Assembly: GCA_017591395.1 (NCBI GenBank)
Contig: WEDG01001497.1
Span: 186,001-250,000 of the forward strand
Direction: 5' to 3'
DNA: 64,000 bases
Source: Schistocephalus solidus
Taxonomy: Eukaryota > Platyhelminthes > Cestoda > Diphyllobothriidea > Diphyllobothriidae
Shown here: positions 1-64,000 of the stretch, piece by piece
Layout of the letters: the number at the start of each line of letters is the position of its first letter
Numbering within the stretch: position 1 is the first letter of the stretch
The notes under the pieces: model-generated
Database searches by the model: none
What the model was told of the DNA's origin: nothing
The model's input: the letters and a program-made list of their open reading frames with translations, nothing else
Made by a program: the position numbers and the translations under genes

Positions 1-260
1 AGCGTGTCGGAGCCCGCGACCGTCGCTCGGGCTCTCGCCCACAGACGCCTGTTTTTCTTCGCGGGGGGCGGCGGGTGGGGGGACACGGACTCTAACACGC
101 GTGCTCGTCCACGTGCCCGACGTTGTGACGCGGTGACAACAACTCCAACCGGTGTGGCTTGTACGCGCATGGACGACGCCTGACAGGATGCTGCTGCTGC
201 TGCTGCTATCAGAGCAACGTCAAAAAGCACATGCATTTATCGTACTCCGCCCTGCCCCAA
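1..260. other. GC/CpG-rich stretch, no gene identified
   Basis: The first 180 bases or so are much richer in G, C and CpG than the AT-rich bulk of the window, with runs such as GCGGGGGGCGGCGGGTGGGG. A short TGC trinucleotide run sits at 189-207. This could be a CpG-rich promoter or 5' exon of a gene lying off the left edge, or the GC-rich 5' part of a repeat. Nothing here decides between them. Confidence 0.3.
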
Positions 261-261
261 A

Positions 262-690
262 CTAGAATTGCCGTCGTGGCAACAATAGAGACACCCTTCT
301 AACCAAACGGCCATCGCTTGTGTCTGTACTGTCGGCCGCAGGCTCATCCTGATGGTGAAATTTCCGTATAGTTGTTTTTACACCACTCACTAGAGCTGGC
401 TGGCAAGGCGAAAAGGACAAGTGAATGACTGGTAGGCCTGCTGTCACTGGCGCGTACAGCGGGGGGTGGGGGCCGTCAGCCCGAGGAATCTCGTCAGCCG
501 CGAAGCTGCAAGCCCCCTCTTCAGGTGAGAGTGCTCGCTGGGGTGCAAATGGGCATGAGCGTCCTCGTGCACCTGAAATCGCATTGTTCTCTCGCATACC
601 TCTCGCCAATTTAGCTTGCCTACTACTTGATCCATAAAAGCCTGAGTAATTGAGCGTGTAAATTCTGGCGGCGACCAAACGAGCTACCAC
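262..690 (-). other. unrecognised 142-codon open frame in GC-rich sequence
   Basis: A 142-codon frame is open on the minus strand, and shorter frames overlap it on the plus strand. Open frames of this size are easily produced by GC-rich DNA. I see no domain, signal peptide or membrane segment. Splice-like AGGTGAG occurs at about 524 on the plus strand, but no exon can be defined. I do not recognise the product, and this is probably not a gene. Confidence 0.12.
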
Positions 691-699
691 GCTTTAAGC

Positions 700-3600
700 G
701 CATAAAGACGCAGAGTTAGGCGAAGAATGAATTGCAATAAGTAAACTTCCTACTCCCCCTTCAAATGTTGGAGAGATTGCGTAAAGAAAGGTGGCGGAAT
801 AATCAGTTTAAACCGTAAACTAATCTAGTCCCATGAGAAAACTCACCACAAAACTTAACATTTCTTAGGGTAGCATGAAAAAAACAGGAAATTAGATGAG
901 GGGATCACATTTTTCCGCTTTTACGTTAGGGAACCCACCGATTTGAAAGATTCAAGTGAAATCGAATGGTCGTACAACTCAATTTATTTTCCCAAGCCCA
1001 TTAAATGTTCCTCATGTCATTCGTACCTTGCTCTATGGTAGGCACGAATGCAAATGGAGGCCCTAATTACGGGCTGTTTGACCTACTTTAAAGGCTTTAA
1101 CCCGATGGCCTCGAAATCACAAGGGCTTTCAGTTGTTGAAAAGGAAGTGTCTAGAAAGTTTTATAAGGAGCTTGACTGTTTAGAAATATGGACCGAATGG
1201 CAGTATCGCGTTTATTTAAATGGCGAATGAGCTGCAAGAACAGGAGGACTCATTTCAAGCTTGGAAGAGACCTCAGTAACTTCCGAGCAAACTCTAGGTA
1301 ACTCAGAATTAGCCGGACATGTACAGACTGGATTTTCCAGCTGTAAACTTCAGTCCCGATCGAAAACTCAGTCAGAGACCTGTGATAAGTTAACTGGAGA
1401 AGCAACGCCGCCAAGGCCGCAGATAGCACAAGAGGTTCAGAACCAGATGAAGATCTGGAGAAAGATGAATGGATGAATTCGATCTGCTAGCATACGTTCA
1501 CATTCCTCAGTCCATACACATTTAAGGGACTTTCCAGGCTAAACCGAGAGAATTATGAGGAAACCAGTAGGTCAAAGTCTCCTGACAGGCAGTTTTGCTA
1601 AAATGAGGAATCACTGAAATTATCTTTCTCAGCTTATTTACCTCCATAAGTACATTTTGGCTGCCAATTACCAAGTGCTTCGCTGCCGTGAATAAGGAGA
1701 AAAACTGAGTGAAATCTCCAGAACAGTATCTAGCACGGGAGAATTTTGGCAAAACTGCATATGCACTTAGAGAGAATTTCAGTAGCCAGCATCTGTACTG
1801 TGAAATGTCAGACCTTTGTGGCTTTTTTTCTGCAGAAATAAATTAGTAACTGGGATAAAATCAGTCCAATTGAAGGTTTAGAGGTGTAGACTTAAAATTG
1901 AAATGTATATTTTGGCCGACCTCTATCAGCCACAGCAGGGTACGCGCGTAATATTCATTATCTTGCCAACGGTCAGCAAGTACTATATATAGGGGTTACT
2001 GGACACACCATATTGACAGCGCAAGTACTAAATTTTAGCTAGATAGACCTTTGATTGGGACAAGAGAGGGAGAGAGAGATAAAATGCAGGGTCTGGAATT
2101 ATCTATCGATCCCGACTGCAGCAGATGACGTCTCTCATGAAAATTTTAGCAAAATTATTAAATAAGTGAGATTGTAATACTGATTCTAATGTTATATAGT
2201 CCTAAGAGACTTCAGTCATGCGAAGATACCGGCTGCTAAATGAGCATCTTGCTGGTTGCTTGCAACAAACACAGTCTAAAATGTGACAAATCAGTACGTA
2301 ACTGCCTCAGCTGTGCCTTACGTCGCTGAAGATGTCAGAAAGTAAGCTGAACGCATTCTTTTGAGTGTCTAAAAAGCACGTGTAACCAAACCAGCACTGA
2401 GTATGAACCCCTTTACATTGTCAACAAAAGCCATCGATTAGCATCTGCTTTTAACCTTCCATAAACACGAAACAGAGGCACTTGGCATTTTCAGGTCCAA
2501 GGCTGGTTGTCGCGACCCGTATCGTGCAGATTCCACAGATTACCGTTATATACAGTGTCTTGCCGTGCAGTCATATACGGGCGTTTGATGTGACACCAGC
2601 GGGTGCAGTGTGAGGAAGAAGAGTAGAGCTATTTTGCCTTGCTCGCCAGCCGGAAGGACAATTGGGGTAATGCAGGGGCCAGCCAAAATATGGTAGAGTC
2701 AGCACTGGTGCCTCTCACCGGCAGTAGCACTATGGACAGTCATGCAGGATGCATCGGTAAAAAAGCAGGCGGTACGCCATGAATGCCAGTCTATTGTTCA
2801 AACGACGGCAGCAACAAAGTAGGAGACAGTAATGAGGGATCTGCAGCGACTACGTGGAGGCTGGTGTCGACGCTTTGAGGACGGAAATATGGGTAATGTA
2901 GGTGTGACTAATCGTGTCTTTTTCTCCTTCTTGGTACACCCAACTAATTCCAGTTAATAAGGCACGCGCGAAGTGGCTGTGTGGAGCACGCAGAGAATTT
3001 TAAAGTTCTAAGAGCGTCGAAGCGGCTCCTAGGACTGCGAAAGGTTATTAAAAAGCCAAACTGTCAGCCATACAGCTAGTGTAGGAGCCCTTCTGATGAT
3101 GAGGGAGGAGGTTTCAGGGGAGTCTTAGATCGGCTGGCGCCCACTTTAATGCTCCTAGCATCCAATCTACCCTAAATAGGCCTGACTATTTGGGCTGACA
3201 TGGATGGAGCCAGGGCTTTAAGCTCCCACTTAATGGTCGTATTGACATTATCTGTCGGTCGCGTGAGCTGAGTATGTTTATGCGTGTCGGCTGTGTGTCC
3301 AGTCATATGTATTGGTAACTGGGCTTATTAACGAAGCTAAGAAAACAGATGTTGCAGTCTGCGCTGTCTTTCATACTTGCCCGCTAACGTATGACTGGTG
3401 TTCAGGTTTTGCGTTGCTCACGCCTCTTAGGATTTTACATTTGTTAGCCCTCATGGGATACCTTCGTCGAGAGTTAAAAAAACAGGGCCTCTCATAGTGA
3501 CTCGACAGTAGTCAGCTTTTCTGAAGTGACTAAGTTGAGATTGGCCGGAAGTGTGTAGGTGATGCATTCTGTAAGTGGAATCACTGAGTGAACCTCTGAC

Positions 3601-6600
3601 CGAACTGTCTGCTTTTCAAGACACCAGTCTGAAATTATTGAAAACTCTCCTCCGTTAGATTGACTCAAACCGCATCTATTGGTCAGTCACTTTGGATAGG
3701 ATATAGGGCCGGTTTCCATCTTGAGCTTCTAGCAAAGAACTAAAAGAAGCCTCTAAAAGGCAGCCTAAATTCATGCCAATGCATTATTCATCGGCTGCGA
3801 TATGTCGAGAAGAGCGAGCAAGTTGCCTCACTTTCCAACACAAGACTCGCTTCGAAGTTTCCCTGGGGACCGATTTATCCAAATATGGTGCTCTCACCAT
3901 CTCCGATAACGCATGTTCGTTACGTTACATGATACAATTCAGAAAGTCGGCGGCAGACGGGGGAATGGAGAAAGGCAGGATAGATCAAAGGAAGCCGACG
4001 GCATTAGCAACATCAGGAAGCCATTTTTACCCAAATTGTGTGGGCAAAAACTTTGAGCTGCCAACTCCTGACATCGCTTCTGCCCAGAAGGCAAGCATAC
4101 ACCAGCCACGCAGATGCCTAAATTTGCTGAAGTGGAAAGCCCTGACCAATTTAAATTCCTCGCATTTGCCAATCTTCTTGTTTCCCGGATGAAAGCGAAT
4201 CTTTCTGGGCTCTAACATCAGAACCGGCGTTTATAGCTTGATAATGACGGGTTCGCTTAGCGAAACAAGTCAGTTGAGGGCATACAAGTGCGGCATCATT
4301 TGCAATAGTGTTGCGCGAATGACTTTTCGTATGTCACCACGACAACGAGCAACAATGAATCGTCCAATTTACTCGACAGGGATCACTCAGCGTGGGAAGC
4401 AGTGGTGCATGTAAACCGAATTAGGGAAGGACAGACTTGTGCATAATAAATATTTCCTTTGTAAGCATGTGAGTCCAGACGTCCGGAGATGAGCGTGAAG
4501 GCAGTGCTTGATCAACAAATATAGCCTTAAACTTGGAATAGCCACAAACGTGCCCGTTACCTGTACATTTTGAATTCGGCCTTATTAAAACACCCAGTGG
4601 ATATAGAACACAGGTCCGAAGTGAGGTAGCGTCACCCAATTTTGCTGCCGAGGGAGGCCAAATTACAGTGTCATTCTTAGACTTCAGCAGCCAGTAACCT
4701 GAACCAACACTCTCCTAGGGGAGAGCAGGTATTTCTAGTTCATCAACCACGGGTCGGCATATCCCGACTTAGTGACTAATTTGTTGTTTCGAGGCAGTAT
4801 GCATTTAAATTAGGCAGCCATGTTTAAACATTAGTGGACTGCATTCACTTATACTTACAGATAGGTTATCGCACCGAATCAGTCACCAGACTACACTGAC
4901 TGTCCTCCGTTTGGCGTACTTTAAGCACCTGCGATTTCAGCCTCAGGACAATTGCTGTTGGAGAAGGGCCAGGTGGAAAGGAGGTAGGGCTAATGGTTTT
5001 CCGCCGTTATCCTTCTGGCGCATGAGGGCAAATGAAGAACCCTGGGCTATTAACCCGAGGGCCACTGAGGTCAAGCCTACATACCATCTTTCGAATTCCG
5101 CTCACCCCTAAACGAGCATCCAGTTCTTCTCTCCTCCTTCTTTTTTCCATACCCATATTTTATCTGACCACAGACGCGGCGAATATATAAATCACTCGAC
5201 GAACAACATTTATTATCTTTCGGCTCTCATTCGATGACCTCGATTTCAAGAGGTCACCTATTTTGCAGAGTATCTCTTCAAAAGGACTCCGTGTATGCCG
5301 ACAGACCGCAGAAAGTTTAGTTGCAGATGCACATTGTATAAACAAATGGATCCAGGTGAGGCGACGCGAAAGAGAGTCGGGGTGGAGAAGGGGATGGCGA
5401 GGGGAAGGGAGGAGCCTGTGACCCACGCACCTACGCAGAGGGTAGAAGGTGGCGCAAAGGCTGTTGCGCCCTTAACGTGAAATGGCATTTTAGGGGTATA
5501 TGTCCCGGAGACCGCCAGACGTTTACCGTCAAAACGATCAAGCCAACAGATCTTTCCTTTTGCTGTCGCGACATGAAGGTGTTGAAGGGCCCCATCTAAA
5601 TACATGCTACCTTCACGTAATTATCTACTTACTTAGGTGAAACACTAAATTACCTGAACAGATAGCTCAAATATTCTACAAAGTTGAAAAATTCAAGTCG
5701 AAAACGTGTCAAAAGTAAAACTCTAAGAGCCACTTTGCTTGTCCAAATTTCGGGCCTACTTTACTCAGGAGAGCTTAAAAAGCTGGAGAGGAAAGCTTGT
5801 CTCACAAAAAGCAAAGACGGCAAAGTGAAACTTTCACTTCGTTCCCTCCGAACACGGTTGAAGGATTAAACTTCTCCCATTAAGCAACGAGCCAGCATAG
5901 CATGCCGGAAAAACACTCAAATATCTCATTTCACCTTCCTTTCATTGGTGGTGCTCGAGTGGAAAAAACGAGGAGGCCAGTGCTCCAGCGTAAATAATTT
6001 TTTTTAATATGGAAAGAACCTAACACGCCCACCTTCATCAAAATTGGCCACAGACTCAAGGGCGAATTCTGTGAGGGGTAAAATAAGGCAATCGAACTCG
6101 CTGAATTTAGCTCTGGAGGTGGCAACTACTGTTAGAAGGAAAATTAAAAGGAGGTTTGTTATTGTCGGGAAGGTAAGTGGCGATGGTTCGCTGGGGGCAC
6201 AGGGCTTTTATAGCAGGTGCCGGGTGTTGTTTGTTGAAGGACGTCCTCTTGTCCTTCTGTCCCCAGGGGGTGATGTAATTTGAGTCAAACGACCTCAAAG
6301 CTTGAAACCTTTTCATCGTGCAAAGGCCAGCCAACGTTGAAAAAAGCTTGTGACGAAATGGCATGCTAAAAATATCGAGATGGCCTAAAGCCACCTGAAC
6401 ACAGCAGCTAAGATAGATTGTTATCTAACAGAAAGCTCACCTCCTTCTATCAAAATTATGCATTTTATTTTATGTAGTGTGGAGACAAGGGAAGTTACGG
6501 TTATTGGGCTTCTCGAGCATGTTTATCTCTCATGAAGGGCATAACCGAAAAGATTTGTACAATGCTGTCTGATGAGCTAACCTGTAAACATAAATGTACA

Positions 6601-7970
6601 TTTTTACGCCACAAATATGTCCTCACAGAGTGGCTGGCGTCCGCCACTCTAAAGTAAACCATATCTACTCAGTCCTTTTTATTTAGTTTTCAAGCTATGC
6701 GCGAAAGATCTTGTGAAATGCCTGCATATCATGAATAGTAGTTTCTAGAAGATGTATTTTATTTCAGTACAGTTTGTTCAAATTGATAGTGCAAGCGTCC
6801 CTGGAGTAAATCACTCAGTAATGGTAATTAAATTCCTCATGGGGACAATAGTAAATGGTTCAGTGGCTCTACTTCCAGAACGTGTGTAGGCGAAAACTTG
6901 AGCACTCGTTCAACCATCGGGAAATAAGCAGCATCATAAACTGCCAGTCCAGGAAGCAGACTAGAGTAAGGAGACTCGATCGCTGGAATAAGAATTATGC
7001 TCACCTAACTCTTCAGGTTCAGTATTTGCAGGACCAAGGGGCGAAGCGTCTACGTGCCTAGACAAATTGGCAGTTCCATTATTCATCGCATAGCGTGACA
7101 CTTTGTGCGATGACAGTCTGTTATTAATGAATTCGTAGAAAGTTGAGACAAGACAGCAAATACGTCTTCCTTTAAAAACCATCCTTCATTAAGCCCTGCT
7201 TGTTTGATGCGCCTTTCTCAATAATTTGAACAATTGTGAGTGCATGGGTTGCTGCAGATAACGGACCTCAGAGATGACAGTTTCAGTCAAATCATATATA
7301 AGAGTGGCACAGTAAAAGGCGATTGGTGCGCTTAAGATCGCGTAGACTCTGAAAATGTCAAAATCGACCGATTTTTCAGCTGCCGGGCTTGCCTTTCAGT
7401 TGTGGATACAGAGTTCGCAGTTCGACTAATGACCTCGAGATAAGGGTATGTCTGAGGCGTGATGGTTCCAATTGGGGTTTCATTCTGGTGCCATGAAAGT
7501 GGATTGCGTTTAACGGTCGTTTATGCGGGCTCTTAGAAATGACCTCACCAACGGTGATGGAGACATTGTCAAAGTCCCCCTCAGCTCACCTAAAGAAGGT
7601 TTATGCCGGATGTGGGTCTTAATGGTCCTATTTTCTGTTACGTGTCCGTCCGCTGGGCTTGAGTGGTGGGCAGTAGCGTCATTGAAATACACTCGTCCAT
7701 CGGTTTTCACCGTAAAACCCCTCCCAGTCTCAGTTTGTCCGGGTCAGATACCTCCCTAATCAGCGTACTGAGATGGTCGCCAGCATGTAAGGAACGTCCA
7801 CAATGAACAATGTACGCAGTGTCAACCTGTTTCCATTGTGAAGAAGGCGACTCATTTGCTGCAGCAGAAAAGTTACTTGTCTGAACTTTCGTGTTCGCAT
7901 TTGAACCCATATTCGGAGAAGACAATGAGGTTAGACCAAAGCTCCCCGACCCCAAATTTGGCTGATCGTT
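700..7970. other. gene-less stretch, anonymous sequence
   Basis: No recognisable gene or named repeat. The longest open frames are 139 codons at 3773-4192 (plus) and 115 codons at 5258-5605 (minus). Neither resembles a family I know, and neither shows a domain or a low-complexity bias. Slightly GC-richer patches lie at about 2500-3300 and 5330-5600. They may be undescribed repeats, since their composition differs from the AT-rich surroundings. Confidence 0.4.
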
Positions 7971-7978
7971 CCCGTACC

Positions 7979-8137
7979 TCAGGAAATTCACGGAGCCGCC
8001 TCCTCATATCACTTGGAAATGCAATTGCGCTCAGGCGAGAGGAAACCAGCAGGCGCCAAATAATTAGACCGAAAGATCCACTGCCAACAAAAGAAACGTC
8101 TGAAGTTATTTATCGCACCAGGTGCAGTTGTGGGTAA
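7979..8137 (+). pseudogene. Penelope-like element fragment, RT to GIY-YIG linker
   Basis: The end of this frame reads RRQIIRPKDPLPTKETSE followed by VIYRTRCSCG. This matches the segment joining the reverse transcriptase to the GIY-YIG nuclease in flatworm Penelope-like elements (RPKDPLPRQETSG, then the VVYRIWCSCG type). The related copy at 41.7-42.4 kb has the same segment, more decayed. The glutamine usually following CSCG is a TAA stop here. Sequence after it (STYADVNE) only dimly recalls the expected YVGETGR core. RT domain and 3' end are both absent nearby, so this is an isolated scrap. Family knowledge is from memory; the motif match is read directly. Confidence 0.7.
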
Positions 8138-8229
8138 AGTACCTACGCCGACGTCAATGAAAAACAGTGGAGGCAATTCCCACGCCATCGCTCCTTCGGC
8201 GAGACCTAGCCACGCCCTCAAGTTCTACG

Positions 8230-10560
8230 GGGCATGAATGCTCATGAGGGGGCGAAAACTGCCGAGGATGTGAGCTGCTTGACTCAGCTCACAGTCCATC
8301 ATCCAGCACAACGATCTTCTCTCCCCCCCCCCCTTATTCAGTATTCTTATTTGCCTGGGAAATATGATTAGTCACACGAGGAGCGTGCTGTCCAAACGCT
8401 GCATCCAATGTCATTATAGTCGACCAACTTGCCAAGTAGTGCTCACACCAGTCACCACCAGCGATGGTAAAACCGCGTTAATCATCACATCAACTACAAC
8501 CAGCCGGGCAAGTGGCTGGTTGCTGTCTGTGATAACGAGTATTAATGGGAGTCAGAAAGGTCAGGTGAACAAAATTCTTGTTCTCGCTGTCGAGGCTCCT
8601 GCCCGATGCTTTTAATTTCAGCCCCACCCGTCCGTTTGTTTATGAGGAAAGAATGAATGGAACACGTCTTCCCATTAATTTCTGGACACCTGAAACTTCC
8701 CATGACCTCTGTTTTGCGGCCACCGTTATGATATTACAGAGTGGCGGATCATGTTACCGACAAGCATCCCTGTGAAACTATCGTCTATTCTCCTCCCCGG
8801 ATGCTAACCTTCTGCCAGTATGCAATATCATGTGTCTATGTTATATGGAACAGCTAAAAAAGTGGCATATCGTCTTAGACAAGTAAATCAAAATGTTTAA
8901 CCTCTTCATCAGCCTCGCACCGATGCCATTTACGACTTACTTGCGGTTGGGATGAGATGTCGAGTTCAAGAGTGAAAGGACATACGCGGATTGGTCGGTA
9001 GTTGTTTAACGAATGCTTTAATTCCTAGTCACCAAAAGAACAGGTGACGAGCACCAAAAAGGAGAAAGTTTCCTGCGCTGATCAAAAATCAGCAGTGCTC
9101 AACTGATGAGCGTCGAGTGGAACACAGTTAATCTGTTGAGTAAAACTGAAGCTGGCAAGTTTAGGATTTTCCAAAACAAATCAATTTGAGTGCAAGCGTT
9201 ACATTAGTGGAAGCATTCTGAATGCTGGGACACTGCCAGGTTTTGCTTAATTCACGCAAAGTTCCAAAACTTTGGAAAGAAATTTACAAATCAAAAATAT
9301 TTCGCTCCAATGACTCGCTAAATGTATCAAGTGGCATAATCTGACAGACAAACAGTAAACCAAGATGAGTATATCCAGTAAAACTGAACATAAACAGTCT
9401 TACGAAATTACCCGATACTAGCTCGGAGCCAATGTATTGCAAGATGTATTGCGATGAAAATATTCCGCAGGTTCAGTTTTTTTTTCAACGTAATATTCAG
9501 TGTAAAATAGTCCAGCAGGGTCAGGTTCCACGAGATTGATAGTTGTGAGGACTTCTAGCAAACGCCGCCAGTGCTCTTAATCCGGTCCCACCTGAGGTTG
9601 ATGAATACGCGAACCTTACGGCTAACTGGTGAGCATGCAAGACTGCTCAGGGCATAACCAACCACTGGACCACGAGACAAACTGACTGTTTTTTTCGACA
9701 GCCAATCAGACGGCTCATCAACCAACTAATCATGCCAACCAATAGAAAGTGCGAAAATCAAGGTAGGCAGCGTGAAACTCGAAAAAGTCAGTGGCGGCAG
9801 CATCGGTGTCGATGGCTTTCACTGGAAGCCTAACCTGATTATGATAGAAACTTTTATGAAAGAAACAAACAAGAATAATCTGTTAACCACTCATGAGCCA
9901 CTCATATGTCCAAGTTTACTTAGATAGGCCCCAAAATCCAACATAATTACTGTCTGCGAGAATTAAATAAATATAGTGTAGCATTCTCTTTGGATTTTCA
10001 GTCGATAGTGCTTTGGCTATATTCGCACGCATGAGAAAAAACTTCACGAAAGTCAGCACATTTTCGATTATTTTATAGCAAAGCGTTTGAAATAAACCTA
10101 AACACGAAAATACTTATAAGCTAGAACTGCGGAAGATTGGGTTGCATAACATTGATTAAACGATGCTTCTTGTTAAAATTATCTCCACAGGAATGGATCC
10201 GAGTATATAACTTCCCGCTGTCCACCTCTGCGCATATTTAGCAAACAAACTGCATATAGGTCATGCGATGCAGAGAAGGGTGTTAATTTTAAGATGGTTG
10301 CATTACACCTAATTTTATTTTATTTATTTATTGCCAGTTTACCTATGGTACTCAACGACACTCAACTAGTCCGTTTTAGGCTATTTTCAGTTTAAAGCAG
10401 GAGGTGATGTGCCGCAAGCTCTCTAGAGGCCCCTCAAGTTCGTAAACACCAACACCAATACTACAGAGCTGGTGAAATTTTTGGCAGCGCAAAATATTAC
10501 TTGCTGATAAGAGTAGAGGGGCACTCACTCGACCGCAACTGACAGGGCAACAAGTTCCTG
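8230..10560. other. gene-less stretch
   Basis: No gene recognised. A run of about 11 C lies at 8323-8333, and a short perfect 8-bp hairpin (GTGAGCTG ... CAGCTCAC) at about 8270-8292. Open frames of 83 and 65 codons (8364-8615, 8578-8775) have no recognisable content. The rest is AT-rich anonymous sequence. Confidence 0.4.
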
Positions 10561-10564
10561 GCCT

Positions 10565-10690
10565 AACGGTTAACTTATAACCCACGGATCATGCGTTCGA
10601 GCCTCAGGGGCTGCAACTCCTGGGTTTGGATATGGCAGGCTGCTGACAGCTAAAAGCCGGAAATGGGCATTATAGTTTCAGTTACCAATG
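10565..10690 (+). repeat. tRNA-headed SINE-like repeat, family 2, diverged copy
   Basis: A tRNA-like T-arm/B-box (GCGTTCGAGCC) at about 10592 is followed by a body that aligns with the repeats at 16.1 and 37-38 kb: CTGGGTTTGGATATGGCAGG, then CTGCTGACAGCTAAAAGCC, then GGAAATGGGC. The head is eroded on its 5' side. The hammerhead-like box reads CTGCTGA (10640-10646) rather than the CTGATGA of the array copies. Confidence 0.6.
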
Positions 10691-10699
10691 GCACTAACT

Positions 10700-12200
10700 T
10701 CCCGTGGTCTATATTAATTGTTCAGTTTACTTGAAGACAGAAAAATTTAAGTATCCCTCCCCAACAAAAAAAAACAGCCAGACAGTATTTTAAGAGAAGG
10801 GGTGGATTTTATTTGATACGGATACTATTTGCGAGCATAACTTTGAACCATCTGTCAATGTTCTTTGTAAAAGTTTCGAGAAGCTCTCTGTAACTAGGCT
10901 TTCAATTCTACAGAAGTGCAGTTGAAAATACGTCCATTTAAAAAAGTATTATTATTTCTTCATCTTTTTGATGTTGTGAACAACCCTTCAACAGGGTTTT
11001 AATCTGCTCAAATCTCGGTATTTTTCTCCTTTAGTCAGTATTTCCTATGGAACGTTGGTCTGCTAAATTATGAGTCTTAACAAACAGCTATAAGAAACTT
11101 TAAAAATTACAACTTTTTAACAGTACGATTGAAAAGCATGTTCATGAAAAAATTGCGAACTCATAAACAGTGAAGTCACAGTTTTGAACGATTTTCACCC
11201 ATGAATGGGATTTTACTGTATGAAAATAAAAAGTGAACAATTCAGATCACGATGCTAATGACAGTAGCGATGAAGGCAGTATTGAATTTGTACATGGATT
11301 CTGCCAAACTTGATATGATCTCAACCCCCGAACAAAAACGCTGAAAGGCTTATCTGCATTCACTTAGTCAAAGTTTTTGTCGCCGCACTGTCACAAAAAC
11401 ATTTGTACACTTCAAAATTCTAGCGTCAGGAAATGCTTCTATGTTTAGATATGCTGTTTTACCTGGATAACGATTAGAACCAAGCGAAACTGATTGTTTG
11501 AACTGCGTTCTCGATCATAACGATGACTTAAGAAGATAAGAATGCCATTTATACCACTCATTAATTTTGCCCCAGAAACCCGACACAGTAGAAGAAACAG
11601 TCGCTAATATATTAGCAATAACAGGGCAGGGCATGAACGTCAGACGCAAGTGGTAGAGGTTTTGTTCAGAATTCTCGATAAAAAACTGACGGAAAAATAA
11701 ATATAGTCGCTTCAGTCTCCCTCGTATTTATCGGTAGCAATTTTGTGACTGGTCACCTAAAAAGTTTCGATAAACTATTTATATTGAAAGAACAGCCGCA
11801 TGAGCAAGTAAACATTATAACTTCCAATGCATGGATGTGAAACCATGAAAGCTTTATGCTGAACGTTAATATTTACTAAATTACAACCTTCTTTGCAGAT
11901 GGATAGGCCGAAAACACGCCGATCAATCACCAGTACAATTACTAAAATTTAAAAATCGTTTTTTTATATGTTTCTCTATGGAATGTAGTGCGGTCTTCAG
12001 TACTACAGAAACTTCAATTCAAGTGTAAATAAATGTCGATTACCTGTAGCACTATGTCGTTATGGACGATATATAATGCATTTTGCGATTCTACTAAATC
12101 TTAAAAAATGTACTGTTTGCACCAACCAATATTTTTGACATATGCTACCTGAATTAATGCGGATGTTACAGTTTGTACTTGCTTCTACATGAGTACTAAG
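10700..12200. other. gene-less AT-rich stretch
   Basis: AT-rich sequence with no open frame of note and no repeat that I could match elsewhere in the window. Confidence 0.4.
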
Positions 12201-12221
12201 CATTGAAAGTGTGCGTGTGTG

Positions 12222-12985
12222 TTTGTGTGGTGGTATGCCCAGGGGCGGCTCCGGCCGCGCCAGCCACCTGCGCATTCTCCCACCTCCGGTCTTCTTGACT
12301 CTGTCTTGTCACCGGGCTCAGGTAGGGGAGGAAGAGAGAGTGCGGTAGATGCAGCGCAAGTCTACTATCACTTTGAACTAAATCACGCGCAAGTCACCGT
12401 TCCTGCACCACCCTTCCGTGGAGCATACGGTGGACCTCGTCGTAATCGATGGTCAAACTGTTGTGTGTGTGGAGGAAGAGAGTGGGGAGAGTAAGGGAAA
12501 GAGGGAGGTCGAGGGCTCAGCGCGTTGTCCGCACTAGAAACAATCTGACGCGCTTGAAACTATCATGGTGCGCTAAAAGCCGTGGCTTGGAAAGTTGACA
12601 ACTGACGGGATAACTCGGAGATGCGGTCAGCCCAATGTGTTTTTTGTGTGTGGAGTGGCTGACTGGCAGACTGAGAGTCAGGCTGCAATGGCTCCTTCTT
12701 GATGCGGTCTTATCGCACTCCCACTCCGTGGGATCTGAGCCAGGTGTGGTGGTACGCCCAGGAGCGGCTCCGGCCGCGCCAGCTACCTGCGCCCTCTCCC
12801 ATCTCCGGTCTTCTTGACTCTGTCATGTCACCGTGCTCAGATGGGGGAGGAGGAGAGAGTGCAGTAGATGTAGCGCAAGTCTACTATCACTTTAAACTAA
12901 ATCACGCGCAAGTCACTGTCCCTGCATCACCCTTCCGTGGAGCACATGGTAAACATCGTCAAAATAAACGGTCGAAATTTCATGT
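12222..12985 (+). repeat. 3'UTR of the endonuclease/RT element, tandem dimer
   Basis: Two copies of one GC-rich block lie about 514 bp apart (12226-12470 and 12740-12985). Each runs from a CCAGG(A/G)GCGGCTCCGGCC segment through CTCCGGTCTTCTTGACTCTG and GTCTACTATCACTTT to a shared end near GGTGGACNTCGTC. The linker contains GGGATAACTCGGA and AGTCAGGCTGCAATGGCTCC. The same block follows the zinc-finger coding end of the element at 46.0-47.0 kb and the deleted copy at 51.5-52.3 kb (minus), and recurs at 33.7-34.5 kb. This identifies it as that element's 3' untranslated region. The open frames of 60-96 codons inside it are incidental. Confidence 0.75.
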
Positions 12986-12989
12986 GTAA

Positions 12990-15330
12990 TGTTTGGTACC
13001 CACTTCATACTGAACTACACAAAAATCTATTCAGGTACTCGCATTTTTCCCTTCTTCCGGAGAAACGGTCGGCCAACAGACGTCTTAGGTGCATATTTTC
13101 TAGCTGCGTTACGGTATTTAGATAAAAATTGAGAAGAACCCAGCTTGAAATCGACTGTTTTGATAAAACCATACGATCGGGCACTTGAAGCCAAAGATAA
13201 CCGAATAGCCCTATGCAGTAACTACTTCCTGCACGCTAAATAGCCTTTAGTAAGCATTCCCAGCTGCAGTTCAAGGGGAAATGGCAATTTCACAAGTGAA
13301 GACAGAACGCAAATGGCTTATGCTTTGTTTCTTTTTGCGGCCCCACTTTTGCCCTAATATTGCGCATCGTGCCATTTTATGATTATAAACATAACTAGGG
13401 GAGAATAAAACTTTACTGAATCGCATAGCGCAAGATAAATTGCACAGCACACAACTATCTACAAAACCGACAAGATAGCCTGTTCCAAAATAATCCCAGG
13501 TTTAACAAAGCAAAGCGAGAAAGCGTTTGAGGAGCCAGGCAGAGGCTTGATTCAGCATGAGAAGGCAGTGAAAGTAGTAGTCAGGGAAAAGATGCATCAA
13601 GTCGTCCTCCTTAATTTTTTGGTAAGAAGCTCACATGTTTAATTCTGTTTGAAATATAAACACTCGCTGAAGAATTTAAAAGGTAACACAGCGGTCAATT
13701 AACAAGGCTTTAGGCAAGAATCACGAAACTCTTAGAGCAAACAACAAATATCGGCTCATACGAAAGCAAATGGAAGGGTCGGGTGGTATAGCTGATTTTG
13801 GCTTCAGAGACTAAAATAATAAATTTGCTGAATCCTTCTCACATCGAAGCTGACTGATCAACTACCTGCAGATAATTACTTAAGACCCCCTACATATACA
13901 ATGACCCCCACAACGAAAAGGAAATGCAGCCTTTTTGCCGATGTAATAGAAAAAACAAGGGTTCCCTCATGCTTCAAGATGAAAATGCCAAGTTGCTGGG
14001 ACATGGAAATACGAAACTTTTGAGTAAGTTTGATATCACCGAGTAGTCAAATAGTCTTAGCAGTCAATAATTGGGAGGCGAAAAAATGCTGCCCATTGAT
14101 CGAAGGCGTTCGGACATGTTCTTGAAAAGAAGCAATTTGATTGCTTTCCTTCTAATATGGCGCAGTCTGTAGATATGGCGAAAAAGCACCAAATATCTAA
14201 TTATAGTAAGCCATGGATAAAGACATGAAACACCAGGCATAGAAAAGTGTTGTTTGAACATTGGAACCCGATATTTGCCCCTCTGGAAGTTCAACTCGTA
14301 GGAGAGTAGCATTAGTGGAAATAGATGCCTCAATACTACTGCATTTATGAGAGTTCATGGTTGGTTGAAAGTCCCGAGTTAGATGAATAACTTATTGTAT
14401 GCGAGTATGAGATCGATATGATGACTGATAGATGTTGCATCAAAGTGCCAGACTATACCTCGAATAAGACCTGTCTTCCACCCTGCTTGAAAGATAACCT
14501 ACACAACTGTTACTCAAAATCAAGGTGAACGGTAAAAAATTACCCTGATCCGCCGAATTCCTCGGCACATATCAATTTCACCGGACATTTCAAGATTTAT
14601 TATAGATGATAAGCCATAAGATTCTAAAAGAGAGATGAAGCAGGGTGTCCGTACCTGAGAGAGAATGGGTAAACGCTATGAAATTAGCAGAGGGAAAGAA
14701 GAGTGTCGACTTCTGCAGTCACAACAAAGAACGTGAATGAAGAGAGTTGCCCGCCTGCTGCTGGCTTTCCCAATCCAGCCTTAGCCAAAGTGAATATTTA
14801 TATGACTTGCGTGGAATTCATGTTTGATCAAGTCGGGCGTATTGGGCAGCAGGCCCACATGCTTAGTATGCGAGGAGTTACAAGACATCGAATCGTTCTT
14901 CTCGCCCGTTGTGAGATGACTCATCACAAGGCACGAGAAGCCACTCCCGACTAGTGCGGAAAAGATGCGCTGCTTGCTTTGGTTGATGAAACCGAAGACA
15001 GAACTTTGAAGGGGCGATTAACCGCGAAATGGGGCGACGGTGGGGCAAGAAACGCAAACTGATGTATTTGTTAAAATTAAAACAAATAGAAACTGAAATC
15101 ATGGTTTCCCGCGTCGAACGACAACATTAATTAGACAAACTCTGAAGTAGGCAAAACATGTGCGCGTTCTCAGTTTTAACAGGATGAATATCTGTGTAGA
15201 AACCGAAAATGGATATTGCATTAGCAACAAAAGCTGCCTTGTTCAGTTACTAGTCAAAGGACTGTGGAAGTTGCGTTTTAAATAAGATAGGAACGCCATT
15301 GGCACTAAATAAATATATTGCTTGATCCAA
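12990..15330. other. gene-less stretch
   Basis: AT-rich sequence without a recognisable gene or repeat. Frames of 89 codons (14064-14333, minus) and 83 codons (14703-14954, plus) have no familiar motif. Confidence 0.4.
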
Positions 15331-15332
15331 AA

Positions 15333-15500
15333 AGGCTTATACCTCAAGTGGCTAGAGCTGTGGCTGGACTAAAGCCTTCCTCTTGCTGTCGTCGGTTCGA
15401 ATTCCACCAAAACCACCGAGTTTTTTACAATTGGGTGAAGGGAAGATAACTGTATTTACTACTGATAGGCAGTAAGTGCTATACACATTTTGGAAAGTGT
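15333..15500 (+). repeat. tRNA-derived SINE-like repeat, family 1
   Basis: The head reads CTCAAGTGGCTAGAGCTGTG (D-arm/A-box-like) followed by a B-box-like GGTTCGAATTCC at 15394-15405. The family-1 body follows: CCACCGAGTTTTTTACAATT. The same order occurs at 20.7, 39.6 (minus) and 59.4-59.8 kb. The anticodon arm does not fold as a proper tRNA, and no CCA-compatible acceptor stem is seen, so this is a SINE-like repeat, not a tRNA gene. Confidence 0.65.
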
Positions 15501-16019
15501 AAAATGCTGCATAGCTGGTAAAAGCTCACGCGTCCTAACAGTTTGAATGAAGAACTTATAATACTAAGTTTTAATGGTAAGCCTTATCAGGTTTGTATGA
15601 TGATGCACCAAGCTTAACATAACCATTTTGATGCGGTGCATTAGATTTTACCGATCCACAGTCAAGACGATCTCGAATACATCCGTTTTCTTCCATTTTT
15701 TTATGCACCCCTAGTTCGCATTATACCTACACCCAGATTCTTGCTCTTCTTCATGCTCATCGTCCTTCAACTAATTATCCACTTCAAGCCAATTTTTCGT
15801 GGCCTCGCTCTCGTCCGTGCCCCCTCCTTCTCCTCATCATAACCCCTCACACCCTAAATTAACTCATTCCCATTTAACTGCCGATATACACAGCCTTTCT
15901 CCGCCAATGGCGGTGTTGATTCGCTACGCTCAAACTTAGCTTGCTGTTTGAACCAGCAGCGATCATGTATCACCTACCCTTCTAGTTATATAGACGGTTA
16001 TTTTATCATATAAATACCA

Positions 16020-16300
16020 TACTTACTGACTTTACCGAAAAAGAAGAGGGAGACCGGAATGGTCATTTCTGGCTTATTAGCCGTCAACAGCCAGACATAC
16101 TCAACCACAGGTGTTACGGCACTCGAAGCTCGAACGCGTGATCTGCTGCTTAGAAGTCCAAAGTTCTAACTCACTGCGCCACGAGCTCGTTTTATTTTCG
16201 GTTGCGATTGGGAATATTAACAATGGTAGATGGGCGCTCACCGATCGCTTACCGGACTCACCCGTCCAGTTGTGCCTTTGGCTAACCCTAGAGTCCCATT
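16020..16300 (-). repeat. tRNA-headed SINE-like repeat, family 2, dimeric copy
   Basis: Read on the minus strand, the order is tail of one unit, linker, tRNA-like head, body of the next unit. This is the same junction as in the 36.9-38 kb array. The head includes GTGGCGCAGTGAGTTAGAAC and TTGGACTTCTAAGC, which resembles a tRNA-Arg(TCT) anticodon arm, followed by GCGTTCGAGC. The body keeps GACGGCTAATAAGCCAGAAA (minus strand, about 16066-16086). The 5' box is CTGTTGA instead of CTGATGA. The matching linker shows that tandem organisation is not confined to the 37-kb array. Confidence 0.65.
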
Positions 16301-16304
16301 CCAA

Positions 16305-16445
16305 CATTCCGTGTCTCTGTCGGTAGTCATTCTGCCTATATCACAAGCCGCTCTACAGCTGCTGGTGGGGCTCTAAAGTGAACCGCTAGGCCAAACGGGA
16401 CGAGTGAGTACGTAACTGATCGGTGAGCGCCCATCTACAACATAT
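16305..16445 (+). repeat. family-2 repeat tail, opposite orientation
   Basis: TCTGCCTATATCACAAGCCG through GCTGGTGGGGCTCTAAAG to ACTGATCGGTGAGCGCCC matches the tail of the inverted copy at 38046-38180. It is tail-to-tail with the minus-strand copy at 16020-16300. This generates a 19-bp perfect inverted repeat, AGATGGGCGCTCACCGATC at about 16221 and its complement ending at about 16437. Confidence 0.6.
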
Positions 16446-16925
16446 GGTACTCATGCATTTTGGTTTAACGACAGTTTAGGCCAGTGCACTCTACTTCGGA
16501 ACGTAATGCAAGAACAGAAACTGCCTTTTGAGTGAATGGCCTTTAATTTGCTGCAAACAAACAGCGAAAGTAGGCCAGGTGTAACCAGCGCTTTTAACGA
16601 TCATACAGCAATATGATATCGGAACAAGTTTATTGAATGTGATCTCAAAGTGACCTCACAGTGTATTGCCCTGTCTACAATATTCGATCTCCGTTTTGAA
16701 ATACTCTCGATTTTCACCCGTTGATATGTGTGCTCAAATGTCGAGTTTCTCCATAACTTCGAAGCCATCTAAACCAGTCAATCCTGTTACAAAAACCACT
16801 TGCCTTTCTGAATAGGCCAGAGATCACGATCGGAATCCATTTTTCGGAAGGTGGTGTTGCTTTCTTGTAACTTAGAACAATTATTTCACGGCCCAACATT
16901 CTAAGCTTTGGTATATAGTAATTCT

Positions 16926-17073
16926 GCTTCTTCTTCTTCGTCTTCTTCTTCTTCTTCTTCTTCTTCTTCTTCTTCTTCTTCTCCTTCTCCTTTTTCTTCT
17001 TCTTCTTCTTCTTCTTCTTCTTCTTCTTCTTCTTCTTCTTCTTCTTCTTCTTCTTCTTCTTCTTCTTCTTCTG
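16926..17073. repeat. (TTC)n microsatellite
   Basis: About 148 bp of nearly pure TTC/CTT, with a few interruptions (CGT near 16940, CTCCTTCTCC near 16980). The poly-Ser and poly-Lys frames read through it are artefacts of the repeat. Confidence 0.97.
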
Positions 17074-17261
17074 CATATACCTATTTTTTCTTTTCCTTCA
17101 CGCTCACCTTGAACTCATTCATCTTCAATCCACCTACCTCAGCAACACGCATACCGTCATCACCTTCTTTATTTTTTGTGTTGTCATGGTGGTCGTGGCC
17201 CTATTTTTCCTACTCACGTTTGCTTCTATCCTCCATCGCCATCGCTATCATCATAAGGATG

Positions 17262-17294
<33 letters not shown>
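17262..17294. repeat. (AAT)n microsatellite
   Basis: About eleven uninterrupted ATA/AAT triplets, immediately before the orphan zinc-finger fragment. Confidence 0.95.
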
Positions 17295-17324
17295 TGAATT
17301 TTAACCACCAACACCAGCGATGGA

Positions 17325-17445
17325 GGCTCAGCCCTAACCTTGACTCATTGTAACCGCACATTTACCCTACGCATCGGCCTGGTCGGTCACTTGCAAATCC
17401 ATAGCACAGAGCTTGGTGAATCAGTGTCTGTTGTCTCAATATAAC
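17325..17445 (+). pseudogene. orphan C2H2 zinc-finger tail of the endonuclease/RT element
   Basis: The plus frame starting at 17325 contains HCNRTFTLRIGLVGHLQIH followed by a TELGE segment, and ends at a TAA near 17444. This is the zinc-finger signature found at the C terminus of the AP-endonuclease/RT element (fingers of the type C-x2-C-RTF-x-x-RIGL-x-GHL-x-x-H). The first cysteine of the pair is replaced (LTLTHC). Upstream is AAT and TTC microsatellite instead of reverse transcriptase. Downstream, at 17450-17700, lies unassigned proline/threonine-codon-rich sequence and then a CCA repeat. The piece is therefore a 5'-truncated or rearranged remnant. Whether the finger binds the element's own nucleic acid is not known from the sequence. 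Confidence 0.7.
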
Positions 17446-17726
17446 AGAAATCGCAACATCCACTTCCCTCACTGACAAAGGGTGGCCGCTGCCGGAGTCC
17501 AAAAAGCGACTTGCAAGTATCAGACGGCGCGGACCCACAATCCCAACACAATAATCTCCTCTCATGTCTCTGCTGAGAGAGGACATTTCGTGTCTCGTCA
17601 GACATCGTCGGACCCAATACCACCACAGAGAACAACTGCAAATACTAACTTGAAAACGCTTCCCCAGCCGCCACTACCGCAACAATAATGGTGCGCAAAA
17701 TCCCCACATCCAAGTGCCTCAACGCC

Positions 17727-17795
17727 TACCACCACCACCACCACCACCACCACCACCACCAACGCCACTACCATCACCACCACCACCTCCACCGC
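17727..17795. repeat. (CCA)n microsatellite and CTC-rich continuation
   Basis: A CCA/ACC run of about 35 bp, then imperfect CCA triplets, then a CTC-rich tract to about 17845. Poly-His, Pro and Thr open frames here come from the repeat. Confidence 0.93.
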
Positions 17796-17929
17796 CGCAA
17801 ACGCCCCGTCTCGGCCGTCATCCTCCTCCTTCTCCTCCTCCTCATAATAATCATCACCAGCAGCACAATCATGATCCTCACCAGTGTCACCATCTTTAAT
17901 AATGTCATTATAACCTAATATACTGATTC

Positions 17930-18440
17930 ATTATTCACCTTTGAAATACCGTCCCCATCGCTACCCTTCCATCATAATGCGTGGTGGCGATAACAGCTGA
18001 GCTCTCAATTATAAAAGCTCCACACCCAGAAACGTCTATATTTAGAACATCTTTCATCTGCAAGAAAAGTCATTAGTTTGCACATGAAAATAGGTCATGA
18101 ACTCTAGACTGACGTACGCAGTGTGATGTCCCTGCAGGCATTCAAATTTAGTAAATTTGAGAAAGGCTGGAGATAATTAACTAGATTCTCGGCCATGAAG
18201 TTAGGCAGACGGATTTTGAATGTTCACATAGGCGCACTCTGCGGGCGTTAGCTTAGAACACTCTTTCGAATGCTAAAGCAATGAATCCGGACTGATGCGA
18301 ATTCGGCAAACATAGAAGACTTGTCTACCCCCATACCATCCCTCTTACATTCCCTCGGTCTTCGTCAAAAGATGAAACACATCCTGCTAATAGAAACGAA
18401 GAGGTGAGTTGCAGGAGGAAGTCGCGAAGAAGGAGACACG
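17930..18440. other. gene-less stretch
   Basis: No gene or repeat recognised. Confidence 0.4.
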
Positions 18441-18444
18441 TTCG

Positions 18445-18515
18445 CTGGAACACGAGTTTTATTAGCTTGACGTTTCGGCTTCTCCCTCGAACGCATCATC
18501 AGAGACAGTTGCACA
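18445..18515 (-). repeat. Penelope-type 3'-end signature
   Basis: On the minus strand this reads CTCTGATGATGCGTTCGAGG, GAGAAGCCGAAACGTC, then AAGCTAATAAAACTCG. A CTGATGATG...GAAACGTC...AATAAA string of this type follows the Penelope pseudogene in this window (about 42500-42560). It is typical of the terminal regions of Penelope-like elements, where hammerhead ribozymes have been reported. No Penelope coding sequence is recognisable upstream on the same strand, so this is a 5'-truncated end. Confidence 0.5.
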
Positions 18516-18519
18516 AAAG

Positions 18520-20300
18520 GGTACTAGATGACACAAGGAGTGCCGCAGCAGTGGTGAGGAGGAATGACGCCCAGTAACATACTTATTTTTTGAGTTTTTC
18601 CCAAGCCACCTGTATGAATAAAGTTTGTAAAAATAATCCACAAGAATTGGGGAGGGATTGTCAAACAGTGAAATGTACAGATTTGGTAGAATTTTGTCTG
18701 CGCATTTCCACACCTGTACTCGTCTAACGGTGTAGCGTAAATGGAATGTAAAATATAAGAAGAATGATTCTTCTAAAATTTTGGTTTTTGTTTCCTCATT
18801 TAAAAAGGATTATAATCGTGTTAACATTTCAGTCTGATCCACTTGCCTGATCAAATCCCCTTCAATATGTGAAGGCTGTTAATGAAGTGCAAAATGAAAT
18901 TTCTTTATGTAAAACGTGCCTCTAATAGAGTGGTGGAGGGATAGAAAAATTTCCAACAGAAGCGGTTTCAATAGAGTTTTTAACAAAGGTTTCAACAGAG
19001 GTTTGAACAGAGGTTTCAAATCCCTGCAAACCTATGGAAATACTACTTGCGTTTCAGAAGAGAATAGCCTGTTTGTGATGTTTTGAGTAAAAACACTACA
19101 GAAACCGCAGGAAGGTGCAAATTATCTTATGTGCAGTCCGTCTGTGAGACTGGCCTGAATATTTACATGCACGGCATATCTGAACAGAGGCTACATCGTA
19201 ATTATATAGCTACATTTAATGAGTTCGAGTCGTACAGTTGGATGAAAAGACACTGCGGTGAGTAAAATAACTTTCTGTCATGGTTCACGTTAAGCAGTAA
19301 TTCATACATGCTATTTTATTTGAAAGCGTTAACAACATGCGGAGTTCGGTTGCCTGATTTCATCTACCCACTGCGCTTATAAGTACTTTCATTGTGAGAG
19401 AACTTACCTGTTTAGATATTTCAAGTATGAAGCTCGAAGGCTGCATTCTGTTCGGTTCAGTGTGAAACGTATAATCAGTGAACACATGAATTGAACTAGA
19501 AATTATTAAAGTAACTTGCAGCTAAACCAATACCACCGGACTTGACAGTCTCAAATAACGCTCGTTCTATGGTATACTTCAACCTGAAGAACTGTTAAAC
19601 AAGCAGCTCTGTTAGAACTGCCTTAAACCCTGGTTAAGCGTGGAAAGGTTAAGGGCTTGCGAACGACGGTTACAAATAGTCTCAAAAAAGTGAACTGAAC
19701 CTAAAAGAACCAAACTTTAGCCCAAATATTGCGAAGTCTGAGAAAGTTACTTGTTTACACTAGGTGAGTATCCTGACTTACAGGATTCAGCTGACAGTAG
19801 TCGGTGACAGAAACAAATGGAACGCCTAGGTTTTGGCAAAAACCAGGCTGCACACTCGAAGAACTTAAAATGTGCTATCAATTGCGCGTTAGCAGTTTTA
19901 AAACTGACATCCTAACTCGGTCCTACACAGTACGGAGATGAACCTTATAGAGTCCTTATTTATGTGAGGATTTAAAATCACCACATCAAGACTTATAACT
20001 AGGGATAAGTGACCAGGTTGCGTGTGGCACGCGTAGGCGTCTGCTTAAATTTTTTGGTCAGTGCTTCCACCGCTAATTTTGACTTTTCTATCGTCATCGA
20101 AGAGCCGTCGGATTGTCAAGAGGAAGTGAAGTGGATGCGGCGAAAGTCCTTTTCCTAGTAAACAGTCACGAGCAAGTCACCATTGTAGGGTCCATATTGT
20201 CGTCCATGACAGACGAAATATCATTATAACAGAAAAAAGAGCGTGAAAAAAGGGTTGTTAAGTATGCTCTGGTAAAACCTGAAGGAGAGAGAACTGGATG
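18520..20300. other. gene-less stretch with one short tandem repeat
   Basis: AT-rich sequence. The only structure seen is a degenerate tandem of a 12-13-bp unit (GGTTTCAACAGA type, four copies) at 18963-19020. No gene recognised. Confidence 0.45.
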
Positions 20301-20309
20301 TTACATTTG

Positions 20310-20490
20310 CAGGAATTATTAGATACAGTTCATTAATTCCCCGATATTTTTGGCAGATTTGAGTAATTAATCTGACTAATTTGGGAAAAAGTCAGTGGAA
20401 GTGGTAGAATTTGAACTCATGACAACCAGGGTAAGGCTGGATTTCAGCCAAAGCTCTAACCACCTGAGCTACGAGGCCCCAACGGCAGCC
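20310..20490 (-). repeat. tRNA-derived SINE-like repeat, family 1
   Basis: The minus strand reads GGGCCTCGTAGCTCAGGTGG then TTAGAGCTTTGGCTG, a good D-arm/A-box. A B-box-like GAGTTCAAATTC and the family-1 body (CTCAAATCTGCCAAAAATAT) follow. The 5' head is the best preserved of this family in the window. The variable region is too long and the anticodon stem too poor for a working tRNA. Confidence 0.7.
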
Positions 20491-20569
20491 ATGAGTTTAA
20501 TCACATTTGGGCACGTTTGCCCTCCCAGCCTACACGGACGTGTGTAATCCATCAAGTCTTATACATTAA

Positions 20570-20675
20570 GGTGGCTACCCAATCATTAGATGTCTACCAG
20601 ATTCACTTATATCATTGATGTTTTGGCAGATTTGAGAAATTTATTTGACCAGTTGTGCAAAGAGGGATTAAATCA
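20570..20675 (-). repeat. family-1 repeat body fragment
   Basis: The complement of TGATGTTTTGGCAGATTTGA and the following AACTGGTC segment matches the middle of the family-1 body. The tRNA-like head is missing. Confidence 0.5.
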
Positions 20676-20689
20676 TGGCTATAAATGAA

Positions 20690-21075
20690 ACCTCATATTT
20701 CCGATGGTTAGAACGTTGGCTGTAATCCAGCATTACCCTTGCCGTCTTGGGTTTGAAGCCCACCAAGGTCAACGAGTTTAGTACAATTGAGTTGAATGAC
20801 TTTTTCAAATCTGGCAAAACGCAAATGATATAAGTGGGCCCGATAGTCATCTGGTGGATTCTATATTGATTGCATGGGAAATTCTGCTTGGACAGCCATC
20901 TTACTGTACAATTGGCGTATTGCATACGTTGCAGTAAGCTGTTTGGTCCACTTGAACAAAGTGTGAGTAAACCCACAGCTAAGGGTGGTAAAAGCGCTGG
21001 CTATACTTTTTTCTGCGGGAATGGGCTTAAAGCCAACTTAGACCACCGGGTTTTTCGCATTGATCAAATGAAACA
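20690..21075 (+). repeat. family-1 repeat, tandem pair
   Basis: The first unit (about 20690-20965) has a head (GGTTAGAACGTTGGCTG ... GGGTTTGAAGCCCACC), the body (TTTCAAATCTGGCAAAAC) and a tail. The tail GATAGTCATCTGGTGGATTC ... ACGTTGCAGTAAGCTG is shared with 59510-59620. A second, 3'-truncated unit (about 20966-21075) follows directly, with another head-like AGCGCTGGCTATAC and CCACCGGGTTTTTCGCATT. The same head-to-tail pair occurs at 59.4-59.8 kb. Confidence 0.65.
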
Positions 21076-21928
21076 GCATCTAAGTCGTCACAGTATCCAC
21101 ATTTAATTTTGCATGGGATGCGATTGGAAACAGATTAGAAGCATCAGTTCTAGGAAGTAGAGAAGTATGACTGGAGACTAGAATGTTTCCTGTAAACCTA
21201 TTAGAATCACCAGTTCCAAATTCATTAGAAGGCATAGAATACGGGTCTTCCGGGCAGCAGCTCTCCCATTTGTCGACCCGACCTCGCGTCAAACGCCACA
21301 TGTGTAAGAGGGGTAAATTTACGAATGCAAGCCCCACTTGACAAAACAAGTTGTGAAGATAAATTGTATGTTCGTTAGGGAAGGACTTTAAGGTTTCAGG
21401 TTAGCACAGTTTTTAACATGCCATTGCATATTAAAAAACCCTTGTAGTTGCAGCTGCTAACCGAAATGCTACTTTAACCTTTACCCAGCTGTTCCAGCAA
21501 GTACGGATTTACGGAGCAATATTATAGACACCAGGTCATCAGATTTGTTCGTCTACCCACCTGTTTGCTGAGAAAGCTGCATTCCCCCTCCACCGCAATA
21601 GTATGACAAGTGTTCTTTCTTGTTAAGAGACTCTTATTGATGTCTAACATTTTCGCCATTGAAGCATGGAGCTGTGGAGAAATTGAAATAATTAAAAAAA
21701 TGCCGTCCACCTTCAGACATATTTTTTTGAAAGCCCAAGACACCGTTAACTAAAGTGGAAGGCATTTTCTTAATACCTGAGTTGCAGCGCTACCTTAGAT
21801 CTTAATAGCCGTCCTTTCCTCCTATAGAAAAATACAGGTTACACGATCTCTGCAGATGCATTTGCCCAGATGGGTGTGTGAATCGATGCAGCCTACGAAC
21901 AATTAGACACGCAACCACTCCGTCGTCA

Positions 21929-21964
21929 AGATCTCTCAAGTGCAATACTGCACTTGAGAGATCT
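21929..21964. repeat. perfect 16-bp palindromic hairpin
   Basis: AGATCTCTCAAGTGCA and its exact complement TGCACTTGAGAGATCT are separated by only four bases (ATAC). The stem is too short for a typical microRNA precursor. Its origin is unknown. Confidence 0.9.
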
Positions 21965-22569
21965 GCATTTAGTTTAATTGCTATTTTGCTTTTGTCTGCA
22001 GACTTTACGTCAAATGAAGGCGTCATAGCTTTTGCGTCCAACTTTTATTTCTATGTTACTCAGTTATGAAAGAGAATGAAAACAGAAAACGTGAGAATCG
22101 ATAATGTAGGCATAGTGAGATTATGACCGCATGTGGTGAGTAAGCTAGTATAAATGGGGAAAGATGTCGCGTCAAGCGTGCCAGAGACTGCAACACGATG
22201 AAATGCAGATTCCCTGCCGATTTTGATTGGGTGAACAGTTCCGGTTTTTTGTCTATTAACTCGCAGCATGCCGAATTCGTCTCAACCTGGCGTTGCTAAA
22301 GGAGCACTATATAAGAGTTGCTGAGACCGCTACTATTGGGGACATTGTGAATATAAGACTCATTCAATCACACAGGAGGACCGTCATTCGAACCCCACCG
22401 GAATGCAAAATGCATCCACCGTGTTGATCATGAAAAATATAGGTTGACGATCGGAGACGTGGCCCCAAATAATCTTTACTTCTAGGCAATACTTATGTCA
22501 TTCGGGTTGGCTTAGTTTAATCCGGTTCCCTTTCGTTCCTTCCCGTCATGCCTCTTTAAAGCGTTACCA

Positions 22570-22705
22570 GTAGGTTAAGACTTAGGATTGGGCTCAGGGC
22601 TTAGAGCTAGGGTTAAGGATTAGTGTTATGGGTAGGGTTAGGAGTCGAGATTAAGGTCAGGGTTAGGCTTAGTAGTTAGGGTGAGGTTTAGAGGTTAAGT
22701 TTAGA
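22570..22705 (+). repeat. degenerate telomere-like (TTAGGG)n array
   Basis: TTAGGATTGGGCTCAGGGCT, then repeated AGGGTTA, TTAGGG and GGTTAG words with many substitutions over about 135 bp. This is an interstitial telomere-like tract. The conserved flank seen beside the arrays at 33.4, 58.9 and 62.8 kb is not found here. Confidence 0.7.
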
Positions 22706-24544
22706 CTTCATAAAAGGATTATTTTAGGATTGAGGCCATAAACTTTATCCTCTGCATTTTTATGTTCCGTCGCGATCATCACGCGAGTGGGATTCAACGA
22801 TATATTCTTCACACTTTATACTTCAGTACGGTTAATCATCTTGGGCTGTGATCAGTTCACTCGGAATATTAACCATTGCCCTCGATTTTCGTTGTTTCCT
22901 TCAGTTTACAGTTCACAATTTCCCGTATTTTAAATCGTGTGCTCGAGAATTCACGCTTTATTGGCGTACTTTAACAAAATAATATTAGAAATGTAATTTA
23001 TGAACTTTTGTCTTCGGTAAATAGCTGTCAGCCAACTTGCTTATCTCAATCATTAAACTCAACTTACGACACTTCCCATGTTACAGGGCAACATATTTGA
23101 TCGTGAAAAACTGAAATACCTTAGTTTATAAAACCTACAAGCGTGCCTCTGTAGCTCAGTGCACAGAAAATCTGACTAGAATATTTCGGCAGATATTTTG
23201 GGCAGGTGCATTTATCACATGCGGTATCCATAGCACTAAACACTGTTTAAATGACAGGGCGTCTGGTACATTATGAGCTGGATTCAAGTTAGACGTATTT
23301 GGTCGTTCCACATGCATCTATGCCTTCGCTTAACCATTCCACGACACTGATTTGACAGTTATTGTAAACTGTCGGCATGGCCTTGATGACGATTGCTTCA
23401 TCACTCCTCCCTGACACATGGTTCTATTATAGTCTGTGACTAATCTCTTGAAACGTTAACCAAAATTTTGAAATGAGTTTTCGATTAAGTAGGATTACTT
23501 AAATGAGATTGTAATATTTGTTATCTCGCTATCATTATCACTATAATTCCATGATAGCTCTGACACGCCAGAATGCCAGCTTTTAAAAGCACGCTCTTTT
23601 TACCGCTTGAAAAAACTGCATTAGATAAAATGAACTATTGAAATATGATCCATTTTCCTACCGAGTTTCAATGACCTAGTGAAATTGAATGCATTTTATC
23701 GAAACAATTAGCAAAAATATTCTTCCTTGTACTCATTTGGTAGCAAAGCAAGTCTTCTTCAAATTACATACTCAACGAAAGTTAATATTCTCTCAAAGTA
23801 TGGAAAGCATATATTCCTCTATGTCATTAAGAGGACTTCATAGGTTTCTCAAAAAATTTAAATGATTTTTTGTTATGTTGTATACTCCATAAGGGACATT
23901 AAGAACTGGGCAAATATGCTGTAATTTTAAACGGACATGGTACGGTCTTAATAATCGCATCGGGCATAAAATTGAAAAAGTCATATGTGTCTACGCAATG
24001 AGTACACAAAAGTATATCTTAAGCTTGTTTTATATAAATAATATTTGCATTTATGAGGGAACTGCAAATAAGAATAAAAATGCACAATGCTTAAGCAGGC
24101 ATTTTAACCGAGCGTGGTGTATGCTGGCGGTTAATAAAACGTGCATTCAAAGCCGGCATCCGGGCTCCGATTTAGTGCTTAATTTCTATGAAAATTAAAA
24201 ATCAGCAACTTTTACACTGCAGTATCAATCAGGAAGCACGCAGAGAACGCTGGGGACCCAACGAGGAACAGAACCCCTCGCAGTTGTGTCATGCAGCGGC
24301 AGGGCATAGGGGAAACATGTGTTTGTCCTTTTTGCTGGTAATGTTGCTGTCAAGATGTTGCATAATGTAATCCCAAAGTAGTTGAACTATCATGAATTGT
24401 GCCGCATGATTTTCAATATTAAAACTCAGTTTAGTAATCTTTCCCAGTCAAAGGCGCTTTTCCGAACATCGGCTCACATTTCATGAAATCGGTCATTGAA
24501 GGGCTCCAGGTCACTGCATTAAATACCATGGACATGCCTAGTAG

Positions 24545-24955
24545 CTAGGTTTGAGCGGCGGGTGACACCGGCTGAGGGTAGCGCATGGGTGTGTTTGCGT
24601 GCCTCCAAGCCTGGTAATTCCTTAATTAATGGCAATCCTCCCTTCTTTAAAAAAACATACAAAAAGGTTGACATACAATTCCGGTGGGCGATTCAGGCCT
24701 AGTTGACTCGTCTTTCAACTTTGTAACATCCTAGTCCTTGGTGGAGTTTGGCAGCCGCCTGTGATGACTAAGCAACCCTATTTCTCTGCACCCTACTTGC
24801 GACCTCCCAAGATTAAAAGCTGTACCATAAGAATGCTGGTGATGCAAAATGGCAAAATTGCATCCGAGAGATGCCCAAAACAGTAAATTTCATCTCCATA
24901 TCTTGCATGACGATCATCCGTCAAAATAACTCTGCTCAATCTGAAAATCACAAAA
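24545..24955 (+). other. 5'UTR-like region of a degraded endonuclease/RT element
   Basis: CGGCGGGTGACACCGGCTGA, GTGTGTTTGCGTGCCTCCA and TGGTGGAGTTTGGCAGCCG align in order with the sequence that precedes the endonuclease frame in the copies at 44.3 kb (plus) and 53.7 kb (minus). There the corresponding words are GTGTTTTGTGTGCCTCCACA and AGTGGAGTTCGGCAGCC. This places the 5' end of the old full-length copy near 24545. Confidence 0.6.
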
Positions 24956-24959
24956 CAGT

Positions 24960-27900
24960 TTCTCTCTTAAGCACACTAATGGTCAACCGACCAGAAAGGA
25001 GGACACATTTAATCTTTTTCGAACTGAATCTCTACAAGATGACAATTGCGGTTCAGACCAGCACCTGCTTCTCCACACAAGGTCAAACGAATCTCACGGG
25101 TATGTGTTACACCTCCTTCTGGAGCAGATGTTCAAAAAAGGAGGAGCGGGACGCTGCGGAGTCGTCTCTGCCATCCAGAAAGACATCCTAAAACAGTTAT
25201 TCCGCCCCGCGCATATCATAAACCATCTTCTCATGACCATGGGATCTCCACTCCATAGGGGTAAGAGTTGCTAAAATTGTCATCATTTCTGCCCCTAAGG
25301 ACGACACATGGCAAAAAAAATAAAATGTATACGAAGATCTGCACCTAATTCCAGCGAAAGGGGATAAATTCCTTCCATGCCCGGAAGGTAGTGCTAGATC
25401 ACCAGAAAATCAGCAGCTGCAATAACAACAGCCTCCTTCCTTGTCGGGCTTTTGCAGAACACGATATCATTATCAGCATCGAAATTCGTTTGCCTTCCCA
25501 AACGGGGGTAGGAGAACGTGAGGCACCCTCGGTTGCACCACTGACAACTGCCGTACTATGTTCTCGTCTTGGGGAGATGTTAGAATAAAGGGCTGGTGTC
25601 AAATATGATATACGATCAAACGGATGCAAAGGTTCGAGTTCCAGGTGTTTTGTGTGAGTAAATAAGAAGGTTATTCGAGCAACGGAGCAATTTATTTATA
25701 ATTTGAGCTCAGAATACTAAAAATGTGTTCCACTGCCCTAGCAGCTTTCTTGTTTACTCATTATATGTTGGGTCAACTGCTGTACAGACATCTGGTCCAT
25801 CTCCTAAAATAAAACTGTAAATCTAAATACGCAAGTGTTGATTCAGCCATAAGTCTCCAAAGTAGCTCAAAAGCGCAATTTTCGCTATGACCGAACACAG
25901 AATACAGCCCGGAAACCAGATGAACATCTTGTTGGTGCAAAAATAAACCATGCAGAACGAGATTATGACTAAATGAAAAAATGCGGTAAAAACATAAATG
26001 CCACTGATTTGAAATTCTTTTTTTGGCCTGCAGTAGCAAGACTGATTTGGCAATAATTGCGAAAAAATGTGGCTCACCCAGTCTGCGAAAACAAGGCAAA
26101 CAAGACCCTCGTTAACAATAATACCGACGCTAATAGGGTTGGGCTCTCTTGATGCAAAAACCGAATGCAGCAGCCTGGCTGCCTAACAAGGTCAAAAAAA
26201 TTCAAGGACATGCAGACCGTGGTGAGATGCAGAAAATTCTTCGCGGCCATCAAAACAGTCTACGACCTTCAAACTCAAGAGACCTGCGTTGGTGTTAAAC
26301 TCGGGCGGTGAAACCCTACTGGGGCGTATTTTCAGATTCTATTGCAGCGGACTGAGCTCATCCCTAGGAATCCCTAACTGCCAATTTTGATCTTCAAGGC
26401 AGTCATTAAAAGGCTGTCCAATGTCGCATCAAACTATTGTCTTTGCTCGCCCGTTATTTCTGTGGAAGACCATGAGTACATTGCAACCGATGATCGGCGA
26501 GGAACCCTATGATTAAATTGCAATAAAAGTCTGTAAGCACGATGGTAAGTGACATCGGGACAAACCGGCCTCGCTTTATTAGGGAGAGCGTAGAACAGAC
26601 CGAATATTGTAAGATTTTAACCGCCACAAGCGAAAAAGAGACATTCAGTTATAAGGAATTCATCGCGGAATCTCCCTCCTTATAATTTCGGACAATATAT
26701 TTGCAGCGCGCATATCAGTCGTCAGAATAAACACACGGATAAATAAAACCCTGCTTACGGATTCCAGATAAACAGTCGAATAAATGACGTGAGAAATGCT
26801 GCTCGGAATCAAAGGGGAAAAATCAAAAAAATGAGGACAGGCTTTCACGAAATTTGTGTCGTTATAAAATGGCTCTTGACAAAATGAACAACGAAAGACT
26901 GCAAAGTCAAGATGGAGGTCGGACTTCTGGAGCGGTTTATGCAAGCGGAAGTAAAATTGCAGGATGGTATGCTGACGCATGTCATCGACAGCAAGTCAAA
27001 TCCCAAGAATTTGTGACGATAATGATTGACATACGAATTTGTATTCAACCCCAGCTACTTCACCTTCATGTCCCCCGCCTTTTTCATAGACGCCCACCGT
27101 GGGCAGTGGTTAACAACAAACTTCTAACAATGTAGAGATGGTGGAATTTTTTATCTTCCGATGCGCAAATGTCGGACTGACAATAAGCACCTCATGGGCA
27201 GTAGTCATGTACCAAGAGACGCCAACGCATTCATTAGAAAGTAATTGGAACGGACCACAGATTTGCGCATATATTCGTGAATTTGAGGAGCACCATTTTT
27301 AACAAACAGAAAGATCCACAATAAAATTGCAATTCGTACATCAAAAGCCAACTGAGTCTTAGGGTGACTACAATTTTCCATCTGAAAGCATAGGCACAAA
27401 CCCTTCAACACAAAGCCGAGGCTATATAGGCTGTTGCCCTGAACACGCTCTTATACGGAACGAAAGCTTAGGCATTTTACCAAATTCAGACAAGTTAAAT
27501 AGTTCACCAATGGTTCAGCTGCCTCAGAAGGATATTACAGAAAAAGTGGCAGAGAAGGTCACCGCACACGAAGATCCTATAAAATTGGGTGTGCTCAGCA
27601 TCTACGCTATGCTGGGGAAATGCCAAGTGCAATGGTTTAGCTACTTCGTGCAGATGTTTGAAGCGCGCCTCGCCCAATGACTACTCACGCTGATATCACG
27701 AGGTGTGCTCGCATGGATGGAGCGCCAAAGTAAAATATAAGCATACCTAGCGAACCCCTTTCAGATACCTAGACGTTGAATGGGATATTTCGAAAACCTA
27801 CACATAGGACCGACAAACTTGGTGCACTGCTAAAAACAGAGTATCAAGCAGACTGTGACAACGTCAGCCACCTCCTGTTAAGTTGTGCGCACTTTCAGTT

Positions 27901-28165
27901 TATGCATAGAGTGCAAACTGACTTAATTGGTCACTCTTAGGTTCGTCGCGGGAAATATAGCAAAACGACTTTTCACACCAAAAATCCCTACGGCAGTCAT
28001 CGCCTGTGTCGTCACCGAAGGCATCCTTCTGCCTGTTCTTATTCTGTCAATGTGTTCTCTTCCCCGATCGCGCTGACTGAACAGCTTCTTACCCACTGAA
28101 ACCGTAACGCTGACTGGACACAATAGCGACCATTTACTAGGGATGCAGGCACAATGAAAGTATGC
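24960..28165 (+). pseudogene. degraded full-length AP-endonuclease/RT retrotransposon ORF
   Basis: Family-type fragments appear in the right order across all three frames. Endonuclease: NRPERRTHLIFFELNLYKM at about 24980, TSFWSR near 25110, VAKIVIISAP near 25270, YEDLH near 25335, and NNNSLLPCRAFAEH near 25421. RT linker: KIQGHADRGEMQK near 26190. RT: RGISLL at 26664-26681, then KKMRTGFHEICVV and FMQAEVKLQDGML. The stretch about 27140-27400 recalls the C-terminal RT region. Next comes VLSIYAML at 27591-27614, a cysteine/histidine remnant near 27870-27940, and a second finger scrap near 28115-28160. The catalytic FADD-type box is lost, and stops and frameshifts are numerous throughout. A working copy would make one protein that nicks DNA and reverse transcribes its RNA at the target. 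This one is long dead. Confidence 0.75.
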
Positions 28166-28169
28166 CCCA

Positions 28170-31100
28170 TGCTATGCATTCACACACTCAACTCACCTAT
28201 CACGAGTAAGAACTGGGTAAACTGCATTGCCTAATCCTTATCGATGGCCAAGTTCGGACAAGATCCGTTGCGGTGACATAAAGTCGCCATATACTTCATG
28301 CCACATACGCGCTGGCATCTTAGCAAATTGAGAGATTATATACGGGTCACCTTTGACAAAACCATTGTACTCTGATCCCCATTTCAAGGTAGAACTAAGT
28401 TTGCACTTCAAATGATATCTTTCAGAGTTGCATCGTAATAGTTTCATGCGCCTTTGATGCAGAAAAGTGAAAAATCAACCAATATCCCATGAGGAGATAT
28501 TTACCAGTTCGTTCTCCCTCCATCTATCCTTTTCCGTACATTAATGTCCCGTTGGAGGCATTCGAGCGATTGGTTATGCAAATGGGGGCACAAACTGGCG
28601 GGATTGGAGTTATACGCCCATCGAGCGTAAGGCGAGTGAACACTTTATTCTACATAGGCACACAAATTCATCGGCCTGTTTGGTCATGTTAACAATCAAG
28701 GAAACTTCTCATCCTCACATTCACCAGGCTACCATCGTCAGTATGATGGGTGAAATATCGTGCGTGAGTATGTGCACATGTCACATATGCCAAACCTGCG
28801 TTTTGCTGCAGTCTCATCGAGCGAAGTGAGGGATCAGCACCTGTTACACGAGTAAATGGGTTCTTTGTTACAATTCCTTTAACGGTTGCCAGAGTGGCCG
28901 GTCACATAATATAGACTTTCATTTGCATAGCCCTTCCCCTGTCAGAAGATTACTGGAACCACACGAGAGTTGGCATCGGCCTAACGAGAGCCTAGGTCCA
29001 CTCGACGCTGCACCCTTCGCCAGTTGACTGCAGGCGAATAAAACCCACACAATCAGACACCGGTCTGTCTTATTGTCACTGCTTTATCATTCTCGAACGG
29101 ACTCTGTTTTCCTGGCCTCGAGTTGTCGAAGTGATCACAACTTAACGGGTTTTCACTACGACACCAGCGCTTTGTTGAACCATCTGATGGCTTCCACGGC
29201 TGTGGTATCAGGTGGAACAACGTATGACTTATGGGCGACGAAATCACTCGAGTGTTAGAGAGCGTTGAAAATATTTGTCATTTTTCGTGGGCGGGTGTGA
29301 AACCCTACGCCTAGTTCTCTCGAAAAGATATCAAATGAAGGCAGAGAGAGAGAGAGATCTTCATTGAACCAGACGCTTGTAGTGCTTTTGAAACCAAGAG
29401 GCAGCAATTGATGTAGCATGAATAAAACTGCGCCAATCCCTTCCAAGTAACGTACACCGAACAGACGCCATTATTCGCTTGTGGCGGATGCAAGTGAATG
29501 ACCCCTGAAGTGGCTGCCAGCGGCCTTGTTGATTCTTAAGAACCGACTACACAGTATTCGCTGTCACCAACAGCGACTTCGCGGATGGACGAAAAACTGG
29601 CCATTATGTTAAATACCTGCACTCCCCAACAGGTTAGACCTCACATTTATGCATTTTAATTATCTGAAATAAGTTCAATATTCATGATCGATGGATGTGC
29701 GAACGCTAGTTGAAAGTGCCATGTTCAAAAGAATTTTTTTCAGTCAGTAACAGCTATCTGCTCATCAAGTTCCAGATGGGCGAGTACCTATCTAGCAGGG
29801 TTATACAAAGTCCAATAAAATTACATCCGCATAATTATTAGCTAGACGATTTACTTCGTGCCGTTTACCTTTTAAGTTTTAAAGGGTACTACTTTTAGGC
29901 AACTAAAAAGACAAAACAGGTATTACGAAGTACATGGGCAAAATTGTCCTAGCAATTTTATGACACTTGTTTTGTGGTAGGGAACTAGATACTTTGGGCT
30001 TAAACTGAAGCAGTTGTGGATAACATCGTTTTTAGCTTTAATTTGAAAACAGAGTGCTTCCAAAACTCATCCTTTACTCGAGGAAGCTTATGATGGACAC
30101 ACTTTATCTGAAAGAACTTACAGGAAATAGTTAGAACTGTTCAAAAGCGGTGATTTTAGTTTGTAGGCTATAAGCATTTCAAGACAGCAGGTTAAAGGAT
30201 TGGAAACTACTCAATGGCGATTCATGTGATGCGCTCGGACAATTGTCTGAAGCATTATGAGTTGATAGGTCCGCTTTTAGTTTACTTTTCCATGCATTGG
30301 TGATGACACGTAAATGAAGAGTTCAGGTGCCCCATGCACTGTCTTAAATACAACGAAATAGCGTAAAACGATGCGTGAAATATTGCTTTCAAGAAAATCG
30401 TTTTTTAAAAATATCGGGACTGTTGACGAAAAAGAGCTCTAGTAGCAATCCTGAACATAAAGAAATCTGAACGACGCCTGGCTTACAACTGACCTAAATG
30501 CCAAAGCCGATTATTTACGCAAACGAAGTTATGCTGTGTATCTGGTTGGACAAATAAGGAGTAGTGTACTTTGAAATCCTCTTGTCATCTAAAACCGTTA
30601 CTGTGGAGTAAAATAATTAAATATCCTTAATTTTGAGCCGGAAACTGAACACAAAGCTGTCAGAATAGGACAAAACAATGAGAAGGTGACGTTAGAACAC
30701 GAAAATGCTCAGAGTCATGTACCACAACGAGTACAGGAAACTTTAAAAGCACTTCATTGTGAAATCCAACCCCACCTGTTGTATTCATCAGACACTGTTC
30801 CATTGGCATATCATCTGCTTCGGTCGAAGCAAAATGCCCTTGGTAAGTTTATTAAATAGATAAACTGTTTTGTACAGCAGCATGCTTTTGTGATCCCAAA
30901 GAATAGAAAGAGTTAGAGCTGCCAATGAACAAATCTTTAAAAAATATAATATTTTAATACCCCCCGTTTTTCATATAATTGACACAAATTTATGCTCAAT
31001 TTCAATGCGCTCAGTTCCCGTACATCAATCTTGTAGTCATATATACCAGGTAAATTATCGAAAGAAGGCAATTCCTCTGCCACAGACTTCTCGATATTGC

Positions 31101-33385
31101 GATAGACAATAGCAAAACGGAAAGCTTGAATCCGAATATTCTTCCTCATTTAATGACAAGGAAATAATGTCAGTTAAAGTAAGCTGTAAAATAGTTGACT
31201 GGGCTATACTCATAGAAGGTTCACTAATGTGCCGAACTGTCAGTGATGATGGTTAACCAGATCTAGGGCAAAATAGAACGATAAAATAAAGATGTAACAC
31301 ATGCATTTAGACGTCTTTAAAGATCAATATTATATCAGATTGCACATTTGTCGTGAGTTTCATAATAGCTACAAGTTTCACATTGAAATATGAAGGAGTA
31401 TAGGTGACTTTAGCTTCGCATTTAAGATAGATGTTGTCTTCCATAGATAACAGATTTGGCTAAAAAATATTTTGCATTAAGTCGTTTCATTTAAAAGTAT
31501 AGCAGTTTAAATGCAAACGATAAAGGAAATAGCATCTGTAATGTGGTAAGATCTCATAACGCAACCTATGGACTACGTGCCTCCTACTCGCAGAATCACT
31601 AAATATTAGGTGGGGTAAATTATGGCGTCCAGCATGAATAGCGAACGCAACAATCCTTCACTGTTTACCCTTCCCAAATTTGGGGATATGAAAAACAGGT
31701 GTTGCATTTCCCGCGTGCGCGCGAATGCCTTCATTTTCGTAGCATCTAAAGTAGAGATGACAGAACCCGTTCGGTGGAAAGGCAGTAAATTAGCTTTCAA
31801 GAGGCGATCAATAAAGAGGGAGGCGCGTCTAAGAACGAATAGCTCACACAGCAGGCAGAACTTTAAAATTCCAGTCTGACAAACTGACACTTTGACTTGC
31901 GGCTGCTATTGCCTATGCAAACATCAGAAGAGAGTGAATGCAGTGCTTTTACCACTTATTAGTGAGTTTTCACGTCACAAGTCATAGTCAGAAAACAGTA
32001 AACAGCAGACGCTGCTTAATGTGATAGATTTTACCACACAGTTAAGCTATAAGCGGAGTAAAAGTTATAAGTAGTGAGAGCCGAGGTGGGCAGCGGTGAA
32101 TTTTAGCCGTAAAAAGCTGATTGGCAAAGAAGCCATCGACTAACTTGAAGTCTGCATCTACGTCCATAGACCGTACGCCATCAGAAACGGCCAGCCAAAG
32201 CGTATGGAAAGCAGTGAAGTTTTGTAACATGGCAAGTCTTGAGAGCGATTTCCCAGCTACAAACGGAGTGTACCATCAAGCGTTTGTGATATTGAAACTA
32301 AGGTTGATGCAAGACCCACTGAACAGCATCTACAAACCATCAAGCGGGTTAACGACCTTCCGCAGCAGCAACAGATATGTGCTCATGTTAAAAATCTACA
32401 CAGAGTTTGTCCGCTTAGGAACAAGTAGATAGGCTATCCTGGTTCTTATTGCAGTTCTGCGATAAGATACATTCCGGAAGAATACTAACAGAAGAATAAT
32501 GTTTTCGCGATATCGATAAAAATTCAAGTTATTCCCACTTGGTTCTGCTTTCATTAAATGATTTAGGTTTAATTAATGTCTTAGGGTATGCATTATCCTT
32601 TCATTTAAAAGGCTTTCTTTGCCAGATATCATTATGAAGTCATGTGAAGTTGATAATAGAGCTTTTCATTCGGATGCTATTTGAATGGTATCATCGAAAG
32701 AATGAAATATACCCGACCGAACATGCAAAGGACGCTGGGACTTTGACTAAAGACGTAGAGAAGAATTTTTATATTTTGGTGAATCATTGTGATTTCTTCC
32801 ATATTTTCGAAATTTACATTTCCCCGATCACTTTATCCATAGACAGGGTGTTTTATGCATGAGAAGATTAACTGCTTTTTGTCGTTTCTGAATACTGTTT
32901 GGTATTTTGCGGATGATTTTTTCTTTCAATTCGTTTATCCTGTTTAAAACACCGATACTTTTCTTTTTCCCTAATACATTTCTTTATAAAAAGGAACGTT
33001 AGTGAATTATCACATTTTCCTACTTATTTTCGGATAATTTACTCGGTGTAATCTTCATTTGCAGTTTCTTCAGAGTGCAAACGGTGATCCGTTCACATCC
33101 AATTACAAAGAGGGACGAAGGGGTCGTCGGTAAATGCCAAACTTAAAGCTAAGGGTTGATGATCCCGGATCTTACCAACTTTATATATTTTCAAGATATA
33201 GGTCATGTTTCTTTTGCCAACAAATATGTCAGAATGCATTTGGCCTTGTTGCCCCACGGCCTATAAAGTAAAGGTTCCATTTAAATTACTGATATTTTCC
33301 CCACACCGAGAGGACACGTGAACCAATGCCTCCCTCATAATAAAAGTGGCTTTGCACTAGATACCAGGAAGGGTACCTATTTCCG
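28170..33385. other. gene-less stretch
   Basis: No gene recognised. A GA dinucleotide run lies at about 29342-29358. Slightly GC-richer blocks (about 28700-29260, 31620-31880, 32090-32430) have frames up to 103 codons with no known motif. They may be unidentified repeats. Confidence 0.4.
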
Positions 33386-33389
33386 TGCT

Positions 33390-33560
33390 CCAAGCCTAAC
33401 CTTAACTCCAACCATAAGAATAACTCTAGTGCTAAACCTAACCCTATCTTTAATCCTAACCTTAACCGTACCCCTTACCCTAATTTTCCTGGAATTTAGC
33501 GCAAAACCCCCTGTATAACGTGCAGTTCCTGTTTCTATGTCCTGTCGGGGTATGAACAAG
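33390..33560 (-). repeat. degenerate telomere-like array with conserved flank
   Basis: About 95 bp of imperfect CCTAAC/CCTTAA words runs directly into a flank (AATTTTCCTGGAATTTAGCG, CAAAACCCCC, then TTCCTGTTTCTATGTCCTG). That flank also adjoins the arrays at 58.9 kb (opposite strand) and 62.8 kb. The array therefore belongs to a dispersed repeat rather than being an isolated telomere-healing scar. Confidence 0.65.
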
Positions 33561-33654
33561 CCAAACTAATTTTTTGAAGTTGAACTTACGTGATACGCTC
33601 AAATGAGTGGTAATTAACCTTTCCGATCGCAAATTCTCTTCCAGCAACTTACGA

Positions 33655-34520
33655 AGTTTGTTGCGTTTGTGTGACTGTAGTGTCGATAGTCTGTCTCGGT
33701 AACGTTGAGTGCCGCGGTTGGAAGGTTGCCAACTGACAATTACACTCAGACCTCGCAGTTAGTCCAATGTGTGTTGTGTGGAGTGGCTGACTGGTGGTCT
33801 GAGAGTCAGGCTGCGATGGCTCCTTCTTAACGTGACCTCTGGCTATCTCACACATGTGAGATGTAAGCCGTTCAACCCCCTGTTGTGTGAAATCCTGGTG
33901 CTTGTGTTTGGGGGGCCAGGTCGTGTACGTAGTACACGTAGACGAGGTCACCAGCAGCTGCGCCCGCTTCCGCATCAGACAACTGACCGGCTCGGACAGT
34001 GGTCTGATTGTGGGGGTTGGGGAGAGAGTGAGGTCGAGAGCTCAGCATATTTTCCTCACTATAAACAATCTGACGTGCTTCAAACTATCATGGTGCGCTA
34101 AAAGCCGTGGCTTGGAAGGTTGCCAACTGACGGGATAACTCGGACAACGTGGTCAGCCCAATGTGTGTTTTGTGTGGAGTGGCTGACTGGCGGACTGAGA
34201 GTCAGGCTGCAATGGCTCCTTCTTAATGTGGTCTGTATGGCACTCCCACTCTGTGGGATCCGAGCCAGGTGTGGTGGCACGCCCAGGGGCGGCTCCGGCC
34301 GCGCCAGCCACCTGCCCCCTCTCCCATCTCCGGTCTTCTTGACTCTGTCTTGACACTGGGCTCAGGTGGGGGAGGAGGAGAGAGTGCGGTAGCTGCAGCG
34401 CAAGGCTACTATCACTTAAACTAATTCACGCGCTAGTCACCGTCCCTGCTCCACCCTTCCATGGAGCATACGGTGGACATCGTCGGACTTCGACGGTAGA
34501 ACTGTCGTAGTCTGTCTAGA
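33655..34520 (+). repeat. 3'UTR copy of the endonuclease/RT element (5'-truncated)
   Basis: This copy matches the 3'UTR at 51.5-52.3 kb (minus) through GGAGTGGCTGACTGGTGGTC, ACAATCTGACGTGCTTCAAA, GTGCGCTAAAAGCCGTGGC, CCACGCTCCGG-type segments and CTCCGGTCTTCTTGACTCTG. It stops near GGTGGACATCGTCGGACTTC. No coding part precedes it, so it is a 5'-truncated insertion. Internally, the segment AGTGGCTGACTGG...CTCCTTCTTAA appears twice (about 33780 and 34180), an ancestral duplication inside the UTR. Confidence 0.75.
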
Positions 34521-36960
34521 GAAATGGTGTAAGAATTATACTTTTAGAATAATGCACTACCTTCCTCCTAGTCTGGTGTAAATACGAGTACTGCCAATCG
34601 TATGTGATGCATGCGTTTCAGCGGGAATACACGAATATGGACGACAGACACACAGCAAAAAGTGGTTGGCGGTATAACGGAAGAGTTGAGCAATCGCCTC
34701 CCAGCTGAATTTGTTTCTACAGATTATTTTGTGGCTATTTGCATAAAAAAGGTACTCCTGCCTTAGCAGAAAATTTCTAACAAAGTGGAAAATTGCCGTT
34801 CCGGTGAAATTCGCCTAGCCGATCAGCGATGCAGATAGTTTTGCCTACCTGAAAGGGAGCATTCACCGCTAAACATGACAGAGAGTGTTCCGTTTCAGTG
34901 AAAATTTCCGGAATGTAGATTACCTCCATGCAAACCTGAATAAGTTTCCGGCCGACAGCCTGCTCATGAAGAAACAGTTAGTTCCTTGAAACGCGATGCT
35001 CCGTTTTGTTATTCACGCTGCTTACAACGAAGTATAATAATCAGCAGTGCACGCAGCGCGTGGTTCAGAGGAAGAGAGAACTGCGCTTGATCAGCATTGA
35101 GTGATCAGCATCCGAGTGGTTGAAAATGCAATACCCTTGAAAGGCCGCCTATCATTTGACTAGGTTGCCGGGGCATTATCGTAAATGGACCGGAATTTCG
35201 CAGCATGTATTTGCGTCGGATAGTTAAGTGCGTGAAATTGATGAGTGGAGGTGACTCATGGATTGATTTAGGCCTCCCGATTGGACCAATGATAAATGCA
35301 TAGCTGACGAGGCGTGGTTGTCGTTTGGGTTGAGTTAATTGCACTTACACACTGAGTCGCAATGGCAAAAGATGTTAGGGAAACTGACATAGTTAGTTTT
35401 TAGCTATATGAATTGTCACTTGGTTAAATATAACATGCGCACCAGGAATATCCGAGACGCGACCCCGTGACTCAACAGGTAGAGCCTTTTGTTTAATGAA
35501 CAAAAATGTCTTGATTCGAACTTCTGGCGTTTCCTCACTGCAACGGAAATATGGACGGAAAATGACAGTGCATAAATACTGATTGATTTATCATACTGAC
35601 AACAAGGTGCTCGTCAAATAAACCATAACCGCGCGCCATCCGCGATCCTAGCATGTAGTGCCCCCTGGTGGCAGGTTTATCCAGTCTGACTAAAAAAAAT
35701 GAGAATGTGTCCTTCTGCCTATATCTGTCATTATTTTTAACAGTTTTCTGCTTTACTTTGTTCGCCGGCGCCTGGCTGCCTTCCGAGGCTCTTAATCGGA
35801 GCGCAAAGTCAAGGCATAAAATTATGATAGCTTAATAAATGACAACTGCATGAGAGTAAGTTAACATACACGGTTTTCAAATATCCCTGAAAATTTCGTG
35901 GCTGTCAAAAAAGGCATGATTAAATATTGGTTGTACGGGAAGAATCGTCTCATTAGGAGATTCAAATAAGTGTGAAGGAAGTTTATCTCGGCAGAAGTGC
36001 ATATATTGCAACTTAGAAGCTTGGAATATCTAAAGTCTGTAATGAGCATTGGAAATGCATGCGCCAAGCATGCTTCGATCATAACGAGACGCAATCTGAT
36101 ATCCTTGGGGAGTTTTATGACAGGTCTAATTTGAAGAGATTTAGAAAAAAATTTCATTTTTCGGCATCGGTGTAAAAATAATTACTGTTTCCGCTTTAAT
36201 TGTTCACGTATTACACAATATTCCCATCGTTTAGTTTGTCGCAAAACTTTGCGAGCGAAATTTCTACGAATAAATAGGAAGACAGGCATATCAAGACCTA
36301 TAATTCGAAGCAAAGAAATTCCTTGGGAAACTTTAAGTAATTTTTACGACACTGGTTCCCCAGTTCATCATCAGAATTGTGGTAAATTTGCACCCTAAGT
36401 ATAGGGTTGGCTATTTAGGTAAAAAAGAAACCAGTTACAAGATCCCAGGTAACAGTTGAAATGTGGTGTATTGTGGCCAATCAAGAAAATCGGTCTCTGC
36501 ACGCCTACACGAACACCAGTTGTCTGTAAAGAGACGAGACCACTTGTCTCAAGTTGCCATGCGTAAAATAGAAATCGGGCAGAAATATGCATGGGACAAA
36601 ACTTGCGTTGTTGGCTTCTGCCAATCGAAGAATGGCTAGGAATTCATAGAGGCCAGTCACTCTGATGAATCATGCATTAATCGGTAGATCGAATTAGATG
36701 CTGTATACAACAATCTCAAAGAAAAGTGGACAAGGCTGTAGCTAATCCAAATGAAATGTCACCCACAATGACAGAAATTGGCAAAGACTGAGTCAGCAAT
36801 ATCGATTTTTCCGACGTATTTGCAAATTTTACTGTTTTTGCACACTAACCATAAGTCTGACTACGACTTGGGAAACCAGCGTCAAAAAATTTACTTAATA
36901 AAGTTTCTTAATGGTTCCCGAAGAATTTAATTGCTTTGAACCATACTACTTGGGATGCAT
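34520..36960. other. gene-less stretch with one tRNA-like segment
   Basis: No gene. A tRNA-like segment lies at 35458-35530. A weak Penelope-type end string on the minus strand lies at about 36340-36390. Otherwise the sequence is anonymous. Confidence 0.4.
35458..35530 (+). repeat. tRNA-like segment, probable SINE head
   Basis: GACCCCGTGACTCAACAGGT followed by AGAGCC gives a D-arm-like start. A TTTTGTT/AACAAAA hairpin sits where the anticodon arm should be, and GATTCGAAC resembles a T-loop. The T-stem pairs poorly and there is no acceptor stem complement, so I do not call a tRNA gene. Confidence 0.35.
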
Positions 36961-36967
36961 ATCTTCC

Positions 36968-36987
36968 AATATATATATATATATATT
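36968..36987. repeat. (AT)n at left edge of the repeat array
   Basis: Twenty bases of alternating AT immediately precede the truncated first unit of the tRNA-headed array. A matching (TA)n sits at its right edge (38027-38042). Confidence 0.95.
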
Positions 36988-37255
36988 ACCAAAGTTTGCG
37001 GGTTCGAATCCCAGGTGTTCCACACTTGGGATTGGGTATGACTGGCTGATGACGGCTAATAAGCCATAAATGGCCATTCCGGTCTCCCTTGTCTTTGTCG
37101 GTTCAACATTATCAACATATGCTACACGTCGCTATGCGACCGCCTGTGAGGGCTCTTGTCTCAGTTCCAGGGCACAACAAAACATAATTGTTCATTAAGC
37201 AGATCGGTGAGCCGCACACTATCATCATATTCCCGATCACAACCGACAAAAACAA
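36987..37255 (+). repeat. tRNA-headed family-2 unit 1 (5'-truncated)
   Basis: The unit starts inside the tRNA-like head at ACCAAAGTTTGCGGGTTCGA, straight after the AT run. It then has the full body and tail, ending with the linker ACAACCGACAAAAACAA. CTGATGA is intact at 37046-37052. The GAAA box reads TAAA. Confidence 0.85.
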
Positions 37256-37560
37256 CGAGCCCGTAGCTCAATGGAAGATCGTTCGACTCAAATAACAAAG
37301 GTCGCGGGTTCGAATCCAGGTGTGCCACACTTGTGATTGGGTATGACTTTCTGATGACGGCTAATAAGCCAAAAATGGCCATTCCGGTCTCCCTTGTCTT
37401 TGTCGGTTCTACTTAAAAATTATATGCTTCACGTCGCATAGCGACCGCCTGCGAGGGCTCTAGTCTGTTCTCCAGGGCACAACGGAACATACATGTTCCT
37501 TAAGCAGATCGGTGAGCCCCACACTATCATCATATTCCCGATCACAACCGACAAAAACAA
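37256..37560 (+). repeat. tRNA-headed family-2 unit 2, 305 bp
   Basis: The head CGAGCCCGTAGCTCAATGGA has A-box character, and GGTTCGAATCC at 37307-37317 is a good B-box, so RNA polymerase III transcription is plausible. The body carries CTGATGA (37351-37357), the GGCTAATAAGCC hairpin and AAAA in place of GAAA. The base pairs just before CTGATGA are TT instead of GG. The tail includes CGCATAGCGACCGCCTGCGA and AGATCGGTGAGCCCCACAC. Confidence 0.88.
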
Positions 37561-37866
37561 CGAGCCCGTTGCTCAATGGTAGAGCGTTCGACTCAAATAC
37601 CAAAGGTCGCGGGTCCGCATCCCAGGTGTGCCACACTTGGGATTGGGTATGACTGGCTGATGACGGCTAATAAGCCAGAAATGGCCATTCAGGTCTCCCT
37701 TGTCTTTGTTGGTTCTACTTAAAAATTATATGCTTCACGTCGCATAGCGACCGCCTGTGAGGGCTCTAGTCTGAGCTCCAGGGCACAACGGAACATGCAT
37801 GTTCCTTAAGCAGATCGGTGAGCCCCACAATATCATCATATTCCCGATCACAACCAACAAAAACAA
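37561..37866 (+). repeat. tRNA-headed family-2 unit 3, 306 bp
   Basis: This is nearly identical to unit 2. CTGATGA at 37657-37663 and GAAA at 37678-37681 are both intact, with GACTGG before the first box and GGTCTCCCTTGTC after the second hairpin. The B-box is mutated (GGTCCGCATCC). The head looks like a tRNA with an intact D-arm (GCTCAATGGTAGAGC), but its anticodon stem does not pair. Confidence 0.88.
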
Positions 37867-38025
37867 CGAGCCCGTTGCTCAATGGTAGAGCGTTCGACTC
37901 AAATACCAAAGGTCGCGGGTTCGAATCCCAGGTGTGCCACACTTGGGATTGGGTATGACTGGCTGATGACGGCTAATAAGCCAGAAATGGCCATGCCGGT
38001 CTCCCTTGTCTGTGTCGGTTCTACT
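37867..38025 (+). repeat. tRNA-headed family-2 unit 4 (3'-truncated)
   Basis: Head and body are complete: GCTCAATGGTAGAGC, B-box GGTTCGAATCC, CTGATGA at 37963-37969, GAAA at 37984-37987. The unit stops at GGTTCTACTTAAA, where a (TA)n run begins. The tail is absent. Confidence 0.85.
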
Positions 38026-38045
38026 TAAATATATATATATAAGAA

Positions 38046-38275
38046 TGGTAGTTGTTTGCTCACCGATCGGTTACAGGACTCACTCGTCCCGTTGTGCCTT
38101 CGTGTTAACTCTAGAGCCCCACCAGCAGCCACAGAGCAGCAAGTGATATAGGCAGAATTATATTGCCGACAAAGACAAAGGGACTGGAATGGCCATTTCT
38201 GGCTTATTAGCCGTCACCAGCCAGCCATGCCAAATCCCAGGTGCTGCGGCACCCGAGGCTCGAACACTCATAATG
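38046..38275 (-). repeat. inverted family-2 copy beside the array
   Basis: On the minus strand, GCTGGTGACGGCTAATAAGC, CAGAAATGGCCATTCCAGTC and TTTGTCTTTGTCGGCAATAT align with the array body. The tail (TCTGCCTATATCACTTGCTG, CTGGTGGGGCTCTAGAG) is of a different subtype, shared with 16305-16445. The 5' box is CTGGTGA. Array and inverted copy are separated only by the (TA)n run, so transcripts crossing both could fold back. Confidence 0.8.
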
Positions 38276-38279
38276 AAAA

Positions 38280-39535
38280 AATAAACAATCAAGCCCTCAG
38301 CCATTTGCCCAAATGAAATGTGACTAGATCATAATAGAAAGACAGAGAAAGGGAGAGAGAGTGGAGGAGGAGAAGGAGAGTGAGTAGTCGTGAAACGAGA
38401 GTCATCAAGCATAAGCATGCACTGAAATTGCAGGATGGAGGCTAATATAAGCCTGTAGTGGGAATGATTGTAGCCTGAACTTAATTCACGGGGTTATTGG
38501 GCTACAAAGAGTGTTGTATACTGGCCAAATATTGAATTTACTCTTATTTCATATAAGGTAAATAATCAAATGGAATGTTTCCTCTTACCAACCCACTAAT
38601 TAGGCATGGGAATAAAATTATGCAGTGTTTACCTTCTAGAATATTTAAGAAAAATGTTCTCACTAGCTCACATCTCATGTTCATGCTTTGGAACCAATCA
38701 AACGCCTCTCATCACACTCAATAACATCGACAGTCTGAAAGAATTAATCACTCTTATTTTCAAGATGTTTGTCTTGCCTTTCCAAATAATATAGTCGCAT
38801 ATGCAAAATTATAGGGCATATACGGATGAAAATATCAGGACCCAGCACTAACTGATTTGAAAGAGATGGAAATACACTTGATTCCATACTAGATGTTATT
38901 CAGTTTTCACATAAACATAGTTATACATGTGCTAAACATAAGTCGCCAACATCCCTCCCACTTTTATGCTCATTCATCTTTCGCCTACTCCTTAAAATCC
39001 CGAGATTCCTAGTGCTCCTTCACTTTCGCCCATTTCTCACAGCTTTTCCTATCACATACTCAGTTTTCCAAACTAGTTACACTATCAACGACGTTCCATT
39101 ATGCCGGCCTGATCCTGTCAGCCATTCTGAATTAACCACTCTAAAATAGACGCTGTCAAATTCCATTTATTTGAATTTCTTGTTTGCGTGCATTTTCTTT
39201 ACTTAGCCTCTCTTAAACGGCCATTTCAGCAGCTTTTTCTATCACCTTCAGTTGAAAAGACGTCTTTCAGTAGTTTGCAAAGTCTGACTTTTCTAAACGT
39301 TCCTTAAGTCACTTCATCTGCTACCGGACTAGTGGGAACATTGGTGTTTTGTACTGATATTTTTCCCTTTTTGGCACCAAATCCTGCACAAAACACCAAA
39401 TTATAAAAATTATAGAGGATGCAATGTCCATAAGGGATAAATAGATCTTCTACGCGTGCTATACACGAATCAGGCCCTAAACCACCAGAACTGAACTAAA
39501 AAAATGTGGGGGCTGTATAAACCTTACACTCAGTC
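38280..39535. other. gene-less stretch
   Basis: A GA-rich tract (GAGAAAGGGAGAGAGAGTGG) lies at about 38344-38385. The rest is AT-rich, with no gene recognised. Confidence 0.4.
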
Positions 39536-39539
39536 CAAA

Positions 39540-39690
39540 GAAAGACCCACCAATTAGCGGCCTGCTGAAGTAAGACTGATAATTTGCTCTAACCTTGTTG
39601 ACCCTTTGGGAAAAACATGGTGGTTTTGGTGGGAATCGAACCCATGATCGCAAAAGCGAGATTTGAATAAGGCCAACTGATATAAGAGGT
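39540..39690 (-). repeat. family-1 SINE-like repeat, minus copy
   Basis: The minus strand gives the B-box-like GGGTTCGATTCCCACC then AAAACCACCATGTTTTTCCC, the family-1 head-body junction. The A-box side is eroded. Confidence 0.6.
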
Positions 39691-40319
39691 ATCTACCGAG
39701 AGTCATAATTTTATGTAAACCTGAGTCAAGTGACCGTCAAAACTACTGCAAAGCATGGAGTTAATCAATTATGATGTAGAAGCTGACTTCCCCGACAGGA
39801 GTTGCATTGCACCCGGCCTTACCTCTAACAGGCACCCTTTTTATTACGTTTTCTCTAGGGTAAAAAAAGCTCTTTGGTTGTTTATAGTGAGAAGGCTGGA
39901 CCTTTGATAGGAGTTGCATCACCGTCACTCATTCCGCCACCACACCCCCAAATCGTGATTGACCGGTTCAAGTCAAGCCGACTGGATGTAATGTTGTGCA
40001 CTGTGACTAGCATGACACATGTGCACGCGATAGTTTACTTGTCTTTACTGAGGCTGACATCCTCAAGAGTGTCAATGATGCCTGAATGAAGGGTGATGTT
40101 TTAGTGTGTGTGCACATGGTTGAGTAGGCCCATGTGTGGACCGGAAACATAGACTTGACGAATGTTGACGGCGGCTGTGGGTACTGATTCATCAGTCCGG
40201 CTGCGATGAACTCGTGGATTTTCAAGCTGTCAGCTATGCAGCTGACACGCCGCATCTTGGCTTTGTCTTCATTGGCGTTCAGCAAGACCACACAGAACCT
40301 ACAACCAAAGGTATCCGGG

Positions 40320-42360
40320 TAAACAATAGTAGAGTTCCTAGACGAGGAAAAAACAAATTCAAATCGCGATATGCGAAGTAGCCCTGAAAAACAAGTTTCG
40401 CGGGCTGCCTCGTCCAATATCATCAAAAAACAACAAACTGGTGCATCACCTTGCGTCAAAGGGTCTTACCGGGGAAAACCTGCAGATGTTAAAGTATGAG
40501 GCCTCATTTAACACAGCCAATGCCAAAACTGCTGTCATGATTGCAGCAGAAGAGTCGGTACTCACTCAGACGGAGGCGATAAACGAGAAGTAGAAATTTA
40601 TCCAACGCCAAATTTAAGTCCATCCTCATGGCTCATAAGCCGCACGAAGGGCTTTCCAAGGTGGAACGTGATGCATTTAAGGGAACTCATGGCCGACATC
40701 AACCATAGTATCCAGCCTGCGGACGCTTGACATGCCACGGTCATAGTTGACAGGCCAGACTACCTTCAAACAGCCAAAAGATTATAGGAGGTTCGTTAGT
40801 TCTATATATCCTCTGAATTCAACCCATAAAAACGTTGAAAACTGAAATTAACTAGACGCTGGGGGCAGTGAAGAACTCAAGTGTAATAGCACTGGTCGAC
40901 CAGCGCAAGCCGAGAACGCAAGAAATGGCCTTGGTTCGATTCGCTGGTCCTCGAAAAGGGCGCAAAGAGGCCCCTCTTCTCCAGCCTATCGTATCACCCA
41001 AAGGAAATCCAATGAAAGGGCAGGCAAATCGACTGTAAAGACATCTAAAATTTCTGACTGCTGCCTACGACATCCCTGTTTGCTTCCGTTTCCCTAAGAT
41101 CTGACAGTCGGGATCATAGAATGACTTTCCAGAAAAATAACAAAATAAATAAAGAATCGCTTTGGACTTGACGAAATCCGCCAACTTCTAAAGTTCTGTC
41201 TCAAGACGTACTAGACGTGGACCAATTCATGAGCAGGTGGAAGGCAGGCCAGTGGATTTAGCCAATTTCGGTACTCATAGCCGAGGCAGTCTTCCAACGG
41301 TTGGAATCGCCGGTTGTCCGAAACCACAGACTGCAATTCGGGGCTCGGTATGTGGACGAGACCTTCGCCATTATCGAAAGGAACCAGATGCTGGAATTCA
41401 AAGAAAATCTCAATGCTGTCTTCCCATACATATAATTTATGGGGGAGGAGTAAGAAAAGCTGGCCTTTCTTGATGTCCTCATTTGCCCACAGAGATTGTA
41501 GCGGCCTAAAAGCCAAATATTCAGGAAAGTGACACCTACGACACAATACCTGGACATCAATAGCAACCACCAAATCAGTCACAAATGCAGTTGCGTAAGG
41601 GCGCTATACCGGCGCGTTGAGACGCATCACAGTGAAACAGAAGACAAGGTTGCTGAATAGAAATATCTTCGATGGGTATTGAGGGCGAATGGCTACTCAT
41701 GCAACTTTTTTAACAATTACATGCGCAAACGATATAAGAACCCAAATCCACCCTGGCCCTAAAATTTGACGAACTCTCCTGTACGTGAAGAACGTCTCCG
41801 AAGCCGTCAGCCGCTCTCTCAGTCCACTTGGGGTTGGAGTTACGCACAGACGGGGGAAAAACATCAGGCGCCAGATCATGAGGCTGAAGGACCGCTGCCG
41901 CGGCAGGCAAATGCCTGGAGTCCGTCACCGAATATGGTGCATTTGCGGGTAAAACAACTATTTCGGGGAAACTGGTAGATCGCTCTGAACGCGAAGGACC
42001 GCGCACGCAACAGCAGTGAGAAGGAATAACGCTAGCTATCAGGTTGCGCCATCTTTGATGGAACCCGATCATATTTTAAAGTCTCAGGAGGCCAAAAGCA
42101 TAATAAGATGTGACAACCGAGTGTGCCGCGAGCTGCTCGAGCCATGGTTCGCTTGCTCGCAGTCCACAAACAAGCGAAATAGCATCACGCTCACATCACC
42201 TTTACTGAGACATTGCATTGGTATGGGAATCAGTCACGTGTGGAGGGTGGAAGCGATCAATAATTCTGGTGACAGCGAAACAAATGGCCGGTTAATGATC
42301 ACGCCAACAGCGAACTCGGATGATGAAATAGCGGCCACTAACCACCCAGACTCTGACTGA
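40320..42360 (+). pseudogene. Penelope-like element RT/GIY-YIG pseudogene
   Basis: Segments typical of flatworm Penelope-like proteins occur in order. The N-terminal part NKLVHHLASKGLTGENLQML is near 40430 and EASFNTANAK near 40500. A decayed RT segment RFAGPRKGRKEAPLLQPIVS is near 40937 (the GLPKVHK region). LLKFCLKTY is near 41188, IAEAVFQRLES near 41273, and RYVDETFAIIERNQML covers the catalytic box: YVDE at 41349-41360 replaces YVDD. LAFLDVL follows near 41460. The nuclease region has IWCICG, then YFGETGR at 41959-41979 (second half of GIY-YIG), then RCDNRVCRELLEPWF near 42105. At least seven in-frame stops, shifts and an internal loss between about 40780 and 40920 make it inactive. The 150-codon minus frame at 40007-40459 is its antisense shadow. 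Confidence 0.78.
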
Positions 42361-42469
42361 CAAGGCAGCATCGCATCAACCATGACCCCAGCGGTGGTCG
42401 CGAGAACGGATAATTATAGTACACCTGTGGTCGCATGGTCATTAAGTCCTATAAACACTGTACTCATTG

Positions 42470-42580
42470 TGCCTCCACTAATCTCATTTGCGACTGTCGA
42501 TGATGGTCAGGTCGAGTGCGAATCCGAAATGTCTGGCCAATAAATTTCTTGTTCCAGAGGTCATCTCTTTTTCTCCTGAA
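42470..42580 (+). repeat. 3'-end signature of the Penelope-like element
   Basis: CTGTCGATGATGGTCAGGTC, GAGTGCGAATCCGAAATGTC, then TGGCCAATAAATTTCTTGTT lies about 120 bp after the end of the nuclease frame. It matches the GATGATG...CGAAACGTC...AATAAA strings at 18.45 kb and 57.1 kb. Its position behind a Penelope pseudogene is what links the signature to that element. Confidence 0.6.
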
Positions 42581-42589
42581 CTGATTCCT

Positions 42590-44310
42590 GGAACTCGGCA
42601 TTTTCGCTTCTATCAGGAACGGTGACCTATTGACAGAGGTTAAACGTTGGCAACATTGGTCATTGACATTAAAATCTTGGATGGTTTTTCGCCTTGCATC
42701 GCCCCCTCGATTCCAATACTGTTGTTCCATCTACTGTATTTGTTCTTCATGCCTGCCGTTCCAGGGCAAGCGTCTATGCCATCTCCTCCTTAAGTGAGGG
42801 AAACTTAAGTTTGGGTCTTGCTTGTGCCTTGATAACACTGCTTTCTCCATCTTACGCCCACGCTTGCATCCCCATAAAGGATCATTCCGGCAGTTACTGA
42901 TAAGTCATCCGCAAAATTCCAACGTGTAAATGTTATTGGATAAGCTTCGACGTAGCAAAATGGTGTGCGTTGCAGTTGACTCGGCCCTTTGTGTCTTGAA
43001 TTTGTCCTTCACACTTCAACTTTGGTACCTTCGAAGAGAGAAAACAGTCTAGTGCGGTGCTTCGTACCGTTGCCCACTAGCTGTCCGAATGAATATTTTT
43101 TTAAGGTGAAACAGTCACATGCATCTTATACCTCGTTCTTCCTTTCCACAAATGCAGTATTCCAGTGATAAGACAAATTCAAGGTGATTTGCAGTGGACT
43201 TAGACACAGTTGTCGATGGTGCTAAACAGGTCATATATGCGCGCCATGCGTGACCTGTTCTCTGAATTAACGGACTCCGTTGAGAGGGAGCTTTAATTTC
43301 ACATGAGTGAAAATGCCATAGCTCCCACATTAAGAAGGAACAAGTACGATTTGATCCTTAGTCTTGAGTAAGACCACGTCATTCTGCCAGTTGGCGACCT
43401 TCTAAGCAAAGACTGCTCGCGCACCGTGAGGGTTATACAATGCGCTGTATTTGTTCACAAAAAGACATCAACGCTGGATCCGAGCTAAATCGACCTTACT
43501 CACTCTTCCTTTACACACACATGCACACACCAGGGAAATGTTTGAGCCGAAGAGACTGGACATGACGTTAGGCGCAGTGGATTATGGAACACAAAGCCGC
43601 CCTCTAACCTGTGCAACGTACGGACTCAGATTTCACATGAGTAAAAGAGAGAGAGCATATAAGTCACCTTTTGAGGGAAACATTGCTTTTCGAACCTCAA
43701 CCCTAATGGGGAACCACGGTATCATTTTCTGATGGTAACCTTCCAAGTTACGAAATTTTTGTTCACGCTGACATGGTCCAGGTTCATCACATGGATTATC
43801 GTGAGAAACAGACTACATCTAAGAGGAATCTTCACTTCGCATTGGTCTCACTCTCTCTTATCTCTAATCGCCCTCTCATTCACACACATAACATTGACCT
43901 GTCCAGGTCTGCAGACAGACTGTTGATTGAACTGGGTTAGTCTAACGCTTGCCACACAATATGGCGGAAACAGTGAGGGGAACACGCACAGACTCAGCAC
44001 GGAATGATTAGTACGTGCTATTGACGAGTGGGGTCATTGTTAGCACAACTGCACATGAAAACCGATAAATTCGATTGTAACGACATGCTTTTAGCATATT
44101 CATATGAAGTACCTGATCACGGCGCACACTTTGGTTTACTGTTATTTATGTTAAGCTTTAAAGCGGAATAGCAGAGAACATACTTCGAGGGAACTTCCTA
44201 CCTAGAGTGTCTGGCGTTTTTGCGGACACCGGTAAACTAGTCTGCGCTAGTTATACTAACCTAAAGACAAAACAAGCATGTTGAATTTTTTTCCAATGAC
44301 TGTAGGTCAA
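42590..44310. other. gene-less stretch
   Basis: No gene recognised. A 93-codon frame at 43451-43732 and a 64-codon frame at 43732-43926 have no known motif. The moderate GC content suggests an unidentified repeat. Confidence 0.35.
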
Positions 44311-44319
44311 TGTATATTT

Positions 44320-44885
44320 CTAATCATGTGGTGCAGGGGTTGCAAATTTAGGGGTTCTACCATATGGGTTGTAGCAGGCCGCATAATTTAGCCCGTCCAG
44401 GTGGTGCCTTAGATTAACGCCCCTCAAAGCATACTCGACTCTCCTGTGTGGCTCCCCAAAGCTAGCCTTTGCCTAGTGGCCACACCTCGGTAACCTGCTC
44501 GACCGGCCGACTAATCCAGATGAGGGTATCGGGCGTTGTGTGACCTAAAACTCGGTATTCTACTCATATTTCCTTCTGATCCTTTCTCCGCCCAACTCCT
44601 CACTTTAAAAAATTCTTCAAAGGCGATGCACAATCCCATAGGCGGTCCAGACTAACTCGGCTCGCTCTTACACTACACGGAACCGTGACCCATAAGGGAG
44701 TTGGGCAGGCGTCTGGGATATCTGAGCAGCCGTAATTAGGGACAGCACCATTCACCACTCGTTGGGATGGGACTAGAAAAGGTGCCCATGGGTCACGCCA
44801 ACTGCACGATGACCGGGGCTTGCAGATATACAACTCATGGTCAAGAAAACCAACCGAAAAGCATTCCTCGTTCCCATCCCCAACC
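44320..44885 (+). other. 5'UTR of internally deleted endonuclease/RT element
   Basis: AATTTAGGGGTTCTACCATA, CTCTCCTGTGTGGCTCCCC, GACCGGCCGACTAATCCAGA and GTGACCCATAAGGGAGTTGG align in order with the sequence upstream of the endonuclease frame in the minus-strand copy (complement of 53715-53113). The shared start near 44320 and 53715 suggests the true 5' end of the element. Confidence 0.65.
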
Positions 44886-44894
44886 CCACCGACA

Positions 44895-45245
44895 GCCAGG
44901 TTGATTGCACTCACTCTAGCAGCCTGGAATGCGCGTTCTGATTTAGACAATCCAAAGAGCAACCGGCAGGAAAGGAAGACGGTGCTGGTCGCTCAAGAAC
45001 TGGCGCTCTACAGGGTGGCTATCGGTTCACTCAATAAAACCCGATTCTGTGAGCAGGGTCAGATGGGGGTGTGTGTCGGCTACACCCCCTAAAGCGATCA
45101 CTTAAAGGTAGAGTGACGCGAAGTTGGTGTCCCCATTGCCATCCATAACGATATCGTAGAACGACTACAATGTCTACCCTAGGGCATCAACAACCGATTG
45201 ATATTTCTTTACCTGATACTTTCGGGAGACAAAGAAAACTGTAGC
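44895..45245 (+). pseudogene. endonuclease N-terminal fragment of deleted element
   Basis: The frame from 44895 reads ARLIALTLAAWNARSDLDNP and continues to LNKTRFCEQGQ, the start of the AP-endonuclease (exonuclease-endonuclease-phosphatase) domain. The catalytic asparagine of WNxR is kept. The glutamate of the usual ETRF motif is changed to lysine (NKTRF). After a frame change, AIHNDIVERLQCLP and INNRLI follow near 45130-45200. The sequence then jumps, near 45240, to the C-terminal part of the same protein. Everything from the middle of the nuclease through the whole reverse transcriptase is missing. It cannot encode a working enzyme. Confidence 0.75.
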
Positions 45246-45900
45246 GAAATTATATGAGACCAATCAGATCGCCGTTGCCAAAATCAAATCAGTGGCTTGC
45301 AAGTCACAAAAGCCTCCAAACACTTCCCAAAACTCAACCCCTTCCATACCCACGCTGCCAACAAACATTCCACGCGCGGATTGGCCTCATCTGTCCCCTC
45401 GTGAGCCAATGTAACAAAAACCCGAAAACGCCAATTTCTTATCCATCCATGCTTTTGTTGTCACTATTGCCCCAACTCCCCTCAGCTACCACGCTGACTA
45501 CCACCCCACCCACACCACCGGTGACCACATTCCTAGTGGTTCACAGCCATCGACCACTGTCACCACAATCCTCACTATTACAACGCTCACAATGTCGATG
45601 ACGCCCACACCTCCCACTCCCCTCACCAACACCGTCCTCATCACCAGCACATGAGAATCTATTCCAACCGGTTCTCATTATGATCGCACATAGGTCTCAC
45701 ACATTGTCCCAGCCGGTCAATGGCGAATCCATCACACTTTGACCGGTGGACCGGGGCCTGGGGCACAAATACGATCTGGGTCAGCGCCTCAACTACTCAC
45801 ACTGTCCTCGCGTGCTCAGGAACCACGTTGACTTATACGGTCACATGCAGCTCCAGAAAACCTGTGGTAAATCGCTGCAGACTGGACCTCAACATCTCAC
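45246..45900 (+). pseudogene. C-terminal zinc-finger part of deleted element
   Basis: YETNQIAVAKIKSVACKSQ (about 45252) is the segment that in this family precedes the zinc fingers. RCQQTFHARIGL near 45360 is the first finger, with its first cysteine lost (PYPRC). A Thr/Pro-rich linker follows. A last finger, YSHCPRVLRNHVDLYGHMQL, sits near 45795-45865 with one cysteine replaced by tyrosine. The direct joining of this part to the endonuclease N terminus is the clearest sign of internal deletion. The shifts and stops are consistent with decay after insertion. Confidence 0.7.
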
Positions 45901-45989
45901 AAATCCCGTAAACACGTGCGCCAGACATGACGATGCCTGGCTTTGCACACGGCAGGCTAGGGCTGGACACCCCTCACCTAAGTACTAGG

Positions 45990-46965
<976 letters not shown>

Positions 46966-46969
46966 AGAG

Positions 46970-49900
46970 CTTAACATTAGGTTCCTATTCACATCATAGG
47001 ATACCCAACCATTTGTTCTAGGGTTACAGTAAATATAAGACTGATTTATATCTAAATCGCATGTCCATATGCTTGTTGCTGAATTGGGGAAGCGGAGGAT
47101 CGGAACTCAAAAAAACTCGCCAATCACGCGTTTGTGAGCATTTTATGTCCTGTGGAACTCCAAGATGTGACCGGGTCCCACCCAAATCATCCGGTAGTTT
47201 AGATGTGGCACAGCAGATACTGTACCACACAGTCGCCATCGAACACGTGCTAGATGAGGATAGGGATCTCACATACGTGAGATAGGCCGCATAAGGAAAG
47301 TAGTCACTGTAATCCGATCCTCAAACTCTGCAGGCGGCTACCTTCTGAAACAAGGAATTTGGTGCAGCGCGATAGGTTCAGTCTCATCATTTGGATTATA
47401 ATGAGCCATACACTACCTTTTTGAGGAGGATGAATGCCACATCATCCTGAGTCACTATTTCGTTTGCCGTAAACCAATGGCCTTTCCGCGCCAGCCTACT
47501 GACTCTTCGTAGACTCAGCAAAAATCATTTGTACATGCTGTGAACTAATGTAGACATATTTTCAGCCATGCGCAACAGCAGCAAGACCTGTTGGAGGGAC
47601 GAACTAAAAACAAATATATGGGCGTAGGCACTGGCAGAAACATCAGATAAGGCCTGATCATTGTTCAGTGTTAAGTTGTTCGTGACGCTTTTCAACTAGA
47701 TGCATTATCTTTTAGCATAAAGAAACCAAACGGCTCGTCGGATTTTTATGCCTGCGTGACTATTGTCATTTGTTCCAGTATATAAGGCCACGAAATGCTC
47801 ATCCAATCTTGCAATACAGCAACTTGGTGAAAAGGCACGGAGACCATACTTAAACAGTCTAATTTAAAAAAAAAACAGTTCTTACTCAGGGCAATGCAAA
47901 TCATCATTCACAGAAATGTCCTAATATGCTGTGGTTCTCTAATGTAAATAAAATATTCTTTGCTAGAAATCTATACCATTGTTCACCTGGAGGAGCACTT
48001 CTTAACATGAGACCTTATCAAACTTACTGAGGTGATGATATTTAAGAAGCAAGTTAACACCTCTTTATGTGACAGCGGATTCGACCAAAAATTCTGATTA
48101 GATTGAAGCTATCGTGTTATGGAAGTTAGGTTTTTCAGCAAATAACCCAAAGAATTTACAGATAATATGGCTCTTTTGATGAATGATACATGGGTTTCAT
48201 GATGATTTGCGAATCTGGGAAATGTGGTCAGATGAGCTCTTCTTTCAATATCTTGTGGTGTTTTGCCATTGGGTAGAACAATCTAGCATTTACACACTTT
48301 CATGGTTCCAAATAGTTCCAGATGTCCTCGGATTATCCTCTGAGATCCTAACATGTTAGCAGAATATTAAAATTTGCCTATCGTCCAGGATGTCTGGCCA
48401 TATGGCGTGACAAATAGAAGATATGTTTTGTGACAAATTCTTCGAAACCAAGCCTCATAGAAAAACCGAAAAAATCGAATTGTTGAAAAAACTCAATGAA
48501 CCCCAAAAGAAGTGAAAAACGGGATTACTTCGGGAAAGCTACAATGAGTTTTCGTTAGAGGAACGTGCAGGATGGCACTACTCAGTATTAGCATGTGCAG
48601 TTCGTGATGGGTTAGCCCGTCTGCGTTTACACAAATAATTTTGAGAAGAGGATTAACAGCACGTGGTCTAATATCCCTTGCATGCAGTTACTGGTCTTCC
48701 TTCATGGGACAATTCACACAGTTTTAGTCGGGCAGGTTGATGACCGCAAGTTAGAGAACCCACCAAACCACGTCATTATCGTCTGCCAAGATACTTGCAG
48801 AATATTTGTTGTAAAATGCGATAAGCCAGAGAATTTCCTATAAAAACTTTTCAGAGGATCGAATTCCAGTTTTTGAACACTTATTCTATATAAGGCACGC
48901 TTTCTATTTGATATCCAGTCTTATGTCCATTAAATGAAACCTAAACGCAAACGGGAATCCCTTGGCTCTCTGTCAAATCAAAAATATCCATCAGTATCTG
49001 CAAGAGCTTGTCGAAAGTGGCTTAGATGCCAAATTCTCATTGAGCGTCAAAAATAACGCTGTTATCATAACCACATGCTCGTTGCGTCAGATACTTGTAG
49101 CCCTACTCAGGATAGGAGAACACGTCTGCCTAAGAAATTGATTACGACAGAACAGTAGCATGGCTATGTTGCAGCAATAATAATAATAACTATAATAATT
49201 TTAAACTATTCCATCTTAATGCAGATAATGCCGGTGAATTTGTTTTACTTTTTAGGTCAATCATTTTGAAAATCTAAGCCATTTTATTAGACCCGCGTGC
49301 CATTGCTGTGGAAACACACGGGGGAACTTAAGTTTTCCGACGGAGCTCCTTTGAAATTCTCTGCATCACCCTCAAGGAAGTGAAACCTTGAAAAGGCTAA
49401 CCAAACATTTAGATAGACATAAATTAAGCAAATAATTAGTTAAGCGACGTGGCAATGAAAAATCCACGCATCCCCCATCATAAGCATTACAGCCTTCTGC
49501 TCATCCCTTATTTTCCAATGACAATACTGGATTTTAAGGTAAAATAACATGTGGATGGACCGTGTCAAAGATATGTTCGGAAAAGCACAAACAAGGCATA
49601 TTTTACATAACAGCGATGCCGCTTTAGCTTAGATTCCTAACCGTCGATATAAAAAAATTCAGTTTCATTTCTTAAAACAAACTTACGCAACAGATGCATT
49701 TCTGGCACCACGTTGAAGTTAGAAAATGTATCCGGCCAAAACAGCACATCCACCAGACCATCAATCTTTCAGCTTATACAATTCAAGTGACTGCCCTTGA
49801 ATGTGAAAGCACTGGAATATATAAAATGTAAAAAATAAACAACTTGAACGTACTTACCAAAGCTAATGTTATGCATGGAACACAAATTAGGGGCAACTTC

Positions 49901-51535
49901 AAGAAACGCCATTGCACCTTTTTCCATTATTTCATGCAAACCACAAATGGAGATTTAGTGAGACCCGTTAATTAGTAAAGGGTTAACAGAAGCCCACAAA
50001 CAGTGGCAAGAAACTTCAGGTAAAACTGTTAAGAAACTTCGTTTAGAGCTTGTCAACGAAAACATAATGACATTCAGTATCCCTTTTGGGCGAAGTGGAC
50101 TTTTCGAACAGTGGATAAAAGGTCAGCTTGATTGATTCTATATCTTAACGTTTAACATTTTTAAACCTCACACCAAACTTTAGTGTTAAAAATGATTCTC
50201 CATTAAATGAGTAACTAAATTTTGTTCCAATAGAGGCGATTGCGTAACGGTTTGAGTGGTCATGTTTAATTAGAACCGAAAAATGACTTTTGTCGGGCAA
50301 AGTTTCATCTTATAGGAGAGGGATGCAATTCATAGTCAGCAGTTTCGCAGAATACATCCTGTGCTTGCCAAAAGACTGTAATATACGCCTAGGAAATTAA
50401 AACTAACTTAAGCGAACAGGTGTACCATATTATAAATCAGACTATATTTTGGTAAATTTATTCATTTAAACACCCGCCCAATTTCAAATAAAAAACACTT
50501 TAAAGCGTCCTTTTATGCCAATTTCCTTGCATTTTATTTTGTTGAGTGACCACAATGCGTGTTGTATCTCTGAGCAGTACCGAGCCTCAAACTAACAAAT
50601 GACCAGAAGATTTAAGTACAGGCAACTGAATTACCCCAGAACACAATCGGTTAATATTATTTTGAGGGCTATTTAATTGGAAAAGGATAGCCCAAAGCTT
50701 CTCAGTTGAAGCCATCACAAAATCTTAAACACATAGCACGTATAGTATTTAAAAGAGAATTTGGTGAGCATACGTAAGCTTTCAATAAATTCTCGTCAGG
50801 TCTTTAGATTTATAGCACTGTGTAACTAAGTCAAATATGCGGGTACTTATAGCAAATTGTACGTTTTTCAGGTTGGGACGAGGGGGGAAGTAAACAAAAT
50901 GGTGGTCCGTCTTGTGATCATCGGTAGAGGGATGGTGGCCACCGGGAAAGGTGATTAGATGCGGCGGCTGAATAGGTGGCTTTCGGCCACGGTACTTACG
51001 GCATCTGTATAATGTTCTTTTGGGCTCACAGGACCAGTTTACATAAACTGTTCGCAGCCACTCCTGTGATAGCCAGCAAGCACAGTTTAAGGAATTTTGT
51101 ATAGTTTGAATAGAATTGTTTAAACTGACAGATTTGAGTATGCTAAGATCTCAAATCTACATTAACGTAATCAGTTGAAAATAGATCAATAAGAAAATCA
51201 GATGGCATATCGTGTCCGGTTGCGTCGTATTTTATACATAACGCAGATCAAAGTCAAGTGTGAGTCATCGCATTTTGATTAAGTGAGGTTTGCCTACGGC
51301 AACTTTTAAAATGAAATTTAATTTGAACTCCTCACTACTCCTGTTAAATCTTGTTAGTGCAGCATGGTTTAACATACATTTTTTCAACGAAAAGATTGAC
51401 GTGAATCGTGCGAAAACTTTGCTTATTGTCTACAAAATCTAAAACCATGAGACATACCGTAGTAACAAAACCTAAAACATAAGTGAAAATAATGCAGTCT
51501 ATTGAAGAGTGTTCTCCAGATTATACACAAAAATG
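46970..51535. other. gene-less AT-rich stretch
   Basis: More than 4.5 kb with no open frame beyond about 80 codons and no repeat matched elsewhere in the window. It could be intronic or intergenic. No splice-bounded exon could be recognised. Confidence 0.45.
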
Positions 51536-51539
51536 ACTG

Positions 51540-52290
51540 TGCTACCTGACAGTTCAACCGTCGATTTTGACGAGGTCCACCGTATGCTCCACACCAAGTG
51601 GTGCAGGGACGGTGACTTGCGCGTGAAATAGTTTTAAAGTGATAGTAGCCTTGCGCTGCAGCTACCACATCTCTCCTCCTCCCCCACCTGAGCCCGGTGT
51701 CACGACAGAGTCAAGAAGACCGGAGATGGGAGAGGGTGCAGGTGACTGGCGCGGCTGGAGCTGCCCCTCGGCGTACCATTACACCTGGCTCGGATCCCAC
51801 GGAGTGGGAGTGCCATAAAAGCCATATTAAGAAGGAGCCATTGCAACCTGACTCTTAGTCCGCCAGTCAGCCACTCCCCACAAAACACACATTGGGTTGA
51901 CAACGCGGTCCAAGTTATCCCGTCAGTTGGCAACCTTCCAAGCCCCGGCTTTTAGCGCACCGTGATAGTTTCAAGCACGTCAGATTGTTTATAGTAAAGA
52001 AAATGCGCTGAGCTGCCGTCCTCACTATCTCCCCCACCTCCACAATCAGAGCACCATCCGAGCCAGTCAGTTGTCTGATGTAGGAGTGGGCGCATTGGCT
52101 GACGGGTTGGCGTACCCGTCTTCGCGCGCCACATAAAGACCTGGTAACCATAACGCACACACCAGAATTAACTTACTCCGAGGATATGGAGGAGCCATTG
52201 CCGTCTGACTCCCCCACCACTGGTCCGCCACTCGACAATCACAACACATAAACTGGGCCTACGACGTGGTCTGGTGTAACAAAATAGTAT
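51540..52290 (-). repeat. 3'UTR of endonuclease/RT element (minus)
   Basis: Read on the minus strand, the UTR follows the endonuclease frame directly. Words GGAGTGGCTGACTGGCGG, AGTCAGGTTGCAATGGCTCC, CTCCGGTCTTCTTGACTCTG, AAGGCTACTATCACTTT and GGTGGACCTCGTC are shared with the other four copies. The frames of 60-81 codons on this strand recur in every copy only because the UTR recurs, and they show no protein-like features. Confidence 0.78.
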
Positions 52291-52323
52291 TTAACTTACC
52301 TTGGGGCCTTCATCGGGTTTCAG

Positions 52324-53112
52324 TCAGAGCCTCATCTGGGAGATGACGAGGCGGTGATCTGTCCAACAATCGGCATCGCGGATCGTCTTGGTTACCAGCA
52401 CGTCCTGTCGATCTCGCCTCCGGACGAGAACATAGTCCAGCAGATGCCAGCGCCGCGACCGAGGGTGCATCCACGGGGCCTTCTCCCGCGTCGGAAGGCG
52501 GAAGAAGGTGTTGGTCAGCAGGAGACGGTGTTCCGAAAAAGTTCGCAGAAGAAGTAGGCCATTAACGTTACAGCTAACCAGACCGTGGGGACCCAGCACT
52601 CCCTGCCAGGCAGTTTGGTCCGTCCAAACTTGGACATTGAAGTCACCAAGGACAATTAACTTGTCCTCTTTCGGCACAGTGGCCAGCAGTGCGTGCATGT
52701 CCTCGTAGAATTTGTCCTTCGCCGCATCAGAGCTCGTCAATGGGGGAGCGTAGGCGCTGATGATGGTGGCCAACTGGTCTCCCCGAAAGGGAAGGTGGAG
52801 ACTCATCAGGCGATCATTGATACCCTGCGGCAGACAGGGCAGACGTCCTACGATGTATTGCCGGATGGCAAAGGCAACACCAGCGTCGCGTCGCTCTACC
52901 TTTGGCCGGCCGCTCTAGAAGAAGGTGTTGCCGGCACCAACCTCCTCCAACTGACCCTGCTCAGAGAATCGGGTCTCACCGAGAGCAGCAATGTCCACCT
53001 TGTAACCCGCCAGTTCCCGAGTAACTAGCTTCATCCTTCGTTCCAGCCGGTTGCTCCTAGGATTGTCTAAAAGGGAACGAACATTCCAGGCTGCTAGCGT
53101 GAGTGGAATCAC
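52324..53112 (-). pseudogene. AP-endonuclease domain of endonuclease/RT element, one nonsense codon
   Basis: This is the best-preserved coding sequence in the window: one frame of about 263 codons, broken only by a TAG at 52915-52917 where relatives have a TGG tryptophan (TFFW). Endonuclease/exonuclease/phosphatase motifs are all present in order: LAAWNVRSL (Asn), GETRFSE (Glu), ISAYAPP (Tyr), LGDFNV (Asp/Asn, about 52632-52646 on the plus strand), [10 protein letters not shown] and TDHRLVIS (Asp-His) just before the TGA at 52324. In intact relatives this domain nicks target DNA to prime reverse transcription. No ATG lies near the start; the frame opens upstream of a GTG. After PQGKLN-like codons the sequence passes into the 3'UTR. 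Reverse transcriptase and zinc fingers are deleted. Confidence 0.85.
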
Positions 53113-53715
53113 CCGAGCAGCCTGGAGGGTATGGCGAGGGGGATGGGGACGGGGGAAATGGTTGTTGGTTTGAGTTTTATGACCGCGTATTTTGCGATCT
53201 GCGAGCCGCGGCCGGCTGCAGAAGACGTGATACCCAGCATTTGTTTAGGGCACATTTTTTAGCACCTTCCTCCGCGAGGAGGCAAGCAGTGCTGTCGCTA
53301 AATAGGGCTGCTCGGACATCCCAGAAGGCTGCCGAACTCCACTATGGGTCACAGTTTTGTTTTAGGGGAAGAACGACCCACGTTAGCCTGGGCCGCCTAC
53401 GGGATTGCTGTCGCCCCCCACCCTAAGACTTTTTGAGAGGGGGAAGTTCGGGAGTCAGACATACTGGGTGTGGAGGCACACAAAACACCGGAGACCCTCA
53501 CCTGGTTAAGCCCGCCGGTCGTGAAGGTTGTCCAGGGTGCGGTCGCTGAGAAGACCCCAACTTCGAGGAGCCACAGGTGAGATTTGGGTACTAGTTAGAG
53601 GTCGCCACAAAAGCATTCAACACATTTACGAGACAAATGGAGTGACCAAATGCTATCTGTGTGGTGCTCTCCCTAACAAGTACCCCTACACTCCACTGTG
53701 CTACCTACGGAGTTA
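53113..53715 (-). other. 5'UTR of endonuclease/RT element (minus)
   Basis: The complement of this stretch precedes the endonuclease frame and aligns with 44320-44885 and 24545-24955. Shared words include GACCGGCGGGCTTAACCAGG, GTGTTTTGTGTGCCTCCACA and GTGACCCATAGTGGAGTTCG. It is GC-rich compared with its surroundings, and the similarity stops near 53715, where AT-rich sequence begins. Confidence 0.68.
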
Positions 53716-53805
53716 ATTAATGCATATACGGTTTTCTGACTAGATTAACACGAGCAATAGAAAACGTTCATGGATTGGCTGAAAAAAATAAGTCAAATTA
53801 AGAGC

Positions 53806-53832
53806 CTAAAGTAAAGTAAAGTAAAGTAAAGC
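53806..53832. repeat. (TAAAG)n short tandem repeat
   Basis: Five consecutive copies of TAAAG, about 90 bp outside the 5' end of the minus-strand retroelement. Confidence 0.95.
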
Positions 53833-53834
53833 AT

Positions 53835-55305
53835 AAGACATTGAAATGTATTTGGAAGGTTTTGTCATTGAAGTAAAAACATCAACTTGCTTTCCGGCAA
53901 AGGAAGGTAAAAGAAGATCTACGCTTTACTAGAAATGAAAAGAGCAGAGCCATTTCCTTGATGGTAAGTTTACACATCAGGCTGAAAGTATTCGAGTGAA
54001 CCTTCATAGTCGTTGTCCAAATTCCTTAGGGATAATAGACTTCAAAAACCGAATCATCCAACGCCTCATTATAATCTTAAATTATTAAAAGAGCAGGAGG
54101 TTAAAATATTCATCTTCGGTGGTTCAAACAGTCCATCAAGAGCAATAAATTATAATCTCAATGAAAAATCTAAATGCGCGCAAATTAGTTTGTAATCTTG
54201 GCAAACTTTCACAACACTCCTTCTTTCGAACCTTGACCGTGTCAGGACAATGTCAAGATAACTGGATTAGGAAGGGGACGTAGGTGACTTTCGTGGTGGG
54301 AACCAGCACATAGGCGTGCCACCACGACTCCATGTATGACATTTGTTATAAGTGCACATCCTCAATAAAACCTACTGCGTCCTGATATAAAACCTATCTT
54401 GGTGCAGCGCAGTTACCTGCTGACCCATTTAGCGGGACAAAATATACCTATATGCATGCATAAACATATGTCTGAATTGTGCGTCAATTTAAAACGAAAA
54501 TTTAGCGAATCGGAAACTGGCTGAAATGATTTGACAAGAGCCTTTGAGTTAAGAAGAAAGAATGAGGACACAAAGTAAAATACTGAAAGCAATAATGCGT
54601 TACTGAAAAAATACAAATTTTCACATAAGACTGAAAAAAATCGAATGTTCGAATACTCGTTTCAAGTGAATAAACTTAATTGTTAGACTTAAAATGTATA
54701 TTTTTGGATAATTTTCAGATAGCAGATCTTTAACAAATTAGTATAATGCGGTATGACCTCTAGTCCACTGTCCAATATTTGATTATATATTTCAAAACGG
54801 TATCATGAGATTTCAGTGCACTTTTGCGAATTTGCACTGTTGGAGATGCGGATTGTCATGGTGCAGTGGATTTCGCTGACCAGTGACCCACAACTTGCAT
54901 ATCGTTACCAGACAGTCAGAAATATACACTTTGCTTCGTACCATTGCCGAATACTGTCAGATGGTAAAGTTTCCTAAATTTTCTAAATCCTTGGAATATC
55001 TGGGCGAAATTTGTTGTTTTAATTATTCCTAATCGTTTGCCCAAAATTCAAAATTCTTTGAATTGACTTTCATAACAGAGGCCTGAGATGAATATGTTAG
55101 TGATCTGTGGAAAAAGTTCCTGATGAATAATAATGTTGAAAACGTGCTTTAGGAAGGACATTTTGCCCCCTCCACTTTCAGTAAAGGAAAGTTGAGGAAG
55201 TATCAGATGTCGCCAGATTAAACCTCCCCGACATACAGCTAACAACAAAACTAACTATTCTCATTTTATTTTAAACATTTTAATCCTTTGAAGCATTTGT
55301 TTTGG
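53835..55305. other. gene-less AT-rich stretch
   Basis: No gene or repeat recognised up to the long inverted repeat. Confidence 0.4.
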
Positions 55306-55309
55306 GGTA

Positions 55310-56205
55310 TAAATTTAAAACAGGCGTATCCAGCAAGATTTATTGCTACCAAAAAATTTCATGACGGCTTATCAACTGCAACCCGTCTTTGCACAACACA
55401 GATAACGAATGAAAGTGGACAGTAGTTTGAATTTACAGAAAATCAATACATAAAAGTAAGGGTCAGAGGACAACGTAAAGAATAATCAGGTCAACGTGTG
55501 AGCTTGAAATTTCAGAGGAATAAAAAATGTGGGGGAGTAGCTAAGACAACTACAGCCATGAAACATCTAGGGGTGAAAATCACCAGGGCAATTTTAAAGT
55601 GACCACGTGGTTTAGTTGCTTGCAGTGGTTGGGTTTCTTCCTACATATATACGCCACTTGCACGTAGCGCAAAGTCCGAGTTGTTCGTGCCCGAACATGT
55701 ACACGGAAAGCTGTTTAGTGGTCAACAGAGTGACTAATTTTTAATATATTTTAAGTAATCGAAGAAATATCTTAAAATCTATTAGACAGCGGGCACTCAG
55801 TAGACCTCAAAACAGCTTGCCGTGTACTTGTTTAGGTATGAACAACTCGGACTTACACTGCAAAGCGACGTATATGTAGGAAAAAAAATAACTCCTATAG
55901 CTAACTAGACCACTGATCACTTTACAATCGCCCCGGGGATTTTCACCCCTAGATGTTTCATGGCTATGTCTTAACTACCTCCCCATTTTTCTTTCCTCTG
56001 AAGTTTCAAGCTAACTCGTTGACCTGATTATTCTTTACGTTGTCCTCTGAGCCTTACTTTAATGTATTGATTTTCAAAAAATTCAAACTGCTGTCCACTT
56101 TCATTCGTTATCTGTGTTATGCAACAACGGGTTGCAGTTGATAAGCCGTCATGAAATTTGTTGGTACCAATAAATCCTGCTGGATACGCCTGTTTTAATT
56201 TCATT
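55310..56205. repeat. long inverted repeat (foldback), about 440-bp arms
   Basis: The left arm runs from TTAAAACAGGCGTATCCAGC (55315) to TAATATATTTTAAG (about 55755). The right arm is its complement, from CTTAAAATCTATTA (about 55772) to GCTGGATACGCCTGTTTTAA (about 56198). By eye the arms agree at roughly nine positions in ten, with small indels. The loop is only about 16 bases. Such a structure fits a foldback or hairpin-type non-autonomous transposon, or a hairpin-RNA locus. No open frame or clear target-site duplication was found at the ends. Confidence 0.9.
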
Positions 56206-56209
56206 TTCG

Positions 56210-57060
56210 TCCAGCTTCATTAACTGTTGTCTCGTTCTAACATAATGATTAAACTTCAAACTGGTCATATTAACGTAAAATATTACTCCAGTGGCCACTT
56301 TTAAACCCATTTAATAATTATCGAACTGTTTGCTCGCATTTTTAAACTAATCGCGTAATGATAAAAAATTTAAAAATTAATTTTCGCACACCTGGAAATT
56401 GAAGGTGTGCCAAATAAAATGATTGTCTTGTTGCACTTAGCCTGCACCTGGGGCATATAATTATGCATATTTACAAATCAGCATTTTGAGAATTGAAAAA
56501 TCTGCTTTTCTGAAAATAACATCCTAATTGACATTTTGCTTAGCCTCACACATGCAAATCTATGCTCAAGTCTTGAGTTGATGACAGTTGTTTTGAAAAA
56601 AAACTTTCTCGTTTACATTAACACGCTCTTCTAGAAACATACGCAGTAGTGCGCAGAGGTTGCTGGGAACAGTTTTAACATAAGGCGTTGCTCAACTGAA
56701 ATTGAACGCTGATAATTGACCTAAATTGCAAAACTTTCCTCTTAAGAATCAATTTTAACCATAAAGTATATGAGAATAAAACATTTTCCGTAACGCTTTA
56801 AGGTATTTATTAAAACGTGGAAGGTTCGAGATAGATTGAGTTGATCATCTGGGATATCTTCATCACACTTCTTGGGTTACTTCCCAAACATGTCTGCTAA
56901 AAACTATGCAGTCTACCGAAACAACTTTGGCCAAAATGGACAAACAAACGATTGGCCAACTTCCGCTGATAAGTGGACCAGTTGCCTTCCTCGGATCTGT
57001 CGGCATTCGCCGATACAAGCGAAAATACAAGTTCCAGAAAGAAATTTAGAAGATGTAGAT
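56210..57060. other. gene-less stretch
   Basis: AT-rich sequence with nothing recognised. Confidence 0.4.
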
Positions 57061-57069
57061 GCAATCGAT

Positions 57070-57145
57070 TGGGAGTGAACTTTATTTGCCTGACGTTTTC
57101 AATTCACACTCAAGCTCCTCCTCGGAGACAGCATCAGATGTCTTT
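57070..57145 (-). repeat. Penelope-type 3'-end signature (minus)
   Basis: The minus strand reads CATCTGATGCTGTCTCCGAG, GAGTGTGAATTGAAAACGTC, then AGGCAAATAAAGTTCACTCC, the same layout as at 18.45 and 42.5 kb. No Penelope coding sequence is attached. Confidence 0.5.
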
Positions 57146-57149
57146 GTTT

Positions 57150-57215
57150 CCGCTGCCAAGGACGGTGGGTTCTAGGATGAATCCGAAACATCAGGAATAA
57201 GTTCATGTCCCAGTG
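57150..57215 (+). repeat. Penelope-type 3'-end signature (plus), partial
   Basis: GGATGAATCCGAAACATCAG followed by GAATAAGTTCATGTCCCAG matches the right half of the signature. It lies back-to-back with the minus-strand one at 57070-57145. The CTGATGA half is degraded (CTAGGATGA). Confidence 0.4.
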
Positions 57216-57219
57216 ATCG

Positions 57220-58845
57220 CGTCTATTTCTTCTCAAATTACCGTTTTCAGAGGGGTAAACTAACATCGTCAGACAATGGCGCATAAATGAATGTCAAAGA
57301 AACTAATTAGACTAAGCTGAATGCCACAGGCTAAATTGCATGTTGAGTAAAATAAGACTCGTAACAGGTGCAGCAGTTGCAAGGCAGAAAAATACAGGTA
57401 GTTGCACGTTAACGTCTGTGCACACTCCACTGTCTCGTTCCTCGGAAATAAATAGCCCCATTTCGCCCATATACTCTAGACCAGTAATCTTCCACAACCA
57501 TTCTGACGATGCTCTGGGCAATATGGTTTTTTGCAAACAGTCCACTTTGAAATTAATCTTTTCGTAAAAAATGGGTTATTCAGCCATTATGACACAAAGA
57601 AACCTTGTGTTTCCAAATGCGTTCATTTAACGGGACCTGCTCTTTCATGCCCGCGGGATGAGCATGCCCGGTAACACGATCCGAGAGGGTACTTCCAGCC
57701 CAGTTAAGATTTCTAATTGTGACCGACAAAACAATGATGCTTTTAGGTTGAATTATAGATAATGACAGAACGTGCGTTTGGATTTAGATCCCAAAAACCA
57801 TGGTTTCGGTAAGACTGGCGGATGAAAGGTACTAGTCCAGAACTGGCCCTCTGCCTGGTGACTGCAACTACGGCGACAATGCCTAAACATTTTGAATTAA
57901 AGTCAAAGCTCCACCCAGAAGGCCAATACGGATAATCACTAAGATGCCCCGTTTAATTTCTCATCCGCCACCCTTATCATCTCGATAAAGGCCAGGCATT
58001 TAAACTAATAAACAACCCTTTCTTAACTTCAACATTTGGTATTTTCAACTCGAAAAATCGGGAACTTTAAACCGTTTCAGACAAATCGTTCCTATTTCGG
58101 TGACAGCATACTAACTGTGGTTAAAATTTGACTGACAGTCTCATCAGCATTTGGTCCAACTATACGCAGTTTCGACAAGAATTAAATATTAAAATACCGA
58201 GGTTTAATCCTAAGACCTATGTGCTTATGGGCCGGAGGACTCAACAATAAATATATAATTACTGCTTGGTAATGAGTGTACTCAGTAGTATTAATAGAAC
58301 GTTGTATTGATCTCACGTTTGAAAGTAACCTTTCGTACCGTGCAGTATTTCTTCCATGCATCATTTGAGCACATCTAAAAGACACAACTTTTGCCACTTT
58401 CCCGCGGTGTTCAGAAAATCATAGAGATCACTAATAACACTGCTACTTGCACAGGCAGTTTGGCTTAACCTCAACGCCTAATAAGTACAAAATGTTGTGG
58501 CACAAGCCCGATCATTTGGTTGCATCCACATCGGCAAAACGGTGGGGGAATGAGTCACTGAGAAACAATGTGCCGTTTGCCTGCCTGTCCTGTCACCTCC
58601 AGGTCACCTCATTAGCCACCCTCTTTTTAGAAAAGGGGCACAACGCGTTTATTAATTGACCAAGGCAGAGTAAATAACTTTGCTCGACTGTCCCATGGGA
58701 TGCTGCACAGTGGCTCTGAAGCACGCTGACTAAAAAAAGTTGCAGTAAAATAGACTATCTGTGAGCTGAAACTGTATATAAGTTCTGTATTGAAGATTGT
58801 GGCTGAACCACATAAAGGAAAGCAGAACAATAGAAACAGCCTTAT
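57220..58845. other. gene-less stretch
   Basis: No gene recognised. Frames of 70-77 codons (57312-57567, 58182-58397, 58447-58659) have no known motif. Confidence 0.4.
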
Positions 58846-58847
58846 TT

Positions 58848-58955
58848 AGGGGGTTTTGTGCAATTTTACAGGGTTTTAACAAGGGGTAATTTTGAGGTGA
58901 GCGTTAAGGTAAAGGGTGGATGTTATGCTTCGGATATTAGATTTAGGGTAAGCAT
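58848..58955 (+). repeat. telomere-like array with conserved flank, reduced copy
   Basis: TAGGGGGTTTTGTGCAATTT is the complement of the flank found at 33.5 kb. It is followed by AAGGGGTAATTTTGAGGTGA and short GGTAAAGG/TTAGGG-like words. The flank is better preserved than the array. Confidence 0.55.
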
Positions 58956-58959
58956 TCAT

Positions 58960-59390
58960 TAATAGTTACTCTATATGGAATTTCACTCAAAACAACCAGG
59001 GTGTCTATTCTAATTGCTTATCACTTATGATCTTATATGTGCATCAAAATGAGGCTAAATACCTAAAAGGCCTCAATGTTCAATGTTTATTAACTTCTTC
59101 CCCTGGGAATACGTTAATTTATAAATATCATTAATATTTTCAACATTAATCTCACTAGATCGAAATTTCAATATATATTACGTGCCCTATTTCATGAAAT
59201 CTCATGGATTTCATGTGATAGGTCACATTATGCGAAATCAGCCCACACTGAGTGCCCCAAAAGTTTTAACAGGAGTAAATATGCTACCGTTCATAAAAAG
59301 AAGGCATATTGTGGTTTAAAAATTAATATTTCATTGTTTAGAAATATTATTTTTTAGAAAAAGTGGCAAAGTCCGAAAACGTGAAAAATC
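58960..59390. other. gene-less stretch
   Basis: AT-rich sequence with no feature recognised. Confidence 0.4.
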
Positions 59391-59394
59391 GGGT

Positions 59395-59800
59395 GAGCCT
59401 TCCCCTTACTGGCATGGGTTTGATTTCTTCAGAGGTCGCCGAGTTTTCACAAATGGGTCGAAGGAATTATTCAAATCTGCCAAAATCCTCCACTAATTAA
59501 TTGTGCCGGGTAGTCATCTGGTGGATTCTAGATTGATTGCTTAGGAAATCCTGTTAGGGCAGTCAGCTCACTGTATTAGAATGGGTGGATTCTATACGTT
59601 GCAGTAAGCTGGGTGGGTAACTTGACCCAAGTGTCATAAAACTCAAGGCCCCCGGTGGGGCCTCGTAGCTCAGTTGGCTGTACTAAATCCTTTGCCTTGC
59701 TGGCATGGGCTCAAATCCCACCGAGACCGCCAAGTTTTTCACAAGTGAGTCAAATGTATTATTCAAATCTTACAAAATATTCTACTAATTAACTAATTAA
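59395..59800 (+). repeat. family-1 SINE-like repeat, tandem pair
   Basis: Unit 1 (about 59395-59650) lacks its A-box side but has CTGGCATGGGTTTGATTTC, CGCCGAGTTTTCACAAATGG, TCAAATCTGCCAAAATCC and the tail GGTAGTCATCTGGTGGATTC ... ACGTTGCAGTAAGCTG. Unit 2 (about 59655-59800) begins with a well preserved GGGGCCTCGTAGCTCAGTTG, then GGCTCAAATCCCACCGAGAC and CCAAGTTTTTCACAAGTGAG. It is truncated in the body. The arrangement is the same as at 20690-21075. Confidence 0.72.
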
Positions 59801-59804
59801 CCTG

Positions 59805-62610
59805 CAGTTTTTAACGTACAGAATGCTTGTTCATCTAAAAAAACGAGTAAATAAAACACCTCAAGTAGAATTACTTTTGAAAATTGTCCTTTTATTTATA
59901 TTCCGCGGTATTTGTCTTCCAGATTAAGGGAAATGGAAAGTATGGCCGGTACCAAACAGCCTTCATTTATATTCCAAAATGGATTCACGAGAATAAGCGT
60001 TTTCTTCTTCTTTTTATACGATGTTTGAAGATACATTTGACTAAGTCAAACAGATTTTCACTTGGTTGCGGTTGTAGGGATGTCACAGGAATAAAATATT
60101 TCATAAGTTGACATGCTGATAGGCTGGTCCGTGATTGATAAATGTAAATAGAATTGATAGATGAAATCGTGAACGTACCACTTTATGCATGTTAAGAAGA
60201 ATTTCCTTTTGCTAAATGTCTTCATAAGTATTTCGGGTTGTGGCTTACGATGAGTTTCAGAACGAACTTGAACTGGTATTAAATTACTTTAAGTTTTACT
60301 GTTTTTTGTCAAAACCTTCAAATAAGATATTTCTTTAAAGGCATTTACCGATAGAATGGGTTCGTAGACTGTCTTTCTAATGCAGATAACCGTTTTCGGT
60401 CATAGGTGTAGACTCAAAAAACACGAAAATCTTTGCCGAGGACAATAAACGCCCACAGAATAATTCGGAAATTAATATGACTAAGATCGATTTAAAACTC
60501 TTTTAATAAATAACATCTTTAAAAACACTTTGATCAGATATTTCATTGTCGAATGTCTGCATACTCAACCATTTTCCAAGATAATGTCCAGCAAAAAATG
60601 GGAGATATTCGACCGGTTTTTCAACTTCGCTAAAAATAAGGGTAAGCATGTCTGCTGAAAATGAAAAATTTCACTTATTTCTTTCTATTGGAGCGTTTTT
60701 GCTATACTTGCAAACTTTATGGCCCAGTTCAAAGATGGCAAATGCAGAAACCAAGTAGCCGAATATATACTAAGATTTTGCGATGAAATTTCAATCTCTT
60801 GCCCTTTATGTTTCAATTTTCCGTATTCATAATAGTCAAATGCAGAAAGATATTTTCTGGACATCTTTCGCTTACGGCGTGACAGAGACAAAATGACAGT
60901 ATGTGGCAGCTTTTCATTTATATGCTTGTTTACCATCCAACTTCATTGTGTGGTAAAAAAATACAACTCACACATTTATTTCCGAGATTTTTGGCATAAA
61001 TTCGCAAAACTGAATTTTTAAAACAAAACCCATCCATTTTTTCTCGAAAATAATGCGATTTTTCCATTTACCAAATTTTCGTGAACGCAAGATCCGATTT
61101 TCCATGCTCTGAAGAGATATATTTAAAAATATTATAGCTTATATTAATATTCCTTAAAATTACAACGAACACCAACATGAAGGTTTGGTCTCTGAAGGTG
61201 TATAACGTAGGAAAACAGCCGGAAATCAAGAAACCTCCAATTTTTTCCCATTTTGCCCACTTTTGCCTTTGATAAACAGATGTGATATGAAATCTACCTT
61301 AGTAAACAGCATTTTCACCTCAAAATCAGTACAAAAAAACACGATTTACAACCTCAAATGTGTGCCATACTACCATCTTAAATTTCGAGGATGACATCTC
61401 ATGAGGTAGGCACCCTACTTTATATTTGGTAAATTCACGTGTAACAGAATTCGCATTCTGGTCACTCAGCCTTACCAGCTTTTTCCCTCAGCTCGCTGTA
61501 AAGAACCAAAGTCTGCTTGAAGGGGATCTGAATCAAAATCCTCTTTTGACTTACGGGGGAGTTGTATTGAAAGCTACGAAACTGCACAATTTTGCTCGCC
61601 ATTCGATAAGTCACTGTTGTACGATCACAACGGAAAATTCCTTAAACGGGCAGGGCAGAAAGAAAAAATGCCTTTTTGTGATTGGTTGCCTTAAAAATTG
61701 GGGCAAAATAAAGTGTTTAACACTTCCAAATAATTTGTGGTGCACTGCCCCAGGTGAGCACAGAAGCAACAGATGACAAGTTTAAATTACTGAGGAGAGC
61801 ATCATCTAATTTTTGTGAAACGTGTGCAACGGAGTTAACCCAATAGTGTGGGCTTGTCAAAATTCTTCGAATCTACGAGAAATCAACTTGATAAAAAAGG
61901 AAATAGGTTTTATGTAAACGCAAAAAGCCCAGTGTGGTATAGAGTTTGAGCTCCAAATTTTATCAAATTTTGTGTTAAGATGTTACTTTGGGAGGTGCGT
62001 CCACCAAATGTCTTGTTTTAGATGTTACCAACCAAAGCAGGCCAACGAAGCTCACAAATTCGTCCGTTTGAATTATTTGGCTTCGAAGAAGTTATAAGGG
62101 AGATCGAAAGATCGTTTCTATGTGCAGTGTGGATTCTGTAAAGTATCTTCGTTTTCGGCACAACCCAATTGCTACATCTTTTCTACTGCTCACTTAGCCT
62201 CGAAATTCGATGGTTCGGATGGCTGAGACTAAAATACTTACTTTTGTTTACTGAGTGAGTATGACAAACCTATTTTCAATTTATACAAAAAGGTCTACAA
62301 CATTTCTATCAAAATGTATATAAAAGGATACTGAACTTTTTAGATACTCCGTTTTTTAATTTGGGATATTAGGTAAGCCGTAGCTTATAAGAAAATTTGT
62401 CTTTAATAAAATGCACTGCATCCTTTCCTTGGGAATATACAACCTCCACATGACAGGCGACCTTGCGCCGTATTACAGTGTGGGGTCTATTATCATGCCT
62501 TAATTTGAACACTTAACTGGCAAAGATAATTAGTTGGGCCGCCTAAACAGGACACGTTCCACCCACTTAGAAATAGATGGCCATGCGATAAATTTCAGAA
62601 AGTGTTAATA
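59805..62610. other. gene-less AT-rich stretch
   Basis: No gene recognised. The longest frame is 116 codons at 61426-61776 (plus), without a recognisable domain or signal peptide. Confidence 0.4.
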
Positions 62611-62614
62611 TTCA

Positions 62615-62900
62615 CTTGTTTTAACCTGAACACTGATCCTAACGTAAAACTGAACTGTAACCTTAATCATAACCCTATTCCTCCTCTTAATCTGAAAACT
62701 TCAGTTAACAGGTATCCGAACATTAAACCTTAACATATTCCTGACCCTAACCCCACCTGTGATCTCAACCATAACTTTTAACCTAAACCTAATCTTAACG
62801 TTAACCCGCACGTCAATCCTAAACCTAATTTCTCCAGAATTCGGTGCAAAGCCGCAAGTATTGCGGGTGGCTCCGATTCCCGTATCCAGTTTAGGACGCC
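62615..62900 (-). repeat. degenerate telomere-like array with conserved flank
   Basis: About 210 bp of imperfect CCTAAC/ACCTTAA words ends in CCTAATTTCTCCAGAATTCG, GTGCAAAGCCGC and CCGATTCCCGTATCC. The end aligns with the flank beside the array at 33.39-33.56 kb. Confidence 0.65.
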
Positions 62901-62904
62901 ATAC

Positions 62905-64000
62905 AAGTCATCCTTACGGCTTACCTTAGCGTTTACCTCCCCCCGGATTTTAAAGAATGGCCATCTGAAAAAAACGCAGTATTTATTCCAGAATCCTGCC
63001 CTTTAAGTTTTTTTCTTTAAAGGAAGCAAAGTAATTAAATCAGATTCATTAAACGGTACGCAAGTATGTGACTTGCGATTTGTTCTACCGTGTATTCAAT
63101 TAGTCTCACTTCACGAATATATCTCGCGTTAATTCCTGAATTATTGCAGTTGGCATACTTATCACGAAAGAGCTGACGCACAATTAACTGAAATACATTT
63201 CTAAAAAGGAAATAGTAGCAAAAGGTTTGCGTAGGCATGTTTATATAAAGCTTAGATCTCATGTGAGATCGTTTTAAAAGTGCCAAATTAGTGAAAGATA
63301 GAAAACTTAAAGCCTTCCTTCCATTCTAAGTGTTTAAGGTGTAAAAGTAAGTTCTACATTGCAGCTGCCAAGCGCATTTTTACTATCAAATAAACCAAGA
63401 AGCTGAAAAAGCCCTTGAAGGTTATGGACGTATACAAAGTATTTTCCAGGGTAGTTAAGTGCAGTCTACTAACCGCCGGTTAGGAACTGGCTAGTAGGTG
63501 CACCAAAGGCATGACTTTGTGCTGAAGAGAATCATGATGCCGTCTTCCAGGATAGTATTTTTTGGATTGAGTTATTTGCATACGCCCACATTAGCATTGG
63601 TGATGTCTGAAGTAACAAGAGCCTTAAGGTCTATCCAGCTGGTAACATCAACTGTGTTTCAGGTATTCAAGAACTGCCAGTAAATTAATTATGTTCGGTG
63701 CTGCTTCGAGGTTACCTCAAAAACTGCACAAGGAAGGAAACTGCAGTGATCTTACCAAATTTCAGTCTTTCAGTCTTGTTGACTTCGACGGAGAACTAAA
63801 AGAAGTGTGAGCAGAACTTTCAACAACTCCGAAAAATGCTCAAACTGAAGTTGGGTAAGAAGTCGTGAAAAGGACAGCATTAGCTTTTGCACGACTCAAC
63901 ATGTGTTGCTTGAGTTTCAGTGTCTTTTTTAACACATAACATAACACATTATATCTAAAGAACATCCACGGTAGTTGAACCTCTGGAGAACAGTCCACAT
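62905..64000. other. gene-less stretch to window end
   Basis: No gene recognised. An 83-codon frame on the minus strand (63035-63286) and a 61-codon frame (63498-63683) have no known motif. Confidence 0.4.

Follow-up and report, generated by a model that had tools for sequence, protein, structure and literature searches.

A hammerhead-like motif within a central domain common to two tRNA-headed SINE families of the tapeworm Schistocephalus solidus

The window analysed here, 64,000 nucleotides (positions 186001-250000) of contig WEDG01001497.1 from the tapeworm Schistocephalus solidus, carries on its forward strand a tandem array of four SINE units at 36987..38038, delimited by TRF, by blastn with one unit and by nhmmer. 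TRF assigns the array a period of 306 bp and 3.4 copies, in agreement with the tandem units of about 305 bp that a first-pass annotation had proposed. The units stand head to tail at 36987-37255, 37256-37560, 37561-37866 and 37867-38035; the first and fourth are incomplete, with unit 1 lacking the front of its head and beginning at about unit position 36-38, inside the head. Runs of (TA)n flank the array at both ends. The annotation had extended the array to 38275, but the segment at 38007..38268 is no further unit: nhmmer and head and tail scores identify it as an inverted, minus-strand copy of a second SINE family (family O), which differs from the array units in head and tail and carries CTGGTGA at 38191-38220.

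Each unit contains a 71-nt central domain (37032-37102, 37337-37407, 37643-37713 and 37949..38019, forward strand), and within this domain lies a stretch whose parts follow the order of a type I hammerhead ribozyme. These hammerhead-like stretches occupy 37040..37093, 37345..37398, 37651..37704 and 37957..38010 on the forward strand. CTGATGA is present in all four units (at 37046, 37351, 37657 and 37963); the core bases are intact in units 3 and 4, the two (CTGATGA at 37657 and 37963) that also keep GAAA. Unit 1 has TAAA and unit 2 AAAA in its place, and unit 2 reads GACTTT where the other tandem units read GACTGG. The initial statement that every unit carries the full motif consequently holds for CTGATGA, but not for GAAA, nor for GACTGG in unit 2.

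Further SINE copies are scattered through the window. A diverged O-head copy with CTGTTGA, in front of which stands another unit's tail, occupies 16032..16296 on the minus strand (blastn, nhmmer, head and tail scores); adjoining this copy at 16296..16444 is a partial copy in inverted orientation, on the forward strand (nhmmer). A diverged partial copy with CTGCTGA lies at 10564..10679 (forward strand; blastn, nhmmer), and nhmmer detects a faint partial core at 57799..57850 (forward strand, E 0.0013).

The tRNA-like head is best seen in unit 4 (37867..37931, forward strand), where it includes A and B boxes; similar heads begin at 37256 and 37561, and a shortened one at 36987. Searches with the Rfam tRNA model score two heads at 25.1 bits (37877-37931) and 22.7 bits (37562-37617), both below the gathering score of 29, and ARAGORN calls no tRNA in the array heads. 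Together with the occurrence of GGTTCGAATCC in the consensus head, these sub-gathering matches uphold the earlier description of a tRNA-like head with a pol III-type box. With such a head and a high dispersed copy number (25,927 core matches in the genome), the element has the properties of a tRNA-derived SINE, and the array belongs to an abundant S. solidus family of this tRNA-headed kind. RNA polymerase III would start transcription from the head, at its A and B boxes, and because the consensus unit of the array's own family (family Y) contains no TTTT stop, a transcript may extend across several units. A partner LINE would make the copies, and arrays would lengthen either through unequal exchange or when multimeric RNA is reverse-transcribed.

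The copy number was obtained by searching the assembly (603.7 Mb, 8019 contigs) with the pattern GGGTATGN{45,65}TTTGTCGG, which leaves the whole hammerhead-like motif free; it yields 25,927 matches, whereas the reversed pattern yields 10. The exact 54-mer GACTGG...CTTGTC occurs at 9,025 places. In the genome-wide consensus, CTGATGA and GAAA are present together with the GGCT-AATA-AGCC hairpin and the two further arms. The order of CTGATGA, hairpin, GAAA and second hairpin read from the array is therefore that of the family at large, and a consensus deprived of CTGATGA, GAAA or the hairpin parts, the outcome that the first-pass annotation had named as contrary to its reading, is not what the genome holds. 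Further arrays exist, with runs of 7, 10 and 10 matches in three regions (L027, L039 and L041). A read-through of the SINE core matches five database proteins, each of them an S. solidus prediction (83-94% identity), and the single protein matching the opposite-frame read is again an S. solidus prediction. We found no SINE copies in viral or prokaryote contigs, and none in a phage collection, where two tRNA-gene matches were the only hits.

Conservation and pairing were scored on 108 distinct, ungapped cores, made by pooling 60 rows of 68-nt length from the listed genome matches with 51 local copies; the resulting counts exclude indel-bearing copies. The genome rows derive from 76 taken from the 100 matches listed of 25,927, with identical rows entered once and some longer insertion rows omitted. 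The local copies number 63 (62 full length), of which 11 were dropped for more than 25 substitutions; L027 and L041 together supply 27 of the 63, and L039 another 8. Because the regions yielding them were placed around earlier listed pattern matches, they form no random sample, and they are enriched for cores with deletions. In this set 101 of 108 cores keep an A at A6, the position altered in the three diverged copies of the window, and it is also A in 10 of 10 rows beginning GGGTATGGCT, the form of the second family, among the 100 matches listed of 25,927 (the heads of these rows are nearer the second family in 8 cases and ambiguous in 2). The alteration noted in the diverged copies is thus real locally but is not a trend of the family; since A6 is mostly A genome-wide, we regard it as a small-sample effect, and a loss of A6 in older copies is rejected.

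Sorting the 63 local copies by head and tail assigns 42 to family Y, which includes the window array, and 7 to family O, leaving 14 undecided. The two consensuses are identical at 69 of 71 sites (97%) across the central domain, at 63 of 76 aligned sites (83%, with 12 gap columns) in the heads, and at 73 of 104 aligned sites (70%, with 9 gap columns) in the tails. The family O head presumably resembles tRNA-Arg. The O consensus is soft because it derives from only 7 copies, A6 being A in 3 of them; O-form cores (the GGGTATGGCT rows among the matches listed) support it. One mosaic copy was seen (L046), which joins an O head (score 68 versus 23) to a Y tail (198 versus 33) across the core and stands in tandem with a Y unit. 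The shared core and this mosaic together indicate that the domain can serve as a site at which the families exchange ends, and to judge from these alignments the domain would be an exchange site, a constrained element, or both.

Conserved central domains common to several tRNA-derived SINE families are familiar from the CORE, V and Deu groups, among others. A comparable arrangement is described for HaSE1 and HaSE2 of Helicoverpa, tRNA-derived families with a common central domain (PMC3272025). The tapeworm elements resemble all of these in having a tRNA-like head followed by a central domain common to families with other ends. They differ in host, in their hammerhead-like base order and in the central sequence itself, which is set apart from the others by description. 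What appears to be new, at the level of sequence, is the placement of a hammerhead-like motif inside a 71-nt domain common to two SINE families with different ends. Whatever the motif proves to be, the sharing of a 71-nt block by two families clearly exemplifies modular evolution of SINEs in a tapeworm.

How far the resemblance to a hammerhead exceeds coincidence can be gauged with a relaxed descriptor, composed after the sequence was seen, that permits a mismatch at 10.1/11.1 and one bulge in stem III. The descriptor matches units 3 and 4 in the window, and we count these two as a single event, the units being repeat copies of each other; when run on 338 Mb of random sequence that preserves the dinucleotide steps of the window, it finds 14 matches, or 0.005 per 64-kb window on both strands. 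The hammerhead-like arrangement therefore exceeds chance. The type I core CUGANGA...GAAA is present in the genome-wide consensus and in both family consensuses, and G12 is kept in 96 of 108 cores. Core bases are altered in 6.1% of cores, compared with 9.0% at base-matched sites (p 0.005), a post hoc comparison in which the core occupies the best-aligned middle of the element and much of the gap is due to the most variable sites (8, 25, 28, 30, 49 and 58). Sites variable between subfamilies fall outside the core bases, as expected of a constrained ribozyme. The retention of all hammerhead core bases in the consensus, the lower variability of the core and the rarity of the descriptor by chance all count against regarding the motif as a look-alike or relic and not a working ribozyme.

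These same observations bear on the origin of the domain. It may descend from a type I hammerhead SINE of the Sm-alpha kind whose ribozyme disappeared through decay of stem III and of the 10.1/11.1 pair, while the domain itself survived. We hold such a descent to be somewhat unlikely. The core bases and the order of parts in both family consensuses fit it, as does the lower variability of the core, and flatworm SINE-like elements with hammerheads are on record (PMC2770079, PMC8490949, as described there). Against it, stem III is not better but weaker in the O form (C42-A48), which looks the older of the two. Homology between the SINE core and the hammerhead-like, canonical-pattern loci of the genome was also rejected, local alignment scores for the 7 of 18 loci compared being 19-26, where shuffles gave means of 19-20 and maxima of 29-35.

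Both descent from a ribozyme and ribozyme function must also be weighed against the pair that closes stem II. In hammerheads the G10.1-C11.1 pair is near-invariant, and it is present in 13 of 13 hammerheads that we used for model training. The SINE consensus has C.A at these positions. The C-A mismatch that the first-pass annotation had flagged as a weak point is the prevailing state, with CA in 88 of 108 cores, TA in 14, CG in 1 and other combinations in 5. In 154 genome matches both positions are occupied by G or C; among the 100 of these that were listed, C10.1 occurs in 100 and G10.1 in none, a pattern that weighs against an ancestral hammerhead closing pair. The core and all drawn pairs are intact in 19 of 108 cores, and 10.1/11.1 is also paired in 2 of them.

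Covariance models do not recognise a type I hammerhead in the SINE units. In gathering mode, Rfam reports no match anywhere in the window, a result that carries no evidential value, because this mode also gives no hammerhead match for 17 viral-contig loci in which the canonical pattern is present. Run to E 10 on 121 bases of unit 4, the check that the annotation had recommended, Rfam again returns no hammerhead; a viral-contig hammerhead used as a control (141 bases) is found in E-value mode at 28 bits (E 0.00018). A box C/D snoRNA reading of the unit (sR30, 8.2 bits, E 5.3) is at chance level and was discarded. We also built a model from 13 viral-contig hammerheads, chosen with a pattern in which stem II is fixed as GTCC/GGAC. 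It scores units 3 and 4 at 9.4 bits with the strands mispaired and unit 1 at 6.9 bits; a chance-level match at 36657 reaches 9.6 bits, just above units 3 and 4. Among hammerheads kept out of training, six reach 43.1-55 bits, of which four share the GTCC/GGAC training pattern and two (48.9 and 43.1 bits) do not; others kept out of training score 28.8, 24.3 (at a locus cut by a contig end) and 11.5 bits. The pattern CTGATGAGN{8,24}CGAAAC has 294 matches in the S. solidus genome, compared with 31 for its reverse, and among 18 such canonical-pattern loci our model gives 17.2-24.5 bits for 7, at most 13.5 bits for 7 and no match for 4. It is therefore only a partial judge, since it ranks some of the genome's own canonical-pattern loci no higher than the SINE.

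The predicted fold likewise departs from a hammerhead. In the 81-nt consensus core, pair probabilities are 0.001 for stem I, 0.076-0.084 for stem II and at most 0.004 for stem III; the hammerhead stems can be drawn only with a bulge in stem III, as the annotation had anticipated, and an internal loop in stem I. For the 54-nt stretch, the hammerhead structure has a free energy of -7.3 kcal/mol, compared with -13.6 kcal/mol for the minimum. A different hairpin, CUGGCU/AGCCAG, dominates the predicted fold (0.67-0.73), raising the prospect that the domain is kept for this element, for example through binding of a protein or reverse transcriptase. We consider this quite unlikely: the consensus-core fold is no more stable than that of shuffles (z -0.4), and a sign of covariation in the hairpin is not upheld genome-wide. 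In the 108 cores, pair 13-30 has 5 double changes where 1.5 are expected, and 4 of the 5 restore a pair. Across the genome, A30 occurs in 6 of the 100 listed of 151 matches with T13, close to the background of 9 of 108, and the compensated hairpin was accordingly rejected as the true structure.

Compensatory changes in the hammerhead stems, which the annotation had recommended looking for, appear as small excesses at two pairs and not at the most variable ones. Pair 39-51 has 5 double changes against 1.7 expected and pair 12-54 has 3 against 1.4, 2 of them being pairs in each case. The two most variable pairs across the 108 cores, C9-G58 (formed in 76 of 108; 3 double changes versus 2.1 expected) and C42-G48 (formed in 69 of 108; 6 versus 3.3), show neither compensation nor an excess of double changes. 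Missing compensation is weak evidence, because SINE copies decay once inserted. In another array (C35:66944-73043), CCAAT and TATC, each present in 8 of the 11 units listed, break drawn pairs of stem III and stem I, and the array was amplified nonetheless.

Taken together, the missing closing pair, the low model score, the favoured alternative fold and the lack of clear covariation disfavour a ribozyme, and the type I hammerhead function proposed in the first-pass annotation is left unsupported by a C.A closing pair, a misfolded 9.4-bit match, stem probabilities of at most 0.084 and uncompensated variable pairs. We conclude that, most probably, the array consists of an ordinary SINE whose central domain is shared between families, and the hammerhead drawn within this domain is a look-alike or a relic and no working self-cleaving ribozyme. 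A non-canonical hammerhead that works with a C.A closing pair, perhaps solely in dimeric or longer array transcripts, is in our judgement very improbable. TTTT-free tandem arrays could yield the multimeric RNA it calls for, and type I hammerheads with a weak stem III are described as cutting as dimers (PMC6155905); opposed to it are the predicted stem I and stem III probabilities, which pertain to a single folded consensus core, the alteration of G12 in 2 of 4 window units and 12 of 108 cores, and the small number of cores that keep core bases and drawn pairs.

Sm-alpha of Schistosoma has a tRNA-type promoter, one of the features on which the first-pass annotation based its comparison with the array. 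Sm-alpha and Sj-alpha are described as SINE-like elements with a type I hammerhead (PMC2770079, PMC8490949), and the tapeworm SINE resembles them, on those descriptions, in its flatworm host, SINE-like character, very high copy number and hammerhead order of core parts. Unlike them, it lacks the closing pair, the model score and the fold, a comparison that extends over the motif only. Metazoan retrozymes are tandem repeats that contain type I hammerheads, and platyhelminths are among the hosts named for them (PMC7229834). So far as that account goes, the tapeworm repeats match them in being tandem, non-coding and a few hundred bp long; the tapeworm SINE differs from them in its tRNA-like head and in containing no hammerhead recognisable by model or fold. 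The titles and abstract openings of top-ranked papers mention no hammerhead SINE of a tapeworm, and a literature search for hammerhead ribozymes together with Spirometra found none.

A broader reading would make the 71-nt domain a decaying or repurposed hammerhead, a tapeworm relative of Sm-alpha that lost its closing pair and perhaps still cleaves weakly as a dimer, with tens of thousands of copies keeping the core and two families swapping ends through it. We judge this unlikely. If the domain did arise by decay of a hammerhead, it would illustrate how a SINE can outlive the ribozyme it carried, and hammerhead SINEs would extend from flukes to tapeworms. If it is no hammerhead, CTGATGA, a hairpin and GAAA in a tRNA-headed flatworm repeat are insufficient for a hammerhead call.

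Other hammerhead-like loci of the genome came to light in the course of the pattern searches. A dispersed family represented by six loci (L062, L063, L064, L069, L070 and L071, on contigs C234, C593, C757, C46, C614 and C1489) has the motif CCCA-CTGATGA-GCC..GGC-GAAAC..TC-TGGG followed by a conserved TTTTAGYTAGTACC; from their sequences these look like candidates for real type I hammerheads. Our own model scores the six at 17.2-24.5 bits and a seventh locus grouped with them (L065) at 8.0 bits, and Rfam gives sub-gathering matches in L069 (Hammerhead_1, 19.3 bits) and L071 (Hammerhead_3, 21 bits). In a second canonical-pattern family (L056-L061, on contigs C538, C1083, C913, C177, C163 and C757), the motif reads CTGATGAGGGGTTCGAG...GAATCCGAAAC, stem II resembles a pol III B box, AATAAA often lies shortly downstream and TATAAA lies upstream in three; GTC directly follows GAAAC in L057 and L061. 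Own-model scores for this family are 7.7-19.4 bits, with no match in L059, and we assume that it may be the end of an LTR or Penelope-like element. A third such family (L066, L067 and L068) is well conserved over 240 bp and has no match to our model. Viral contigs contain extra hammerheads outside the pattern, two in L004 (at 3566 and 4845) and one in L005 (at 8442), scoring 28.8-48.9 bits. Elsewhere in the window, an ORF at 52324-52914 on the minus strand encodes an endonuclease/exonuclease/phosphatase domain (PF03372, E 7e-07) and is 81% identical to an S. solidus protein; it represents a type of retroelement that occurs in many copies in both S. solidus and Spirometra.
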